Assembly (NCBI RefSeq): GCF_029968035.1
Contig: NZ_JASCIQ010000033.1
Span: 1-64,000 of the forward strand
Length of the DNA stretch: 64,000 nt
From: Streptomyces cavernicola
GTDB lineage: Bacteria; Actinomycetota; Actinomycetes; Streptomycetales; Streptomycetaceae
Direction: 5' to 3'
Of the stretch, positions 1 through 64,000 are shown in pieces (position 1 is the first letter of the stretch; each line of letters starts with the position of its first letter). The notes below the pieces were generated by a model. That model ran no database searches and was not told the DNA's origin. It saw nothing but the letters and a program-made list of their open reading frames with translations. A program made the translations under genes and the position numbers.

Positions 1-11
1 ATTTGTTGGGG

Positions 12-39
12 AAGCCCCGCACCTGATGGTGCGGGGCTT
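12..39. terminator. Perfect 12-bp hairpin downstream of the DUF58 gene
   Basis: Perfect inverted repeat AAGCCCCGCACC/GGTGCGGGGCTT around a TGAT tetraloop, followed on the plus strand by TTCC. It lies 60 bp beyond the DUF58 stop codon and could end that minus-strand operon or a plus-strand gene outside the window. T tracts are weak, as usual in this genus. Confidence 0.75.
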
Positions 40-98
40 TCCTGCTTTACCGACCCTTTCCTGGCCCTTCCAAGTCGCGCTTTTCATTTATGTGGGTT

Positions 99-1409
99 TT
101 AGAGGCGGCCAGCGGCCTTCAGTGCTAGATATGCGTCTGCCAGAGCCGGGGCCAATTCGTTCGGGGGCGCGTCGACGACAGTTACGCCGTGGCGGGCAAG
201 CCGTTCTGCGGTGTTCTGGCGTTCGTCCTGGGCTTGGGCGGCGGCTGCAGCCTCGTAGATGGATTCAGTGTTGCCGCGGCCCTTCGCCATGGTCTCGATC
301 TGAGGGTCTGAGACGGATGCCGCGATCACGGTATGGCGTTTGGTGAGACGCGGAAGCAGAGGCAAGAGGCCCTCTTCGATAGGGGCTGCGTCGAGGCTGG
401 TGAGCAGGATGACCAGTGAACGCCGTGGGGCCGTCTTCAGGATGGTGGAGGTCAGGCTGCGCGCATCGGTTTCGACAAGCGTTGGTTCGAGGGAAGCAAG
501 CGAACTGACTAGCGCTGGAAGAACGGCGTTCCCGGACCGCCCCTGGACGAGAGCACGAATGCGACGGTCGTAAGCCAGGAGATCCACGCGGTCGCCGGCC
601 TTGGCAGCCAGGGCGGCAACCAGTAGTGCGGCGTCCATTGATGCGTCCAGGCGGGGTACGTCGCCCACTCGTCCGGCCGACGTGCGGCCGCTGTCGAGGA
701 CCAGGAGCACGTGGCGGTCGCGTTCAGGACGCCACGTACGAACGGCGACAGTGGATTGGCGGGCGGTGGCGCGCCAATCGATGGACCTGGTGTCATCGCC
801 CGGGACATAGTCACGAAGGCTGTCGAATTCGGTGCCTTCGCCTCGGGTCAACACGCTGGTGCGGCCGTCGAGTTCGCGCAGGCGTGAGAGCTTCGAAGGC
901 AGGTGCTTGCGGCTGTGGAAGGCCGGCAGGACGCGAAGGGTCCACGGCACCTTGTGGCTGCCTTGGCGCGAGATCAGCCCCAGCGGGCCAGTGGAGCGCA
1001 CCGTGACGCGGTCAGGTTGGTGGTCACCGCGGCGAGTGGGACGAAGCCGTGTGGTGATCCGGCGTCGTTCCCTCGGGGGGACCACGATGTGTTGGCGTGA
1101 GGAGGTGGCTTCCGAGCCCGTTGCCCTACTGCTCGGAGGCCAGGCGTCCCGTAGCTGAGCTCGCAGAGGGCGGCTTGAAGAGTTCGTGATGGTCAGGTCG
1201 ATATCTGCACTCCCACTGAGTCGAACGTTTGTATCACCGGATCGAGTGAAGTGCAGCGTTCGTACTGGCGCGGCGAGGGCGTAGTCGCACATCATGGCTA
1301 GTGCGAGAGGGGAATTGACGGCGAGGATCCCCGTCCAGCTTGGCTCGATGAAGCCGACGGGGATGGTGCCAAGAGCCGCGAGCAGAGCGGCGCGTCCGGT
1401 GGGGGCCAT
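99..1409 (-). CDS. DUF58 domain protein (MoxR-associated)
   Basis: The 436-residue protein has two hydrophobic segments in the first ~48 residues, then a long cytoplasmic part. The DUF58 signature FDSLRDYVPGDD..SIDWRATAR lies at about 195-218, followed by a region that resembles a von Willebrand A fold without a complete metal site. DUF58 proteins are the usual genetic partners of MoxR AAA+ ATPases; their exact job is unsettled, though links to envelope and stress functions are proposed. It is the last gene of a five-gene minus-strand operon, starting 11 bases after the MoxR stop. The ATG has no strong ribosome site of its own (GAGG is 10 bases upstream), so translational coupling is likely. 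Confidence 0.88.
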   Translation of the reverse strand: MAPTGRAALLAALGTIPVGFIEPSWTGILAVNSPLALAMMCDYALAAPVRTLHFTRSGDTNVRLSGSADIDLTITNSSSRPLRAQLRDAWPPSSRATGSEATSSRQHIVVPPRERRRITTRLRPTRRGDHQPDRVTVRSTGPLGLISRQGSHKVPWTLRVLPAFHSRKHLPSKLSRLRELDGRTSVLTRGEGTEFDSLRDYVPGDDTRSIDWRATARQSTVAVRTWRPERDRHVLLVLDSGRTSAGRVGDVPRLDASMDAALLVAALAAKAGDRVDLLAYDRRIRALVQGRSGNAVLPALVSSLASLEPTLVETDARSLTSTILKTAPRRSLVILLTSLDAAPIEEGLLPLLPRLTKRHTVIAASVSDPQIETMAKGRGNTESIYEAAAAAQAQDERQNTAERLARHGVTVVDAPPNELAPALADAYLALKAAGRL

Positions 1410-1420
1410 GAGGATCGGCC

Positions 1421-2407
1421 TCAGCGGGGTACGGGGACGTTGGCGAGGATGGCGCTGATGACTGAATCAGCGGTGACTCCCTCCATCTCGGCCTCGGGGC
1501 GCAACTGAACCCGGTGTCGCAACGTAGGCAGGGCAAGGGCTTTGACGTCATCGGGGGTCACATAGTCCCGGCCGGTGAGCCAGGCCCAAGCGCGAGCAGT
1601 GGACAGAAGCGCAGTGGCCCCACGGGGAGAGACGCCGAGAGTCAGCGACGGCGATTCGCGAGTGGCACGACAGAGATCGACGACATAGCCAGTGATTTCG
1701 GGGGAGACGGATGTTTTGGCAACTGAGATGCGAGCTGCTTCGAGGTCTGCAGGACCGGCTACGGGCTGGGCGCCGGCAGCTTGAAGGTCACGAGGGTTGA
1801 AGCCGTCTGCGTGACGTGTGAGTACGGCGATCTCGTCCTGCCGTGAGGGAAGCGCGACGTTGAGCTTGAGGAGGAAGCGGTCGAGCTGTGCCTCGGGAAG
1901 CGGATAGGTGCCCTCGTATTCGACCGGGTTCTGCGTCGCCGCTACGAGGAAAGGCTCGGGGAGCGGACGAGGCTTGCCGTCGACCGTGACCTGACGTTCC
2001 TCCATGGCTTCGAGGAGGGAAGCCTGTGTCTTCGGAGGGGTGCGATTGATCTCGTCGGCGAGCAGCAGGTTCGTGAACACCGGGCCGGGCTGGAACGAGA
2101 ACTCGGCAGTGCGTGCGTCGTAGACCAGTGAACCGGTCACGTCGCTCGGCATCAGGTCGGGAGTGAACTGGACGCGCTTGGTGTCGAGCTCCAGGGCAGC
2201 AGAGAGGGCCCGGACGAGGAGTGTCTTGGCGACACCGGGGACGCCCTCGAGCAGGACGTGACCGCGGCACAGCAGCGCGACCACGAGACCGGTGACTGCG
2301 GGGTCCTGGCCGACCACGGCCTTGGCGATCTCGGTGCGCAGGGCCTCCAGAGAGGAACGGGCGGCGGTGTCCGCGTTCCCTGCGGAGTCTGCGATCGGGG
2401 CGCTCAT
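1421..2407 (-). CDS. MoxR-family AAA+ ATPase
   Basis: 328 residues. Walker A GVPGVAKT is at 55-62, Walker B LLLADE at 114-119, and a sensor region with ATQNP follows, all typical of MoxR ATPases. These act as chaperone-like ATPases working with VWA/DUF58 partners. The reading frame stays open another 348 bases upstream, but the ATG at 2407 overlaps the DUF4350 stop as ATGA, which fixes this start and indicates coupled translation. Neighbours on both sides (DUF4350, DUF58) are the standard set. Confidence 0.93.
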   Translation of the reverse strand: MSAPIADSAGNADTAARSSLEALRTEIAKAVVGQDPAVTGLVVALLCRGHVLLEGVPGVAKTLLVRALSAALELDTKRVQFTPDLMPSDVTGSLVYDARTAEFSFQPGPVFTNLLLADEINRTPPKTQASLLEAMEERQVTVDGKPRPLPEPFLVAATQNPVEYEGTYPLPEAQLDRFLLKLNVALPSRQDEIAVLTRHADGFNPRDLQAAGAQPVAGPADLEAARISVAKTSVSPEITGYVVDLCRATRESPSLTLGVSPRGATALLSTARAWAWLTGRDYVTPDDVKALALPTLRHRVQLRPEAEMEGVTADSVISAILANVPVPR

Positions 2408-3582
2408 GAGGTGCGTACCTCTCTTTCGAGGGCGTCGAGTCGGTCGGCGAGGGTGATCAGAGCTGCGTCGTCGGGTGGGGGAGGTCCGAAGAGGAGGGAC
2501 TGGAGGTCCTCGGAGCTGTCGGGGAGTTGAGCAGAGACTGCGGGCAGCAGGGCCTCTGGTGCGTGGGCGCCGGCGTGGGGGACGCCTACGAGTGGGGCGA
2601 GGCGGGTGCGGGTGGCTGACCGGAGGGCCTTCGCTGCGCGGTCGCGGGCGCGTGCCTTGCTGTAGAGGCGGGCTCTGCCTTCGACGGCCTCGGAGGCTCG
2701 GATGGTGACGGGGAGACGCTCTTGAACCAGAGGGCCGAGACGACGGCCACGCCACAGGGCGGCGAGTACGGCGGCGACGGAGAGCTGGAGGGCGGCCCAG
2801 CTCCAGCCGGAGGGGATGAGGTCGAAGAAGCTGCGATCGCCGCTATCGGCAGCCGAGGAGTCACCGACCGAGGGGAGGTACCAGACCAGATGAGGGCGGG
2901 ATCCAAGAAGTTGAAGGGCGAGGGAGGCGTTCCCGTGCTCGTCGAGGCGGTCGTTGTAGAGGATGTCCGGGGCCCCGAGGAGCACCGTGTCGCCTCTTCC
3001 GGAGCTGATCCGCAACAGAGTGGGGAGGCCCTCGCTGCTGTAGCAGGAGGTCGTACGAGGAAGGCTCGAGCTGTAGCGGATGCCGCCGGTGTCAGCGTTG
3101 CCTGCGCGTTGGGCCGCTGGGAGCGAACAGGCAGGTCGCAGCGTCGTCTTGGTGCTGGGCTGTTCGGCGCGTACGCCTGGGGAGAGGGTGTCGACGGAGG
3201 GTTTTCCGGCGGCTACCAGGACGGTTCGGCCGGAGGCTTGCTGTGCAGCGTTGCGGAGAGAGGATTGCTGCTTCTTTGTGAGCAGGTCGGGGGTTGCGAT
3301 CAGGAGCGTGGTGTCAGGTCCGGTGACGGCTTCGGCGGCCCTGCTCGTGGTCACCACGCGGGTGGAGACGCCTCGATCGGCGAGGAGTTCGGAGACCGCT
3401 CGGCTGCCATAGGGGTCAGCCGAGCGAGGGTCGAGGCGGCCGTGGTGACCGCCGGAGCGGACGGCGGCGATGGCGATGCCGGCGGCGAGAAGAACGACGA
3501 AGCCGAGCAGCAGTCCGCGCGAACGGGTCCAGACCTGGCGGGGGGTGGTGGAGACCGAGGTGGATGCTGCGGTGTCGGTCAT
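2404..3582 (-). CDS. DUF4350 domain membrane protein
   Basis: 392 residues. The start at 3582 overlaps the stop of the DUF4129 gene (ATGA), so the long upstream extension of the frame is not real. A transmembrane helix lies at about 20-40, followed by the DUF4350 domain with the conserved DPRSADPYGSRAVSELL stretch. A second hydrophobic segment after PSGWSWAALQL precedes a basic cytoplasmic tail. Function is unknown. In actinobacteria the gene travels with DUF4129, MoxR and DUF58 genes, as here. Confidence 0.88.
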   Translation of the reverse strand: MTDTAASTSVSTTPRQVWTRSRGLLLGFVVLLAAGIAIAAVRSGGHHGRLDPRSADPYGSRAVSELLADRGVSTRVVTTSRAAEAVTGPDTTLLIATPDLLTKKQQSSLRNAAQQASGRTVLVAAGKPSVDTLSPGVRAEQPSTKTTLRPACSLPAAQRAGNADTGGIRYSSSLPRTTSCYSSEGLPTLLRISSGRGDTVLLGAPDILYNDRLDEHGNASLALQLLGSRPHLVWYLPSVGDSSAADSGDRSFFDLIPSGWSWAALQLSVAAVLAALWRGRRLGPLVQERLPVTIRASEAVEGRARLYSKARARDRAAKALRSATRTRLAPLVGVPHAGAHAPEALLPAVSAQLPDSSEDLQSLLFGPPPPDDAALITLADRLDALEREVRTS

Positions 3583-4265
3583 CGGTTGGTCCTCGAGGCA
3601 GAGGTGAGGACGGGCTGGGTGCACTCCAGGTCTTGGTCGAGGGTGGCGACGCGGCGATATGCGTGCTCGTCCGCGCTGCGGCCTCCGTATGTGACGGCGT
3701 CGAAGTCGCGGGCCGCGGTGTGCAGTCGCGCCTTGTGGGAGGGCAGGGACTGGGATGCTTCGGAGGCTGCCTCGTCGGCGGTGCGGCCGGGGCGCGGGTC
3801 GAGGAGGGCGCGCTCTTCGAGGGAGCGTACGACGGCGCGCATGCGCTCCTGGAGCGCTTGGTTCCAGTGCCGGTCGGCGGCGTGGGCCTCGGCGGCTGCC
3901 CGATGCTCGGCGGCGCTGCGCGGCCGGTCGTCGAAGACGGGTGCGGATGACGACGGGGCACGGTGGGGTGTTCCAAGCCGCCACCACAAGGCGCCGAGAA
4001 GGAGTAAAACCATCAGGACCAGCACCACGAGTCCGAGTGCACCGCCGGGTGTTGCTCCCGAGGCGGCTGTGAAGAGGTCGCCGACCCACTCCCAGAAGTG
4101 GTCCAGGGCCCGCTGGAGGAGGCTCGGATCGTTCTCGTGGTACATGGGCCTGGACAGCTCGCGTTCCGCGGCTTCCCGCGCGGGAACACGCGGGATCGTG
4201 ACGGGCGGCTCGTCGCCGGACAGCGGCTGCGCGGCCCACGCCCCGTGGAGTCCCCCCGTCGTCAC
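3579..4265 (-). CDS. DUF4129 domain membrane protein
   Basis: 228 residues from a GTG start four bases after the upstream membrane-protein gene. One strong transmembrane helix (LGLVVLVLMVLLLLGAL) sits at about 75-92. The C-terminal DUF4129 domain has the typical RALLDPRPGRTADEAA and YGGRSADEHAYRR segments. DUF4129 domains sometimes occur at the C terminus of transglutaminase-like proteins; this one stands alone. It overlaps the next gene by four bases. Role unknown, probably in the same membrane complex as its operon partners. Confidence 0.85.
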   Translation of the reverse strand: MTTGGLHGAWAAQPLSGDEPPVTIPRVPAREAAERELSRPMYHENDPSLLQRALDHFWEWVGDLFTAASGATPGGALGLVVLVLMVLLLLGALWWRLGTPHRAPSSSAPVFDDRPRSAAEHRAAAEAHAADRHWNQALQERMRAVVRSLEERALLDPRPGRTADEAASEASQSLPSHKARLHTAARDFDAVTYGGRSADEHAYRRVATLDQDLECTQPVLTSASRTNR

Positions 4266-4269
4266 CGCA

Positions 4270-5553
4270 TCAACTCCCCGGTGTGGTGCCGGGGGTGTGG
4301 GAGCCGTAGTCCTGGATGCCGGCGGCGCGGGCCAGTTCCAGGTCGAGGGCCTCGCGGCGGATGCGCAGGTCGATGTAGAGGAGCACCGAGACGCCCGCCG
4401 TGATGGGGAAGGCGAGCATGGAGCCGATGACGGAGCCGATGCCTGTGATGATCAGGAAGGTCCAACCGACGCTGTCGGCGCTGCTGTTGAGGAAGCCGCT
4501 GACTCCGTCGCCGCTGAGGGCTGCGGCCAGAACGGTGAACGGGACCAGGATGATCGACACGACGATGTTCACGAGGATCGCGGCGAGCAGTTGGATGCCG
4601 AAGACCCGCCACCAGGAGCCCTGGACGAGTTTGGCGGAGCGTCCGAGTGCCTTGCGTACGGTCTGCTTCTCGAGCATCAGCGCGGGGGAGGAGAGGGAGA
4701 ACCGGACCATCAGCCAGATGGCGACGATCAGGCCGCCGAGTCCGCCCAGAAGGGCAAGCGAGGCGCCGGCCTGGGAGGCGCCTGCCACGGTCACCAAGAT
4801 GCCGGGGAGGGTTCCCACGGTGACGAGGGCAGCGGCCAGCAAAGGCAGCAGGAAGGTGAGCCCGAGGAGGCGCGGCAGCTGAGGGCGTGCGTCGTGCCAC
4901 GCTTCGGCGGTGGTCACCGGCTTTCCGAGGACGGCGCGGCTGGTGACCATGGTGAGCAGGGCGGTGACGACGAAGCTGCCGAGCAGCGACACCAGGAGGA
5001 TGACGCCGGAGTCGAGCAGGGCCTGCGCCAGGGCGCTGGTCAGTTCGTCGACGGTGGCGCTCGGGTCGCTGAGGGCGTCGGTGGTGGTCTGGGTGTTGAG
5101 GACCAGACCCTGCAGCAGGACGACGGTGACCTCGGTGACCATGGCCACCGCGAGGGAGATGCCGAGGACCGTGCGCCAGTGGGCGCGCATCGTGGAGACC
5201 GCACCGTCGAGGATCTCGCCGACGCCGAGCGGGCGGAGAGGGATGACACCGGGCTTCGCCGCTGCGGGCGGTATGCCCCAGCCGCCTCCGCCCCAGCCAC
5301 CTTGAGGTCGGCCCGGAGGCACTCCTGGGCCACCGCCCCAGCCGCCGTGACCGGCCCGGCCCGGAGGCGGGGTCGGCTGACCTGGGCCGGAGGCGCCGGG
5401 TGCGGACCACTGGGCGGGCGGCGGTTGTTCCTTGGACCACTTCGAGGCCGGGCCGTCCTGGGGACTGGTCGGCTCGGCGGGGCGGGGCTTGTCCCCGTCC
5501 GGTCCGTCGGAGGGGGCAGATCCGGGCGAGGCCCAGCCCGGAGTGTCGTTCAT
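4270..5553 (-). CDS. Polytopic membrane protein with Pro/Gly-rich N terminus
   Basis: 427 residues. About 110 residues of Pro/Gly/Trp-rich low-complexity sequence (repeated GGWGGG-type units) precede six or so membrane helices of the kind annotated as 'glycerophosphoryl diester phosphodiesterase membrane domain'. No catalytic motif is visible. The ATG at 5553 is preceded by GAAGGAG with six-base spacing, better than the upstream in-frame GTG. It is the first gene of the DUF4129-DUF4350-MoxR-DUF58 operon and diverges from mtnA across about 140 bp. It may be the membrane platform of that set, which is inference from position. Confidence 0.82.
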   Translation of the reverse strand: MNDTPGWASPGSAPSDGPDGDKPRPAEPTSPQDGPASKWSKEQPPPAQWSAPGASGPGQPTPPPGRAGHGGWGGGPGVPPGRPQGGWGGGGWGIPPAAAKPGVIPLRPLGVGEILDGAVSTMRAHWRTVLGISLAVAMVTEVTVVLLQGLVLNTQTTTDALSDPSATVDELTSALAQALLDSGVILLVSLLGSFVVTALLTMVTSRAVLGKPVTTAEAWHDARPQLPRLLGLTFLLPLLAAALVTVGTLPGILVTVAGASQAGASLALLGGLGGLIVAIWLMVRFSLSSPALMLEKQTVRKALGRSAKLVQGSWWRVFGIQLLAAILVNIVVSIILVPFTVLAAALSGDGVSGFLNSSADSVGWTFLIITGIGSVIGSMLAFPITAGVSVLLYIDLRIRREALDLELARAAGIQDYGSHTPGTTPGS

Positions 5554-5693
5554 CGTCGCTCCTTCACGGTGCACGACCGCGGTCGCGGCGGCAGGTTGGC
5601 TGCCATCGTGCCACGGTGTGCTTGTTCGGGGACGGGGTGCCGGATGAGCTGCGTACCTTCAATTGTCCGACGGGGAAAGGGCAGACTGGGCGG

Positions 5694-6839
5694 ATGGCTG
5701 ATCAGTACGCGGAATCCCATGAGGACGGTGGGCGGATACGGACGCCTTCGATCCGCTGGGACGAAACATCCGAGGGGCCTGTGCTGCTCCTCCTCGACCA
5801 GACGCGGCTGCCGGCCGAGGAGGTCGAGCTGGCGTGCAAGGACGTCTCGACGCTGGTGCAGGCGATCCGGTCGCTGGCCGTGCGGGGAGCGCCGCTGTTG
5901 GGGATCGCCGGGGCGTACGGCCTCGCGCTCGCCGCCGTACGGGGACACGACGTGGACGAGGCGGCGGAGGCGATCGCCACCGCGCGGCCCACGGCAGTGA
6001 ACCTCGGTCGTGGGGTGCGCAGGGCGCATGAGGCGTATCGGGCGGCCGTCGCAGGTGGGGCCGGGTGGGCGGAGGCGGCTGCCGTGGCGCTGGCCGAGGC
6101 GAAGGCGCTGCATGCGGAGGACGCCGAGGCGAGCCGGCGGATGGCCGAGCACGGGTTGGCGCTCCTCGACGAGCTGCTGCCCGGTGGCGGACATCGGTTG
6201 CTGACACACTGCAACACCGGGGCGTTGGTGTCCGGGGGAGAGGGCACGGCGTTGGCGGTGGCGCTCGCCGCTCATCGGGCGGGGCGGCTGCGGCGGCTGT
6301 GGGTGGACGAGACGCGGCCGTTGCTGCAGGGTGCCCGGCTCACGGCGTACGAGGCGGCGCGGCACGGCATGGCGTACACCTTGCTGACGGACAACGCGGC
6401 GGGTTCGCTGTTCGCTGCGGGGGAGGTGGACGCGGTGGTGATCGGGGCGGACCGGATCGCGGCCGACGGTTCGGTGGCGAACAAGGTGGGGAGCTATCCG
6501 CTCGCTGTGCTCGCCCGCTATCACCACGTGCCGTTCATCGTGGTGGCCCCCGTGACGACGGTGGACGCGGATACGCCCGACGGCGCCTCGATCGAGGTCG
6601 AGCAGCGGGCGGGACGGGAAGTGACGGAGTTCATGGCGCCGCAGGTGCCGGGGGCGGGCGGGGTGCCGGGAAGCCGGTCCGTGGCGCCGCTGGGCACGCA
6701 GGCGTACAACCCGGCGTTCGATGTGACGCCGGCGGAGTTGGTGACGGCGATCGTCACCGAGTACGGGGCCGTCTCGCCGGTGACCACCGACGGGCTCGTG
6801 GAGCTGTGTGCCAGGTCACGCCAGGTAACGATTAGCTAA
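5694..6839 (+). CDS. mtnA: S-methyl-5-thioribose-1-phosphate isomerase
   Basis: 381 residues, the usual MtnA length. It converts methylthioribose 1-phosphate to methylthioribulose 1-phosphate in the methionine salvage pathway. The RGAPLLGIAGAYG substrate loop is at 64-76. The catalytic pair is present: Cys173 in LTHCNTGAL and Asp253 in VVIGADRIA. The reading frame is open far upstream, but family length and the GGGGAAAGGG sequence before the ATG support 5694. No other salvage genes are nearby. Its 3' end carries the direct repeat proposed as the MtrA operator, so mtnA coding sequence and mtrA control DNA overlap. Confidence 0.94.
   Translation: MADQYAESHEDGGRIRTPSIRWDETSEGPVLLLLDQTRLPAEEVELACKDVSTLVQAIRSLAVRGAPLLGIAGAYGLALAAVRGHDVDEAAEAIATARPTAVNLGRGVRRAHEAYRAAVAGGAGWAEAAAVALAEAKALHAEDAEASRRMAEHGLALLDELLPGGGHRLLTHCNTGALVSGGEGTALAVALAAHRAGRLRRLWVDETRPLLQGARLTAYEAARHGMAYTLLTDNAAGSLFAAGEVDAVVIGADRIAADGSVANKVGSYPLAVLARYHHVPFIVVAPVTTVDADTPDGASIEVEQRAGREVTEFMAPQVPGAGGVPGSRSVAPLGTQAYNPAFDVTPAELVTAIVTEYGAVSPVTTDGLVELCARSRQVTIS
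6811..6830 (+). promoter_or_regulatory. Tandem 10-bp repeat, candidate MtrA autoregulatory site
   Basis: CCAGGTCACG is followed directly by CCAGGTAACG, a direct repeat with one mismatch and a 10-bp period (one helical turn), as expected for OmpR/PhoB-family regulators. GTCAC/GTAAC cores match the kind of direct repeats reported for MtrA. It sits inside the end of mtnA and covers the -35 position of a promoter whose -10 would be TAGCTA at 6833-6838, giving a leaderless mtrA transcript from about 6844. Confidence 0.6.
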
Positions 6840-6843
6840 TGGG

Positions 6844-7533
6844 ATGATGTCAGTCATGAAGGGACGAGTCCTTGTCGTCGACGACGACACCGCACTGGCC
6901 GAGATGCTCGGCATCGTGCTTCGTGGTGAGGGTTTTGAGCCGTCGTTCGTAGCAGATGGCGACAAGGCGCTGGCTGCCTTCCGTGAGACCAAGCCGGATC
7001 TGGTGCTGCTCGATCTGATGCTGCCCGGTCGGGACGGCATCGAGGTGTGCCGCCTGATCAGGGCGGAGTCGGGGGTGCCGATCGTGATGCTCACGGCCAA
7101 GAGCGACACCGTCGATGTGGTGGTGGGCCTCGAGTCGGGGGCCGACGACTACATCGTGAAGCCGTTCAAGCCGAAGGAGCTCGTGGCCCGTATCCGGGCG
7201 CGGCTGCGGAGGTCGGAGGAGCCTGCCCCGGAGCAGCTGGCCATCGGTGACCTGGTCATCGACGTGGCCGGGCACTCCGTGAAGCGGGACGGCCAGTCGA
7301 TCGCGCTGACGCCGCTGGAGTTCGACCTGCTGGTGGCGCTGGCCCGTAAGCCGTGGCAGGTGTTCACGCGTGAGGTGCTCCTCGAGCAGGTGTGGGGCTA
7401 CCGGCATGCGGCGGACACGCGCCTGGTGAATGTGCATGTGCAGCGGCTGCGTTCGAAGGTCGAGAAGGACCCGGAGCGTCCGGAGATCGTTGTGACCGTC
7501 CGTGGTGTCGGTTACAAGGCCGGACCGAGCTGA
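6844..7533 (+). CDS. mtrA: Response regulator MtrA
   Basis: 229 residues, nearly identical by eye to Streptomyces MtrA proteins. The receiver domain has the acidic pocket VVDDD at 11-15, phosphoacceptor Asp57 in DLVLLD and Lys in IVKPFKP. The OmpR/PhoB winged helix occupies about 130-227 (DTRLVNVHVQRLRSK recognition region). MtrA is the output regulator of the MtrAB-LpqB system, controlling cell division, development and specialised metabolism in streptomycetes. Three ATGs (6844, 6847, 6856) are in frame; 6844 matches the family N terminus MMS. It is followed by mtrB one base after the stop. No ribosome site precedes it, so a leaderless transcript is likely. Confidence 0.97.
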   Translation: MMSVMKGRVLVVDDDTALAEMLGIVLRGEGFEPSFVADGDKALAAFRETKPDLVLLDLMLPGRDGIEVCRLIRAESGVPIVMLTAKSDTVDVVVGLESGADDYIVKPFKPKELVARIRARLRRSEEPAPEQLAIGDLVIDVAGHSVKRDGQSIALTPLEFDLLVALARKPWQVFTREVLLEQVWGYRHAADTRLVNVHVQRLRSKVEKDPERPEIVVTVRGVGYKAGPS

Positions 7534-7534
7534 C

Positions 7535-9733
7535 GTGTCCCGGGACAGTGCCGCTTCGGCTCCCGGGGAGCCGGGGAACTGCCAGGGGCGGCCGGTGAGC
7601 CCGTCAGGGCGCACCTCCCGGTTCGGGCGGCTGATCGACGGTGGGCTGCTGCTGCAGGATGGTGTGCAGGGCAGTCCGGTGCTGCGGCTGTTCACACGTT
7701 GGGTGCGGCGGCCGCTGCTGCCGGTGATGCGGCTGTGGCGGCGCAACATCCAGCTGCGGGTGGTCGCGGCCACGCTGGTCATGTCGCTCGGCGTGGTGCT
7801 GCTGCTCGGCTTCGTCGTCATCGGGCAGGTGCGAAACGGCCTGCTCGACGCGAAGGAGAAGGCCGCGCAGATCCAGGCGACCGGTGGTTTCAAGGCCGCC
7901 GTGGACAACGCGGCCGACAGCCAGGGCGCGGGCGGCAGTGCGACCAACGACAGCGTGGGCAGGCGGAACGCCGTGCTGTGGCGTTCCGACCTGGTCACCC
8001 AGCTGTCGAGTGGCGGCCAGAGCGCCTTTCACGTGGTCGCGCTCGCGGCGGGCAGTGACGCCGGGAGGGGCCGTGGACCGCGGGCCTCGGGCTATGTCGA
8101 CGCACTGGAGAGCGTCCCCAACGAGCTGCGCACCCAGGTCGACCGTGCCGACGGCGCGTACCAGAGCTTCTCGCGGATCGAGTACGTGAACGGCGGGCCG
8201 GAACCGGTTGCCGGGCTGGTGATCGGCAAGCGGCTGATGGACATCAACAACGATCCGTACCAGCTGTACTACCTCTTCCCGCTGACGCAGGAGGAGAAGT
8301 CGTTGAGCCTGGTCAAGGGCACCTTGGCCACGGCCGGTCTGTTCGTGGTGGTGCTGCTCGGGGCGATCGCGTGGCTGGTCGTGCGCCAGGTCGTCACACC
8401 GGTGCGGATGGCGGCGGGGATCGCTGAGCGGCTGTCCGCGGGGCGGCTCCAGGAGCGCATGAAGGTGACCGGCGAGGACGACATCGCCCGGCTCGGTGAG
8501 GCCTTCAACAAGATGGCGCAGAACCTGCAGCTGAAGATCCAGCAGCTGGAGGACCTCTCGCGGATGCAGCGCAGGTTCGTCTCGGACGTGTCGCACGAAT
8601 TGCGTACGCCGCTGACGACGGTGCGGATGGCGGCCGATGTCATTCATGAGGCGAGGGTCGACTTCGACCCGGTGACGGCGCGGTCGGCCGAGTTGTTGGC
8701 GGATCAGTTGGACCGGTTCGAGTCGCTGCTCGCGGACCTCCTGGAGATCAGCCGGTTCGACGCGGGTGCCGCGGCGCTGGAGGCGGAGGCGACGGATCTG
8801 CGGGATGTCGTACGCAGAGTGGTCGGGGGAGCCGAGCCGCTGGCGGAGGCCAAGGGCGGCCGGATCCGGGTCGTCGGCGACGAGCAGCCGGTCGTCGCGG
8901 AGGCGGACGCGCGCCGGGTGGAGCGGGTCCTGCGTAACCTCGTCGTGAACGCGGTGGAGCACGGGGACGGCAAGGATGTGGTCGTACGGCTCGGCGCTGC
9001 CGGAGGTGCGGTGGCGGTCGCGGTGCGTGACTACGGAGTGGGTCTGAAGCCGGGGGAGGCGACGCGGGTCTTCAACCGGTTCTGGCGTGCCGACCCGGCA
9101 CGCGCGCGTACGACCGGTGGTACGGGTCTCGGGTTGTCGATCGCGCTGGAGGACGCGCGGCTGCACGGCGGCTGGCTGCAGGCCTGGGGCGAGCCGGGTG
9201 GTGGCTCGCAGTTCCGTCTGACGCTGCCGCGTACTGCGGACGAGGCGCTGCGTGGTTCGCCGATACCGTTGGAGCCGGAGGACTCGCGCCGCAATCGTGG
9301 GTTGAACGAGGCGCGCCTGGCGGACGGCGAGCAGGGCAAGCAGGCGACGGTGCCGGCGCAGTCGCCGAGCGAGCGGGCCCCCGTGGCCGTACCGCCCACC
9401 GCGTCGTCGGTGCTCGTGGCCCCGCCGAGTGCGGATCCGACGGCGCTGCCGGGCAGCGGTGCGCGGGTCGTGCCGCGTCAGGTGAGCTCGCCGGAGGGGC
9501 TTGCGGGTGGCCGCGCCAGGCACAGCGATAGTGCGGATGGCGGAGAGCTCCGTGGTGGGCGGTCGCCTGCTGAGGAGGCGTCAACCGGCAGCGCACAGAA
9601 GTCAGTTGAGGCAGAGTCGGGAACGGGATCGGAAGCGGCAGCGGAAGTGGAAGCCGCAGAGTCACAGGCGCGCGCCCAGGCACAAACGCAGGCACAGGCG
9701 TCGGGGGAAGAGGAGAGCACGCGTGGGCGCTGA
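7535..9733 (+). CDS. mtrB: Sensor histidine kinase MtrB
   Basis: 732 residues from a GTG one base after the mtrA stop, matching the family N terminus MSRDSAASAPG. The first membrane helix is at about 74-97, then an extracytoplasmic sensor region with a second helix near 265-285, a HAMP linker, and the HisKA box with phospho-acceptor His354 in SHELRTP. The ATPase domain follows, with the N box NLVVNAVEHG and the G box GTGLGLSIALEDARLHGG. The last ~160 residues are low-complexity Ala/Glu/Gln sequence ending in repeated AQAQTQAQ units; they lie outside the kinase core and are probably disordered. It overlaps lpqB by 11 bases. Confidence 0.96.
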   Translation: MSRDSAASAPGEPGNCQGRPVSPSGRTSRFGRLIDGGLLLQDGVQGSPVLRLFTRWVRRPLLPVMRLWRRNIQLRVVAATLVMSLGVVLLLGFVVIGQVRNGLLDAKEKAAQIQATGGFKAAVDNAADSQGAGGSATNDSVGRRNAVLWRSDLVTQLSSGGQSAFHVVALAAGSDAGRGRGPRASGYVDALESVPNELRTQVDRADGAYQSFSRIEYVNGGPEPVAGLVIGKRLMDINNDPYQLYYLFPLTQEEKSLSLVKGTLATAGLFVVVLLGAIAWLVVRQVVTPVRMAAGIAERLSAGRLQERMKVTGEDDIARLGEAFNKMAQNLQLKIQQLEDLSRMQRRFVSDVSHELRTPLTTVRMAADVIHEARVDFDPVTARSAELLADQLDRFESLLADLLEISRFDAGAAALEAEATDLRDVVRRVVGGAEPLAEAKGGRIRVVGDEQPVVAEADARRVERVLRNLVVNAVEHGDGKDVVVRLGAAGGAVAVAVRDYGVGLKPGEATRVFNRFWRADPARARTTGGTGLGLSIALEDARLHGGWLQAWGEPGGGSQFRLTLPRTADEALRGSPIPLEPEDSRRNRGLNEARLADGEQGKQATVPAQSPSERAPVAVPPTASSVLVAPPSADPTALPGSGARVVPRQVSSPEGLAGGRARHSDSADGGELRGGRSPAEEASTGSAQKSVEAESGTGSEAAAEVEAAESQARAQAQTQAQASGEEESTRGR

Positions 9734-11561
9734 TCGTGGACGATCCGGCCTCTTCCGCCGCACGCGTACCTCCATGGTGCTCGGATGCTCCGCGGTCGTG
9801 CTGGCCGGGTGCGCCTCCATGCCGGAGAGCGGCGGTGTGGAGCATGTGGATGCCTCTCCGCAGGAGCCGCAGGTGCAGGTCTTCGCTGTGCCGCCGCAGA
9901 AGGACGCCAGTCCTTCGGAGATCGTCGAGGGCTTCCTCGAGGCGCTGACCAGCGACGATCCGGAGTTCTCGACGGCGCGGAAGTATCTGACCAAGGAGGC
10001 GTCGGAGCGCTGGGAGCCGGAAGGGGCCACCACGGTCCTGGCCGACGGGCCCAACGCGGACTCGACGCGTACGAGGACGGACCCGGACGGCGACGGCTAT
10101 CTGTACGCGCTGACGGGGCGGATGATCGCGACGGTCGACAAGGAGCACGCCTACCTGTCGGAGCAGGGGAAGTACTCGTCGCTCGTCCACCTCGTCCGGC
10201 AGGACGGCGACGAGTGGCGGATCGACGTGCCGCCGAACGGCGTGGTGCTCGCGCAGTCCGACTTCGAGCGGCTCTATCTGCCGGTCAGCAAGTACTTCTA
10301 CGCCGCGCCGTCCCCGTCGGACGGCGGGGAGGTGCGGTCGGCGCCGGCGATGGTCGCCGACCCGGTGTACGTCCGCAAGCGGATAGACCCGGTGACGCAG
10401 GCGGTGCGTTCGCTGCTCGACGGCCCGACCAACTGGCTGGACAACGTGGCGTATTCGCGTTTCCCGACGGGCATCGCGCTGAAGAAGGGCACCAAGTCGC
10501 TGGCGCCCGACGACCAGAACCGTCTGACGGTCCCGCTGAACGGGCGGGCGAACGCGGTGAAACCGGATCGCTGCGCGAAGATGGCGGCCCAACTCTTCTT
10601 CACTCTGCGGGACTTGACTCCCACAGGCATCGAGCAGGTGGAGCTGCAGCGCGAGGACGGCAAGGAGCTGTGCTCGCTCGACGCCGACCAGGCGGAGGCC
10701 AGCGCGCCGAACCGCTCGCTGAGCGGCGCGGATTACCAGTACTTCATCGACGACAAGAACCGTCTGGTGCGGATGCCGAAGAACGGCGACGAGGTGGAGC
10801 CCGTTCCTGGCCCGCTCGGCAACGGGGAGCGGCAGCTGCGCTCGGCCGCGGTGTCACGCGCGGAGGACCACGCGGCGGGGGTGTCGAACGACGGCCGCTC
10901 GCTGTACGTGGGGTCCCTGCTGTCCGACGAGCGGCTCGAGAAGACGAAGGTGCGCAGCCACGCCAAACAGGAGAAGGACCGCCTGACGAAGCCGAGTTGG
11001 GACGGCCGCGGCGATCTGTGGGTCGCCGACCGGGACCCGCGCGACCAGCGGCTGCTGTGGCTGTCGCAGGGCGGTGGCGACCCCGTGGAGGTCAAGGTCG
11101 TCGGCCTGGGCGACGCCAGGATCAACGCCGTACGGGTGTCGGCGGACGGCGTGCGGGTCGCGCTGATCGTCGAGCACGAGGGCAGGACAGAGCTGAAGAT
11201 CGGCCGGGTGGAGCGGCAGGGCACGTCCGAGGACCCGGAGGTTTCGGTCGTCGAACTGCGCCCGGGGGCACCGCAGATGGAGGACGTCACGGCCATGTCG
11301 TGGGCCGGCGGCAGCCGCCTCGTGGTGGTCGGCAAGGAGGCCGGGGGTGTGCAGCAGTTGCAGTACGTGCAGAGCGACGGCTCGGTCGTCCCGGGCTCCT
11401 CGCTGCCTGCTCTCACCGGAGTGACGGACATCGCGGCTTCGGAGGACGAGCGGCTGCCGATGGTGGCCCGCTCGGAGGAGGACGGAATCGTCCGACTGCC
11501 TCCGGGGGCGAACTGGCGGCCGGTGGTCAAGGACGGAACGTCACCGGTCTATCCGGGCTGA
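9723..11561 (+). CDS. lpqB: Lipoprotein LpqB, MtrAB accessory protein
   Basis: 612 residues. The GTG start at 9723 lies inside the mtrB end with GAGGAGAG upstream. The signal peptide ends in a lipobox VLAGC. A GerMN-type domain occupies roughly residues 60-330 and a beta-propeller-like LpqB domain the rest. In mycobacteria and streptomycetes LpqB is a membrane-anchored lipoprotein that interacts with the MtrB sensor and modulates MtrA phosphorylation. Its overlap with mtrB fits a single mtrA-mtrB-lpqB transcript. Confidence 0.95.
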   Translation: MGADRGRSGLFRRTRTSMVLGCSAVVLAGCASMPESGGVEHVDASPQEPQVQVFAVPPQKDASPSEIVEGFLEALTSDDPEFSTARKYLTKEASERWEPEGATTVLADGPNADSTRTRTDPDGDGYLYALTGRMIATVDKEHAYLSEQGKYSSLVHLVRQDGDEWRIDVPPNGVVLAQSDFERLYLPVSKYFYAAPSPSDGGEVRSAPAMVADPVYVRKRIDPVTQAVRSLLDGPTNWLDNVAYSRFPTGIALKKGTKSLAPDDQNRLTVPLNGRANAVKPDRCAKMAAQLFFTLRDLTPTGIEQVELQREDGKELCSLDADQAEASAPNRSLSGADYQYFIDDKNRLVRMPKNGDEVEPVPGPLGNGERQLRSAAVSRAEDHAAGVSNDGRSLYVGSLLSDERLEKTKVRSHAKQEKDRLTKPSWDGRGDLWVADRDPRDQRLLWLSQGGGDPVEVKVVGLGDARINAVRVSADGVRVALIVEHEGRTELKIGRVERQGTSEDPEVSVVELRPGAPQMEDVTAMSWAGGSRLVVVGKEAGGVQQLQYVQSDGSVVPGSSLPALTGVTDIAASEDERLPMVARSEEDGIVRLPPGANWRPVVKDGTSPVYPG

Positions 11562-11694
11562 AGGGCACGGCACGGCCACCCCTCCGACGCTCCCCTGTCG
11601 GGTAGTTGACTCTTCGTCAAAACCTGCTGAGCGTAGCTGACTTGGCATGCCCTGAAGCCTGCTCGCTGCACCTCTTCCGGGGCTCTCCCGAGAG

Positions 11695-11703
11695 TTATCC
11701 ACA
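11695..11703 (+). promoter_or_regulatory. DnaA-box-like TTATCCACA upstream of the comF-like gene
   Basis: A perfect TTATCCACA nonamer lies within GAGTTATCCACAGG, 40 bp before the comF-like start. The same 14-mer recurs at 21111-21124 before the HAD gene. Whether DnaA binds it is unknown. Confidence 0.45.
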
Positions 11704-11743
11704 GGGGTGGCAGAGAGCTGAGTCCGTTGGCACAGTGAGGGGC

Positions 11744-12760
11744 ATGCGGGGTTGGTGGCGTGACCTCGCCGACCTGGTGCTGCCCGCCGACTGCGCGGGC
11801 TGTGGGCGGCCCCGCGAGCTGCTGTGCGAGAGATGCCGCGCTGCGCTGTACGGCAGGGAGCCGCGCCGGGCGCGACCCAACCATGCGCCGGCCGGACTGC
11901 CGGTCGTGCACGCGGCCGCGCCGTACGCGGAGGGGGTGCGCTCGGTGCTGCTCGCCCACAAGGAGCGCGGTGCGCTGGCCCTGGCAGAGGCCCTGGGGCT
12001 GGCCCTCGCGGGTGCGGTGCGAGCGGGGCTCAGAGTCGGCGGGGAAAGAGTGTGGAGCGACGAGAACGGGGGACACGGTGGAGTCGAGGAAGGTGATGCA
12101 TACGAGAGGTGCCGGCGGTACGAGTACGAGCAGCACCAGCGACACCAGAAGCACCACAGGCACCCGCGACACGGGGGACCTGAGCAGTACGAGCAGGACG
12201 CTCCGCTCCTGCTGGTGCCGATGCCGTCGGCCAGGCGGGCTGTCGCCGCGCGTGGCCATGACTCGGTGCGGCGCATCGCCCGCGCGGCCGCCCGGGAACT
12301 GCGGCGCTCGGACATCACGGCCCAGGTCCTCCCGGTCCTGCGGCAGGGGCGTCCCGTCGCGGACCAGTCGGGGCTCAATTCCCGGCAGCGGATGGCGAAC
12401 ATGAGCGGCGCGCTCGAGACCGTGCCCGGAGCAGGGCGGCTCCTCGCCGGCCGACGTGTGGTCCTCGTCGACGACCTGATGACCACGGGCGCATCCCTGG
12501 CAGAAGGGGCCCGCGCACTGGCCGAGGCACCGACGAGATCAGGCACGGCCGGGACCCCGGTACGCGGCACGAGAACGCGAGGGACTCCCCCGGGAGGACA
12601 AGCCGGGTCGCGGGAGAGAGGCCGGAGCGGAACAGTGGACACAAGCGCACCCAACGCCCGGTCGGGAGCATCGAGAACGATCGAACAGCGGGGAATGTTC
12701 CCGCTGTCCGCAGCAGTCATCGCCACGTCACCGGATTCCTTCGAAATAAACCGGAACTGA
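11744..12760 (+). CDS. ComF family protein (phosphoribosyltransferase fold)
   Basis: 338 residues. A Cys4 zinc-finger-like start (CAGC...CERC) precedes a type I phosphoribosyltransferase fold whose PRPP loop VVLVDDLMTTG is present near residue 245. ComF homologues take part in natural DNA uptake in competent bacteria; the role in Streptomyces is undefined. The family is usually about 220-250 residues. This copy is long because of a ~45-residue Tyr/His/Arg/Gln-rich insert (RRYEYEQHQRHQKHHRH) between zinc finger and PRTase core, plus an ~80-residue Arg/Gly/Thr-rich tail. The ATG at 11744 gives the family N terminus; a GTG nine bases upstream is possible. It sits 182 bp after lpqB, so it may have its own promoter. 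Confidence 0.85.
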   Translation: MRGWWRDLADLVLPADCAGCGRPRELLCERCRAALYGREPRRARPNHAPAGLPVVHAAAPYAEGVRSVLLAHKERGALALAEALGLALAGAVRAGLRVGGERVWSDENGGHGGVEEGDAYERCRRYEYEQHQRHQKHHRHPRHGGPEQYEQDAPLLLVPMPSARRAVAARGHDSVRRIARAAARELRRSDITAQVLPVLRQGRPVADQSGLNSRQRMANMSGALETVPGAGRLLAGRRVVLVDDLMTTGASLAEGARALAEAPTRSGTAGTPVRGTRTRGTPPGGQAGSRERGRSGTVDTSAPNARSGASRTIEQRGMFPLSAAVIATSPDSFEINRN

Positions 12761-12778
12761 GCGAGAACTTGCATCGTT
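12753..12778 (+). promoter_or_regulatory. GGAAC-N18-GTT, ECF-sigma-like promoter before hpf
   Basis: GGAAC at 12753-12757 and GTT at 12776-12778 are separated by exactly 18 bases. The SigR consensus in Streptomyces is GGAAT-N18-GTT, so this differs at one position. It overlaps the end of the comF-like gene and would add a second, stress-type start to hpf. Sequence match only. Confidence 0.4.
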
Positions 12779-12830
12779 GCAGGTAGTGAGAGTGGAAATG
12801 CACTTGAACGGAGGTACGCCGCAGTAGAGG

Positions 12831-12860
12831 GTGACGACATCCGTCCGGGCGAGATATGTT
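12831..12860 (+). promoter_or_regulatory. Candidate housekeeping promoter of hpf
   Basis: GTGACG (12831-12836), 18-base spacer and TATGTT (12855-12860) fit a SigHrdB-type promoter. Transcription would start near 12867 and give a leader of about 208 bases before the hpf GTG. A GTG at 12866 could open a leaderless 93-codon frame that runs out of frame into hpf; I do not treat it as a gene. Confidence 0.5.
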
Positions 12861-12992
12861 CGGTTGTGAGGAAAGGCAAGCGCCTGACCTCGTATATCGG
12901 AATGCTGGTGCATGGGTTTTCTGCAATCACCCGCACCGGTGGGGTGGAGATCTTGCCCGCGGGGGAGGAGGAGGTGGAAGTCACCAAGTCCG

Positions 12993-13054
12993 AGACTCTG
13001 GGGTCACCGGAGTCTGGTGCAAAAGGGAGACGCTCCGCCCGAGTATGCGGAGCG
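12993..13054 (+). promoter_or_regulatory. Two-hairpin 5' leader of hpf
   Basis: First hairpin: AGACTC/GAGTCT arms at 12993-12998 and 13010-13015. Second hairpin: perfect 8-bp CGCTCCGC (13031-13038) and GCGGAGCG (13047-13054) with an 8-base loop, ending 20 bases before the hpf GTG and 7 bases before its GGAG. Placement suggests control of translation or transcript stability. No known riboswitch class is recognised. Confidence 0.5.
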
Positions 13055-13074
13055 ATCCGGGAACGGAGTTCTGC

Positions 13075-13767
13075 GTGGACATCGTCGTCAAGGGCCGCAA
13101 GACAGAGGTGCCCGAGCGGTTCCGCAAGCACGTGGCCGAGAAGCTGAAGCTGGAGAAAATCCAGAAGCTCGATGCCAAGGTGATCAACCTCGACGTCGAG
13201 GTGTCCAAGGAGCCCAATCCGCGACAGGCCGACCGTTCTGACCGCGTGGAGATCACTCTGCGCACACGCGGCCCGGTGATCCGGGCAGAGGCCTCGGCCA
13301 GCGATCCGTACGCTGCGCTCGACCTGGCCCAGGAAAAGCTGGAAGCACGACTGCGCAAGCAGCACAGCAAGCGCTCCACGCGCCGTGGCAACGGCCGGCT
13401 CTCCGCGGCCGAAGTCGCCGACCGGGTCCCCGGTGCGGCGACGCTCAACGGCGACGGCACACCCGTCCCGACCGGTGAGGAAGAGGGCGTACCGACGAAG
13501 CGGATCGGTTCACTCGAGATCCAGGGCGACGGCCCCATCGTCGTACGCGAGAAGACCCACGTCGCGACACCCATGTCACTCGATCAGGCGCTCTACGAGA
13601 TGGAGTTGGTCGGGCACGACTTCTACCTGTTCGTCGACTCCGAGACCAAGGAACCCAGCGTCGTCTACCGACGGCACGCCTACGACTACGGCGTCATCCA
13701 CCTCAGCACGGACCCAATGGTGTCGAAGGCCCAGTCGACCGCGCCCGGCGGCTCGCTCGGCGGCTGA
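13075..13767 (+). CDS. hpf: Ribosome hibernation promoting factor, long form
   Basis: 230 residues from a GTG with GGAG eight bases upstream. The N-terminal HPF/YfiA domain (about 1-100) binds the decoding centre of the 30S subunit. A charged linker follows, then the C-terminal dimerisation domain (about 170-225; YRRHAYDYGVIHL) that allows long HPF to form 100S ribosome dimers. The long frame upstream of 13075 is not part of the protein. It is preceded by an unusual leader with two hairpins and followed by a strong terminator. Confidence 0.95.
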   Translation: MDIVVKGRKTEVPERFRKHVAEKLKLEKIQKLDAKVINLDVEVSKEPNPRQADRSDRVEITLRTRGPVIRAEASASDPYAALDLAQEKLEARLRKQHSKRSTRRGNGRLSAAEVADRVPGAATLNGDGTPVPTGEEEGVPTKRIGSLEIQGDGPIVVREKTHVATPMSLDQALYEMELVGHDFYLFVDSETKEPSVVYRRHAYDYGVIHLSTDPMVSKAQSTAPGGSLGG

Positions 13768-13782
13768 CCTCCGATGACAGCG

Positions 13783-13828
13783 ACGACGGTGCCCCTGGAG
13801 CGCATGTGCGCCCCCGGGGCACCATCGT
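13783..13828 (+). terminator. Terminator of hpf
   Basis: A 21-base inverted repeat (three mismatches) around an ATGT loop starts 15 bases after the hpf stop. It is GC-rich without a T tract, as is common in streptomycetes. Confidence 0.75.
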
Positions 13829-13951
13829 GCGACCCCTTCCGGCGCTGGTGCGCCGTCGGGGCATGAAATCATGGCCGAGCAGGCCAACCCGTGTGTCACG
13901 GAAGCGGGTTGCGGCATCTTGAACAGGCCTCGGCCTTCAGGGGGAGGAACG

Positions 13952-14698
13952 ATGGCGGCCACGTTTGGACCACTGCGTGACGATGCTGCGGACGACGAAG
14001 TCGTAGGCATCGGAATGGAGGCGGAAGCCCCACGGAAGGAACCCATCCGGGTTCTCGTGGTGGATGACCACGCACTCTTTCGTCGAGGGCTGGAGATCGT
14101 CCTCGCACAGGAAGAGGACATCCAGGTCATCGGAGAAGCGGGGGACGGCTCCGAGGCCGTCGACAAGGCAGCCGACCTGCTGCCCGACATCGTCCTGATG
14201 GACGTCCGGATGCCCAAGCGGGGCGGCATCGAGGCGTGCACCGCCATCAAGGAAGTCGCACCCAGCGCCAAGATCATCATGCTGACGATCAGCGACGAGG
14301 AAGCCGACCTCTACGACGCGATCAAGGCCGGCGCCACCGGCTATCTCCTCAAGGAGATCTCCACGGACGAGGTGGCGACCGCGATCCGCGCCGTCGCCGA
14401 CGGGCAGTCGCAGATCAGCCCGTCCATGGCGTCGAAGCTGCTCACCGAGTTCAAATCCATGATCCAGCGCACCGACGAGCGCCGGCTCGTGCCCGCACCG
14501 AGGCTCACCGACCGAGAGCTCGAAGTGCTGAAGCTCGTCGCCACCGGAATGAATAACCGTGACATCGCCAAGGAGTTGTTCATCTCCGAGAACACCGTGA
14601 AGAACCACGTGCGCAACATTCTGGAGAAGCTGCAGCTGCACTCCCGCATGGAAGCCGTGGTCTACGCGATGCGGGAGAAGATCCTCGAGATCCGGTGA
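13952..14698 (+). CDS. NarL/LuxR-family response regulator
   Basis: 248 residues. The ATG at 13952 has GGGGGAGG six to eight bases upstream, better than the earlier in-frame ATG at 13871. The receiver domain spans about 33-150 with phosphoacceptor Asp84 in IVLMDVRMPKRGG. The LuxR-type helix-turn-helix occupies about 183-240 (NRDIAKELFISENTVKNHV). It is conserved between hpf and secA in Streptomyces and lies next to no kinase gene, so it is an orphan regulator whose phosphodonor and targets I cannot infer. No terminator is seen before the convergent neighbour. Confidence 0.92.
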   Translation: MAATFGPLRDDAADDEVVGIGMEAEAPRKEPIRVLVVDDHALFRRGLEIVLAQEEDIQVIGEAGDGSEAVDKAADLLPDIVLMDVRMPKRGGIEACTAIKEVAPSAKIIMLTISDEEADLYDAIKAGATGYLLKEISTDEVATAIRAVADGQSQISPSMASKLLTEFKSMIQRTDERRLVPAPRLTDRELEVLKLVATGMNNRDIAKELFISENTVKNHVRNILEKLQLHSRMEAVVYAMREKILEIR

Positions 14699-14765
14699 GC
14701 GTCGGTTCGGCGGCGGTGACAACGATGGCTGCCGCGACGGCGAAGGTGGCGACGGCGGCGGTGAC

Positions 14766-15938
14766 TCAGGCGAGCGCCGCCGTCAGCGGCGCCTGCAGCC
14801 TCGCCGGCGTCACCCGCTCCACCCGGACCTGATCGCAGCCCACCCACTCGGCAGCCTCCCGGAGCGCCACCGCCATCGGCTCCACGGCCTTCGGCGTGTC
14901 CAGGGAGGCGTGCTTCGCCACCAGCGTGCCGCCCTCGCGTGCCGGGTCCACCCGGCCCAGGAGACGGCCCCCGGACAGCAGCGGCATCGCGAAGTAGCCG
15001 TACACCCGCTTCGGTCTGGGGACGTACGCCTCCAGGCGGTGGGTGAAGCCGAAGATCCGCTCCGTGCGCGCGCGTTCCCAGATCAGGGAGTCGAACGGCG
15101 AGAGCAGAGTCGTCCGATGCCGGCCCCGAGGAGCGCTCGCAAGGGCCGCCGGGTCCGCCCAGGCCGGCTTGGACCAGCCCTCTACCTGCACGGGCACCAG
15201 GCCGGAGTCGGCGACGACGGAGTCGAACTGCTCGCCCTTCAGGCGGTGATAGTCCGCGATGTCCGCGCGCGTGCCCACCCCGAGCGCCTCGCCGGCGAGT
15301 CTCACGAGGCGCCGCAGGCACTCCAGGTCGTCCAGGTCGTCATGGAGCAGCTCGCCCGGCACGGCGCGCTCCGCCAGGTCGTACACCCGCTTCCAGCCGC
15401 GGCGCTCGACGCACACCACCTCGCCGTACATCAGCGCGCGCTCGACGGCGACCTTCGACTCGGACCAGTCCCACCACTCGCCCTTGTTCTTCGCGCCGCC
15501 CAACTCCGTTGCCGTGAGCGGTCCTTCGGCGCGCAGCTGCTTGACCACCTGGTCGTACGCCGACTGGCTCAGGTCGTGGTGCCAGTGCGGGCGGGCGCGG
15601 TACGCGCGGCGGCGGAAGGAGAAGTGCGGCCACTCCTCGATGGGCAGGATGCACGCCGCGTGCGACCAGTACTCAAAAGCGTGGGTGTCCGTCCAGTACG
15701 CCTCCTCCACCGGCTTGCGGCCCACGGCGCCGAGGCGGGCGTACGGGATCAGCTCGTGGGAGCGGGCGAGCACCGAGATCGTGTCGAGCTGGACGGCGCC
15801 CAGGTGGCGCAGGACGCCGCGCACCCCGCAGCGGCGGTCGGGCGCGCCCAGGAAGCCCTGGGCGCGCAGGGCGATACGGCGGGCCTCGTCGGCGGAGAGC
15901 TCGACTTGGGGGACGGCTGGAGCCACGGCGGAGGTCAT
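14766..15938 (-). CDS. YcaQ/AlkX-family winged-helix DNA glycosylase
   Basis: 390 residues with the tandem winged-helix (HTH_42) fold of the AlkZ/YcaQ superfamily. These glycosylases excise bulky alkylated bases and unhook DNA interstrand crosslinks; AlkZ protects S. sahachiroi from its own azinomycin B. The catalytic motif region reads AVQLDTISV at 49-57. From memory, Q-x-D is the form in the YcaQ/AlkX branch and Q-x-Q in AlkZ, which would place it with the housekeeping branch; there is also no natural product cluster nearby. A GTG at 15962 is an alternative start; neither has a clear ribosome site. Confidence 0.85.
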   Translation of the reverse strand: MTSAVAPAVPQVELSADEARRIALRAQGFLGAPDRRCGVRGVLRHLGAVQLDTISVLARSHELIPYARLGAVGRKPVEEAYWTDTHAFEYWSHAACILPIEEWPHFSFRRRAYRARPHWHHDLSQSAYDQVVKQLRAEGPLTATELGGAKNKGEWWDWSESKVAVERALMYGEVVCVERRGWKRVYDLAERAVPGELLHDDLDDLECLRRLVRLAGEALGVGTRADIADYHRLKGEQFDSVVADSGLVPVQVEGWSKPAWADPAALASAPRGRHRTTLLSPFDSLIWERARTERIFGFTHRLEAYVPRPKRVYGYFAMPLLSGGRLLGRVDPAREGGTLVAKHASLDTPKAVEPMAVALREAAEWVGCDQVRVERVTPARLQAPLTAALA

Positions 15939-15968
15939 GTCCGTAACCGTAGGGCCCGCCACTGACAG

Positions 15969-16553
15969 TCAGGCCTGGACCGGTGGATCCGCGGGCAAGT
16001 ACGGGTCAAGCGGCGTCAGTTCGAGGTCCGACGGAAGCAGCGAGCCGACCCAGCAGTCGCGTCGCGTACCGCGGTGCAGGAGCGCGGCGCGAAGCGTGCC
16101 CTCCATGGTGAAGCCGGCGCGGATCGCCACCGCGCGTGAGGGCATGTTCCCCACCTCGGCGCGCCATTCCAGACGGTCGATCGCCGCGCGTGTGAACGAC
16201 CAGTGGGACAACGCGCGGAGCGCTTCGGTGACATGGCCGCGGCCGCGCTGCTCCTTCACCGACCAGAAACCCACCTCGGCCGCGCCCGCACCGCGCAGCA
16301 TGATCCCCATCACGGCCGCCAGAGTGCCCTCCGCGCGTGTGCGGACGGCGAACGTGTACTCCCTGTTGTCGCGCCACGCGTCCGGGGCGAAGCGCTGCGC
16401 GAAGTGCTCGGCGTGTTCGCGCTCATAAGGAGAGGGAACGGTCGTCCAGCGCTGGATGTCGGGGTCCTGGCAGGCGGCGTAGCAGTCCTCGGTGTCTTCG
16501 GGCCCGAGGGGACGCAAAAGCAGGCGCTCAGTGGTGAGTGTGACCGGTTCCAT
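15969..16553 (-). CDS. GNAT family N-acetyltransferase
   Basis: 194 residues of the RimJ/RimL type (Acetyltransf_3). It opens with the family's TLTTERLLLRPL and has the acetyl-CoA loop QRGRGHVTEALRALSHWSF followed by EVGNMPSRAVAIRAGF. The substrate could be a protein N terminus, an antibiotic or a small molecule and cannot be inferred. The ATG at 16553 begins the conserved fold; an upstream in-frame start at 16640 would add 29 residues without family support. It lies 30 bp upstream of the glycosylase gene and is probably co-transcribed, diverging from secA. Confidence 0.88.
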   Translation of the reverse strand: MEPVTLTTERLLLRPLGPEDTEDCYAACQDPDIQRWTTVPSPYEREHAEHFAQRFAPDAWRDNREYTFAVRTRAEGTLAAVMGIMLRGAGAAEVGFWSVKEQRGRGHVTEALRALSHWSFTRAAIDRLEWRAEVGNMPSRAVAIRAGFTMEGTLRAALLHRGTRRDCWVGSLLPSDLELTPLDPYLPADPPVQA

Positions 16554-16802
16554 CGGCCGATTCTCGACCGTTCCGAGAACAGGCGCCAGAACTTTTCCCG
16601 GCCGCATGGGCACCTGTCGGGACCTTGAAGCGTTCTCCAAGAGAATGGCGGGTGGCCTTCGTCACGACGACCCTCCCGAGCCGCAGGCGTCCTCGCTTAC
16701 GATGGCCGTTGCGGTGGGGTCCACCTGCTGTGCCCGAACCGCGACCGAATCCGGATAAGAAACCGACCGAGCCAGGCCCGACCGGCAAGGAGACCAACCC
16801 TC

Positions 16803-19649
16803 GTGTCCGTCTTCAACAAGCTCATGCGTGCAGGCGAAGGAAAGATCCTGCGCAAACTGCACCGCATCGCGGACCAGGTCAACTCCATCGAAGAGGACTT
16901 CGTCAACCTCTCCGACGCCGAGCTGCGCGCCCTCACGGACGAGTACAAAGAGCGCTACCAGGAGTGGGTCGACAGCGAAGGCAAGTCCGGTGACAGCCTT
17001 GACGACCTGCTGCCCGAGGCCTTCGCCACGGTCCGCGAGGCCGCCAAGCGCGTCCTGGGCCAGCGCCACTACGACGTGCAGCTGATGGGTGGCGCGGCGC
17101 TCCACCTCGGCTATGTCGCGGAGATGAAGACCGGTGAGGGCAAGACCCTCGTCGGCACGCTGCCGACGTACCTCAACGCCCTTTCGGGCAAGGGCGTTCA
17201 CCTGATCACGGTCAACGACTACCTGGCCGAGCGCGACTCCGAGATGATGGGCCGCGTCCACAAGTTCCTGGGCCTGTCCGTCGGCTGCATCATCGCCAAC
17301 ATGACGCCGGCCCAGCGCCGCGAGCAGTACACCTGCGACATCACCTACGGCACGAACAACGAGTTCGGCTTCGACTACCTCCGCGACAACATGGCCTGGT
17401 CGCAGGACGAACTCGTCCAGCGCGGCCACAACTTCGCGGTGGTCGACGAGGTTGACTCCATCCTCGTCGACGAGGCGCGTACGCCGCTGATCATCTCCGG
17501 CCCCGCCGACCAGGCCACCAAGTGGTACGGCGACTTCGCCAAGCTGGTCACCCGCCTGACCAAGGGCGAGGCGGGCAACCAGCTCAAGGGCATCGAGGAG
17601 ACCGGCGACTACGAGGTCGACGAGAAGAAGCGCACCGTCGCCATCCACGAGTCCGGCGTCCAGAAGGTCGAGGACTGGCTGGGCATCGACAACCTCTACG
17701 AGTCGGTGAACACCCCGCTCGTGGGTTACCTCAACAACGCCATCAAGGCGAAGGAACTCTTCAAGAAGGACAAGGACTACGTCGTCATCGACGGCGAGGT
17801 CATGATCGTCGACGAGCACACCGGCCGTATCCTCGCCGGCCGCCGCTACAACGAGGGCATGCACCAGGCGATCGAGGCGAAGGAAGGGGTGGACATCAAG
17901 GACGAGAACCAGACGCTCGCCACGATCACCCTGCAGAACTTCTTCCGCCTCTACGGCAAGCTCTCCGGAATGACCGGTACGGCCATGACGGAGGCCGCCG
18001 AGTTCCACCAGATCTACAAGCTGGGCGTCGTCCCGATCCCGACGAACCGGCCCATGCAGCGAGCCGACCAGTCGGACCTGATCTACCGCACGGAGAAGTC
18101 CAAGTTCGACGCGGTGGTCGACGACATCGCCGAGAAGCACGCCAAGGGCCAGCCGATCCTGGTGGGCACCACCTCGGTCGAGAAGTCCGAGTACCTCTCG
18201 CAGCAGCTCGCCAAGCGAGGCGTCCCGCACGAGGTGCTCAACGCCAAGCAGCACGACCGTGAGGCCACGATCGTCGCCCAGGCCGGCCGCAAGGGCGCCG
18301 TCACGGTCGCCACGAACATGGCCGGTCGCGGTACGGACATCAAGCTCGGCGGCAACCCCGACGACCTCGCCGAGGCCGAGCTGCGCCAGCACGGCCTCGA
18401 CCCCGAGGAGCACATCGAGGAGTGGGCCGCGGCCCTGCCCGCCGCCCTGGAGCGCGCCGAGGCGGCCGTCAAGGCGGAGCACGACGAGGTGAAGGACCTG
18501 GGCGGTCTGTACGTCCTGGGCACCGAGCGCCACGAGTCGCGCCGTATCGACAACCAGCTGCGCGGTCGTTCCGGCCGTCAGGGCGACCCCGGCGAGTCCC
18601 GCTTCTACCTCTCGCTCGGCGACGACCTGATGCGTCTCTTCAAGGCCGCGATGGTCGAGCGGGTCATGGCGATGGCCAACGTCCCGGACGACGTCCCGAT
18701 CGAGAACAAGATGGTCACGCGCGCCATCGCCTCGGCCCAGTCGCAGGTCGAGCAGCAGAACTTCGAGACGCGCAAGAACGTCCTCAAGTACGACGAGGTC
18801 CTGAACCGCCAGCGTGAGGTCATCTACGGCGAGCGCCGCCGCGTCCTGAAGGGCGAGGACCTGCACGAGCAGATCCGCCACTTCATGGACGACACGATCG
18901 ACGCGTACATCCAGGCGGAGTCCGCCGAGGGCTTCGCCGAGGAGTGGGACCTGGACCGCCTCTGGGGCGCGTTCAAGCAGCTCTACCCGGTGCAGGTCAC
19001 CATCGACGAGCTGGAGGACCTGGCCGGTGACCGCGCGGGTCTGACCGCCGAGTTCATCAGCGAGTCCATCAAGGAGGACATCCACGCGCAGTACGACGCG
19101 CGCGAGGAGCAGCTCGGCTCGGAGATCATGCGCGAGCTGGAGCGTCGCGTCGTGCTCTCGGTCCTCGACCGCAAGTGGCGCGAGCACCTCTACGAGATGG
19201 ACTACCTCCAGGAGGGCATCGGCCTGCGCGCGATGGCGCAGAAGGACCCGCTGGTCGAGTACCAGCGCGAGGGCTTCGACATGTTCACCGCGATGATGGA
19301 GGGCATCAAGGAGGAGTCCGTCGGCTACCTGTTCAACCTGGAGGTCCAGGTCGAGCAGCAGGTCGAGGAGGTCCCGGTCGAGGAGAAGGCGCCGTCCCTG
19401 GAGAAGGCTCCGGTCGAGGACGCGGTGCCCGCGGGCGCCGGGCGTCCGGAGATCCGTGCCAAGGGCCTCGAGGCCCCGCAGCGCCCGGACCGGCTGCACT
19501 TCTCGGCGCCGACGGTCGACGGCGAGGGCGGCGTCGTCGAGGGCGACTTCAGCAACGACGACGAGAACGGGGTGCGCTCGTCCACGGACGGCATGACGCG
19601 CGCCGAGCGCCGCAAGGCCCAGAAGGGCGGCCGCCGCCGCAAGAAGTGA
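16803..19649 (+). CDS. secA: Protein translocase ATPase SecA
   Basis: 948 residues. SecA drives preprotein export through SecYEG by ATP hydrolysis. Walker A MKTGEGKT is at 108-115, the DEVD-type Walker B in [18 protein letters not shown] near 210, and the second ATPase half carries the [18 protein letters not shown] arginine-finger region. The C terminus ends in a Lys/Arg-rich tail and lacks the cysteine-containing SEC-C zinc motif, as I recall for other Streptomyces SecA. The GTG start has AAGGAG ten bases upstream. A large antisense open frame across it is a GC shadow. Confidence 0.98.
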
Positions 19650-19680
19650 GGCGGGACGGCACATAGTGCGTACGTCGTAG

Positions 19681-19716
19681 GGGCCGGGGCTCAGCGGATG
19701 CTGGGCTCCGGCCCCG
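19681..19716 (+). terminator. secA terminator
   Basis: A 16-bp stem (two G-U pairs) with a GGAT tetraloop is followed by GCGTTTTT, a true intrinsic terminator. It begins 32 bp after the secA stop and separates it from the convergent Rv3235-family gene. Confidence 0.9.
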
Positions 19717-19769
19717 CGTTTTTGGGCCCTCTCCGGCCCTTCTGGCCCGCTCCGGGCCCCCTCAGGGCC

Positions 19770-20258
19770 TCAGGCCGGCTGGCGCTCCCCGCCGAGCTCC
19801 ACGGCGGCGCAGCGCCAGCGGAGGTCGACGCCGCGCTCCAGGCGGAACGCCATCGCCCGCACCTGGTCGCCGGCGCCGATGCAGGCGCTGGCCTCGACCA
19901 CACCCGGGCTGAGCGGCAGCGCCCGGCAGGTGCGGACGACGGGGCGCGGCCCCTGCGCCTGGAACGGCGCGTGCGGGGCGAGCTCGACGAGTTGCTGGTA
20001 GCCGCGGCCGACGGTGTGGTTGAGCATCCAGTGCACGGGCCGGTCGCCGCTCAGCACGGCAAGGAGCCGCTCGGCGAACAGCTCGTGCGGCTTGAACCGC
20101 CTCCGCTGCGCCGGTACGGCGGCGGGCCTGCGCTGGTCGCGCCGGTTGCCGGGCCTGGTCAAGGCCCGAGCGCCGGGGCCGGAGCCGCCGTTGGTCCGCG
20201 AGCGGCCGGGGCCCCTGGAACCCTTGGATCCGCCTGAGTCGCTGTGCGTGAAGTCCAT
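19770..20258 (-). CDS. Rv3235 family protein
   Basis: 162 residues. The first ~50 are Gly/Ser/Arg-rich and probably disordered. The conserved part follows: HELFAERLLAVLSGDRPVHW, then a region ending CRALPLSPGVVEASACI and FRLERGVDLRWRC. This matches the actinobacterial Rv3235 family, found beside secA in mycobacteria as well. Function unknown; no catalytic residues are evident and no signal peptide is present. Confidence 0.85.
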   Translation of the reverse strand: MDFTHSDSGGSKGSRGPGRSRTNGGSGPGARALTRPGNRRDQRRPAAVPAQRRRFKPHELFAERLLAVLSGDRPVHWMLNHTVGRGYQQLVELAPHAPFQAQGPRPVVRTCRALPLSPGVVEASACIGAGDQVRAMAFRLERGVDLRWRCAAVELGGERQPA

Positions 20259-20555
20259 GATCTTTTCCCCGTATCTGCTGGGCCCGGGATGGCTACCGGG
20301 CAGTAGCTACGAGAGTTCTTGTACGGGTGCGGACCCCGGTCGCGCAACGTGGCGTCACGCTCCGTGAAGCCCCGGCAAAAGATCACCTATCAGGGTGAGA
20401 GGCCAAGGGGCGCCTGGGCTCGGAGCCGTTCATTCCGGTGACATTCCAGACGTAAGGGATGGTCGGCGGCCTCGGAGGAGCCCCTCGATAGGGGACGTCC
20501 GGCACGTATCCTGAGGGTCTTCGAACCCACACCGACGACGAAGAAAGCGGCGGCC

Positions 20556-21062
20556 ATGCGCGTCTACGTACCCCTGACCCTTCCCGGGCTCGCCGAGGCG
20601 CACAAGGCGGGAGAGCTGGGGCCCGGCCCGCTGACGGCCTACGCCGTGACGCCCGCGCTGCGCGAGTGGTACGTCTCGGACGACATCGAGGAGCTGGAGT
20701 ACGCGGCGCTGAACCGGGCCGCGTCCGCCTCGCTGCGGATGCTGGCCGGGAACGCCGCGGCCGCGCGCCGCCGGGTCGTCGTGGCCGTGGACGTGGCGGA
20801 CTCCGAGGCGACCGTGGACCCGGACCGCGGCCTCACCGTCAGCACGCTCGGAGAGGTGCGCCTGGCGCGGGCCGTGCCCCTGGCGAAGGCGGCCGCGGTG
20901 CACGTCGACTCCGGCGACGCCGAGGCCGACGTACGGGCCGCGGCGGACGCCCTCGGCGCGGCGGACCAGGGCGACGACGACGCCCAGTTCACCGTCGACG
21001 GCGCGGAGGACCACGAGCTGCTGTGGTTCGCGACGCAGGAGATCCCGAACCTGGTGGAGTGA
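20556..21062 (+). CDS. DUF6912 family protein
   Basis: 168 residues beginning MRVYVPLTLPGLAEA, the conserved start of a small actinobacterial cytoplasmic family without known function. It is Ala/Glu-rich with no membrane segment and no recognisable active site; the end HELLWFATQEIPNLVE is also conserved as I recall. GAAGAAAG lies before the ATG, and a TATCCT at 20507-20512 could be the -10. It is encoded 100 bp upstream of the HAD gene, possibly on the same transcript. Confidence 0.82.
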   Translation: MRVYVPLTLPGLAEAHKAGELGPGPLTAYAVTPALREWYVSDDIEELEYAALNRAASASLRMLAGNAAAARRRVVVAVDVADSEATVDPDRGLTVSTLGEVRLARAVPLAKAAAVHVDSGDAEADVRAAADALGAADQGDDDAQFTVDGAEDHELLWFATQEIPNLVE

Positions 21063-21113
21063 GCGAGCCCGGCCACCGCCTCTGGGCAGCCTCTGACCAG
21101 GTGTTCTGTCGAG

Positions 21114-21122
21114 TTATCCACA
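21114..21122 (+). promoter_or_regulatory. DnaA-box-like TTATCCACA upstream of the HAD gene
   Basis: A second perfect TTATCCACA, in the same 14-base context GAGTTATCCACAGG seen at 11692-11705. It lies 42 bp before the HAD start, nearly the same distance as the first copy has to its gene. Confidence 0.45.
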
Positions 21123-21163
21123 GGCTCGGAGGCGGATCTCGTCCGACGGGTACCGTCTTGGGC

Positions 21164-21832
21164 ATGGGGAAGCAGCAAGCACCGCACATCGTCTGGGACT
21201 GGAACGGCACGCTGTTCCACGACATCGACGTGGTCATCAAGGCCACGAACGCCTCGTTCGAGGAGATCGGCCTGCCACCGATCACCCTCGAGCGGTACCG
21301 CGAGCTGTACTGCGTGCCGGTGCCGCGCTTCTACGAGCGGCTCATGGGCCGTATGCCCACCGAGGAGGAGTGGGAGGTCATGGACGGGACCTTCCACCGG
21401 CACTACTGGTCCCTGGCGGAAGGCGCCGCTCTCGCCGACGGGGCGGGCGAGCTGCTCGCCGACTGGCAGGCCGCAGGACTCACGCAGTCGATGTGCTCCC
21501 TCGCCCCGCACGACCGCCTGCTGCCGATAGTGCGGACGCACGGCATCGAGCACCACTTCATACGCGTCGACGGGCGCGTGGGTAACTCGACCTCCGGCAA
21601 GGCCGAGCACATGGAGCGGCACGTCGCGGCGCTGGCCTCGACCGTCGACCCGGCCCGCACGGTCGTGATCGGGGACGCGGTGGACGACGCGGTGGCCGCG
21701 GCGCACGTGGGGGCGCTCGCGGTGCTGTACACCGGTGGCTCGCACAGCCGCGCCAGCCTCGCCGAGGCGGGCGTCCCGGTCGTGGACACGCTCGCGGAGG
21801 CGGTCACGGAGGCCACCCGGCTCGCGGCCTGA
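21164..21832 (+). CDS. HAD superfamily hydrolase
   Basis: 222 residues of the phosphoglycolate phosphatase-like HAD group. Motif I reads WDWNGTLFHD (nucleophile Asp12), motif III has the GKAEH lysine and motif IV is VVIGDAVDDAVAA. The second Asp of the usual DxD in motif I is Asn14, a change known in some HAD families and relevant to which substrate it can handle. It may be a sugar phosphate or nucleotide phosphatase. The ATG at 21164 starts the fold; the open frame upstream is antisense-type noise over the DUF6912 gene. Confidence 0.88.
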   Translation: MGKQQAPHIVWDWNGTLFHDIDVVIKATNASFEEIGLPPITLERYRELYCVPVPRFYERLMGRMPTEEEWEVMDGTFHRHYWSLAEGAALADGAGELLADWQAAGLTQSMCSLAPHDRLLPIVRTHGIEHHFIRVDGRVGNSTSGKAEHMERHVAALASTVDPARTVVIGDAVDDAVAAAHVGALAVLYTGGSHSRASLAEAGVPVVDTLAEAVTEATRLAA

Positions 21833-22235
21833 CGGCGGAGCCTGGGGGTGGCACGAGGGCGGACGCACGAATCAGTGAGTGTTGTCCCTGTCCAGAGTGT
21901 CAAAGTAACGGCAGTTCTTTTGTACACATACAGCCCGTGACGTGGCCCCGGTGCGGGGAGATAGCCTGGACCCGTGATCAGCGCGATATCCCTCGGGGGC
22001 AATGCCGCCCCCGGCCCGTGCCCGGTACGTCGGCGTGCTCGGGCGATCTTCGCGCTTCGGATTCTGGGCACGCAGACGAAAACGGTCGAGACGGCCCCCG
22101 TCACATCTCATCAAGGCATAGCGTCGACCTGGACCGGCAATGCCGAGTCCCGGCGTGGTGCGCTTGCCCGCCACTCCGGCGTAAAAATCACTTCCTTCAA
22201 CGTCACGCAACGGCGCGCGACAGGAGCCAGAGGAC
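21833..22235 (+). promoter_or_regulatory. Leader region of the glutamate dehydrogenase gene
   Basis: 403 bp without an assured gene. GTGACG (21937-21942) and TAGCCT (21962-21967) with a 19-base spacer form a plausible promoter; a start six bases later falls on a GTG at 21974. That GTG could begin a leaderless 107-codon frame (MISAISLGGNAAP...) that runs out of frame over the dehydrogenase start to 22297. Otherwise the dehydrogenase mRNA has a 262-base leader. I cannot tell these apart from sequence. Confidence 0.4.
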
Positions 22236-25200
22236 ATGCAGACCAAGCTGGACGAAGCAAAGGCCGAGCTGCTCGCACGGGCCGCCCGGGTAGCTGAGAA
22301 CAGCCCGGCCGGGGGGCAACTTCCGACAGGGGCCAACACCGGAGACCGTCCCGACGAGGACACGGTGTTCTCCTACCTCCAGCGCTACTACCTGCACACC
22401 GCGCCAGAGGACCTCGCCGACCGCGACCCGGTCGACGTCTTCGGCGCAGCGTTCTCGCACTACCGCCTCGCGGAGGAGCGCCCGCAGGGCACCGCCAACG
22501 TCCGGGTGCACACCCCGACGGTGGAGGAGAACGGCTGGACGTGCTCGCACTCCGTCGTCGAGGTCGTCACCGACGACATGCCCTTCCTGGTCGACTCGGT
22601 CACCAACGAGCTGTCCCGCCAGGGCCGCGGCATCCACGTCGTGATCCACCCGCAGGTCGTCGTCCGCCGCGACCTCACCGGCAAGCTCATCGAGGTGCTC
22701 CCGGCCGGTGCGCCCGCCGACGCGCACGACACGCTCACCGAGTCCTGGATCCACGTGGAGATGGACCGGGAGACGGACCGGGCCGACCTCAAGCAGATCA
22801 CCAACGACCTCCTCCGCGTCCTGTCCGACGCCCGCGAGGCCGTCGAGGACTGGGACAAGATGCGCGACTCCGCGCTGCGCATCGCCGACGAGCTGCCCAG
22901 CGAGCCGACCGCCGACGACCTGCAGAACCAGGAGGTCGAAGAGGCCCGCGAGCTGCTCCGGTGGCTGGCCGCGGACCACTTCACCTTCCTCGGCTACCGC
23001 GAGTACGAGCTGAACGAGGACGACTCGCTCGGCGCCGTCCCCGGCACCGGCCTCGGCATCCTGCGCTCCGACCCGCAGCACAGTGGCGATGACGTGCACG
23101 GCCACCCCGTCAGCCCGTCCTTCAACCGGCTGCCCGCCGACGCCCGCGCCAAGGCCCGCGAGCACAAGCTGCTCGTCCTGACCAAAGCCAACAGCCGCGC
23201 CACGGTCCACCGCCCCAGCTACCTCGACTACGTCGGCGTGAAGAAGTTCGACGCCGAGGGCAACGTCGTCGGCGAGCGCCGCTTCCTCGGCCTGTTCTCC
23301 AGCGCCGCGTACACCGAGTCCGTGCGCCGCGTGCCGGTGATCCGCCGCAAGGTCGCCGAGGTCCTCAAGGGCGCCGGCTTCTCGCCCAACAGCCACGACG
23401 GCCGTGACCTGCTGCAGATCCTCGAGACGTACCCGCGTGACGAGCTGTTCCAGACCCCGGTCGACGAGCTGCGCTCCATCGTCACGTCCGTCCTCTACCT
23501 GCAGGAGCGCCGCCGGCTGCGGCTGTACCTGCGCAAGGACGAGTACGGGCGCTACTATTCGGCGCTCGTCTACCTGCCCCGGGACCGTTACACCACGGGT
23601 GTGCGGCTGCGGATCATCGACATCCTGAAGGAGGAGCTCGGCGGCACCAGCGTCGACTTCACCGCCTGGAACACCGAGTCGATCCTCTCCCGGCTGCACT
23701 TCGTCGTCCGCGTCGCGCCCGGCACCGAGCTGCCGCAGCTGTCCGACGCCGACAAGGAGCGCATCGAGACCCGCCTCGTCGAGGCCGCGCGCTCCTGGGC
23801 CGACGGCTTCGCGGAGGCGCTGACCGCCGAGTGCGGTGAGGAGCGCGCCGCCGAGCTGCTGCGCCGCTACAGCAACGCCTTCCAGGAGGGCTACAAGGCC
23901 GACCACACGCCGCGGTCCGCCGTCGCCGACCTGGTGCGCGTCGAGCAACTCACCCACGGCCCCGAGGACTTCGAGCTCTCGCTCTACGAGCCCGTGGGCG
24001 CGGGCCCCGGCGAGCGGCGCTTCAAGATCTACCGCGCCGGCGGCCAGGTCTCCCTCTCCGCGGTCCTTCCCGTGCTGCAGCGCCTGGGCTGCGAGGTCGT
24101 CGACGAGCGGCCGTACGAGCTGCGCGCCAGCGACGGCTCCACCGCGTGGATCTACGACTTCGGTCTGCGCATGCCCAAGGCCGCCGGCAACGGCGACTAC
24201 CTGGCGGACGACGCCCGCGAGCGGTTCCAGGAGGCCTTCGCCGCCGTCTGGACCGGGCTCGCCGAGAACGACGGCTTCAACTCCCTCGTCCTGGGCGCCG
24301 GGCTGACCTGGCGGCAGGCGATGGTGCTGCGCGCGTACGCCAAGTACCTGCGCCAGGCGGGCGCCACGTTCAGCCAGGACTACATGGAGGACACCCTCCG
24401 TACCAACGTCCACACCACGCGCCTCCTGGTGAGCCTCTTCGAGGCGCGGATGTCGCCGGACCGGCAGCGGGCCGGCACCGAGCTGATCGACGGCCTCCTC
24501 GAGGAGCTGGACGGCGCGCTCGACCAGGTCGCGTCGCTCGACGAGGACCGGATCCTGCGGTCCTTCCTCACCGTCATCAAGGCGACCCTGCGCACCAACT
24601 TCTTCCAGGAGGCGGAGGGCGGCAAGCCGCACGCTTACGTCTCCATGAAGCTCGACCCGCAGGCGATCCCGGACCTGCCGGAGCCCCGTCCCGCCTTCGA
24701 GATCTGGGTGTACTCGCCCCGCGTCGAGGGTGTGCACCTGCGCTTCGGCAAGGTCGCGCGCGGTGGTCTGCGCTGGTCGGACCGCCGTGAGGACTTCCGT
24801 ACGGAGATCCTCGGCCTGGTGAAGGCGCAGATGGTGAAGAACACCGTCATCGTGCCGGTCGGCGCCAAGGGCGGCTTCGTCGCCAAGCAGCTGCCCGACC
24901 CGAGCGTGGACCGGGACGCGTGGCTCGCCGAGGGCATCGCCTCGTACAAGACGTTCATCTCGGCGCTGCTCGACATTACCGACAACATGGTCGCGGGCGA
25001 GGTCGTGCCGCCCTTCGACGTGGTGCGGCACGACGGCGAGGACACCTACCTCGTGGTCGCCGCCGACAAGGGCACGGCGACGTTCTCGGACATCGCCAAC
25101 CAGGTCGCGGAGTCGTACAACTTCTGGCTGGGCGACGCGTTCGCGTCCGGTGGCTCGGCCGGTTACGACCACAAGGGCATGGGCATCACCGCGCGCGGCG

Positions 25201-27170
25201 CCTGGGAGTCGGTGAAGCGGCACTTCCGGGAGCTCGGCCACGACACGCAGAACGAGGACTTCACGGTCGTCGGCGTCGGCGACATGTCCGGTGACGTGTT
25301 CGGTAACGGCATGCTGCTCTCCGAGCACATCCGCCTGGTCGCCGCCTTCGACCACCGGCACATCTTCATCGACCCGAAGCCGGACGCGGAGACGTCGTAC
25401 GCCGAGCGGCGCCGCCTCTTCGAGCTGCCGCGCTCGTCCTGGGCGGACTACAACAAGGAGCTGCTCTCCGCGGGCGGCGGCATCTTCCCGCGCAGCGCCA
25501 AGTCCATCCAGCTGAACGCGCACATCCGGGAGGCCCTCGGCATCGAGTCGGGCGTCTCCAAGATGACCCCGGCCGAGCTGATGAAGACGATCCTGCAGGC
25601 GCCCGTCGACCTGCTGTGGAACGGCGGCATCGGCACGTACGTGAAGTCGAGCGTCGAGTCCAACGCGGACGTCGGTGACAAGGCCAACGACGCCATCCGG
25701 GTCGACGGCGCGGACCTGCGGGTCAAGGTCTTCGGCGAGGGCGGCAACCTCGGCGCGACGCAGCTGGGCCGGATCGAGTTCGCGCGTGCGGGCGGCCGGG
25801 TCAACACCGACGCGATCGACAACAGCGCCGGCGTGGACACCTCCGACCACGAGGTGAACATCAAGATCCTGCTCAACGCCGTGGTCGCGGACGGCGACAT
25901 GACGGTGAAGCAGCGCAACAAGCTGCTCGCCGAGATGACCGACGAGGTCGGCCGTCTGGTCCTGCGCAACAACTACGCGCAGAACACCGCCCTGGCCAAC
26001 GCCCTCGCGCAGTCGTCGAGCATGCTCCACGCCCAGCAGCGCTTCCTGCGCACGCTGGTGCGCGAGGGACACCTCGACCGCGCCCTGGAGTTCCTGCCCA
26101 CCGAGCGCCAGATCCGGGAGCGGCTGAACGCCGGGCTCGGCCTGACGCAGCCGGAGACGGCGGTGCTGCTCGCGTACACGAAGATCACGGTCGCGGAGGA
26201 GCTGCTCGGCACGGACCTGCCGGACGACAAGTACCTGCAGGGCCTGCTGCACGCGTACTTCCCGACGGCGCTGCGCGAGCGGTTCCTCGACCAGATCGAC
26301 GCGCACGCGCTGCGCCGCGAGATCGTCACGACGGTCCTCGTGAACGACACGGTGAACTCCGGCGGTACGAGCTTCCTGCACCGCATGCGCGAGGAGACCG
26401 GCGCCTCGCTCGAAGAGGTGGTGCGCGCCCACACCGCGGCCCGCGCGATCTTCGGGCTCGGCGAGGTCTGGGACGCCGTCGAGGCGCTGGACAACGTCGT
26501 GGCGGCGGATGTGCAGACCCGGATCAGGCTGCACTCGCGGCGCCTGGTCGAGCGCGGCACGCGCTGGCTGCTCAACAACCGGCCGCAGCCGATCGACCTG
26601 GCGGAGACCATCGGCTTCTTCCGCGACGGCGTGACGGAGGTCTGGTCGGAGCTGCCGAGGCTCGCGCGCGGCGCGGACCTCGAGTGGTACCAGCAGATCT
26701 TCGAGGAGCTGACCGGCGCCGGCGTGCCGGAGGAGCTGGCGCAGCGGGTGGCCGGGTTCTCCTCGGCCTTCCCGATCCTGGACGTGGTGCTGATCGCGGA
26801 CCGGATGGACAAGGCGCCGCTGGACGTCGCCGAGGTCTACTACGACCTCGCGGACCGGCTCTCGATCACCCAGCTCATGGACCGCATCAGCGCGCTGCCG
26901 CGCAGCGACCGCTGGCAGTCGATGGCGCGTGCGGCGATCCGCGAGGACTTGTACGCGGCGCACGCGGCCCTCACCGCGGACGTGCTCGCGGTGGGCAACG
27001 GCACCTCGACGCCCGAGCAGCGCTACAAGGCGTGGGAGGGGCAGAACGCCGCGATCCTCGGCCGCGCCAAGTCGACGCTCGACGAGATCCAGGGCTCGGA
27101 CGCCTTCGACCTCGCGAACCTGTCGGTGGCGATGCGGACGATGAGGACGCTGCTGCGTACGCACGGCTGA
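22236..27170 (+). CDS. gdhB: NAD-dependent glutamate dehydrogenase, large (180-kDa) class
   Basis: 1644 residues, the size of the 180-kDa class first described in Streptomyces clavuligerus and Pseudomonas (GdhB). It oxidises glutamate to 2-oxoglutarate and ammonia with NAD+, feeding the TCA cycle. A long N-terminal region with ACT-like segments ([19 protein letters not shown]) precedes the catalytic core, where [20 protein letters not shown] and the Lys-containing [13 protein letters not shown] lie near 850-885 and the NAD loop [15 protein letters not shown] near 1010-1025. The ATG at 22236 has AGAGGA upstream. An antisense frame of similar length is a codon-bias shadow. Confidence 0.97.
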   Translation: [1644 protein letters not shown]

Positions 27171-27245
27171 TTCCGTCGAGTCAGCTGAGCCCGCTGAGTC
27201 AGCGGAGCCAGCCGAGTCGGCTGATCCCGACCCGGTAGTCCCGCC

Positions 27246-27282
27246 AAGACGCCCCGGCCTGAACTTCAGGCCGGGGCGTCTT
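27246..27282. terminator. Perfect 18-bp inverted repeat after gdhB
   Basis: AAGACGCCCCGGCCTGAA is followed by one C and then its exact reverse complement. The symmetric AAGAC/GTCTT ends make it usable in both directions. It is 75 bp after the dehydrogenase stop. The intervening 70 bp carry three imperfect GAGTC(A/G)GC repeats; the ~200 bp after it up to the glycosyltransferase show nothing I can name. Confidence 0.85.
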
Positions 27283-27482
27283 GCTGTCTGCTCCGACCGT
27301 CCCGACGACCGCCCCGACCACCACCTCGCGACCGATTCGACCCCAAATTCTCAAGAATTCACCGGTATGGCACATTTGACTCCTGTCGCCGGAACGGCCG
27401 AACGCACCCGGGCTCGCGTACCGGGCATGTCGGACAATCGAGAGGATGTTGAACGAGCGGTGCAGGTTGCCTGGAGGGACGC

Positions 27483-30401
27483 ATGGGTGTGATAGCTGAG
27501 CCCGAGACCGAAGGCCCGGACGCCGAAGCGGACGTCGAAGCCGAAGCCGACGTCTCTGTCGTGGTGATCGTCTACAACGACGAGGCCCGGCTGCCCGCCG
27601 CGGTGCGGTCGGTGCTCGATCAGACCCTGCGCGGCGTCGAGATCGTGATCGTCGACGACTGCAGCACCGACGGCTCGTACGACGTGGCGCGACGGTTGGC
27701 CGCCGAGAACCCGGAGCGGGTGCGCGTCTTCCAGCTGCCGGAGAACAGCGGCGGCTGCGGTGAGCCGCGCAATGTGGGCATCGGCCACACCCGCGGCCGG
27801 TACGTGATGTTCCTCGACAGTGACGACGTCCTGGAGCGCAACGCCTGCCGCAACCTCCTGGAGGCCGCCGAGCGCGACGGCTCCGACATCGTCTCCGGCC
27901 TCTGCGTACGCCTCCACGTGGACAGCCGGAACAAGAAGCGCGACGAGTGGTACCCCTGGCTCTACGCGCGCACCCAGGTCCTGGAGTCGATCACCGAGCT
28001 GCCCGACCTGCTGGCGTGGGACACGCTCTCCACGAACAAGATGTACCGCCGCGGCTTCCTCATGGACAGGCAACTCCGGTTCCTGCGCGGGATGTTCTAC
28101 GAGGACCTGATGTTCATCGCCGAGGCGTATCTCGCCGCCGAGCGCATCACCCTCATACCCAACCAGGTCTACTTCTGGCACGTGTACGAGAAGGCCGCCG
28201 CCAAGTCGATATCCAACCGGCGGAACGAGATGACCAACTTCGTGCACCGGATGGAGATCCACCGCCGCATCGACGCGCTCCTCGCCGAGCGGGAGCAGGC
28301 TGAGCTCAAGCTCGCCAAGGACGTCAAGTTCCTCAAGCACGACCTCGTGCTCCACCTGCGCGACCTGCCGTTCCGCGACGACTCCTACCGTCAGGAGTTC
28401 GCCGGCATCGCCCGCGGCTACCTCGACTCGCTCGCCCCGGAGGCGTACGACGAGGTGCAGCCCAGCCAGGCCGTCTGCGCCTATCTGCTGCGCGAGAACG
28501 ACTGGAAGAACCTGCTCCCGGCCGTCGACACGCTGCTCAACCGCGACAAGATATCCGCCCGGCTCGTGGAGCGCGACGGGCGTGTCTACTGGTGCGCGGA
28601 GCACCTCGACGACCCCTTCGGCCGGCACGTCCTGGACGTCACCGACCTCGGTTACCACACCAGGACCATCGACAAGATGTTCCTGCGCAACGCCCTGAGC
28701 GGCTACGCGGAGCGCAGCGGCACGGTCCGGCTCAGTGGACGGATCGTCAACCCGCTCGGCGTGATCCCCGAGGGCGCGCGGCTCACCGGCGAGCTGGAGT
28801 TCCGGGCCCGCCGCCGCAGCCTGCAGAGCTTCCGCTTCCCGGTGGCCGTGCTGCGCCACGAGGGCACGGCCGTCGCCTGGGAGGCCGAGGCCGACCTCGC
28901 CGCGAAGCTCCGCCCGCTGGGCATCGTCGACGAGGTGTGGGACGTACGGCTGAGGCTCACGGTGGACGGAGTGCGCACCACGACCCGGCTGACCGCGGGC
29001 GAAGTCGACCTGGCGGAGGGCCTGTTGCCGGTGCGGCCGCGCCTGACGCGGATGGTCGCCGACCACGTCGAACCGGAGGTCTCGCTGCGCGGGCACCTCG
29101 CCTTCCGGCTTGTCACCCGTGACCGCGTCGAGGACAAGGAACGGGTGCGCGAACTCGTCGTACGCGGGGTGCACGGGCGTCCCGGAAAGCTCGCCAAGAA
29201 GGGCATCCGCAGGGCCCGGCAGATCCGCAAGAAGCTCACCTCGGGCGAGACCAAGATCCGCATGTATCACGAGGTGTTCAGCCGGCTGCCGGTGAAGAAG
29301 GGCCTGGTCGTCTTCGAGAGCCAGCTCGGCAAGCAGTACAGCGACAGCCCGAAGGCGATCTACGAGGAGATGCGCCGTCAGGGCCTCGACTTCGAGCCGG
29401 TCTGGTCGTACGCCGGGTCCCCGGAGGGCTTCCCCGCGGACGCGACCCTCGTACGCCGCTGGTCGTTGCCGTATCTCAAGGCGCTCGCGCAGGCGGAGTT
29501 CTGGATCGACAACCAGAGCTATCCGCTGAAGCTCACCAAGCGGACGGAGACCGCCTACCTTCAGACCTGGCACGGTTCGGCGCTCAAGCGGATGGGCTTC
29601 GACGAGCCGGCCTGGAAGCTCAGGTCCAAGGCCCGGCAGCAGGAGCAGCAGCGGTACCTCAACCGCTTCGACCGGTTCCTGATCCGCTCCGAGCACGATG
29701 TGCGCACCCTCGCCAGGGCGTTCCGGCTGCAGGAGAAGACGCTGCTTCGCGTCGGCTATCCGCGTAACGACGCACTGGTGCACGCGAGGGAGCGCGAGGC
29801 CGCCGAGGGGCGCCGCACCCGCGGTCCGCTCGCCGCCGAGCTCGGCATCCCCGAGGACAGGCAGGTGCTGCTCTACGCGCCTACGTTCCGCGAGCAGGGC
29901 GCGCGGAGCCGGCGGTTCGAGCTGCCCTTCGACGTGGAGCGGTTCGCGGCCGAACTCGGCGACCGCTACGTCCTGTTGGTGCGCTCGCACTACCTCAACC
30001 ACGTGGTGCTCCCGCCGTCCGTGCGCGGGACGGTCGTCGACGTCTCGGACCGGCACGACGTCAACCCGCTGATGGAGCTGTCCGACGCCCTGATCACGGA
30101 CTACTCCTCGCTGATGTTCGACTACGCGCTCCTGGACCGCCCGATGCTGTTCTTCGCGTACGACTACGAGGAGTACGCGCACGAGGGCCGCGGCACCTAC
30201 TTCGACCTGCTCGAACGCGCGCCGGGCCCGGTCGTGCGCACCGAGGACGAGCTGTACGGGGCGCTCGACTCGCTGGTGGAGGACGGTGCCAAGTACCAGC
30301 CGGAGCGCGGGCGGTTCGTGGCCGAGTTCGGCGAGTACGACAAGGGGACCGCCGCCCGCAGCATCGTCGAGCAGTTCTTCTCCCACTGGAGCCGTTCATG
30401 A
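27483..30401 (+). CDS. GT2 glycosyltransferase fused to TagF-like CDP-glycerol glycerophosphotransferase
   Basis: 972 residues in three parts. Residues ~25-330 are a GT2 (GT-A) domain with VVIVYNDEARL, DDCSTDGS and the metal-binding FLDSDD. Residues ~400-560 form an undefined, probably beta-rich domain (VWDVRLRL...DGVRTTT). Residues ~600-970 match TagB/TagF polymerases: ESQLGKQYSDSPKAIYEE, TWHGSALKRMG, YAPTFRE and ITDYSSLMFDYAL. Such fusions build teichoic-acid-like or diglycosylphosphate wall polymers by adding alditol-phosphate and sugar units on the inner membrane face. GGAGGG precedes the ATG. It overlaps the next glycosyltransferase by four bases (ATGA), and the TagGH exporter is encoded just downstream. 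Confidence 0.92.
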   Translation: MGVIAEPETEGPDAEADVEAEADVSVVVIVYNDEARLPAAVRSVLDQTLRGVEIVIVDDCSTDGSYDVARRLAAENPERVRVFQLPENSGGCGEPRNVGIGHTRGRYVMFLDSDDVLERNACRNLLEAAERDGSDIVSGLCVRLHVDSRNKKRDEWYPWLYARTQVLESITELPDLLAWDTLSTNKMYRRGFLMDRQLRFLRGMFYEDLMFIAEAYLAAERITLIPNQVYFWHVYEKAAAKSISNRRNEMTNFVHRMEIHRRIDALLAEREQAELKLAKDVKFLKHDLVLHLRDLPFRDDSYRQEFAGIARGYLDSLAPEAYDEVQPSQAVCAYLLRENDWKNLLPAVDTLLNRDKISARLVERDGRVYWCAEHLDDPFGRHVLDVTDLGYHTRTIDKMFLRNALSGYAERSGTVRLSGRIVNPLGVIPEGARLTGELEFRARRRSLQSFRFPVAVLRHEGTAVAWEAEADLAAKLRPLGIVDEVWDVRLRLTVDGVRTTTRLTAGEVDLAEGLLPVRPRLTRMVADHVEPEVSLRGHLAFRLVTRDRVEDKERVRELVVRGVHGRPGKLAKKGIRRARQIRKKLTSGETKIRMYHEVFSRLPVKKGLVVFESQLGKQYSDSPKAIYEEMRRQGLDFEPVWSYAGSPEGFPADATLVRRWSLPYLKALAQAEFWIDNQSYPLKLTKRTETAYLQTWHGSALKRMGFDEPAWKLRSKARQQEQQRYLNRFDRFLIRSEHDVRTLARAFRLQEKTLLRVGYPRNDALVHAREREAAEGRRTRGPLAAELGIPEDRQVLLYAPTFREQGARSRRFELPFDVERFAAELGDRYVLLVRSHYLNHVVLPPSVRGTVVDVSDRHDVNPLMELSDALITDYSSLMFDYALLDRPMLFFAYDYEEYAHEGRGTYFDLLERAPGPVVRTEDELYGALDSLVEDGAKYQPERGRFVAEFGEYDKGTAARSIVEQFFSHWSRS

Positions 30402-31561
30402 GCGCCCGGACCTTCCCCGAGCGGGACGTCTTCTTCGTCAGCAACAGCGTCAACGAGCTGGGCGGCGTGACCAGTTGGTCGCACCAGATGGCCCGCCTGT
30501 TCACCGAGCGCGGCCACCGCGTGCACGTCGTCGGCATCACCGAGCCGGCCGAGCCGCAGGACATCGGCACGGACCTGCCGTACCCGACGACGACGCTCTA
30601 CGACGAGCATCCGCCGCGCGTCCGCCCGGCCCGCGGCATCAAGGGCCGGCTGAACATCGCCGAGCGGCGGCTGCGGGCCGCGCGTGACGCGGGCATGCGC
30701 GAGCAGGCGGCGAAGCTGACCGCGCTGTTCCGGCGGGCGCGGCCCGGCGCGGTCGTGATCGCCACGCAGGTGTGGGCGATGGAGTGGGTGCGGCTCGCCG
30801 ACACCACGGGCCTGACGGTGATCGGCATGAGCCACGAGTCGTACGCGTACACGCGGTCCAGCTCGCGCTACTGGCGGGTGCGCAAGTTCTACCGGAACGT
30901 GGACCGGATGCTCGCGCTCACCCGCGAGGACGCCGACCTGTGGATCCGCAAGGGCGGCATGGACAACGCCTCGTTCATGCCGAACCCGCTGCCGTTCATG
31001 CCTGGGACGCCGTCGCCGCGTACCGAGAAGGTCGTCACGAGCATCGGCCGGCTGCACGACCAGAAGGGCATCGACATGCTCCTGGACACCTGGGCGGAGG
31101 TCGCGCCGCTGCACCCGGACTGGACCCTGCGGATCTACGGCTCGGGCGAGGACGAGGAGCAGCTCAAGCAGCAGTGCACAGAGCTGGGCCTGGACGGTTC
31201 GGTGGAGTGGATGGGGCGGACCGGCGACGTGCCGGGGGCGCTGCGCGGCGGCTCGGTCTTCGTGCAGTCCTCGCGCGGCGAGGGGTTCCCGCTGGCGCTG
31301 ATGGAGGCGATGGCGGCGGGCGTGCCGTGCGCCGCGTTCGACTGCGCGCCCGGCGTGCACGAGATCGTCCAGGACGGCGAGGACGGGCTGCTCGCGGGGC
31401 TCGGCAACACCGGTGAACTGGCCCGCAAACTGGACCTGTTGATGTCCGACAAGGAGCTGCGGGACAAGATGGGCGACCTGGCGCGGCAGAACATCCAGCG
31501 GTACACGACGGAGGAGATCGTGCGCCGCTGGGAGGAGCTGTTCGCGTTCCTGGAGCGCTGA
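30398..31561 (+). CDS. GT4-family glycosyltransferase
   Basis: 387 residues with the GT-B fold. The N-terminal half has the donor-side GGVTSWSHQMARLFTERGH loop. The C-terminal half shows SIGRLHDQKGID, RIYGSGEDEE and the EX7E-like region FVQSSRGEGFPLALMEAMA..P. It is retaining, soluble or membrane-associated, and transfers a nucleotide-sugar residue to a growing glycan. It is translationally coupled to the GT2-TagF gene, so it probably decorates or extends the same polymer. It converges on the ABC exporter genes with a hairpin between them. Confidence 0.92.
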   Translation: MSARTFPERDVFFVSNSVNELGGVTSWSHQMARLFTERGHRVHVVGITEPAEPQDIGTDLPYPTTTLYDEHPPRVRPARGIKGRLNIAERRLRAARDAGMREQAAKLTALFRRARPGAVVIATQVWAMEWVRLADTTGLTVIGMSHESYAYTRSSSRYWRVRKFYRNVDRMLALTREDADLWIRKGGMDNASFMPNPLPFMPGTPSPRTEKVVTSIGRLHDQKGIDMLLDTWAEVAPLHPDWTLRIYGSGEDEEQLKQQCTELGLDGSVEWMGRTGDVPGALRGGSVFVQSSRGEGFPLALMEAMAAGVPCAAFDCAPGVHEIVQDGEDGLLAGLGNTGELARKLDLLMSDKELRDKMGDLARQNIQRYTTEEIVRRWEELFAFLER

Positions 31562-31580
31562 GCCCGCTGACTGTGGCGCT

Positions 31581-31607
31581 GGGCGCCGGGGTTACTTCCC
31601 GGCGCCC
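31581..31607. terminator. Convergent terminator overlapping the ATPase stop codon
   Basis: A perfect 10-bp stem GGGCGCCGGG/CCCGGCGCCC with a 7-base loop lies between the GT4 gene and the ABC ATPase gene. The ATPase stop codon (31592-31594) is in the loop, so the hairpin forms within that gene's end. Confidence 0.7.
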
Positions 31608-32440
31608 GTGAACTTCTCGTACTCCTGGAGGACTTCGGCCGTCGGGCCGTCCATGCGGAGTTCGCCGCGCTCCAGCCACAGGACGCGGTCGCAGGTGTCG
31701 CGGATCGACTTGTTGTTGTGGCTGACGAGGAACACCGTGCCGGCGGTGGCGCGCAGTTCGCGGATGCGCGCCTCGGAGCGCTTCTGGAACTTGCGGTCGC
31801 CGGTGGCGAGGGCCTCGTCGATGAGGAGTACGTCGTGGTCCTTGGCGGCGGCGATGGAGAAGCGGAGCCGGGCGGCCATGCCGGAGGAGTACGTGCGCAT
31901 CGGCAGGGTGATGAAGTCGCCCTTCTCGTTGATGCCGGAGAACTCCACGATGTCGTCGTACCGTTCGCGGACCTGCTCGCGGGACATGCCCATGGCGAGG
32001 CCGCCGAGGACGACGTTCCGCTCGCCGGTCAGGTCGTTCATCATGGCGGCGTTGACGCCGAGCAGCGAGGGCTGGCCGTTGGTGTAGATCCGGCCGTTCT
32101 CGGTGGGGAGCAGTCCGGCGACGGCGCGCAGGAGCGTGGACTTGCCGGAGCCGTTGGTGCCGATGAGGCCGATGGCCTCGCCCTTGTACGCGGTGAACGA
32201 GACGTTCCGGACAGCGTGCACCTCGCGCATCCCGCGCGCGGCGTGCTTCTTGCGCCGGATGATGCGGTTGAGCGCGGCGGTGGCGCTGCCGCGGCCGGCT
32301 CCGGTGCCGGTGACGCGGTAGACGATGTCGACGCCGTCCGCGACGACGGTGGGCGTGCGGGTCTCCCCGTCGGTCTCGTCGACCTCGTGGATCTCGTCGA
32401 GCTCAGGGGCGGTTGGGGTCTCGATGAGGGTGTCAGCCAC
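31592..32440 (-). CDS. ABC transporter ATP-binding protein, TagH/polysaccharide export type
   Basis: 282 residues. Walker A GTNGSGKST, signature YSSGMAARL, Walker B DVLLIDEAL and the switch His in LVSHNNKSI are all present. Proteins of this type energise export of teichoic acids and O-antigen-like glycans across the membrane. A ~40-residue acidic N-terminal extension precedes the fold. It overlaps the permease gene by eight bases, completing a two-component exporter. The neighbouring GT2-TagF fusion is the likely source of the exported polymer. Confidence 0.94.
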   Translation of the reverse strand: MADTLIETPTAPELDEIHEVDETDGETRTPTVVADGVDIVYRVTGTGAGRGSATAALNRIIRRKKHAARGMREVHAVRNVSFTAYKGEAIGLIGTNGSGKSTLLRAVAGLLPTENGRIYTNGQPSLLGVNAAMMNDLTGERNVVLGGLAMGMSREQVRERYDDIVEFSGINEKGDFITLPMRTYSSGMAARLRFSIAAAKDHDVLLIDEALATGDRKFQKRSEARIRELRATAGTVFLVSHNNKSIRDTCDRVLWLERGELRMDGPTAEVLQEYEKFTGAGK

Positions 32441-33359
32441 GGCCGTACGTCTCCTCTGCCTTCCAGAAGTAGATGAACCCGCCGACGCAGAGCGCCACGG
32501 CCCAGCCGAGCGCCAGGGCCCACATCGCGCCCACGCCGTACGGGAGTTGACCCGCGTCGAAGCTGTCGATCAGGGCGTAGCGCACCAGGTCGATGTAGAC
32601 GGCCGCCGGGTTGCATTCGAGTAGGACCTTCGCGAACTGCGGCACGCCGTGCTCGGGAAGCACCTGCTTGATGCTGAACATCACGCCGGAGGCGTACATC
32701 CAGGTGCGCATCACGAACGGCATCAGCTGCGCGAGGTCGGGGGTCTTGCTGCCGAGCCGCGCCATGACGAGCGCGAGCCCGGTGTTGAACGCGAACTGCA
32801 GGGCGAGGGCCGGGACGACGAGGAACCAGGACCAGGTGGGCGGCACCCCGAAGCAGAAGAGGATCACGGCGAGCGCCGCCATCGAGAACAGCAGCTGCTG
32901 CAGCTGCTGCAGGCAGAGCGCGATCGGCAGCGAGGCGCGCGGGAAGTGCAGCGCGCGGACAAGGCCGAGGTTGCCGGAGACGGCACGCGTCCCGGCCATC
33001 ACCGAGCTCTGCGTGAACGTGAACACGAAGACGCCGGTGACCAGGAACGGCACGAAGTCGTCGATGCCGCGGCTGGTGCCGAGCAGCAGGCCGAAGATCA
33101 AGTAGTAGACGGCGGCGTTCAGGAGCGGCGTCATCACCTGCCACAGCTGGCCGAGCTTCGCCTGGCTGTACTGCGCGGTGAGCTTGGCGGTGGCGAAGGC
33201 GGTGATGAAGTGCCGCCGGGCCCACAACTGCCGTACGTACTGCGGCAGGGAGGGGCGCGCGTTGCTCACCGAGAGCCCGTGCAGCGCGGCGAGCGCGGCG
33301 GCGTCGAGGGGGGCCTGCGCGGGCGCGGGTGTACGGGGGGTGTCCAGTGTCTGACTCAC
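32433..33359 (-). CDS. ABC transporter permease, TagG/polysaccharide export type
   Basis: 308 residues with six predicted helices (ABC2_membrane family), for example LNAAVYYLIFGLLLG and SMAALAVILFCFGV. The conserved amphipathic segment KLGQLWQVMTPLLNA is at the start of the membrane part. I place the start at the GTG 33359 because AGGAG lies nine bases upstream; an in-frame ATG at 33416 has no ribosome site and would run into the operator region. With the ATPase it forms a glycan exporter. It is transcribed away from the TetR gene. Confidence 0.92.
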   Translation of the reverse strand: MSQTLDTPRTPAPAQAPLDAAALAALHGLSVSNARPSLPQYVRQLWARRHFITAFATAKLTAQYSQAKLGQLWQVMTPLLNAAVYYLIFGLLLGTSRGIDDFVPFLVTGVFVFTFTQSSVMAGTRAVSGNLGLVRALHFPRASLPIALCLQQLQQLLFSMAALAVILFCFGVPPTWSWFLVVPALALQFAFNTGLALVMARLGSKTPDLAQLMPFVMRTWMYASGVMFSIKQVLPEHGVPQFAKVLLECNPAAVYIDLVRYALIDSFDAGQLPYGVGAMWALALGWAVALCVGGFIYFWKAEETYGRG

Positions 33360-33440
33360 TGCCGACCGGCTCCTTACGTGGGGACCAACGTCGGGACGGG
33401 CCCGTATCGTCGTCACGCCGAGAGTAGAGCCGTTCTACGT

Positions 33441-33475
33441 CGGGACGCAACCGTCTCGTCGTCCCGTCCTATGCT
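33441..33475. promoter_or_regulatory. Operator-like inverted repeat between the exporter and tetR genes
   Basis: CGGGACG (33441-33447) and CGTCCCG (33460-33466) form a 7-bp inverted repeat with a 12-base gap. TATGCT at 33470-33475 is a good -10 that would start transcription at the tetR ATG itself (leaderless). The repeat sits over the -35 region, the expected place for TetR autorepression, and could also govern the divergent exporter. Confidence 0.55.
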
Positions 33476-33481
33476 GGACTC

Positions 33482-34093
33482 ATGACTGAAAGCCCCGGCG
33501 GAACCCGCCGCAGAGCCCCCGCGGGCGCCGCCGTACTCCGTGAGGATGTGACCGAGGCCATCCGCGGCGCGGTCTTCGAGGAGCTCGCCGCCGTCGGGTA
33601 CGCGCGGATGTCGATCGAGGGCATCGCGCGCCGCGCGGGCGTCGGCAAGACGGCGGTCTACCGCCGCTGGAAGTCCAAGCTGCACCTGGTCCTCGACCTG
33701 GTCTCGGCGGTGGCGGTGCAGGGCCTCCCGGCGCCGGACACGGGCACCCTCGAAGGCGACCTGCGGCTGCTGTACGAGGTCACGTCGCGCGCCCTGAAGC
33801 ACCCGGTGGCCGGGCAGATCATCCCGGACCTGCAGGCCGAGGCGGCCCGGAACCCGGAGATCGCGCAGGCCCTGCAGAAGGCGCTGCGCGAGGGGCAGCA
33901 CGGTGTGGCCAGCGGCATCGTGCAGGCCGCGGTCGCCCGCGGCGAACTGCGCTCCCGCATCGACGAGGACCTCGCCCTCGACCTGGTCTCGGGCCCGCTC
34001 TACTGGCGCTCGGTCGTGGTGCGGACGGACCTGCCGAAGGGGTACTTGGGGAAGCTGGCTTCGGCTACTGCCGCGGCGTTGCGGGAGCTTTGA
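33482..34093 (+). CDS. TetR-family transcriptional regulator
   Basis: 203 residues. The helix-turn-helix at about 40-66 reads MSIEGIARRAGVGKTAVYRRW, with the tight YRRW recognition end typical of the family. The ligand-binding half resembles the TetR_C_16-like group with DLVSGPLYWRSVV near the end. It is divergently transcribed from the glycan exporter and probably controls it and itself. The start ATG lies six bases after a -10 element, consistent with a leaderless mRNA. Ligand unknown. Confidence 0.92.
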   Translation: MTESPGGTRRRAPAGAAVLREDVTEAIRGAVFEELAAVGYARMSIEGIARRAGVGKTAVYRRWKSKLHLVLDLVSAVAVQGLPAPDTGTLEGDLRLLYEVTSRALKHPVAGQIIPDLQAEAARNPEIAQALQKALREGQHGVASGIVQAAVARGELRSRIDEDLALDLVSGPLYWRSVVVRTDLPKGYLGKLASATAAALREL

Positions 34094-34129
34094 CGCGGCG
34101 GCGGTTCTGGATGGTTTTTCGTACGTGAA

Positions 34130-34160
34130 GGGGGCGCCGGGTCTGTGACCTGGCGCCCCC
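34130..34160. terminator. Terminator between convergent tetR and galE
   Basis: A 14-bp stem (one G-U) GGGGGCGCCGGGTC/GACCTGGCGCCCCC with a TGT loop lies 36 bp after the tetR stop. Confidence 0.8.
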
Positions 34161-34176
34161 TTCCGGTGTTCGTGCC

Positions 34177-34239
34177 GTGGCTCGGGTCGGCCGTGGCTCG
34201 GGCCGGCCGTGGCTCAGCCAGCCGTGGCTCGGGTCAGCC
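34177..34239. repeat. Four-copy 16-bp tandem repeat at the galE 3' end
   Basis: Units of GTGGCTCGGGTCGGCC: 34177-34192, 34193-34208, 34209-34223 (15 bp) and 34224-34239, with one to four differences. The last unit contains the galE stop codon (34234-34236), so a unit gain or loss outside it would not change the protein. Confidence 0.85.
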
Positions 34240-35217
34240 GCGGGCGGCCTCCGGGTGGCGGTGCACCCAGCCGTCCCAGGCCGACGTGATCATCGCGCGT
34301 ACGTCGTACCGCGACTTCCAGCCGAGCTCCGTGGAGATCCGCTCGGCCGAGGCGACGACGCGCGCCGGGTCGCCGGGGCGGCGCGGGTCGACCTGCGGGG
34401 CGATGCCGTGCCCCGTCACGTCGTTGATCAGGTCGATCAGCTCGCGCACCGAAACGCCTTCGCCGCGGCCGATGTTGACCGTCAGGTCCGCCGAGTCGGG
34501 CGCGGAGGCGAGGCGGCGGGCGGCGACCACGTGCGCGTCGGCGAGGTCGGCCACGTGGATGTAGTCACGGACGCAGGTGCCGTCCGGGGTGTCGTAGTCG
34601 GCGCCGAAGATGCGCGGGGCCTCGCCCGCGGTGAGGCGCTCGAAGACCATCGGGACGATGTTGAACACCCCGGTGTCGGCGAGCTCGGGGCTCGCCGCGC
34701 CCGCCACGTTGAAGTACCGCAGGCAGGCCGTCGACAGGCCGTGCGCCCGGCCCACCGCGCGGACCAGCCACTCGCCCGCGAGCTTCGTCTCGCCGTACGG
34801 GTTCATCGGCACGCACGGGGTCTCCTCGGTGACGAGGTCGACGTCCGGCATGCCGTAGACGGCGGCGGAGGAGGAGAACACGAAGCTGCGCACGTCCGCG
34901 TCGACCACCGCTTCGAGGAGGGTGCGCAGGCCCTCCACGTTCTCCCGGTAGTAGCGCAGCGGCTGCTCCACGGACTCGCCGACCTGCTTCTTCGCCGCGA
35001 GGTGGACGACGCCGGTGATGCGGTGCTCCGCGAGGACGCGGTCGACGAGGGGGCGGTCGAGGGTGGAGCCCTGGACGAGCGGCACTCCCTCGGGGATGCG
35101 CTCGGCGAGGCCGCTGGAGAGGTCGTCCAGGACGACCGCTCGTTCGCCCGCCTCGGTCATGGCGCGGACGACGTGCGCCCCGATGTAACCGGCTCCGCCG
35201 GTGATCAGCCAGGTCAT
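34234..35217 (-). CDS. galE: UDP-glucose 4-epimerase
   Basis: 327 residues of the short-chain dehydrogenase fold. The NAD loop GGAGYIG is at 7-13, the catalytic Ser in FSSSAAVYG at 114-122 and the YxxxK pair at Tyr141/Lys145 in NPYGETK. It interconverts UDP-glucose and UDP-galactose and here probably supplies UDP-galactose to the neighbouring glycosyltransferases. AGGGTGA precedes the ATG. Other NAD-dependent epimerases share this fold, so the exact sugar is inferred from overall similarity. Confidence 0.9.
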   Translation of the reverse strand: MTWLITGGAGYIGAHVVRAMTEAGERAVVLDDLSSGLAERIPEGVPLVQGSTLDRPLVDRVLAEHRITGVVHLAAKKQVGESVEQPLRYYRENVEGLRTLLEAVVDADVRSFVFSSSAAVYGMPDVDLVTEETPCVPMNPYGETKLAGEWLVRAVGRAHGLSTACLRYFNVAGAASPELADTGVFNIVPMVFERLTAGEAPRIFGADYDTPDGTCVRDYIHVADLADAHVVAARRLASAPDSADLTVNIGRGEGVSVRELIDLINDVTGHGIAPQVDPRRPGDPARVVASAERISTELGWKSRYDVRAMITSAWDGWVHRHPEAARG

Positions 35218-35361
35218 GGTCACCCTGTTCCGCGTGCGATGTGTGTGCTGTTGCGACGGTAACGCGTGGTCGATGGGTGGGGTTCCGCGACCTTGTCCGG
35301 GCGGTCGCCCTTCGGGCTCTCTCCCCGCCCCGCCCCTTCCCGAAAGACTGCCGTCGGCTGT

Positions 35362-35443
35362 CGTTCGACTGCTGCGCCGTCGTGGCTGGGCGCGCCCCGC
35401 GGCGGAGCCGCTGATGTCACAGCCCCGCGCCCCTTTCGGGGCC
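35362..35443. repeat. Dispersed Streptomyces intergenic repeat
   Basis: The stretch GTCGTGGCTGGGCGCGCC...GCGGCGGAGCCGCTGATGTC...CAGCCCCGCGCCCCTTTCGGGG closely resembles a repeat that I recall as common between genes in many Streptomyces genomes. It has an internal hairpin (GCGGC GGA GCCGC). It sits between galE and the GT2 gene with 230 bp of non-coding DNA. Confidence 0.65.
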
Positions 35444-35449
35444 ACAGGT

Positions 35450-37075
35450 TCAGCCTCTTCGGCCCACTGATGCCAGCACCCGTACGGCTCTGCGGCGCAG
35501 TAGGCCCGCTGCGTGGCGGGGGCCGAGGGAGAGGCGAAGGGCGAGGTTGCCGGAGGTGGTGGCGTAGGGGCGGACGAGGAGGACGCCGCGGCGTGGGTGC
35601 GGGCGGGCGGTGGGGTGCAGAAGGGCCGGGCCCCCGACCGCGCGCACCGTCGTGTCGCGCGCCGTCCCGTCGGCGAACCGCACCCGCACCCGCACGTCCC
35701 ACACACCGGTGTCGAGCGCGGCGAGGTCGATCAGGAGCAGGGCCGTCCAGGAGGCGTCCGCCCCGCCGGGCTCCCGCGACCAGGCCGCCGTACGGCGGAG
35801 TCCGCAGCGGCCGCTGTCGCGGTGGCGCAGCTCGACGTCGACCGTGGTCGGCTCGGCCGCGCTCGCCCTCGCGTACAGGTCGTGCAGGCGCAGCCGGAGT
35901 GCGGAGGCACGCGCGCGCGGGTGCAGTTCGGCGTCGACGGCGATCGGGAGCAGCCGCATCGGGCGGACCAGGAGGTGGTCTAGCGTCACCCCGGGCAGCT
36001 CCTCGGACCAGATCGGCGTGCCGTCGGCGGCCTGTGCGTAGGGCGGGAGGAGCCGGGCCGGGCGGGCCGCGATCTGCTTGAGGCGGTCCAGGTCGACGGG
36101 GTCGGGGGAGGCCAGGACGGCGCGCCCGATGACCCGGCCGGGCGCGGGCGCGAGCGTGAAGTCGGCGTCGTCGAAGGTCCGCAGGTACGCGCGCGTGCTG
36201 TCCCACCAGGCGCGGCGGTAGCCGGCGCTGCGCTGGTCGAGCTCCTTGGCGTACATGCGCAGGCCGTGGTCGAGGAACTTGGCGCGGGCGGCGCGGGCCA
36301 GCTTCTTCTCGCCGGCGTCGAGCAGGATGCCGACGACCTGGCGGTGGGCCTCGATGCGGGCCTCCCAGTTCGCGATGCCCGCCCGGTCGAGGGAGAGGGA
36401 GAGCTGCGCGGCGGAGCGGCGGACGTGCCAGACGTAGACCGTCTCGGGGACGAGTGCGAGGCGCGGGGCGGCGGCGAGCACGCGCGCGGTGAACACGAAG
36501 TCCTCGTAGACGAACCGGCCGTCGGGGAAGCGGATGTGATGCTCGCGCAGGAAGTCGGTGCGGTAGAGCTTGCTGACGCAGAGCGTGTCGTGCACGAGCC
36601 GGGGCCGCCGCACGGGGCGGTCGACGACCGCGGCGGTCTCGTACAGCTCGGGCTGCCAGGGGACTTCGCGCCCGGAGGGCAGCTCGCGGCGGACGCAGCG
36701 GCCGGCGGCGACCTCGGCGTCGTGCGCGCGGGCGGCGTCGAGCAGGGCGTCGACCGCGCCGGGCGGCAGCACGTCGTCGCTGTCGAGGAACATCACGTAC
36801 GGCGAGGTGCAGGCGTCGATGCCGTCGTTGCGGGGGGTGCCGCAGCCGCCGCTGTTGGCGGTGCGCAGCAGCAGCTTGAGGCGGTTGTCCTCGGCGGCCA
36901 GGCGGCCGAGGAGTTCGGGGCTCTCGTCGGTGGAGCAGTCGTCTACGGCTATCACTTCGCGGACGGCGGCGCCCTGGTCGAGCGCCGAGCGCACCGCGTC
37001 CGCCACGTGCGCCGCGTCGTTGTAGCCGATGACGACGATGCAGACCTGGGGCTGCCGAGGCGGAGCGCTGTTCAT
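35450..37075 (-). CDS. GT2-family glycosyltransferase with C-terminal accessory domain
   Basis: 541 residues. The GT2 domain (about 10-300) has VVIGYNDAAHV, DDCSTDES, NSGGCGTPRN and FLDSDD, the same variants as in the GT2-TagF fusion at 27.5-30.4 kb, so the two are paralogues. The C-terminal ~200 residues lack a TagF domain but keep a counterpart of the fusion's middle domain (GVWDVRVRVRF..GTARDTTVRAVG). A GT2 of this kind probably adds one sugar to the same surface polymer or its linkage unit. The start is ATG 37075. Confidence 0.88.
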   Translation of the reverse strand: MNSAPPRQPQVCIVVIGYNDAAHVADAVRSALDQGAAVREVIAVDDCSTDESPELLGRLAAEDNRLKLLLRTANSGGCGTPRNDGIDACTSPYVMFLDSDDVLPPGAVDALLDAARAHDAEVAAGRCVRRELPSGREVPWQPELYETAAVVDRPVRRPRLVHDTLCVSKLYRTDFLREHHIRFPDGRFVYEDFVFTARVLAAAPRLALVPETVYVWHVRRSAAQLSLSLDRAGIANWEARIEAHRQVVGILLDAGEKKLARAARAKFLDHGLRMYAKELDQRSAGYRRAWWDSTRAYLRTFDDADFTLAPAPGRVIGRAVLASPDPVDLDRLKQIAARPARLLPPYAQAADGTPIWSEELPGVTLDHLLVRPMRLLPIAVDAELHPRARASALRLRLHDLYARASAAEPTTVDVELRHRDSGRCGLRRTAAWSREPGGADASWTALLLIDLAALDTGVWDVRVRVRFADGTARDTTVRAVGGPALLHPTARPHPRRGVLLVRPYATTSGNLALRLSLGPRHAAGLLRRRAVRVLASVGRRG

Positions 37076-37158
37076 GGGTAGGAATTTTAGCTGTTACGCG
37101 GAATTGTCCGACTAGTGGGGTTTGCTAGTGGTTCCAGTGGCAGTTCCGGCAGCGTCGA

Positions 37159-38421
37159 TCACGGCTTCTCCCTCGCGGCGGCGGACACGGTGGACCGCCA
37201 CAGCCCCCGCCAGGACAGCAAGACGGCTCCGACGAGCAGGGCGTTCCGTACGAGCACGACGAGCGTTCCGGTCCAGGTGACGGCCATGACGTCCGCGTAG
37301 AGCAGCGGATAGCCGAGCGTGGTGACCGCCGCCGCGGCCGTGACCAGGAACGCGGCCGGGCGCTGGCTGGTCGCGCGGGAGGTGAGGCAGACCGCGGCGA
37401 GGCCGAGGAGCCAGATGACGTACTGCGGGCTGATCACCCGGCTCGTGACGGTGAAGAGCAGCACCGCGCAGAGCGCCGCGTCGAAGGGCGTGGCCTCGGT
37501 CCAGCGCTGGGCCCGCACCCGCCACAGCAGCAGCGCCGCGCAGCCGAGCACCGTCGCGAACAGCGAGGCGTGGGCGACCGCGGAGACCTGCGGGCCGGTG
37601 AACTCCATCGCCCCGAAGCGGTACTCCACCCGGCCCGGCCAGCCCGCGTGCCGCGCGAGGGCGAGCGCCGTGCCGCCGAGCGACTCGATCTGCACGCCGC
37701 GGCCGCCCTGCTGCCGAAGGAACGCGAAGGCGTGGTCGAAGGCGGCCGCGAGGACCAGCAGCAGCGCCCCGGCGGCGGCGATCCCGGCACCCCAGGACGC
37801 GCGCGTGCCGCGCCCGCGCGGGGCGCCGAGCAGGGTGAGGGCGGGCCAGACCTTCACGAGCGCCCCGAGCGCGGCGAGCACCCCGGCCGTACGGGGTCTG
37901 CGCGCCAGGCAGAGCAGGGCGAGCACGGCGAGCGCGGTGACGTGCAGGTCGTACCGGGCGAGCGGGATGTGCAGCAGCAGCGGGAGGCCGCCGACCCAGA
38001 ACGCCGCCCCGGCGAGACTGCGGCCCTGGCGGCGGCCCGCGAGCGCGAGCGCGCAGGCGACGGCCGCGTCCGCGAGGACGGCGAGAGCCACGAAGGCCTG
38101 GAAGTAGCTCAGCCAGGGCAGCAGCGCGGGGGCGAGGAGCACCGGGCCCGCCGCCGGCGGGTACTGCCACAGCGGGTCGTCGAGCGGAAATCCGCCCTCC
38201 GCCAGTACTCCGAACCAGTGGAAGTAGAGCGCGTGCACCTCGCGGGCGATGCCGCCGACGCCGAGCGGATGGCTGTCGTCCCGGGCGAGCAGGAGCAGCA
38301 TCACGGCGCGGGTCGCCGCCCAGCACGCGACCAGGGCGGACAGCGTGAGCCGGGTGCGGGCGGCGGTGCGGCGGCCGGGTCCGGGGAGTTCCGGCCGGGG
38401 CGGCAGGAGTGTGGTCGTCAT
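37159..38421 (-). CDS. GT87-like polytopic mannosyltransferase family protein
   Basis: 420 residues with about ten membrane helices. The periplasmic loop after helix 1 has an early Asp (LLARDDSHP), and LARYDLHVTALAVLALL and GALVKVWPALTLL follow, as in the GT87/DUF2029 (PimE-like) family that uses polyprenyl-phosphate mannose on the outer membrane face. The acceptor is unknown. It is divergent from the GT39-like gene; TAATAG near 38482 could be a -10 for that gene. Confidence 0.85.
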   Translation of the reverse strand: MTTTLLPPRPELPGPGRRTAARTRLTLSALVACWAATRAVMLLLLARDDSHPLGVGGIAREVHALYFHWFGVLAEGGFPLDDPLWQYPPAAGPVLLAPALLPWLSYFQAFVALAVLADAAVACALALAGRRQGRSLAGAAFWVGGLPLLLHIPLARYDLHVTALAVLALLCLARRPRTAGVLAALGALVKVWPALTLLGAPRGRGTRASWGAGIAAAGALLLVLAAAFDHAFAFLRQQGGRGVQIESLGGTALALARHAGWPGRVEYRFGAMEFTGPQVSAVAHASLFATVLGCAALLLWRVRAQRWTEATPFDAALCAVLLFTVTSRVISPQYVIWLLGLAAVCLTSRATSQRPAAFLVTAAAAVTTLGYPLLYADVMAVTWTGTLVVLVRNALLVGAVLLSWRGLWRSTVSAAAREKP

Positions 38422-38503
38422 CGAAAGCAGCGTAGGTCTCCCGAACCGCCTGAGGCGTCGTCAATCCACAGGATCGGTGCGTTAATAGCACAAACTGTGG
38501 CGC

Positions 38504-40108
38504 ATGCAGGTCACGACTCTTCGTGCGGCCCTCGCTGCCGGACCGTCCGCCACGGCCGCCGCGCCGGGCCACGTCCGCACCGCATGGGCGGCGCTCACCG
38601 CCAGGCCGGCCGCAACGGCCGTGCTCGTTCCCGCCTTCGCCATGCTCGTCCTCGGCCTCTGGGGCCTGGACCGCGACTCGATGTGGCGCGACGAAGGGGT
38701 CACCCACCAGGTGGCCACCCGCTCGCTCCCGGAGATCGTGCGATTGCTCGGCAGCGCCGACGCCGTCCACGGCCTCTACTACCTCCTGATGCACGCCGTG
38801 CTCTCCGTGCACCCCGGCGAGGTCGCCCTGCGGCTGCCGTCGGTGCTCGCCGGAGCCGCCACCGCGGGACTCGTCGCCGCCATCGGCGTCCGCCTCGCCC
38901 GTCCCCGCGTCGGCCTGTGGGCCGGCCTCCTCTACGCGGCGACCCCGCTCACCGGCTACTACGCCCAGGAGGGCCGCAGTTACGCCCTCGTCGCCGCCGG
39001 GGTCACCGGCGCCACGCTGCTCCTGGTCCGCGCCGTGCGGCAGGGCCGCGTCAAGGACTGGTGCCTGTACGGGGCCGTCGTCACCGCGACCGTGCTGCTG
39101 CACCAGCTCGCCGCGCTGATCCTGCTCGCGCACGCCGTCACGCTGCTGCTCTCCTGGCGGCGGCTCGACGCGCGGGCCTGGCGCTCCTGGGCCGTCTGCG
39201 GCTGCGCCGCGCTCACCGCGCTGCTGCCGCTCGCCCGGCTCACGCTCGGCCAGAGCGAGCACGCCGCCTGGCTCGCGGCCTCCGACGAGGGCGGCTCCGG
39301 CTCGCTCCTCAAGGCCTTCGCCGGGCCGACCGAACTCGTGCTCACCGCAACCCTGTTGCTCGCCTGCGTCTCCCTCAACTCGCCCCTCGAACGCACCGGG
39401 CGGCTCTCCCTCAACGCCGTGGCGATGCCGCTGATGGTGCTGCCGCCCGCGGTCCTCCTGGCCGTCTCGCAGTACACGCCCCTGCACCACGACCGCTATC
39501 TGTTCTTCGCGCTCGCCGGCGCCCCGCTGTGTGCCGCCGCGGGCGCCGAGCGGATCGCCCGCGGCGTGCGGATGATGCGCTCCAAGGCCGGCCGCCGGAC
39601 GGGCGGCGCGCTCTTCGGGGCGGCCGTCGTCGGCCTCGCCTTCTGCTGGCAGCTGCCGCTGCACCGCGACGACCGTACGGCGGAGCAGCGGCCCGACGAC
39701 CTGGGTGCGGTCGCCCGGCTCGTGGAGGAGCGGATCGGGCAGGGCGACGCGATGCTGTACCTGCCGTCGGCCGGCCGGCGCACCGCGCTCGCGTACCCGC
39801 GCGAGTTCCGGAACACCAACGACATCGCCCTCGCACGCACCGCCGCCGCGTCGGGAACGCTGTACGGCGAGGAGACCGGCGCCGGGGAGCTGCGGCGGCG
39901 GCTCGCGGACCTGGAGCATGTGTGGCTGTTCGCCGAGCCGTACGCGGCGAACGCGGGGTGGGACCCGAAGAGCGCGACCGAGCAGGCCAAACTCACCGTC
40001 GTGAACGAGGAGTTCCTGCTGCGGGAGGAGTTCCAGACGCGGAGCGGGGTGCTGCGGCACTTCGTCCGGCGGCCGCCGGAGAAGCCGGTGGGGTGGCCGT
40101 CCGCGTAG
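38504..40108 (+). CDS. GT39-like polytopic glycosyltransferase
   Basis: 534 residues with about ten helices. The DRDSMWRDEGVTHQV segment at about 58-72 carries the acidic pair expected of the first periplasmic loop in the protein mannosyltransferase/ArnT (GT-C) class, and SYALVAAGV and LHQLAALILLAHAV follow. It may transfer a sugar from a polyprenyl phosphate to a surface acceptor. The last ~130 residues are soluble, outside the membrane. The gene ends 12 bp before a G25/C18 homopolymer palindrome. Confidence 0.85.
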   Translation: MQVTTLRAALAAGPSATAAAPGHVRTAWAALTARPAATAVLVPAFAMLVLGLWGLDRDSMWRDEGVTHQVATRSLPEIVRLLGSADAVHGLYYLLMHAVLSVHPGEVALRLPSVLAGAATAGLVAAIGVRLARPRVGLWAGLLYAATPLTGYYAQEGRSYALVAAGVTGATLLLVRAVRQGRVKDWCLYGAVVTATVLLHQLAALILLAHAVTLLLSWRRLDARAWRSWAVCGCAALTALLPLARLTLGQSEHAAWLAASDEGGSGSLLKAFAGPTELVLTATLLLACVSLNSPLERTGRLSLNAVAMPLMVLPPAVLLAVSQYTPLHHDRYLFFALAGAPLCAAAGAERIARGVRMMRSKAGRRTGGALFGAAVVGLAFCWQLPLHRDDRTAEQRPDDLGAVARLVEERIGQGDAMLYLPSAGRRTALAYPREFRNTNDIALARTAAASGTLYGEETGAGELRRRLADLEHVWLFAEPYAANAGWDPKSATEQAKLTVVNEEFLLREEFQTRSGVLRHFVRRPPEKPVGWPSA

Positions 40109-40120
40109 GTGGCCGTGGTC

Positions 40121-40165
40121 GGGGGGGGGGGGGGGGGGGGGGGGGCGCCCCCCCCCCCCCCCCCC
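40121..40165. repeat. G25-CG-C18 homopolymer palindrome
   Basis: 25 consecutive G (40121-40145), then C, G, then 18 consecutive C (40148-40165). As RNA it would form a very strong GC hairpin and could act as a terminator for the GT39-like gene; as DNA it could also form a G-quadruplex. A run of this length is prone to slippage and assembly error. Confidence 0.9.
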
Positions 40166-40219
40166 ACGCTCGGTGGGGCCATTCGGAGGTACGCGGCGCG
40201 ACGTGCGACGATGTGCGGC

Positions 40220-41107
40220 ATGCCGCAGCCCCCCGTTCGGAGCACACCCTCCCCGCCCGCGCGCCCGGACGCTTCGATGTCGCTGCTCACCAACGTGATG
40301 GACCACAGCCTCGACGACGGTTACGCGGAGGCCGCGGCGCGCAAGCAGGCGGAGGGCAACGGAGGCCTTCCGCGCACCCTGCGCGCCAAGTTGGGCCTCG
40401 CCGCGGGCCTCGTGCTCGCCGCTCTGATCGTGACGGTCGGGGCGGCGGAGGCGCGGATCGCGGCGCCGGTCGTGGCGAAGGAGCGCGAGGAGCTCATCGA
40501 CCGCATCGAGCGCGAGACCGAGGCCGCCGAGAAGATCGAGGCCGAGGTGGACGCGCTGCGCGAGGACGTCGGTCGGCGACAGCGTGCCGCACTGCAGAAG
40601 CACGGCGGCGACAAGGGGGAGTTGACGGCGCTGCTCGCCGGCGCGACCGAGGTGTACGGGCCGGGCATCCGCCTCGTCGTCGACGACGCGAACGACACCG
40701 AGCAGGGCGGCGGCGGGCCCCGCGAGAGCACCGGCTTCTCCGACAACGGCCGGGTGCGCGACCGAGACATGCAGCGGGTCGTCAACGGCCTCTGGCAGTC
40801 CGGTGCGGAGGCCATCTCCATCAACGGCCAGCGGCTCACGTCGCTGTCGGCCATCCGTGCGGCGGGCGACGCCATACTGGTCGACAACAAGCCGCTGGTG
40901 CCCCCGTACACGGTGCTCGCGGTGGGGAACGGACAGCAGTTGAGCACCGAGTTCCAGGACAGCGTCGACGGTCAGTATCTGCACGCGCTGCAGGAGAACT
41001 TCCACATCAGGGCGCGCATCTACGTGGAGGACGAGGTGCGGCTGCCCGCCGCGCCGAGCCTGACCGTGCGCAATGCCGAGCCGCAAGCAGGAAAGGGCAC
41101 ATCGTGA
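40220..41107 (+). CDS. DUF881 family protein
   Basis: 295 residues. A short cytoplasmic region, one membrane helix (LGLAAGLVLAALIVTVGAA), a coiled coil (EREELIDRIERETEAAEKIE) and the DUF881 domain (GVKLVV-type GPGIRLVVDD...GAEAISINGQRL) follow in order. DUF881 proteins occur in pairs around the small basic protein in actinobacteria and Firmicutes; their function is unclear. An ATG at 40211 is nine bases upstream. It overlaps the small basic protein gene by four bases (GTGA). Confidence 0.88.
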   Translation: MPQPPVRSTPSPPARPDASMSLLTNVMDHSLDDGYAEAAARKQAEGNGGLPRTLRAKLGLAAGLVLAALIVTVGAAEARIAAPVVAKEREELIDRIERETEAAEKIEAEVDALREDVGRRQRAALQKHGGDKGELTALLAGATEVYGPGIRLVVDDANDTEQGGGGPRESTGFSDNGRVRDRDMQRVVNGLWQSGAEAISINGQRLTSLSAIRAAGDAILVDNKPLVPPYTVLAVGNGQQLSTEFQDSVDGQYLHALQENFHIRARIYVEDEVRLPAAPSLTVRNAEPQAGKGTS

Positions 41108-41436
41108 TCGCCGTACTGGGCCTCGTCGTGGGAGTCGTGGTCGGACTGTTGGTCCGGCCAGAGGTTCCCGCGGTGGTCGAGCCGTATCTTCCGATCGCTG
41201 TCGTGGCGGCACTCGACGCGGTGTTCGGCGGGTTGCGCGCGATGCTCGACGGGATCTTCGACGACAAGGTGTTCGTCGTGTCCTTCCTGTCCAACGTGGT
41301 CGTGGCCGCGCTGATCGTGTTCCTGGGTGACAAGTTGGGCGTGGGCGCGCAGCTTTCGACGGGTGTCGTGGTCGTGCTCGGTATCCGGATCTTCTCCAAC
41401 GCTGCCGCGATCCGCCGGCACGTGTTCCGGGCGTGA
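41104..41436 (+). CDS. Small basic family protein (DUF1290)
   Basis: 110 residues. Three hydrophobic segments, starting IAVLGLVVGVVVGLLV, and a short cytoplasmic end RRHVFRA. This is the Sbp family (DUF1290), always found between two DUF881 genes in actinobacteria (Rv1824 in Mycobacterium). The GTG at 41104 overlaps the previous stop, and the end at 41436 is followed by the next gene within six bases, so all three are co-translated. Function unknown; a membrane complex with the DUF881 pair is the obvious guess. Confidence 0.9.
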   Translation: MIAVLGLVVGVVVGLLVRPEVPAVVEPYLPIAVVAALDAVFGGLRAMLDGIFDDKVFVVSFLSNVVVAALIVFLGDKLGVGAQLSTGVVVVLGIRIFSNAAAIRRHVFRA

Positions 41437-41441
41437 GGCCG

Positions 41442-42410
41442 ATGAGCAGCCCACTGCCTCCCGAGGAGCCCAAGAAGCCGTCCGGCGAAGGCGCGGAGAG
41501 CGCGCAGGAGCCGTCGAGCGCTGAGAAGAGCACCCGCGAGACCACCGCCAAGAGCGCGCAGGCGCATGCGGAGCAGAACGCGGACAAGAGCGCGGACGCG
41601 AGTGCGGAGAAGAAGGCCGAAGCCGGTGCCGAGCCGGGATCCGAGCCGGACGGTGATTCGGGCGGGACGGAGGAGCGCGGTGCCGAGGAGCAGCTGAGCG
41701 GGCGGCGGCGCCTGGCGCAGAGCCTGTGGCCGCCGAAGGTGACGCGGGCCCAACTCATCGTGGCGCTGCTGCTGTTCGTGCTCGGGCTCGGTCTTGCGAT
41801 CCAGGTGCGGTCCAACAGCGAGAGCAGTGCTCTGCGCGGTGCGCGGCAGGAAGATCTTGTGCGCATTCTCGATGAACTCGACGACCGTACTCAGCGTCTT
41901 GAGGACGAGAAGCAGCGTCTCGACGACCAGCGCACCGAGTTGGAGAACAGCTCGGACCAGGCCGAGGAGGCGCGTAAGCAGACGATCGAGAAGGAGCGGC
42001 AACTGGGCGTGCTCGCGGGCACGGTGGCGGCACAGGGACCGGGCATCACCCTGACCGTGACCGACTCCACCGGCGCTGTCGAGGCGGACATGCTGCTCGA
42101 CGCGATCCAGGAGCTGCGCGCGGCCGGTGCAGAGGCGATTCAGATCAACGACGTACGGGTGGTCGCGGGCACGTATCTCGAGGACGCCGAAGGGGGAGTG
42201 AGGGTGGACGGGCGCAAGGTGACGTCGCCGTTCCGCTTCAAGGTGATCGGCAAGCCGCAGGATCTGGAGCCGGCGCTCAACATCCCCGGCGGCGTGGTGC
42301 AGACGCTCGAGAAGGAGCAGGCCACGGTCGCGGTGGCACAGGCCGAGAAGATCGTCGTTGATGCCTTGCGACGGGCGAATCGTCCTGACTACGCTCGGTC
42401 GTCCTCCTAA
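41442..42410 (+). CDS. DUF881 family protein (second copy)
   Basis: 322 residues. It starts with ~95 residues of Ala/Glu/Lys/Ser-rich, probably disordered sequence, then one membrane helix (LIVALLLFVLGLGLAIQV), a coiled coil (ELDDRTQRLEDEKQRL) and DUF881 (GPGITLTVTDSTG and INDVRVVAGTYL). A GTG at 41433 overlapping the Sbp stop is the other possible start; the ATG at 41442 has GTGAGG just upstream. This is the counterpart of Rv1825. Confidence 0.86.
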   Translation: MSSPLPPEEPKKPSGEGAESAQEPSSAEKSTRETTAKSAQAHAEQNADKSADASAEKKAEAGAEPGSEPDGDSGGTEERGAEEQLSGRRRLAQSLWPPKVTRAQLIVALLLFVLGLGLAIQVRSNSESSALRGARQEDLVRILDELDDRTQRLEDEKQRLDDQRTELENSSDQAEEARKQTIEKERQLGVLAGTVAAQGPGITLTVTDSTGAVEADMLLDAIQELRAAGAEAIQINDVRVVAGTYLEDAEGGVRVDGRKVTSPFRFKVIGKPQDLEPALNIPGGVVQTLEKEQATVAVAQAEKIVVDALRRANRPDYARSSS

Positions 42411-42508
42411 GGAGGCGGGGGTACATGAGGGCAGTTGTGCAGGGACAAGCAGTAGCGGGGGGTCGACGCATCGGAAGTTTGGTGCGTGGTGGAAACTGTC
42501 GGGTGGAT

Positions 42509-42537
42509 ACGGACGTTGTGAGTATGAGTACGTCCGT
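42509..42537. promoter_or_regulatory. Inverted repeat upstream of the FHA gene
   Basis: ACGGACGT (42509-42516) and ACGTCCGT (42530-42537) form a perfect 8-bp inverted repeat with a 13-base gap, 82 bp before the FHA start and inside the 208-bp gap where mycobacteria have gcvH. A regulator half-site spacing of two helical turns fits a dimeric protein. Confidence 0.4.
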
Positions 42538-42618
42538 GTTCCCGATGTACGCCGGTGTGAGCATTCAGGGTTCGTCCTGCCCCACGGGCGGGTCTGTTTC
42601 GGTCAAGGGGAATCGCCC

Positions 42619-43443
42619 GTGAAGTTGTTTGCGAAGTTGTTCGGCAAGAGCGGCCGAGAGGACGGTGGCGACGCCACCGCTCGTGACCGCGCGCCGCACC
42701 AGGCCGGGGCGCAGGGCGCCGACCGGCCGTTGTTCCGCGATGAGGTCGCCGGCGGCAGCGGTGACCTTTCGGGCCGCCCTGGCGCGTCTTCTGTTGACCC
42801 TGCGGCGTCCGGCCGCATAGGTTTCGGGGAACCGTCAACCTCAAGTACGGGTGGAGAGTTTGCCTCCGACCCGTACGCATCCGATGCCGCGCGGCAGGAG
42901 GATCCGTCCATGTCGGCCTTGCCGGTTTGTACCAGGTGTGGGCATCGGAACGCCGAGGCCAGCAGGTTCTGTTCCAACTGCGGTTCGCCGCTGCGCGCGG
43001 CCGCGGAGCGTCCTTCGGAGACGACGTCGACGATCTCGATCTCCGGCATCGAGGCGTACGACTCGGAGGCGACGGGACAGACGCAGTCGCCCGCGCTGTC
43101 CCCGGAGGCCCAGGCCGCCGTGGACGCGCTGCCGCTCGGCTCCGCCCTCCTGGTGGTGCGGCGCGGTCCGAACTCGGGCAGCCGCTTCCTTCTGGACGGC
43201 GAGCTGACGACGGCGGGTCGGCACCCGCAGAGCGACATCTTCCTGGACGACGTGACGGTGTCGCGCAGCCATGTGGAGTTCCGCCGCGGTGCCGACGGCT
43301 CGTTCACCGTCGCCGACGTGGGCAGCCTCAACGGCACGTACGTCAACCGGGAGCGGATCGACTCGGTCCTGCTGTCGAACGGCGACGAGGTGCAGATCGG
43401 TAAGTACCGGCTGGTGTTCTACGCGAGCCAGCGCAGTATCTGA
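42619..43443 (+). CDS. Zinc-ribbon FHA protein, GarA-like
   Basis: 274 residues from GTG 42619. A disordered N-terminal region leads to a zinc ribbon (Cys104, Cys107, Cys118, Cys121), then ETTS at 134-137, and the FHA domain at about 175-265 with the phosphothreonine-binding GR (200-201), SRSH (215-218) and NGT (238-240). GarA of mycobacteria has an N-terminal ETTS site phosphorylated by PknB/PknG that then binds its own FHA domain and stops it from inhibiting 2-oxoglutarate dehydrogenase and GDH; the ETTS here suggests the same logic. An ATG at 42910 with AGGAGG eight bases upstream would give a 177-residue protein close to GarA size. Confidence 0.88.
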   Translation: MKLFAKLFGKSGREDGGDATARDRAPHQAGAQGADRPLFRDEVAGGSGDLSGRPGASSVDPAASGRIGFGEPSTSSTGGEFASDPYASDAARQEDPSMSALPVCTRCGHRNAEASRFCSNCGSPLRAAAERPSETTSTISISGIEAYDSEATGQTQSPALSPEAQAAVDALPLGSALLVVRRGPNSGSRFLLDGELTTAGRHPQSDIFLDDVTVSRSHVEFRRGADGSFTVADVGSLNGTYVNRERIDSVLLSNGDEVQIGKYRLVFYASQRSI

Positions 43444-43487
43444 CCCACCCCCTGGCTCCGTCCGGGGGAGCACTCCAGGGAAGGTTC

Positions 43488-44234
43488 ATGCGTCAATCAC
43501 CGAGAGGCGGTGCCGATTCCGGCACCGCCACCGCGGGCGGTCGCCTGGTGAGCATCGGCTCGGTGCTCCATCAGCTGCGCGCCGAGTTCCCCGAGGTCAC
43601 CATCTCCAAGATTCGCTTCCTGGAGTCCGAGGGGCTCGTCGAGCCGCAGCGCACGCCGTCCGGATACCGGAAGTTCAGCCCTGAGGACGTCGAGCGGCTC
43701 GCTCAGGTGTTGCGCATGCAGCGCGACCACTACCTGCCGCTGCGGGTCATCAAGGAGCACCTGGACGCCGCCGAGCGCGGCGAGGAGATGGCGTTGCCGT
43801 CCGTGGGGCCGCAGCGGGGCCCGACAGACGCCGTGGACGACCTGGCGGAGGTCGTGGTGCACGCAGCGGCCCTGGTCGGGCGTGCGGAGTTCCTGGCGGC
43901 CGCGGAGGTCGGCGAGGAGCAGCTCGACGAGTGGGAGTCGTACGGCCTGATCACGCCGGTGGCGGACGGCGGGTACGACATCGAGGCCGTGCAGGTGGCC
44001 CGGCTGATCGCGCAGCTGGGCGATTTCGGGATCGAGCCTCGGCATCTGCGGGCCATGCGGGCCTCGGCGGAGCGTGAGGCGGGACTGGTCGAGCAGGTCG
44101 TCGCGCCGCTGCGCCGGCACCGTAATCCGCAGACCAGAGCGCATGCGGAAGCCCGTACGAAAGAGCTGGCGGGGCTGACGGTTCGGCTGCATTCGGCGCT
44201 GGTTCAGACCGCGTTGCGGGTCCGGCTGCACTGA
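43488..44234 (+). CDS. ftsR: MerR-family regulator, FtsR-like
   Basis: 248 residues. The N-terminal MerR winged helix (about 22-90) carries TISKIRFLESEGLVEPQRTPSGYRKFS. The rest lacks the metal-binding cysteines of classic MerR. By gene order and sequence it corresponds to Rv1828, named FtsR for its control of ftsZ in corynebacteria. GGGAAGG lies before the ATG. The symbol is by orthology in a conserved block. Confidence 0.8.
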   Translation: MRQSPRGGADSGTATAGGRLVSIGSVLHQLRAEFPEVTISKIRFLESEGLVEPQRTPSGYRKFSPEDVERLAQVLRMQRDHYLPLRVIKEHLDAAERGEEMALPSVGPQRGPTDAVDDLAEVVVHAAALVGRAEFLAAAEVGEEQLDEWESYGLITPVADGGYDIEAVQVARLIAQLGDFGIEPRHLRAMRASAEREAGLVEQVVAPLRRHRNPQTRAHAEARTKELAGLTVRLHSALVQTALRVRLH

Positions 44235-44287
44235 TGAGAAGACGGCCCGACTACCCAAACCGGCCGGGCAGGTCCTAGGGTTGCTGT

Positions 44288-44761
44288 GTGAATGAGCTCG
44301 ACGTCGTCGGTGTCCGGGTCGAAATGCCCTCCAACCAACCGATCGTGCTCCTGCGTGAAGTGGGAGGCGATCGGTACCTCCCCATCTGGATCGGTCCAGG
44401 GGAGGCGACCGCGATCGCCTTCGCACAGCAGGGGATGGCGCCTCCCAGGCCGCTGACGCACGACCTGTTCAAGGACGTGCTGGAGGCAGTGGGGCAGGAG
44501 CTCACGGAAGTGCGCATCACGGACCTGCGGGAAGGCGTCTTCTACGCGGAGCTGGTCTTCGCCAGCGGGGTCGAGGTCTCCGCCCGTCCGTCCGACGCCA
44601 TAGCGCTCGCGCTGCGCACCGGTACGCCGATCTACGGCAGTGACGGTGTGCTCGACGACGCGGGGATCGCGATTCCGGACGAGCAGGAGGACGAGGTGGA
44701 GAAGTTCCGCGAGTTCCTCGACCAGATCTCGCCGGAGGATTTCGGCACCAACAGCCAGTGA
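44288..44761 (+). CDS. Bifunctional nuclease family protein (DUF151)
   Basis: 157 residues. The conserved core reads PIWIGPGEATAIA, then HDLFKDVLEAVG and ARPSDAIALALRTGTPI. The DUF151 family was named after a plant protein with DNase and RNase activity; in actinobacteria it is Rv1829, lying between the two MerR genes as here. It starts at a GTG six bases after TAGGGT (44276-44281), which reads as a leaderless mRNA start. Confidence 0.88.
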   Translation: MNELDVVGVRVEMPSNQPIVLLREVGGDRYLPIWIGPGEATAIAFAQQGMAPPRPLTHDLFKDVLEAVGQELTEVRITDLREGVFYAELVFASGVEVSARPSDAIALALRTGTPIYGSDGVLDDAGIAIPDEQEDEVEKFREFLDQISPEDFGTNSQ

Positions 44762-44845
44762 AGCGCCGCGCAGGCGGACCTGTCAGACCATTCGGCTAGC
44801 CTTTCCCGGCGGTGGCGTACCGGAAACCACTCTCAGGGTGATTAT

Positions 44846-44901
44846 CACTCGGCATGCCGAGTGTGGCGTTCGTTGACGCACCCTTGGGTACTGCCTACCG
44901 T
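44846..44901 (+). promoter_or_regulatory. Promoter with perfect 18-bp palindrome upstream of the second merR gene
   Basis: CACTCGGCATGCCGAGTG (44846-44863) is fully palindromic. Ten bases later, TTGACG (44873-44878), a 17-base spacer and TACCGT (44896-44901) form a near-consensus housekeeping promoter for the merR gene at 44932. The palindrome abuts the -35 box rather than lying in the spacer, so it may be an operator for a different dimer or for non-classical autoregulation. Confidence 0.65.
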
Positions 44902-44931
44902 CGAGAAGGCAGGTCAAGGACGGAGGTCGGC

Positions 44932-45558
44932 GTGAGAAGCAGCGGCGACGGTACGGCTGGGGGAGCTTCCGGACGGATTCCGGGAGAGAGCGGGCCGTAT
45001 CCGCTCCACGGCAGGGCAGTCGGGCAGGGGCCGCAGCGGCCCGCGCTGAGCGGGGTGGACGCGCCGGAGTCGGTGGGGTACCGGGGGCCCACAGCTTGCG
45101 CGGCGGCCGGCATCACTTATCGACAGCTGGACTACTGGGCGCGTACGGGCCTTGTGGAGCCCAGCGTGCGGCCTGCGTACGGGTCGGGGACCCAGCGGCT
45201 CTACAGCTTCCGCGATGTGGTCCTCCTCAAGATCGTGAAGCGTTTCCTGGACACCGGTGTCTCGCTGCAGAACATCCGGACGACGGTCCAGCATCTGCGG
45301 GACCGCGGGTTCGCGGATCTGGAGCGGATGACGCTGATGAGCGACGGTGCGACGGTCTACGAGTGCTCCTCGCCCGACGAGGTCGTGGATCTGCTGCAGG
45401 GCGGCCAGGGGGTCTTCGGGATCGCCGTGGGCGTGGTGTGGCGGGACGTGGAGGCGGCGCTGTCGCAGCTGCACGGCGAGCGCATCGACACCGGTGAGAC
45501 GCTCATCGGCCACAACCCGGCGGATGAGCTGGCGCGGCGGCGTAATCGCGCCGTCTGA
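44932..45558 (+). CDS. MerR-family regulator (Rv1830-like)
   Basis: 208 residues. A Gly/Pro-rich ~45-residue N terminus is followed by the MerR helix-turn-helix (CAAAGITYRQLDYWARTGLV, then GSGTQRLYSFRDVVLLKIV) and an effector half with no metal site. It matches Rv1830, reported as a regulator of growth and drug resilience (ResR/McdR) in mycobacteria. I take the GTG at 44932, which has GGAGG six bases upstream; the ATG at 44854 would lie inside the palindrome and upstream of the promoter. Confidence 0.86.
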   Translation: MRSSGDGTAGGASGRIPGESGPYPLHGRAVGQGPQRPALSGVDAPESVGYRGPTACAAAGITYRQLDYWARTGLVEPSVRPAYGSGTQRLYSFRDVVLLKIVKRFLDTGVSLQNIRTTVQHLRDRGFADLERMTLMSDGATVYECSSPDEVVDLLQGGQGVFGIAVGVVWRDVEAALSQLHGERIDTGETLIGHNPADELARRRNRAV

Positions 45559-45628
45559 GGCGGACTTGCCGACGGTGCGGTGTCTTGAGGGCGCCGCATT
45601 GTCAGTGGCGTAGGGCAGCATCGGTCAT

Positions 45629-47107
45629 GTGAGATCGGCGCCCACGATTCTGCATCTGGACATGGATGCCTTCTTCGCATCGGCGGAGCAGGCAGCCAAG
45701 CCGAGCCTGCGCGGGAAAGCCGTGATCGTCGGGGGGCTCGGGCCGCGTGGTGTGGTGGCCACGGCGTCGTACGAGGCGCGGCGGTTCGGGGTGCACTCGG
45801 CGATGCCGATGGGGCAGGCGCGCAGGCTCGCGCCGAACGCCGCGTATCTGGTGCCGCGCTTCGGGCTCTACCGGGACGTCAGCGAGCAGGTCATGGAGTT
45901 GCTGCGGGGGCTTTCGCCGCTGGTGGAGCCGCTGAGCCTGGACGAGGCTTTCGTCGATCTGGAGGCCGGCGGGGTGGCCTCGGACGCGGTGTCCGCGCGG
46001 GCGGTGGGGGAGCGGCTGCGGGCGGACATACGGGCGGTGACGGGGCTGACGGGGTCGGTGGGTCTCGCCGCGTCGAAGATGATCGCGAAGATCGCCTCGG
46101 AGGAGGCGAAGCCGGACGGGCTGCGGCTGATCGTGCCGGGCACGGAGCGGGAGCTGCTCGGGCCGATGTCGGTGCGGACGCTGCCCGGGGTCGGGCCCGT
46201 GACCGGGGACCATCTGCGGCGGGCCGGGATCACCACGGTCGCCGAGATCGCCGAGGCGGGGCAGGACGAGCTGGTGCGGCTGCTCGGCAAGGCGCACGGC
46301 GTGCATCTGTACGAGATGGCGCTGGCGCGCGACGAGCGGCCCGTGGTGGCCGAGCGGGACACGAAGTCGGTGTCGGTGGAGGACACGTTCGACGTCGACA
46401 TTCACGACCGGGTGCGGGTGCGTCTGGAGGTGGACCGGCTCGCGGAGCGGTGTGTGCAGCGGCTGCGGGCGGGCGGGCACTCGGGGCGGACGGTGGTCCT
46501 GAAGGTCAGGCGGTACGACTTCTCGACGCTGACCAGGTCCGAGACGCTGCGCGGGCCCACCGACGACCCCGGCGTCGTACGGGAGGCGGCGGCGCGGCTG
46601 TTGGAGGCGGTGGACACCACCGGCGGGGTGCGGTTGCTCGGGGTCGGGGTGTCCGGGCTCGCCGACTACACGCAGGAGGACCTGTTCGCGCAGGCGGCTC
46701 ACGCGAAGGAGGAGAAGGAGGAGCGGGAGCGGCTTGAGCGGGGGCTGGAGGAGCCCGCGGCGGAGGCCGGCGTGCGGGAGGCGGCGGAGGCGGCGACGGT
46801 TCAGGAGGCGGCCGTCGAGCCGCCGGCTGAGCGGAGCTGGCTCGCGGGGCACGACGTTCGGCATGCGGAGTTCGGGCCGGGCTGGGTGCAGGGCAGCGGG
46901 CTCGGGCGGGTCACGGTGCGGTTCGAGACGCCGTGGTCGGAGCCGGGGCGGGTGCGGACGTTCAGGAGCGACGATCCGCTGCTCGAGCCCGGGGAGCCGC
47001 TGCCGCTGGTGGCCGGGGCGGACGACGGCGAGGAGGAGCCGTCGTACGGGGCTCAGGCGGGGGAGTCCGGGTCGTCGGCGCCGGCGATACGGCCGAAGTC
47101 GCGGTAG
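45629..47107 (+). CDS. dinB: DNA polymerase IV (DinB) with C-terminal Tudor-like tail
   Basis: 492 residues. Y-family polymerase active-site acids are Asp11 (HLDMDAFFAS) and Asp105/Glu106 (SLDEAF); a helix-hairpin-helix (TLPGVGPVTGDHLRRAGI) and the little finger follow up to about residue 350. Then comes a charged linker and, at about 405-455, a module beginning GHDVRHAEFGPGWVQG that resembles the PcrA/UvrD C-terminal Tudor-like domain which binds RNA polymerase. Pol IV performs error-prone bypass at damage. The GTG start has no clear ribosome site. Its last 55 bases overlap the convergent PRC-barrel gene. Confidence 0.92.
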   Translation: MRSAPTILHLDMDAFFASAEQAAKPSLRGKAVIVGGLGPRGVVATASYEARRFGVHSAMPMGQARRLAPNAAYLVPRFGLYRDVSEQVMELLRGLSPLVEPLSLDEAFVDLEAGGVASDAVSARAVGERLRADIRAVTGLTGSVGLAASKMIAKIASEEAKPDGLRLIVPGTERELLGPMSVRTLPGVGPVTGDHLRRAGITTVAEIAEAGQDELVRLLGKAHGVHLYEMALARDERPVVAERDTKSVSVEDTFDVDIHDRVRVRLEVDRLAERCVQRLRAGGHSGRTVVLKVRRYDFSTLTRSETLRGPTDDPGVVREAAARLLEAVDTTGGVRLLGVGVSGLADYTQEDLFAQAAHAKEEKEERERLERGLEEPAAEAGVREAAEAATVQEAAVEPPAERSWLAGHDVRHAEFGPGWVQGSGLGRVTVRFETPWSEPGRVRTFRSDDPLLEPGEPLPLVAGADDGEEEPSYGAQAGESGSSAPAIRPKSR

Positions 47108-47442
47108 GGGGGCGGGGTCTCCATGGGGGCGGAGACGTCGATCCCGTAGTGGTGGTAGAGCTGCAGTTCCTGCTCGGGGGAGAGGTGGCGGCCGACGCCG
47201 AAGTCGGGGGCGTCCTTGATCAGGGAGCGGTCGAAGGGGACGCGGAGTGCGCCCTCCTTGAACTCGCTCGGTTCCAGGGGCACGAAGGCGTCCCGGCTGA
47301 ACAGGCCCGTCCGTATCGCCGCCCACTCCATGGCGCCGGTGGCGTCGTCGAGGTACACCTCGTCCACCGTGCCCAGTTTGGAGCCGTTGCGGTCGAATGC
47401 CTTCCGGCCGATCAGGCTCCGCGGATCCATGTCGGTCTGCAC
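47053..47442 (-). CDS. PRC-barrel domain protein
   Basis: 129 residues from GTG 47442, which has GGGAGGG four bases upstream. The PRC-barrel starts at LIGRKAFDRNGSKLGTVDEV, and a longer version with HHYGIDVSAPME at the end is conserved in Streptomyces. PRC-barrels occur in RimM, photosynthetic reaction centres and standalone actinobacterial proteins of unknown role, often stress-inducible. It is convergent with dinB with a 55-bp overlap of coding sequences. Confidence 0.85.
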   Translation of the reverse strand: MQTDMDPRSLIGRKAFDRNGSKLGTVDEVYLDDATGAMEWAAIRTGLFSRDAFVPLEPSEFKEGALRVPFDRSLIKDAPDFGVGRHLSPEQELQLYHHYGIDVSAPMETPPPYRDFGRIAGADDPDSPA

Positions 47443-47556
47443 GGTCCCTCCCGCAGGTCGCGACTCATCAGTCAGCACTGCACAAACATCCCTCATCACT
47501 ACAAAAGAGCAGTTTCCCGGCGAAGGCCACTCGAGGCCTGAGTGGGCGGGCTCACC

Positions 47557-47587
47557 CTGACTGGCCGAACGTCTGCGCTGGTAGGCT
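47557..47587 (+). promoter_or_regulatory. Candidate gcvP promoter
   Basis: CTGACT (47557-47562) and TAGGCT (47582-47587) with a 19-base spacer lie just before the glycine riboswitch, placing the start near 47594. Confidence 0.4.
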
Positions 47588-47603
47588 GGCCACGGCTGCT
47601 GAC

Positions 47604-47819
47604 CCCGTGCGGGAGAGCTCTCCGGTCGACGAAGACGCTGATCGGAGGCGCCGAAGGAGCAAATCCTCCCCGGAATCTCTCAGGCACCTGTACCGCACGG
47701 ACGAGGTCACTCTGGAAAGCAGGGCGGGTGTCGACGGCTTCCGCTCTCACCGACGGTGAAAGCCGGGTCGCAGCGCATGTGCGGTCCGGTGAAACTCTCA
47801 GGTTGAGATGACAGAGGGG
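47604..47819 (+). ncRNA. Tandem glycine riboswitch upstream of gcvP
   Basis: Two aptamers follow each other. The first (about 47604-47701) has outer pairing GTGCGGGAGAG...CTCTCAGGCACC...CCGCAC and the inner core GCCGAAGGAGCAAATCCTCCCCGGAA. The second (about 47708-47819) has GGTGAAACTCTCAGGTTGAGATGACAGAG at its 3' side and ACCGACGGTGAAAGCCGGGTCG inside. This is the classic cooperative glycine riboswitch, which turns on glycine cleavage when glycine is high. The gcvP ribosome site (AGGAGG at 47871-47876) lies about 50 bp downstream. Confidence 0.95.
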
Positions 47820-47885
47820 GAGGCCGTCCGGGTACCCGCGCCGTGGTGCCCCTCGTAGGTCGCAATCGACCAGGAGGCCTCCGCA

Positions 47886-50771
<2,886 letters not shown>

Positions 50772-50807
50772 GCGGGCCAGTAGCAACGCGTAACTGGGCA
50801 TAAAAGT

Positions 50808-50841
50808 GGGCCGGTTCGGAGAGTGATCTCCGGGCCGGCCC
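50808..50841 (+). terminator. gcvP terminator
   Basis: A 15-bp stem with two G-U pairs (GGGCCGGTTCGGAGA/TCTCCGGGCCGGCCC) and a GTGA loop begins 37 bp after the stop. It also faces the DUF5999 gene. Confidence 0.85.
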
Positions 50842-50890
50842 GCTGTGTTCGTTCCGCTCGGGTGGTGTTCCCAGGGCCCTGAGCAGGGCT

Positions 50891-51097
50891 CTATGCGGCG
50901 CGCACCACCTGGCTGGTGCCCAGGGGTCGGTGCGGGGCGATGATCTGTCCGTTCGGCAGCAGCTCACCGGTGTCCTCGAAGAGCAGGACTCCGTTGCACA
51001 GCAGGCTCCAGCCCTGCTCCGGGTGGTGCGCCACGGGCAGCGCGGCCTCCCGGTCGGCGGAGTCGGCTGTGGGGCAGGGTGGCTGGTGCTGGCACAT
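50891..51097 (-). CDS. DUF5999 family small protein
   Basis: 68 residues beginning MCQHQPPCPTADSADREAA and ending in a basic stretch. This is a conserved small Streptomyces protein with CxHxxxC, suggesting metal binding, and unknown function. The ATG at 51097 begins the conserved region; an earlier in-frame start adds a poorly conserved-looking 32 residues. It converges on gcvP. Confidence 0.8.
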   Translation of the reverse strand: MCQHQPPCPTADSADREAALPVAHHPEQGWSLLCNGVLLFEDTGELLPNGQIIAPHRPLGTSQVVRAA

Positions 51098-51375
51098 GGG
51101 TGTGTTCTTTCGGTCCGTCGTGGTTGGGATCTGCGTCCTGCGACTCGATGCGGCGTTCATTCCGCCCCCCGTTTGTGTGTCGGTCCGATCCAAGTGTTGC
51201 CCTACCGGCGTGATTCCGCAGGCATTTGACGGCAGAGCTCCACACCGGAGCAGGACGCGTCACTCGTGCGGCTGGTTCGGCCAACTCCGTTGTCTCTTCG
51301 GGTGGTTCGGGGTGGCCGGATGGGGCTAGTCCGGTTGGCGGGCGGCCTTTCGCGGCCGGCCCTCGCGGCCCCCGG

Positions 51376-51963
51376 TCAGGCGGGCGAGCCGAGGAGTGGC
51401 GCCGGGGCTATCCGGTGGGTGAGGACCGGCAGGAGTTCCGCGACGCGGTGCGGCCGGTGCGCGGCGATCCCGGGCGGGGCGGGTGCGAGCGGCACGAGGA
51501 GGTCCGTGGGCCGGGGCGAGCCCTCGGCCGGTCCGGCGTCGAGGTCGCCGTGCAGCCAGAGCGTGAGCATGTACAGCTCGGGCACGGACAGGAGCCGCGG
51601 CTGGTAGGGCGCGGGCAGGGCCTCGGCCTGGCGCAGGGCGCGTTCGCCGGCGGCGACGTACGGCCCCTCGACGATGTGCGAGAACGTCCAGCCGTCCGGG
51701 GTGAGGACGGTGTCGGCCGCGGCCACGGCTCGCTCACCGGAGTGCAGCAGGAAACGCCATCCTGTCAGCCGGGTGTGGGGCGGACCAGGGAGCGTGCCCG
51801 AGGGCGGGCCGGCGTGCGGCCTTATCCGGTCCAACACGTGGACGGGCAGCGGGAGTTCAGGTCGTACGGATCCCGGGGCGGGGCGCGGGGCCGTGGGGGA
51901 GGCGAGTGCCGCGAGGACGCTGCGCAGGGCGGGCGCGGGGGCGGTGAGGGGGTGCAGCGGCAT
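51376..51963 (-). CDS. Hypothetical protein
   Basis: 195 residues, Pro/Ala-rich N terminus and a more ordered middle (RLTGWRFLLHSGERAVAAAD and HIVEGPYVAAGERALRQAEA). No known domain, signal peptide or membrane segment is evident. I do not recognise its family. The ATG at 51963 has GAGAGG 12 bases upstream; codon use is typical of the region. It could be a Streptomyces-specific regulator or a small-molecule enzyme but nothing shows which. Confidence 0.65.
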   Translation of the reverse strand: MPLHPLTAPAPALRSVLAALASPTAPRPAPGSVRPELPLPVHVLDRIRPHAGPPSGTLPGPPHTRLTGWRFLLHSGERAVAAADTVLTPDGWTFSHIVEGPYVAAGERALRQAEALPAPYQPRLLSVPELYMLTLWLHGDLDAGPAEGSPRPTDLLVPLAPAPPGIAAHRPHRVAELLPVLTHRIAPAPLLGSPA

Positions 51964-52469
51964 GGTGGGTCGCCTCTCGTTCGACAGGCTGGGGTGCGCG
52001 GGACGCGGCGGGCGCACGGGGCAGAGCGGGACGGCGCTGTCGGGCTCTGGGGGACGGAGGGGCGGGGCGGGCATCGGACGTCCCGGAGGCGCCAACTCTC
52101 CGTCTCGTTCGCGGAGTTTATACGACGTGTGTTCCTGCGTTGTTTCGTCTAGCCGTATCCGCAGGGGCCTGCAAGGCGCTATTCGGTCGGCTCAATTCGG
52201 GGTGTGTCCCGGGCTTTTGCCGGGGCCGTCCGCTTGACCTCGCGGTCTTTCCCGTGCGGGGTCGGCCTGATGTCGTCGGAGATTTTCACCAGGCATGTAC
52301 GGCGTGCAACTGCGCTTTGCCGCTTGCCCCATGAATGTGCCGTACGACAACAGGGTTGAGCTTAGCGGCCCGTGGGCATGTGCGGGGCGTTGTCGATCAC
52401 ATGCCTGGGCATCATCCTCCGTGGCGCAGCGGGATGCGGTGGGCTGCCCAATCGAGGAGGGACACTTCG
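51964..52469. other. 506-bp non-coding region
   Basis: No gene I can support. The first part is GC-rich and Pro/Gly-coding-like in several frames; the middle (about 52105-52175) is less GC-rich, with TTTATACGACG that may be a minus-strand -10 for the hypothetical gene. The last 30 bp hold the GAGGAGG ribosome site of the ligase. Open frames here are the upstream extension of the ligase frame. Confidence 0.5.
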
Positions 52470-53990
52470 ATGGGGGAGAAAGTCGCGGCCGGTGCGTTCG
52501 ACCTGGCCGACAGGCAGCGGTACCGCAGGAAGGTGCAGCAGTGCCTCGCGGCGCTGCGGCGACTGCTCGAAGAGGAGCGTTTCGACCGGCCGCGGAATCT
52601 CATGGGGATGGAGATAGAGCTGAATCTCGCGGGGCCCGACGGGCTGCCGAGGATGCTGAATGCGCAAGTGCTTGAACGTATCGCGAGCGGTGATTTCCAG
52701 ACCGAACTCGGCATGTTCAACCTGGAAGTCAACATTGCCCCGCACCGGCTTCACCGCCGGGTTTTCGATCATCTCGCCGAGGAGTTGCGCACCGGTCTCG
52801 GCTACGCCCATCGAAAGGCCAACGAAGTCGCCGCCGGGATAGTGATGATCGGTATTCTGCCGACTCTCGGCGAGGACGATCTGGTGATCGCGAACCTTTC
52901 CGCGGTGGAGCGTTACCGGCTGCTCAACGACCAGATGGTGGCCGCGCGCGGCGAGCATTTCACCCTGGACATCGACGGCGTGGAACGTCTTGTGTGCACG
53001 TCGACGTCCATCGCGCCGGAGGCGGCCTGCACGTCCGTGCAGCTGCATCTGCAGGTGACCCCGGACCGGTTCGCGGACGTCTGGAACGCCGCGCAGGCGG
53101 TGGCGGCCGTGCAGATAGCGCTGGGCGCGAACGCGCCGTTCCTGTTCGGGCACGAGCTGTGGCGGGAGTCGCGGCCGCCGCTGTTCCTGCAGTCGACGGA
53201 CACCCGGCCGCCCGAGCTGCAGGCCCAAGGGGTGCGCCCGCGCACGTGGTTCGGGGAGCGGTGGATCTCCTCGGCGTACGACCTCTTCGAGGAGAATCTG
53301 CGGTACTTCCCGCCGCTGCTTCCGATCTGCGACGACGAGGACGCGCTGCGGGTCCTCGACGACGGCGGAGTGCCGGGCCTCGCCGAACTGGCGCTGCACA
53401 ACGGCACGGTCTACCGGTGGAACCGTCCGGTGTACGGGGTCGTGGACGGCGTACCGCATCTGCGGGTGGAGAACCGGGTGCTGCCCGCGGGGCCGACGGT
53501 CGTCGACGTGATCGCGAACGCCGCGTTCTACTACGGCGTCGTGCGGGCCCTCGCCGAGGACGCGCGGCCGGTGTGGACCAGGCTGCCGTTCGCGTCGGCC
53601 GCGCGGAACTTCGACGCGGCCTGCCGCTACGGCATCGAGGCGGAGTTGGAGTGGCCGCGGGCGGGCCGTTTCGGCGGTACGCACAGGGTGCCCGCGGTCG
53701 ATCTCGTACGGGACGAGCTGCTGCCGTTGGCCGCGGCCGGGCTCGATGCGTGGGGGGTGGAGCCGAGGGACCGGGATCTGTACCTCGGGGTGATCGAGGG
53801 GCGGTGCAGACGGCGCGCGAACGGCGCCTCCTGGCAGGCGGCGACGTTCCACCGGGCGGTGCGCGGCGGGCTTTCGCGGGCGGACGCGCTGGCGGCGACC
53901 ACGCGCCGGTACAGCGAGCTGATGCATCTGGGGGAGCCGGTGCACACGTGGCCGGTGGGGCTGCTGCCCGCACCGGCCGCCGCTCCCTGA
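52470..53990 (+). CDS. Glutamate-cysteine ligase family protein (GCS2-type)
   Basis: 506 residues. The carboxylate-amine ligase signature is clear: MGMEIELNL near residue 47 with a metal-binding Glu pair, NLEVNIAPH near 88 and the FLFGHELWRESRPPLF segment near 230. These enzymes ligate glutamate to amines or cysteine. Streptomyces uses mycothiol, not glutathione, so the substrate is uncertain. GAGGAGG with 8-base spacing fixes the start at 52470. The gene ends 18 bp before the convergent VWA gene. Confidence 0.88.
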   Translation: MGEKVAAGAFDLADRQRYRRKVQQCLAALRRLLEEERFDRPRNLMGMEIELNLAGPDGLPRMLNAQVLERIASGDFQTELGMFNLEVNIAPHRLHRRVFDHLAEELRTGLGYAHRKANEVAAGIVMIGILPTLGEDDLVIANLSAVERYRLLNDQMVAARGEHFTLDIDGVERLVCTSTSIAPEAACTSVQLHLQVTPDRFADVWNAAQAVAAVQIALGANAPFLFGHELWRESRPPLFLQSTDTRPPELQAQGVRPRTWFGERWISSAYDLFEENLRYFPPLLPICDDEDALRVLDDGGVPGLAELALHNGTVYRWNRPVYGVVDGVPHLRVENRVLPAGPTVVDVIANAAFYYGVVRALAEDARPVWTRLPFASAARNFDAACRYGIEAELEWPRAGRFGGTHRVPAVDLVRDELLPLAAAGLDAWGVEPRDRDLYLGVIEGRCRRRANGASWQAATFHRAVRGGLSRADALAATTRRYSELMHLGEPVHTWPVGLLPAPAAAP

Positions 53991-54008
53991 ACTGACCCGC
54001 AATGAGGG

Positions 54009-55772
54009 TCAGTTGCCGCCCGCCGCGATGATCGCCTTGAGGATGACCTCCTGCATCTGGGCCGGGTCGTCGATCTGGTAGCCGCTGCCGCCCGTCGCCG
54101 CCGCGATCTGCTTGACCTCCTTCCGGTCGGCGTCCGGGCCGACGGCGATCGCGATCAGCCGGACGGGCCGCTTCGGGTCGGCGAGCCGCTCCAGCTCGTC
54201 GATCAGGGCGCGGCGGCTGAGGGACCCCGGGTCCTGGTTGGCGCCGTCGGTCAGGATCACGAGGGCGTTGAACTTGCCCTTCACGTACGACTTCTGGGCG
54301 TCCTTGTACGCGGCGAGGGAGGTGTCGTACAGGCCGGTGTAGCCGGGCTTGGTGTGCAGGGCGTCGTACGCGGCGACGAGGCGTTCGCGCTGGGTGGCGC
54401 CGTTGCCGGTGCTCGCGCCGAGGCGGCGGGTCTCGACGAGCTTGCGGTAGTCGCGGGTGCCGTCGAGGTAGGTGGCGAACTCCCAGACGCCGATCTCGTC
54501 CTCGGGCGTGAACTGCGAAAGGGCCTGCACGAGCGACGACTTGGTGACCTCCAGGCGGGACTCGCCGCGGTTCGGCACGATCCGGCCCATGGAGGTGGAG
54601 ACGTCGACGACGGTGGTGAGGCGGGCGCTCTGCACCGTGATGGTCCACATGCCGAGGGTCGCCTGGAGCTCCTTGGGGGTCGGCGGCTCGGCCGACGCCG
54701 TGGCGTACGGCTGGGGCTCGCTGCCGCCCGCCGCCGTCACCAGCTCCTCGGAGGGCTCCTCCGAGCCGGAGCGGAATCCGTGCTTCTCCAGGAGGGAGCG
54801 GCTGTCCTCCTCGCCGAGCAGCGTCATGAAGCGCAGCGCGGCCCGGCTCTCGTCGGTGCTCATGTGCGACTCGTCGACCAGCGTGTACGGGTAGTCCAGC
54901 TGGGGCGCGCCGTCCTTCGGGTAGAACAGCTCCAACTGGCCGTCCGCGCCCGCCTCCTGGTTGTGCCTGAACGCGGCCTGCTCGGAGACGATGAGGGCCT
55001 GATTGCGCCGCGGGTCGCCCTGCTCGGTGCCGGAGTCGTCGCGGGCCACGGTCGCCAGGGCGCGGCTCTCGCTGTCGGACGTGCGCTGGGCGAGGAGCTT
55101 CGCGGTGGCGGCGACCTGGGTGTCGCTCTCCGGGCCGTCCGTCTTGGCCGCGGACGCGCCGATCTTGGTGAGCGCGAGCAGTCCGCCGGCGCTGCGCGCG
55201 GGGTCGGCGGCGCCGAGGCGGAGCTTGTCGCCCTCGGTGGCGAGCTCGGTCAACTCGGCCCAGGTGTACCGCTTCTTCGGCCAGCCGACGGCCTTCGCGG
55301 CCGAGGGCACCATGCCCATGGTCACCGGCGACGCCGCGACGTTCCCCGCCGGGGTCAGGGCCGTGCTGTCGCCGAGGCTCGCGCGGTCCACCCACAGCTC
55401 GGAGTCCGGCACCCAGACGTCGAACCGCGCCTCGTCGGACTTCTGCAGGGCCCCGGCGACCTGGTGCGGCTCCTTCGCCTCGACCCGTACGTCGAGACAG
55501 CGGCCGTCGGACTTCACGTCCTGCTCGCGGGCGCGGTCGGCGGCCTCGTCCAGGGCGGGGGCGATGTCGGGCGCGGCGAGGACGTCGACCCGGACCGCGT
55601 CGTCCTCGCAGGAGCCGGCGAAGGAGAGCAGGCCGCTGCGGGCGGCGACCCCGGCGCCCGTCGCCACGCCGACCACCAGGGCCGTCGCGATGGCCACGGT
55701 GCGGCGGCGGCCGCGGCGACGCGCTCGCGCCGCGTCCGTCGCGTACGGGTCGGGCGATGGGTGACGTGCCAT
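54009..55772 (-). CDS. Substrate-binding and VWA domain protein
   Basis: 587 residues. A basic start and a signal anchor (TVAIATALVVGVATGAGVAA at 25-44) precede a solute-binding-like region (about 60-350; RVDVLAAPDIAPALDEA). A VWA domain follows, with a MIDAS VVDVSTSMG near residue 388. Such fusions are secreted or membrane-anchored; function unknown. There is no clear lipobox (a Cys sits at FAGSC). AAGGAGG nine bases upstream fixes the ATG at 55772. It diverges from the CPBP gene. Confidence 0.85.
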   Translation of the reverse strand: MARHPSPDPYATDAARARRRGRRRTVAIATALVVGVATGAGVAARSGLLSFAGSCEDDAVRVDVLAAPDIAPALDEAADRAREQDVKSDGRCLDVRVEAKEPHQVAGALQKSDEARFDVWVPDSELWVDRASLGDSTALTPAGNVAASPVTMGMVPSAAKAVGWPKKRYTWAELTELATEGDKLRLGAADPARSAGGLLALTKIGASAAKTDGPESDTQVAATAKLLAQRTSDSESRALATVARDDSGTEQGDPRRNQALIVSEQAAFRHNQEAGADGQLELFYPKDGAPQLDYPYTLVDESHMSTDESRAALRFMTLLGEEDSRSLLEKHGFRSGSEEPSEELVTAAGGSEPQPYATASAEPPTPKELQATLGMWTITVQSARLTTVVDVSTSMGRIVPNRGESRLEVTKSSLVQALSQFTPEDEIGVWEFATYLDGTRDYRKLVETRRLGASTGNGATQRERLVAAYDALHTKPGYTGLYDTSLAAYKDAQKSYVKGKFNALVILTDGANQDPGSLSRRALIDELERLADPKRPVRLIAIAVGPDADRKEVKQIAAATGGSGYQIDDPAQMQEVILKAIIAAGGN

Positions 55773-55943
55773 GGCGGTGGTGCCCCTCCTTGAGCGCGCC
55801 GGCGGGGGATGCGGAACGAGGCGGCCCGCCTCGCGTCGACGTACGCTCCCCCTCGGCCGGTCGCGCGCGATCTTCGTACCTGCTTTCGAGACCCTAGCTG
55901 GGCGAGGATGGGGATGCGGCGGGATTGAACAGATGGAGGCAGA

Positions 55944-56744
55944 GTGCAGTCGGAGGCAGGGCCGGTGGCCGGTTCTTTTCGTCCGGAACGACCGACAAGA
56001 CGGATCTTCCGGGACGAGACGGTGCTCGTGCTGGCGCTGTCGCTCGGCGCGAGCGCGGTGTCGGCGCTGATCAGCTTCGTCGGGTCGGTCACCAAGCCGG
56101 GGGGCCTGAAGGACCAGGCGGCCACCCTCAACTCCTCGGCCGCGCCCGGCCGCCCCTGGCTCGATCTCGCCTGGCAGCTGTTCGGCGTCACGACGGCTCT
56201 GGTGCCGGTCGCGCTCGTCGCGCATCTCCTCGTACGGGAAGGGGCCGGGCTGCGCTCGATCGGCTTCGACCGGCAGCGGCCGGGGCCGGATCTGGGGCGC
56301 GGTGCGGTGATCGCGGCGGGCATCGGCAGTACCGGCATCGCGTTCTATCTGGCGACCAGGGCGCTCGGTTTCAACCTGACGGTGGTGCCGGACGGGCTGC
56401 CGGACGTGTGGTGGAAGTTCCCGGTCCTGATCCTGTCGGCCGCGCAGAACTCGATCGTCGAAGAGGTCATCGTCGTCGGCTATCTGCTGCGCAGACTCGA
56501 CCAGTTGGGCTGGTCGCCGAACGCCTCGCTCGTGGCGAGCTCGGTGCTGCGCGGCTCGTACCACCTCTACCAGGGCATCGGCGGCCTCGTCGGCAACATG
56601 GTGATGGGCGTGGTCTTCGTCTGCCTGTACCGGCGCTGGGGCCGGGTCGGCCCGCTCGTCGTCGCGCACACGCTGCTCGACGTGGGGGCGTTCGTGGGGT
56701 ACGCGGTGCTCGCGGGAAAGGTGGGGTGGCTGCCCACGGCCTGA
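55944..56744 (+). CDS. CPBP-family intramembrane metalloprotease-like protein
   Basis: 266 residues with about seven helices. The Abi/CPBP motifs appear as SIVEEVIVVGYLLRR (motif 1, Glu-Glu), SSVLRGSYHLYQG (motif 2 His) and VVAHTLLDV (motif 3 His). The Arg that normally follows EE at +4 in EExxxR is absent. CPBP proteases process prenylated proteins in eukaryotes and bacteriocin-related or signalling proteins in bacteria. GTG 55944 has GGAGG seven bases upstream. Confidence 0.85.
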   Translation: MQSEAGPVAGSFRPERPTRRIFRDETVLVLALSLGASAVSALISFVGSVTKPGGLKDQAATLNSSAAPGRPWLDLAWQLFGVTTALVPVALVAHLLVREGAGLRSIGFDRQRPGPDLGRGAVIAAGIGSTGIAFYLATRALGFNLTVVPDGLPDVWWKFPVLILSAAQNSIVEEVIVVGYLLRRLDQLGWSPNASLVASSVLRGSYHLYQGIGGLVGNMVMGVVFVCLYRRWGRVGPLVVAHTLLDVGAFVGYAVLAGKVGWLPTA

Positions 56745-56759
56745 CGGGCGTGGGCAGCC
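56728..56759 (+). terminator. Hairpin across the CPBP stop codon
   Basis: A perfect 11-bp GGCTGCCCACG/CGTGGGCAGCC pair with a 10-base loop that contains the TGA (56742-56744). Confidence 0.65.
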
Positions 56760-56792
56760 GGGCCTTTCGCTCGGGGCCGTCGACTCGGCCGG

Positions 56793-57602
56793 TCAGGCGT
56801 GCAGTTCGCCCTCGATCACGGTGACGGCATTCCCGGTGAGCAGCGTCCGGTCGCCGCGCAGCGCGGTGCGTACGCGGCCGGAGCGCGCGGAGGACTGCAG
56901 TCCGGTGAGCTCGTCCCGGCCGAGGCGCCGGGACCAGTACGGAGCGAGGGCGGTGTGGGCGCTGCCGGTCACCGGGTCCTCGTCGATGCCGACGCGGGGG
57001 AAGAAGCAGCGGGACACGAAGTCGTAGCCGCGGGAGGGGTCTTCGGCGCGGGCGGTGGCGATGACGCCGCGCTCGGAGTGGGCGACGAGCGCCTTGTGGT
57101 CGGGGCGCAGGGCGTGCACGGCCTTTTCGTCGGCCAGCTCGACGAGCAGGTCCCCGACGTTCGGCCCGGTGTCGAAGGCCGCGACGGGCTGCGCGCCGAG
57201 CGCCGTGCCGACGGCGGGGTCGACGGGCACCTCGGCGAGGGGTGCGGTGGGGAAGTCGAGGGTGATCGAGCCGTCGTCCCGGGCGGTGGCGATCAGCACG
57301 CCGGAGCGGGTGGCGAAGCGGACGGGCCCGTCCGCGGCGCCGGTGGAGCGCAGTACGTGCGCCGTGGCGAGGGTGGCGTGGCCGCACATGTCGACCTCGG
57401 TGGCCGGGGTGAACCAGCGCAGCGCCCAGTCCGCCTCGCCGCCCTCGGGGAGCGGGCAGGCGAAGGCGGTCTCGGCGTGGTTGACCTCAAGAGCCACGTG
57501 CTGCAGCCAGTCGTCGGCCGGGAAGGCGTCGAGGAGCAGCACGCCGGCGGGGTTCCCGGCGAAGGGGCGGTCGGTGAAGGCGTCGACGATTCGAATCCGC
57601 AT
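56793..57602 (-). CDS. PhzF family isomerase/epimerase
   Basis: 269 residues with the two-fold DapF-like fold. The catalytic Glu is in VNHAETAF, and DMCGHATLATAHV and DEDPVTGSAH mark the substrate loops. PhzF isomerises trans-2,3-dihydro-3-hydroxyanthranilic acid in phenazine synthesis, but most homologues have other, unknown substrates; no other phenazine gene is here. TAGCGT seven bases before the ATG suggests a leaderless mRNA. Confidence 0.92.
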   Translation of the reverse strand: MRIRIVDAFTDRPFAGNPAGVLLLDAFPADDWLQHVALEVNHAETAFACPLPEGGEADWALRWFTPATEVDMCGHATLATAHVLRSTGAADGPVRFATRSGVLIATARDDGSITLDFPTAPLAEVPVDPAVGTALGAQPVAAFDTGPNVGDLLVELADEKAVHALRPDHKALVAHSERGVIATARAEDPSRGYDFVSRCFFPRVGIDEDPVTGSAHTALAPYWSRRLGRDELTGLQSSARSGRVRTALRGDRTLLTGNAVTVIEGELHA

Positions 57603-57689
57603 GGCGCCGACGCTACGGCTGCGGGGCGGGCCACGGCCAATGCCAATCCGACAGAAGTGGACCTCTTCGGGGTGGCCAGTGGCCGGCCC

Positions 57690-58295
57690 TCACGGTGACT
57701 GCTGCCCGGCCTCCCTGGCTGTACGCTCCAGGCGCCCGCGGTACGCCTCCCACCAACTCGCGTCTCCCGACGGGATGTTGTCGTTGCTCCGGTCCATCCC
57801 GACGGCGCCGTCGATGAGTTCGCGCAGGATGTCGGCGTGTCCGGCGTGCCGCTGGGTGTCGGCGACGACGCGTACGACGGCGTGGTGCAGGGTCACCTCG
57901 GCCTTCACGCTGGGCCACCACGGCACCTTGCCGACGGTGTCCAGGGGCAGCGCCTCGATCGTCGCGTCGGCGTGCGCCCACGCGCGGTGGTAGAGCCCGA
58001 CGACGAAGTCCCGCGACTGGTCGGCGCTCGCCCACATGTCCGCGTTGACCTCGGCGTCCTCCGCGACCCAGGGCAGCGGTTCGCCGGACGGCCTGCCGAA
58101 CGTGTCGCCGAGGTAGCCGAGTTCGATGGTCGCGGTGTGCTTGACGAGGCCGAGGAGATTGGTGCCGCTCGGCGTGAGGGGGCGGCGCGCGTCGTATTCC
58201 GAGAGCCCGTCGAGCTTCCAGAGCAGGGCGTCGCGGGCGGACTGGAGGTAGCGGTGGAGGTCGGCTTTCGGGGTGCTTGGGGGCGTCGCAGTCAT
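57690..58295 (-). CDS. DinB/DUF664 family protein
   Basis: 201 residues, predicted four-helix bundle of the DinB/YfiT superfamily: LHRYLQSARDALLWKLDGL at the start, NLLGLVKHTATIELGYLGD in helix 2 (metal His) and DTQRHAGHADILREL in helix 4 (two His). In actinobacteria members include mycothiol-dependent enzymes and S-transferases. It begins 88 bp beyond the PhzF start and may be in one transcript with it. Confidence 0.88.
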   Translation of the reverse strand: MTATPPSTPKADLHRYLQSARDALLWKLDGLSEYDARRPLTPSGTNLLGLVKHTATIELGYLGDTFGRPSGEPLPWVAEDAEVNADMWASADQSRDFVVGLYHRAWAHADATIEALPLDTVGKVPWWPSVKAEVTLHHAVVRVVADTQRHAGHADILRELIDGAVGMDRSNDNIPSGDASWWEAYRGRLERTAREAGQQSP

Positions 58296-58338
58296 GGGGG
58301 TCAGTCTGCCCTCTTGCGGTGGGCCTCGCCGATGGCTG

Positions 58339-58893
58339 TTACCCGCTGAAAATCTGCGAGTTGGGCCGGAACCGGTACCTGCCCTCCGAGGTGACGGACG
58401 CGTCGAGGTCGCAGAAGTACGTCGACGTCGACGTGCCTGCGACGACCTCGAACAGGAACCGGCTGCACGACAGCGGATGCGCTTCCCAGAGCGGCCCGCG
58501 CCCCTCGTTGAGGAGGACGGTCCACTCCTCCGGCTCCTGGTCCGGCCGGGCCTGCCAGTAGAGGAAGTGGCCCGCGTCCTCCTTGAGGCCCCAGGGCACC
58601 AGCCTGATGTCGCCGTCGAGGAGCTCCGAAGGCTTGGGCTCGCCCGCTTCCCAGAGGTCGTCGAGGATCTCCGCGCGCTCCGCGGTCTGGGCGACCAGGT
58701 CGTACATGTCGTCCGCCCCGTCCGGTTCGAGCAGCCGGAGCGAATCGGCGAAGACCCCGCCGCCGTACGTCTCGACGAGTTGCTTGTAGTCGGCGGGGAG
58801 GGCGAGCCTCAACTGCTGCTCGACTGCGGGCCAGTTGACGCTGCGGCCGGGGTGGGGCGGCGGGCAGATGCGGGTGAGGGCTTCGACGTGCAT
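58339..58893 (-). CDS. SMI1/KNR4 (SUKH) family protein
   Basis: 184 residues with the SUKH signature in LPADYKQLVETYGGGVFADSL and RLVPWGLKEDAGHFLYW. SUKH proteins include immunity proteins against contact-dependent toxins, but many Streptomyces copies stand alone. No toxin gene is visible next to it. A GTG at 58914 would add seven residues. Confidence 0.82.
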   Translation of the reverse strand: MHVEALTRICPPPHPGRSVNWPAVEQQLRLALPADYKQLVETYGGGVFADSLRLLEPDGADDMYDLVAQTAERAEILDDLWEAGEPKPSELLDGDIRLVPWGLKEDAGHFLYWQARPDQEPEEWTVLLNEGRGPLWEAHPLSCSRFLFEVVAGTSTSTYFCDLDASVTSEGRYRFRPNSQIFSG

Positions 58894-59007
58894 GGCGTTC
58901 ACTCTGCCCGACACGTCGCCCCGACGCGGTCGCCGGACACGGTCGGGCGGGCCTGAGCCCTGTGTGAACGCGCAGGTCAGAAGCCCACTCTGGACGAGTT
59001 GACAGGC

Positions 59008-59211
59008 TCAGGACCAGAAGTCGTGCCCGTACTCGTCCCGGCTCAGCTCGAAGTCGTCCGGACGGTCTTGGCGGAGCTCCTCGTAGCGCTGTGCGAAGGC
59101 GTCGATCGCCTGGTGCAGCGTGCAGCCGAGTGTTCCGCGGATCGTCACGAGCGCGGGGACGATCCGTTGCTCCAGGATGTCGCGATCCACGCTCTCGGGC
59201 AGCCGTTCCAT
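59008..59211 (-). CDS. Small conserved hypothetical protein
   Basis: 67 residues, MERLPESVDRDILEQRIVPA to EYGHDFWS. Amphipathic helical content and a Tyr/Arg/Glu-rich middle (DAFAQRYEELRQDRPDDF) look like a real protein that I believe is conserved in other streptomycetes. No known domain. Lies between SUKH and PadR genes. Confidence 0.65.
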   Translation of the reverse strand: MERLPESVDRDILEQRIVPALVTIRGTLGCTLHQAIDAFAQRYEELRQDRPDDFELSRDEYGHDFWS

Positions 59212-59322
59212 GGGGCGGGAGCCTATCCCGCGGGGTGATCGGCTCTCAGTGGCGGACGGTCGGAGTTCGCTGTCACAGAAAACACCCCGCTCTCATCTGC
59301 AGGTTTGCTGGCCGAACAGTTC

Positions 59323-59349
59323 CGATATATCGTTGAAGCATCGCGATAG
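59323..59349 (+). promoter_or_regulatory. Candidate PadR operator
   Basis: CGATATATCG (59323-59332) is a perfect palindrome, and TATCG...CGATA arms at 59328-59332 and 59345-59349 form a second, overlapping inverted repeat. It lies 88-114 bp before the padR-like gene. The AT content is much higher than its surroundings. Confidence 0.5.
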
Positions 59350-59436
59350 AGATGTGATGGATCAACGAGTGCGTTGGTTCGTGGTCGCGGAGGAGGCAGA
59401 CGCGTACGACGAGCACACGGAGAAGGAGTGGTTCCC

Positions 59437-60066
59437 ATGCGTTCCCATGGACATGAGCATCAGCACGGACCGGGGCACGGTCGCGGACACGGTCGTGGCC
59501 CCTGTGGCCCCGGTGGCTGGGGTGACTTCGAAGGGCGGCGGGCCGCCTTCGGGCCGTTCGGGCCCGGATTCGGTGGACCCGGTGGGCCGCCCTGGGGCGG
59601 TCGCGGTCGAGGCGGCGGGCGCGGACGGGCGCGGCGGGGTGACGTACGCGCGTCGATCCTCGCGCTCCTGAAGGAACGGCCGATGCACGGGTACGAGATG
59701 ATCCAGGAGATCGCCGAGCGCAGCGGCGGGGCGTGGAAGCCCAGCCCGGGATCGGTCTACCCGACGCTCCAACTCCTCGAGGACGAGGGCCTGATCGTCA
59801 GCGAGACCGAGGGCGGCAAGAAGCTGTTCTCGCTCACCGAGGCGGGCACGACCGCGGCCGCCGACGGGCCCGAAGCCCCCTGGGAGGACGCGGGGCGCGG
59901 AGTCGACTGGGAGACGATCAACGAGATCCGGCAGGCCGGTTTCGGTCTGATGGAGGCGTTCGGCCAGGTCTGGAAGACCGGCTCGGCCGAGCAGCGGCAG
60001 AAGGCCCTCGCGGTCGTCAACGACGCCCGGAAGAAGCTGTATCTCATCCTGGCCGACGAGGGCTGA
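59437..60066 (+). CDS. PadR-family regulator with His/Gly-rich N terminus
   Basis: 209 residues. The first ~60 are His/Gly/Arg-rich (HGHEHQHGPGHGRGHGRG), unusual for the family. The PadR winged helix follows: ILALLKERPMHGYEMIQEI, then PSPGSVYPTLQLLEDEGLI, and a C-terminal dimerisation helix. PadR proteins repress genes for phenolic acid and multidrug responses and often their own. AAGGAG lies before ATG 59437. The His-rich region might sense metal. Strong terminator downstream. Confidence 0.9.
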   Translation: MRSHGHEHQHGPGHGRGHGRGPCGPGGWGDFEGRRAAFGPFGPGFGGPGGPPWGGRGRGGGRGRARRGDVRASILALLKERPMHGYEMIQEIAERSGGAWKPSPGSVYPTLQLLEDEGLIVSETEGGKKLFSLTEAGTTAAADGPEAPWEDAGRGVDWETINEIRQAGFGLMEAFGQVWKTGSAEQRQKALAVVNDARKKLYLILADEG

Positions 60067-60109
60067 GCGTCAGTCAGTCAGTCTCGGCGTCGGCTGTGGC
60101 CGTCGGCGT

Positions 60110-60161
60110 ACGCGAGCGGCGGTGCGCCCACCTGTGAGTGGGGGCGCGCCGCCGCTCGCGT
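60110..60161 (+). terminator. Terminator of the padR-like gene
   Basis: A 20-bp stem with one G-U pair (ACGCGAGCGGCGGTGCGCCC and partner) encloses a 12-base loop. It also lies at the end of the convergent SRPBCC gene. Confidence 0.85.
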
Positions 60162-60188
60162 CTTCGCGCAACCGATGACTGTGGGGGC

Positions 60189-60617
60189 TCAGGCCACCAG
60201 AGCCGTCAGCTTGCGCAGCGACTCGTTGAGCGCGGCCGATGCCGACTCCTTGAGCTTGCCGGCCATCAGCGTCACCGCGGCGCCCGTGAACTCGCCGTCG
60301 ATGCGGACCTTCGTACCGTCGCCGTCGGGCGTCAGCGAGTAGCGCGTGCCGACGGTCACGCCCATCGGGCCCTTGCCGCGGATGGACAGCGTCCGGCCCG
60401 GCGTCAACTCGTCGACGGTCCAGGTGACTTCCGCCGGGAAGCCCATCAGCTTCATGTTCTCCTCGAACGTTCCGCCCTGCTCCAGCGAGGTCGGCGCCCC
60501 CTTCGGGAAGCCGGTGTGGGTCGTGCTCCACTCGCCGTAGACGGAGAAGTCTGTGAGCTTCGCCCAGACCTTCTCGGCGGGCGCCTCGATACGTGCTTCG
60601 GCGGTGACTTCGGCCAT
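60189..60617 (-). CDS. SRPBCC/CoxG-type protein
   Basis: 142 residues of the START-like SRPBCC fold: IEAPAEKVWAKLTDFSVYGEW at the start, EVTWTVDELTPGRTLSI in the middle and LKESASAALNESLRKL at the end. Such proteins bind hydrophobic ligands in a central cavity; some are cyclases or aromatases, but no cluster is here. GAGGTGG precedes the ATG. It is convergent with the padR-like gene. Confidence 0.9.
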   Translation of the reverse strand: MAEVTAEARIEAPAEKVWAKLTDFSVYGEWSTTHTGFPKGAPTSLEQGGTFEENMKLMGFPAEVTWTVDELTPGRTLSIRGKGPMGVTVGTRYSLTPDGDGTKVRIDGEFTGAAVTLMAGKLKESASAALNESLRKLTALVA

Positions 60618-60760
60618 GTGCGACCACCTCTCTCGTCGGGCGCTGCGGCGGGCGCAGCCGGTGTGTCGCGGAACGTAGCGGCGGGGAACGTAAGTTACAA
60701 GACTGACGGTGCGTCAGAATCGGTCCCTGGCTGAGGAGTTCGGGTCGCCCCAGGCGCGGC

Positions 60761-61150
60761 TCACTCCTGGTGCAGGTTGCCTATGTGACGTATCGACGCG
60801 GTGTCGAACACGTCGTACGCGCGCGGGTGCGGGCCCTCGTCGTGGCAGTGCCAGGCCTCCCAGAACAGGTCGCCACGGAGCGCGTCCGGCGGGGCGTACA
60901 CCCGGTACACGTAGCTCTTGCCGTCGACCGCCACGAGGGCTACGAGCCAGCAGCCGTATTCCTCGGCGTCCCCTTCGAGGTCGAGGTACTCGTCGTAGCC
61001 GTACTCGTCGTAGCTGTGGTCGCCGTGCTCGAACCCGTACCCGTACTCGTCGTAGTCGCCGCGGCCGAGGCCGTAGTCGTACCCGAGGTCCTCCGTGCCG
61101 TCGGCATGCGTCGCCGCAGTGCGGGCGGTGCAGTGCGGGCCGGGCGGCAT
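60761..61150 (-). CDS. Tyr/Asp/Gly-rich hypothetical protein
   Basis: 129 residues. Residues ~22-66 are built of repeated YDEYGY-like units (YDEYGYGFEHGDHSYDEYGY), and the rest (CWLVALVAVDGKSYVYRVY, DLFWEAWHCHDEG) looks folded. The N-terminal 20 residues contain Cys and His. Function unknown; family not recognised. GAAGGAAG eight bases before the ATG supports a translated protein. Confidence 0.7.
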   Translation of the reverse strand: MPPGPHCTARTAATHADGTEDLGYDYGLGRGDYDEYGYGFEHGDHSYDEYGYDEYLDLEGDAEEYGCWLVALVAVDGKSYVYRVYAPPDALRGDLFWEAWHCHDEGPHPRAYDVFDTASIRHIGNLHQE

Positions 61151-61466
61151 GTCGGCTTCCTTCGCCGGAGCGGTGGGCGGCGGTCGGAGTGGGGGCGGGA
61201 CGGACGGAGCGTGCGGCGTGAGTATGTCCCGGAGGCGCCGGGGGTGTCAGGTGTGGGTGTGGTGGGGCTCTCCTGTGGGACGTGTACGGGTGGGACATGG
61301 TTGCGCAGGGGGAGCGAAGCAAGACGGCGCGCGCCCCACCGGGCGGAACGGGAAGATCTCATCCGTAAGGAGGAGAACCCGCACATGCATGCCCAACTTG
61401 CGTCGGACGCGCAAATGCTCCCCCGCGGGGATGCTACGGCCGATCGCGGCTGATGGGGTGAGGGAT

Positions 61467-61991
61467 GTGCATAGCCAGCCCCCGACCCCGACTCCGGCCG
61501 CGGATTCCGGCCAGACCCGTACCGTCGCCGCCGACGACCGCCTCAGCGCCGAGCTGACCTCGGTCGTCGCCGGTGCACGCCGGCGTGCGCTCCGGGACGG
61601 GGACCGGCAGATCGACACCGCGCACCTGCTGCACTCTCTCCTCGAGACCGACCCGGCGGTGCGCGCGCTCTTCGACGGCGGCCAGGTCGCCCGCCTCCTC
61701 GGCTATCTCGTGCAGCGCAGCATCGGCTACGGGCTGCAGTGGCAGGGCGCAGTGGAGGACTCCGGCGCGCTGCCCGTCGTACGGGAGGTCGCCGGCTGGT
61801 CCCCTTCCGCCGCCACCGCGATGGAGGCGGCGCTCGCGACGGCGGACCGGCGCGGAGCGCGCCAGGTCGGCGGGGTCGACCTGCTCCTCGCGCTCGCCCG
61901 GGACCCGGAGTGCCGGGCCGTGGAGGTGCTGCGGCGTGCGGGCGTCGACGCGGAGGCCCTGGCCGCGCAGGCCCACCCGACCGGCTCTTGA
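61467..61991 (+). CDS. Clp N-terminal domain protein
   Basis: 174 residues with two ClpN repeats: DGDRQIDTAHLLHSLLETD in the first and RRGARQVGGVDLLLALARD in the second. It lacks AAA+ domains, so it is not a ClpC ATPase; standalone Clp-N proteins may modulate ClpC/ClpB substrate selection. The GTG at 61467 gives a typical N terminus; an ATG at 61389 with AAGGAGGAG 17 bases upstream is possible. That AAGGAGGAG better fits a 22-codon frame at 61385-61453. Confidence 0.75.
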   Translation: MHSQPPTPTPAADSGQTRTVAADDRLSAELTSVVAGARRRALRDGDRQIDTAHLLHSLLETDPAVRALFDGGQVARLLGYLVQRSIGYGLQWQGAVEDSGALPVVREVAGWSPSAATAMEAALATADRRGARQVGGVDLLLALARDPECRAVEVLRRAGVDAEALAAQAHPTGS

Positions 61992-62201
61992 GGTGAAGTT
62001 CCTTCAGTCGTACGGGAGTTGATCCGGTCGCTTTTGCGTCCGTCGGGGCGTGCGCGGAAGGTGCGTGCGCCCTTCGGTGGATCGAGCCCCGCGGCAGGCC
62101 GCGTACCGCCGCGTCCCGGACCGTGATTCGGCCGGTCTCGCGCACTGAGATGTCAGGCGTAACAGTGGTGACGCTCATTACGGGGCTGTCATGATGTGCC
62201 G

Positions 62202-63251
62202 GTGTCTACGTCTCAGGAGATTCAGGGGACCCCGGCAGGTCCGGGCGTCCACGGCGGCCGAGGGGCCGGAGCGGGCGCCGGTCGCGGCGCCGGGCTCGGC
62301 CTCGCGCTCGTCTCGGCGTTCGCGTTCGGCGGTTCCGGTGTCGCGGCCAAACCGCTGATCGAGGCCGGGCTCGATCCGCTGCACGTCGTGTGGCTGCGGA
62401 TCGCCGGCGCCGCCCTGATCATGCTGCCGCTCGCCTGGCGGCACCGGTCGCTCCTGACGCAACGGCCCGCGCTGCTCGCGGGCTTCGGCCTGCTCGCCGT
62501 CGCGGGCGTGCAGACCTGCTACTTCGTGGCGATCTCCCGTATCCCCGTCGGCGTCGCGCTGCTCATCGAGTACCTCGGGCCCGCGCTCGTGCTCGGCTGG
62601 ATCCGGTTCGTGCAGCGGCGGCCCGTCACCAGGGCCGCGGCGATCGGTGTCGTACTCGCCGTCGGCGGTCTGGCCTGCGTCGTCGAGGTGTGGGCGGGCA
62701 TGCGCTTCGACGCGCTCGGCGTCCTCCTCGGCCTCGGCGCCGCCGTCTGCCAGGCCGGCTACTTCATCCTCGGCGACCACGGCAGCGACGCGGGCGACGA
62801 GGCCCCGAACCCGCTCGGCGTCATCTCGTACGGGCTGCTCATCGGCGCCGTGGTCCTGACCGTGGTGGCCCGTCCGTGGACCATGGACTGGTCGGTCCTC
62901 GCCGGCCGCGCCGACATGGACGGCACCTCCGTCCCGGGACTGATGCTCCTCGGCTGGATCGTGCTCATCGCCACCGTGCTCGCGTACGGGTCCGGGGTAA
63001 TGGCGGTGCGACGCCTCTCGCCGCAGGTCGCGGGCGTCGTCTCATGCCTCGAGGCGGTCGTCGCGACGGTCTTCGCGTGGATCCTGCTCGGCGAGGAGCT
63101 CTCCGCGCCGCAGGTCGTCGGCGGCACGATGGTCCTCGTCGGCGCGTTCATCGCGCAGAGCAGCACGCCGGCCAAGGCCTCGCCGGAGCCGGTGGCGGGC
63201 GGAATGCCCGACAAGGAGAGCGAGTTGTCCTCCTCGCGCACCTCTGTATAG
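62202..63251 (+). CDS. EamA/DMT-family transporter
   Basis: 349 residues with ten predicted helices in two EamA repeats (GLALVSAFAFGGSGVAAKPL at the first helix; GVVSCLEAVVATVFAWILLG in the last repeat). The drug/metabolite transporter family exports amino acids or other small molecules. The N terminus is Gly/Ala-rich. GTG 62202 follows CATGAT by six bases (possible leaderless -10); GTG 62196 is also in frame. Substrate unknown. Confidence 0.88.
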   Translation: MSTSQEIQGTPAGPGVHGGRGAGAGAGRGAGLGLALVSAFAFGGSGVAAKPLIEAGLDPLHVVWLRIAGAALIMLPLAWRHRSLLTQRPALLAGFGLLAVAGVQTCYFVAISRIPVGVALLIEYLGPALVLGWIRFVQRRPVTRAAAIGVVLAVGGLACVVEVWAGMRFDALGVLLGLGAAVCQAGYFILGDHGSDAGDEAPNPLGVISYGLLIGAVVLTVVARPWTMDWSVLAGRADMDGTSVPGLMLLGWIVLIATVLAYGSGVMAVRRLSPQVAGVVSCLEAVVATVFAWILLGEELSAPQVVGGTMVLVGAFIAQSSTPAKASPEPVAGGMPDKESELSSSRTSV

Positions 63252-63285
63252 GGCACTTGTGCAGCGCTCTTGTACAGCGCCTTTT

Positions 63286-63330
63286 GACAGTGGGGCCCGG
63301 CCGCGGGAGACGCGGCCGGGTCCCACTGTC
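63286..63330. terminator. Convergent terminator
   Basis: A 20-bp stem with one G-U (GACAGTGGGGCCCGGCCGCG and partner) and a GGAGA loop lies between the EamA gene and the next minus-strand gene. TTTT just upstream is used by the minus-strand direction as AAAA. Confidence 0.8.
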
Positions 63331-63410
63331 GTTCCTGGGCCCTTGGCCGCCCCTGTGTCTCCCCTGTGCCTCTGCTCGTCCTCGGGCCCTCGCTGCCGGA
63401 CGGGCCTGGC

Positions 63411-64000
63411 TCAGAGCGACCTCAGGTACTCCGGCACCGCTACGCCCGGCGCCAGGTCGTCCGCCGGGATCGGGGTCCCGTACACCGGGGCGACGGGCAG
63501 GACGCCGGTCCAGTACGGCAGGTCCTGGTCCTCGGGGTCGTCGTTGGGGCCGCCCGTGCGCGCCTTCGCCGAGACCTCGTTCAGGTCCAGGCTGAGCACC
63601 GCGGTGGCGGCCAGCTCCTTCGCGTTCGCCGGGCGCGAGTCGGCGGCGCGCCCCGGCAGCACATGGTCGACGAGCGCGTCCAGGGCGCTGCGCTTCTCCT
63701 CGGGGTCCGTCACCGGGTGGGCGATGCCGTGCACCACCACGGAGCGGTAGTTGATCGAGTGGTGGAAGGCCGAGCGGGCAAGCACCAGACCGTCGACATG
63801 CGTGACCGTCAGACACACCGGAAGGCCCGGATCCCGCTGCCCGGCCTCCCGCAGCGGCCGCGACCCGGTGGAGCCGTGCACATAGAGGCGCTCGCCCACG
63901 CGCCCGTAGAGCGTGGGCAGGACGACGGGCGCCCCGTCGCGCACGAACCCCAGATGGCACAGGTGGCCGGCGTCGAGTATCGAGTGCACCGTCTCCCGGT
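63411..64000 (-). CDS. Pyridoxamine 5'-phosphate oxidase-like FMN-binding protein (truncated by window edge)
   Basis: The frame remains open to the window edge (RETVHSILDAGHL just after the edge), so the gene starts outside; the GTG at 63989 is internal to the family fold. The split-barrel flavin-binding fold shows LCHLGFVRDGAPVVLPTLYG and GSTGSRPL, with NYRSVVVHGIAHPV later. Members reduce FMN- or F420-linked substrates; the specific one cannot be told. About 196 codons are seen. Confidence 0.88.
   Translation of the reverse strand, partial: RETVHSILDAGHLCHLGFVRDGAPVVLPTLYGRVGERLYVHGSTGSRPLREAGQRDPGLPVCLTVTHVDGLVLARSAFHHSINYRSVVVHGIAHPVTDPEEKRSALDALVDHVLPGRAADSRPANAKELAATAVLSLDLNEVSAKARTGGPNDDPEDQDLPYWTGVLPVAPVYGTPIPADDLAPGVAVPEYLRSL

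Follow-up and report, generated by a model that had tools for sequence, protein, structure and literature searches.

The window analysed here is a stretch of 64,000 nucleotides of Streptomyces cavernicola DNA. On its forward strand the frame at 45629-47107 is open over its full length and, as read from sequence and models, almost certainly encodes a DinX/DinB1 polymerase with a Tudor tail of the UvrD type. The gene and the parts of its product are as follows.

45629..47107, + strand: dinX (dinB1) open reading frame, a Y-family DNA polymerase IV of the DinX group, 492 aa, GTG start, stop included
45656..46102, + strand: IMS catalytic part, residues 10-158 (PF00817, E 2.1e-44)
46364..46681, + strand: little finger IMS_C, residues 246-351 (PF11799, E 2.6e-27)
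46673..46687, + strand: probable beta-clamp binding motif QEDLF, residues 349-353 (QEDLF in 92 of 107 aligned sequences)
46712..46834, + strand: variable linker, residues 362-402 (cross-genus identity 0.08, 47% gaps)
46835..46990, + strand: Tudor-like tail domain, residues 403-454, five predicted strands (from profiles, model and conservation)
47000..47104, + strand: unconserved C-terminal end, residues 458-492 (cross-genus identity 0.06 over residues 455-492)

The NCBIfam equivalog NF002882 'DNA polymerase IV' matched with 622.9 bits (cut-off 389), and since this match spans residues 1-469 the tail lies inside the curated family. By its sequence, the gene is the streptomycete orthologue of DinX/DinB1, a translesion polymerase with predicted clamp binding. 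The motif QEDLF at residues 349-353 is probably the beta-clamp motif of the protein, and in mycobacterial DinB1 a clamp role has been reported for the motif QESLF (PMC9346131). The linker at residues 362-402 is probably disordered; in the full-length AlphaFold model, which was poor overall, its residues 373-399 had a pLDDT <50. The neighbours of dinX are genes for an FHA protein, two MerR regulators, a bifunctional-nuclease-domain protein, a PRC-barrel protein (opposite strand) and gcvP, none of which suggests a dedicated system. The 3' end of dinX shares 55 bases (47053-47107) with the end of the convergent PRC-barrel gene (47053-47499, minus strand). A scan with an SOS-type operator pattern gave 61 sites against 47.8 expected, which is no clear excess as 7 of 100 shuffles had at least that many, and the interval from the upstream gene to dinX contained no such operator. 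When the whole genome was searched for IMS, dinX was found together with a second match that was partial only (positions 78-147, 30.5 bits). This second match may be an inactive scDinB2-like protein, such as has been described for S. coelicolor (PMC6511836).

The original prediction placed a module resembling the C-terminal Tudor-like domain of PcrA/UvrD near residue 407 of this frame. The sequence GHDVRH does start at residue 407, and the conserved module covers residues 403-454. An AlphaFold model of the tail, built from the window sequence and 37 homologues, had a mean pLDDT of 83.5 and five strands (409-412, 416-424, 427-432, 441-446 and 452-454). The same five tail strands recurred in the full-length model (17 sequences; mean pLDDT 45.9), which was poor elsewhere. 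The models support a five-stranded Tudor-like barrel. In a Foldseek search of 350,542 PDB chains, UvrD-type C-terminal domains took ranks 1, 2, 8 and 10, namely 7egs_B (E. coli UvrD CTD with an RNAP lobe, E 5e-3), 7egt_B (T. thermophilus UvrD CTD with UvrB, E 2e-2), 5dma and 9dqs_C. No chain matched at E<=0.001, so that the top E-values are not significant alone, and ranks 3-7 were other small SH3-like barrels (NdhS, Ssl0352). With VIA, M. smegmatis UvrD1 (9dqs_C) gave a Z of 7.2 and G. stearothermophilus PcrA (5dma) a Z of 7.0 with an rmsd of 1.7 over 49 residues; these UvrD tails tied with the top two rows, which were a Tudor chain of SETDB1 at Z 7.7 and a chain of a Pol II elongation complex at 7.3, a Z of 6-8 being common for the small-barrel fold.

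SH3-like barrels frequently bind nucleic acid, and ribosomal-protein and Spt5/NusG-type barrels were among the weaker structural matches. On this count the tail could be an SH3-like module that binds DNA or RNA and so strengthens the grip of the polymerase on the template. We consider this very unlikely: the sequence matches are to UvrD tails, the tail module is roughly neutral when its charged residues are counted by eye, and the PcrA tail was reported to bind neither single- nor double-stranded DNA (PMC5397179).

The preferred reading, that the tail is akin to the PcrA/UvrD Tudor domain, was followed at the level of sequence. A search of the genome with PF21196 (PcrA_UvrD_tudor) at E<=10 gave three matches, none of them at dinX, and DUF3553 scored the window sequence at 14.4 bits (cut-off 20.3). 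Since the window sequence alone fails PF21196 and the DUF3553 cut-off, the link between the tail and UvrD appears only with profiles or structure, and by the PF21196 model the DinX tail is a relative of that family, not a member. DUF3553 matched 13 of 20 DinX family members at E<=1, the best at 8.7e-6. As a single-sequence query against PDB sequences the tail found nothing; a profile of 20 DinX tails gave five matches at E<=10, four of which were UvrD/PcrA, with a best E of 0.014. When 246 genomes of the phylum were searched with the DinX-tail profile, UvrD-type C-termini were matched at 11 loci (L148-L158, E 3.5e-7 to 2.0e-5). Six of the 11 proteins were scanned, and all six had UvrD_C and none a PcrA_UvrD_tudor match at E<=0.01. 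These tails are confined to one actinobacterial genome family, and by their profile matches the UvrD tails of this one lineage bridge the DinX and PcrA/UvrD tails. The hhalign score between DinX and PcrA tails was 29.4, with a column-shuffle maximum of 17.8 of 100 (18.5 of 100 in a second run), and that between DinX and the bridging UvrD tails was 41.6, a score without shuffle control. The profiles support homology of the DinX tail with the PcrA/UvrD tails, and the resemblance originally proposed has thus been borne out by the five-stranded model, the Foldseek ranks of the UvrD domains and profile homology. As a separate observation, the UvrD proteins of L148, L156 and L157 showed a weak intein-splicing match in the helicase (28-31 bits, cut-off 35.8) within frames of ~1,100 aa, and inteins are possible there.

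In PcrA, mutation of H681, W684, K712 or L714 severely cuts the pulldown of RNAP in each case (PMC5397179). The equivalents in the window are H412, F415, R443 and F445, respectively. The local hhalign alignment with PcrA spans the first three strands only (columns 3-34), and since it stops after strand three the places of K712 and L714 were mapped by eye, from strand order and the bridging tails. Strand 4 reads VRTF in DinX and K-R-L in PcrA, and the 11 bridging tails, also read by eye, have RTF in five cases and KTL, KTF, KTM or RIF in the others; within the limits of a by-eye reading, they fix how strand 4 is to be aligned. The H681 place is H in 106/106 DinX homologues, the K712 place is R or K in 102/106 and the L714 place F or L in 106/106. 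The W684 place is mixed (F/Y/H/W/L), with H in 13 of the 18 sequences from other genera. As aligned, the contact places of DinX are similar, not identical, to those of PcrA. More generally, the DinX tail shares with the PcrA/UvrD CTD (PF21196; PDB 5dma, 7egs, 7egt, 9dqs) the five-stranded barrel, the long linker, the C-terminal place and the HxxxGxG start, but it sits on a polymerase, has a shorter turn between strands 2 and 3, has R and F where PcrA has K and L, and carries an extra conserved GWVxG and DDP.

The spread of the tail in actinobacterial DinB proteins, and the chance that it would turn out poorly conserved between species, had been named in advance as bearing on the prediction. 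At E<=0.001 the tail module was present in 58 of the 148 genomes of the class, spread over 24 of its 81 genera. Identities were taken from an alignment of 107 sequences, which comprised the window, 28 of 29 class loci and 78 of 80 loci of near relatives (the others lacked the start motif); the near relatives were the best 80 of 573 and are biased to close kin, and 30 of the 58 class tail places were taken as loci. The tail proved to be conserved, its identity to the window being 0.64 in the 18 other-genus sequences and 0.83 in the 88 of own-genus type, against 57% and 85%, respectively, for the catalytic core and 0.08 and 0.19 for the linker (106 homologues). In these alignments the tail module is conserved to the same degree as the polymerase core. 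Across the 246 genomes of the phylum there were 16 strong tail matches (E below 1e-18), all in the window's own class, and the weaker matches, where checked, were other proteins. Among the NF002882 matches listed, the 54 class polymerases above 430 bits were all in genomes with a tail match, and most matches below 430 bits stop at about model position 345-372 (both by eye). An origin of the tail from phage or plasmid was considered and set aside, since at E<=1e-5 phage records gave no match to the tail and plasmids a single one. The sole plasmid match belongs to a tailed DNA polymerase IV of Tsukamurella tyrosinosolvens (NZ_LR134460.1, 360 kb, positions 279201-279338, 60.9% identity). At one other locus (L074, a Streptomyces tuirus record) a tail-bearing open frame lacks the polymerase start motif, for which a frameshift or a fault of the assembly may be responsible.

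The changes of K to R and of L to F at the contact places, together with the variable aromatic place, could signal a new surface. In that event the tail would have diverged to regulate the polymerase from within or to dock with some unrelated partner, for example in the end-patching of Streptomyces telomeres, and contact with RNAP would still be possible through the catalytic core, as with the palm and fingers of E. coli DinB (PMC10359629). We regard such divergence as unlikely, given that the tail is kept in so many genera of the class and is also found in M. tuberculosis DinX (PMC6511836). Because of this same spread, the tail is not peculiar to the linear-chromosome Streptomyces, and a telomere-specific role for it is weakened. 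From its position adjoining gcvP, we take the DinB1 studied in connection with the Streptomyces linear replicons to be the orthologue of the window gene. In that study (PMC4513846) the linear replicons were reported to need either DinB1 or DinB2, which would fit a telomere role, but DinB1 proved dispensable for the first nucleotides, and in vitro it failed to extend them.

The reading of the DinX tail as a Tudor domain of the PcrA/UvrD type is in substance already published. Timinskas and Venclovas (2019; PMC6511836) described a Tudor-like domain (DUF3553) in M. tuberculosis DinX with the PcrA/UvrD tail as its closest structural homologue, noted that the conserved contact residues are similar, and predicted RNAP binding with a possible role in transcription-coupled repair. 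DinX with a Tudor domain has since been listed among the Y-family groups unique to Actinobacteria (PMC12926913, 2026). The suggestion that the link between polymerase and transcription is 'possibly under-described' therefore does not stand, since the domain, the comparison and the hypothesis are all in PMC6511836 and links between E. coli Pol IV and RNAP are documented (PMC3901139, PMC10359629). The window protein shows no substantial difference from the DinX/DinB1 group (M. tuberculosis Rv1537; NF002882/PRK03348), with which it shares the polymerase, the QxxLF-type clamp motif, the probably disordered linker and the Tudor-like (DUF3553) tail (PMC6511836, PMC12926913); it is a streptomycete member with F at the W684 place. 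The mycobacterial DinB1 work considered here deals with the clamp motif and mutagenesis (PMC9346131); the effects of DinB1 overexpression depend on the clamp motif, and the main text of that paper never mentions 'RNA polymerase'. An experimental test of the DinX tail was not found in the open-access literature (bioRxiv and most subscription journals were outside this scope), in which a single paper uses the term DUF3553. What is added here are the bridging UvrD tails, the contrast in conservation between tail and linker, a specific competing candidate for the partner in UvrB, and the occurrence of this kind of tail on another enzyme, RecQ.

Binding of the tail to RNAP would be plausible, although the contact residues are kept in part only and UvrB is documented equally well as a partner of this Tudor type (PMC8318588). 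As the main partner of the tail, RNA polymerase (through its beta subunit) is our first choice, with about an even chance of being correct, and UvrB is a close rival. The two stand close, because a TGE-tipped hairpin is what UvrD-type tails bind in either partner, and both host proteins have looser forms of it. The PcrA Tudor domain docks on the TGE-tipped hairpin of RNAP beta, the same motif serves this purpose in UvrB, and UvrB in its free form competes against RNAP for PcrA (PMC8318588). The strict helicase interaction motif of that paper was absent from the host UvrB and from the 894 RpoB residues examined. The host RpoB loop, TNNETGEIK, has three departures from the published motif, and the hairpin TGEIKS was found in 30/31 RpoB pieces of the class (30 loci, from 52 matched genomes, plus the own genome). 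The host UvrB loop is LHPLTGEVI, and 20 of the 21 UvrB ORFs that were recognised in the class contained a loop matching L(H/N)P(L/V)TG(E/D)(V/I); of these 20, 17 differ from the published motif at a single position and three (TGD) at two. The UvrB tally covers the 21 of 30 loci that were recognised by pattern, these loci representing 30 of 56 matched genomes, and three of the nine missed loci had the loop. Presumably, the conserved TGE hairpin of RpoB is the very hairpin where CarD and Mfd dock. RNAP is ranked first mainly because this hairpin lies in the beta1 region, the docking region of CarD and Mfd (PMC5397179), and because of the modelled-residue argument of PMC6511836.

Were UvrB the main partner, the UvrD-type Tudor tail would bring DinX to excision sites for gap filling or bypass without RNAP, a reading that we hold to be rather unlikely. 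The use of the UvrB hairpin by the PcrA Tudor domain, and the competition of free UvrB with RNAP, are what such a reading would call for; Foldseek placed a UvrD CTD in complex with UvrB second, and the conserved UvrB loop is nearer the published motif than the host RpoB loop. On the other hand, the RpoB hairpin is equally conserved, the loop pattern missed nine of 30 UvrB loci, and PMC6511836 favours RNAP.

For docking on RNAP, further comparison comes from other proteins. The RNAP-interaction domains of CarD and Mfd have a Tudor-like fold that binds the beta1 region of RNAP (PMC5397179), and T. thermophilus CarD was matched to the DinX tail by VIA with a Z of 6.3, but there is no clear sequence kinship between these domains and the DinX tail; the Tudor domains of PcrA and Mfd were themselves described as having no apparent homology (PMC5397179). 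E. coli Pol IV is tied to transcription through the RNAP core (PMC10359629) and through NusA (reviewed in PMC3901139). E. coli DinB binds the RNAP core directly with a KD of 6.4 nM, the contact is made by its catalytic core (palm and fingers), and the affinity is virtually the same without the C-terminal little-finger domain (PMC10359629). According to the same paper, E. coli DinB consists of this core plus the PAD. Unlike in DinX, the contact is thus by the catalytic core or by NusA, and the available text of PMC10359629 and PMC3901139 mentions no Tudor tail. This binding makes the presence of a Pol IV near RNAP believable and shows just as well that no tail is needed for it; by analogy, DinX might contact RNAP independently of the tail. 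Also counting against the RNAP reading, transcription-coupled repair in M. smegmatis did not change significantly when UvrD1 was lost (PMC10023983).

The tail domain, its kinship with UvrD and its conservation come directly from the computations, and a model built on them can be put forward. DinX would carry its UvrD/PcrA-type Tudor tail on a flexible tether and use it to dock on RNAP. After displacement of RNAP or excision of the lesion, the clamp motif would pass DinX to the sliding clamp, and DinX would then fill or bypass the damaged stretch. The same tail surface could be used by UvrB, at a different time or instead. We give this sequence of RNAP docking by a tethered tail and clamp handover, as the best explanation of the whole, an evenly balanced chance of being right. 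If the tail does bind RNAP, actinobacteria would direct their error-prone synthesis to transcribed DNA, with a bearing on the sites of mutation.

The same type of C-terminal tail was found on a further enzyme, the helicase RecQ. A DUF3553 search of the class at E<=0.01 gave matches in 34 of its 148 genomes, 27 of them above the family cut-off; the window's own genome had no DUF3553 match at E<=0.01. Thirty DUF3553 loci were fetched, of which 26 were RecQ-like by helicase motif or Pfam, three were DinX (L265, L273, L287) and one (L288) was unread. The RecQ-type loci are L259-L264, L266-L272 and L274-L286, in which the tail lies ~1.5 kb into the locus, together with L159 and L161. All 12 candidates scanned with Pfam (L159, L161 and ten others) had the RecQ zinc-binding domain, and the remainder are assigned by helicase motif only. 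With near-copies excluded, the RecQ tail set comprised 22 of 27 tails. Their hhalign score was 58.1 against PcrA (best of 100 shuffles 16.4) and 37.2 against the DinX tails (shuffle maximum 17.6), and the contact places were H in 22/22, W or F in 19 and 3, K or R in 11 and 11, and L in 22/22. By these alignments, many actinobacterial RecQ proteins carry a PcrA-type Tudor tail that is nearer to the PcrA contact residues than that of DinX. This finding may be fresher than the reading of the DinX tail. We tentatively propose, as a possibility that we think somewhat doubtful, that at least three unrelated repair enzymes of actinobacteria, UvrD/PcrA, DinX and RecQ, share the tail type and would compete for the TGE hairpin of RNAP beta and UvrB, such that damage-stalled transcription would form a shared landing pad. 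If shared docking of this kind were true, a helicase, a recombination helicase or an error-prone polymerase would be selected at damage-stalled transcription. Partial matches to the PcrA/UvrD Tudor model were also seen outside these enzymes: in three genomes of the window's genus (G169:C1:6331368, G152:C1:1410868 and G165:C1:2017815), short ORFs of 102-121 aa matched its first 31-35 positions with 23.6-24.0 bits.
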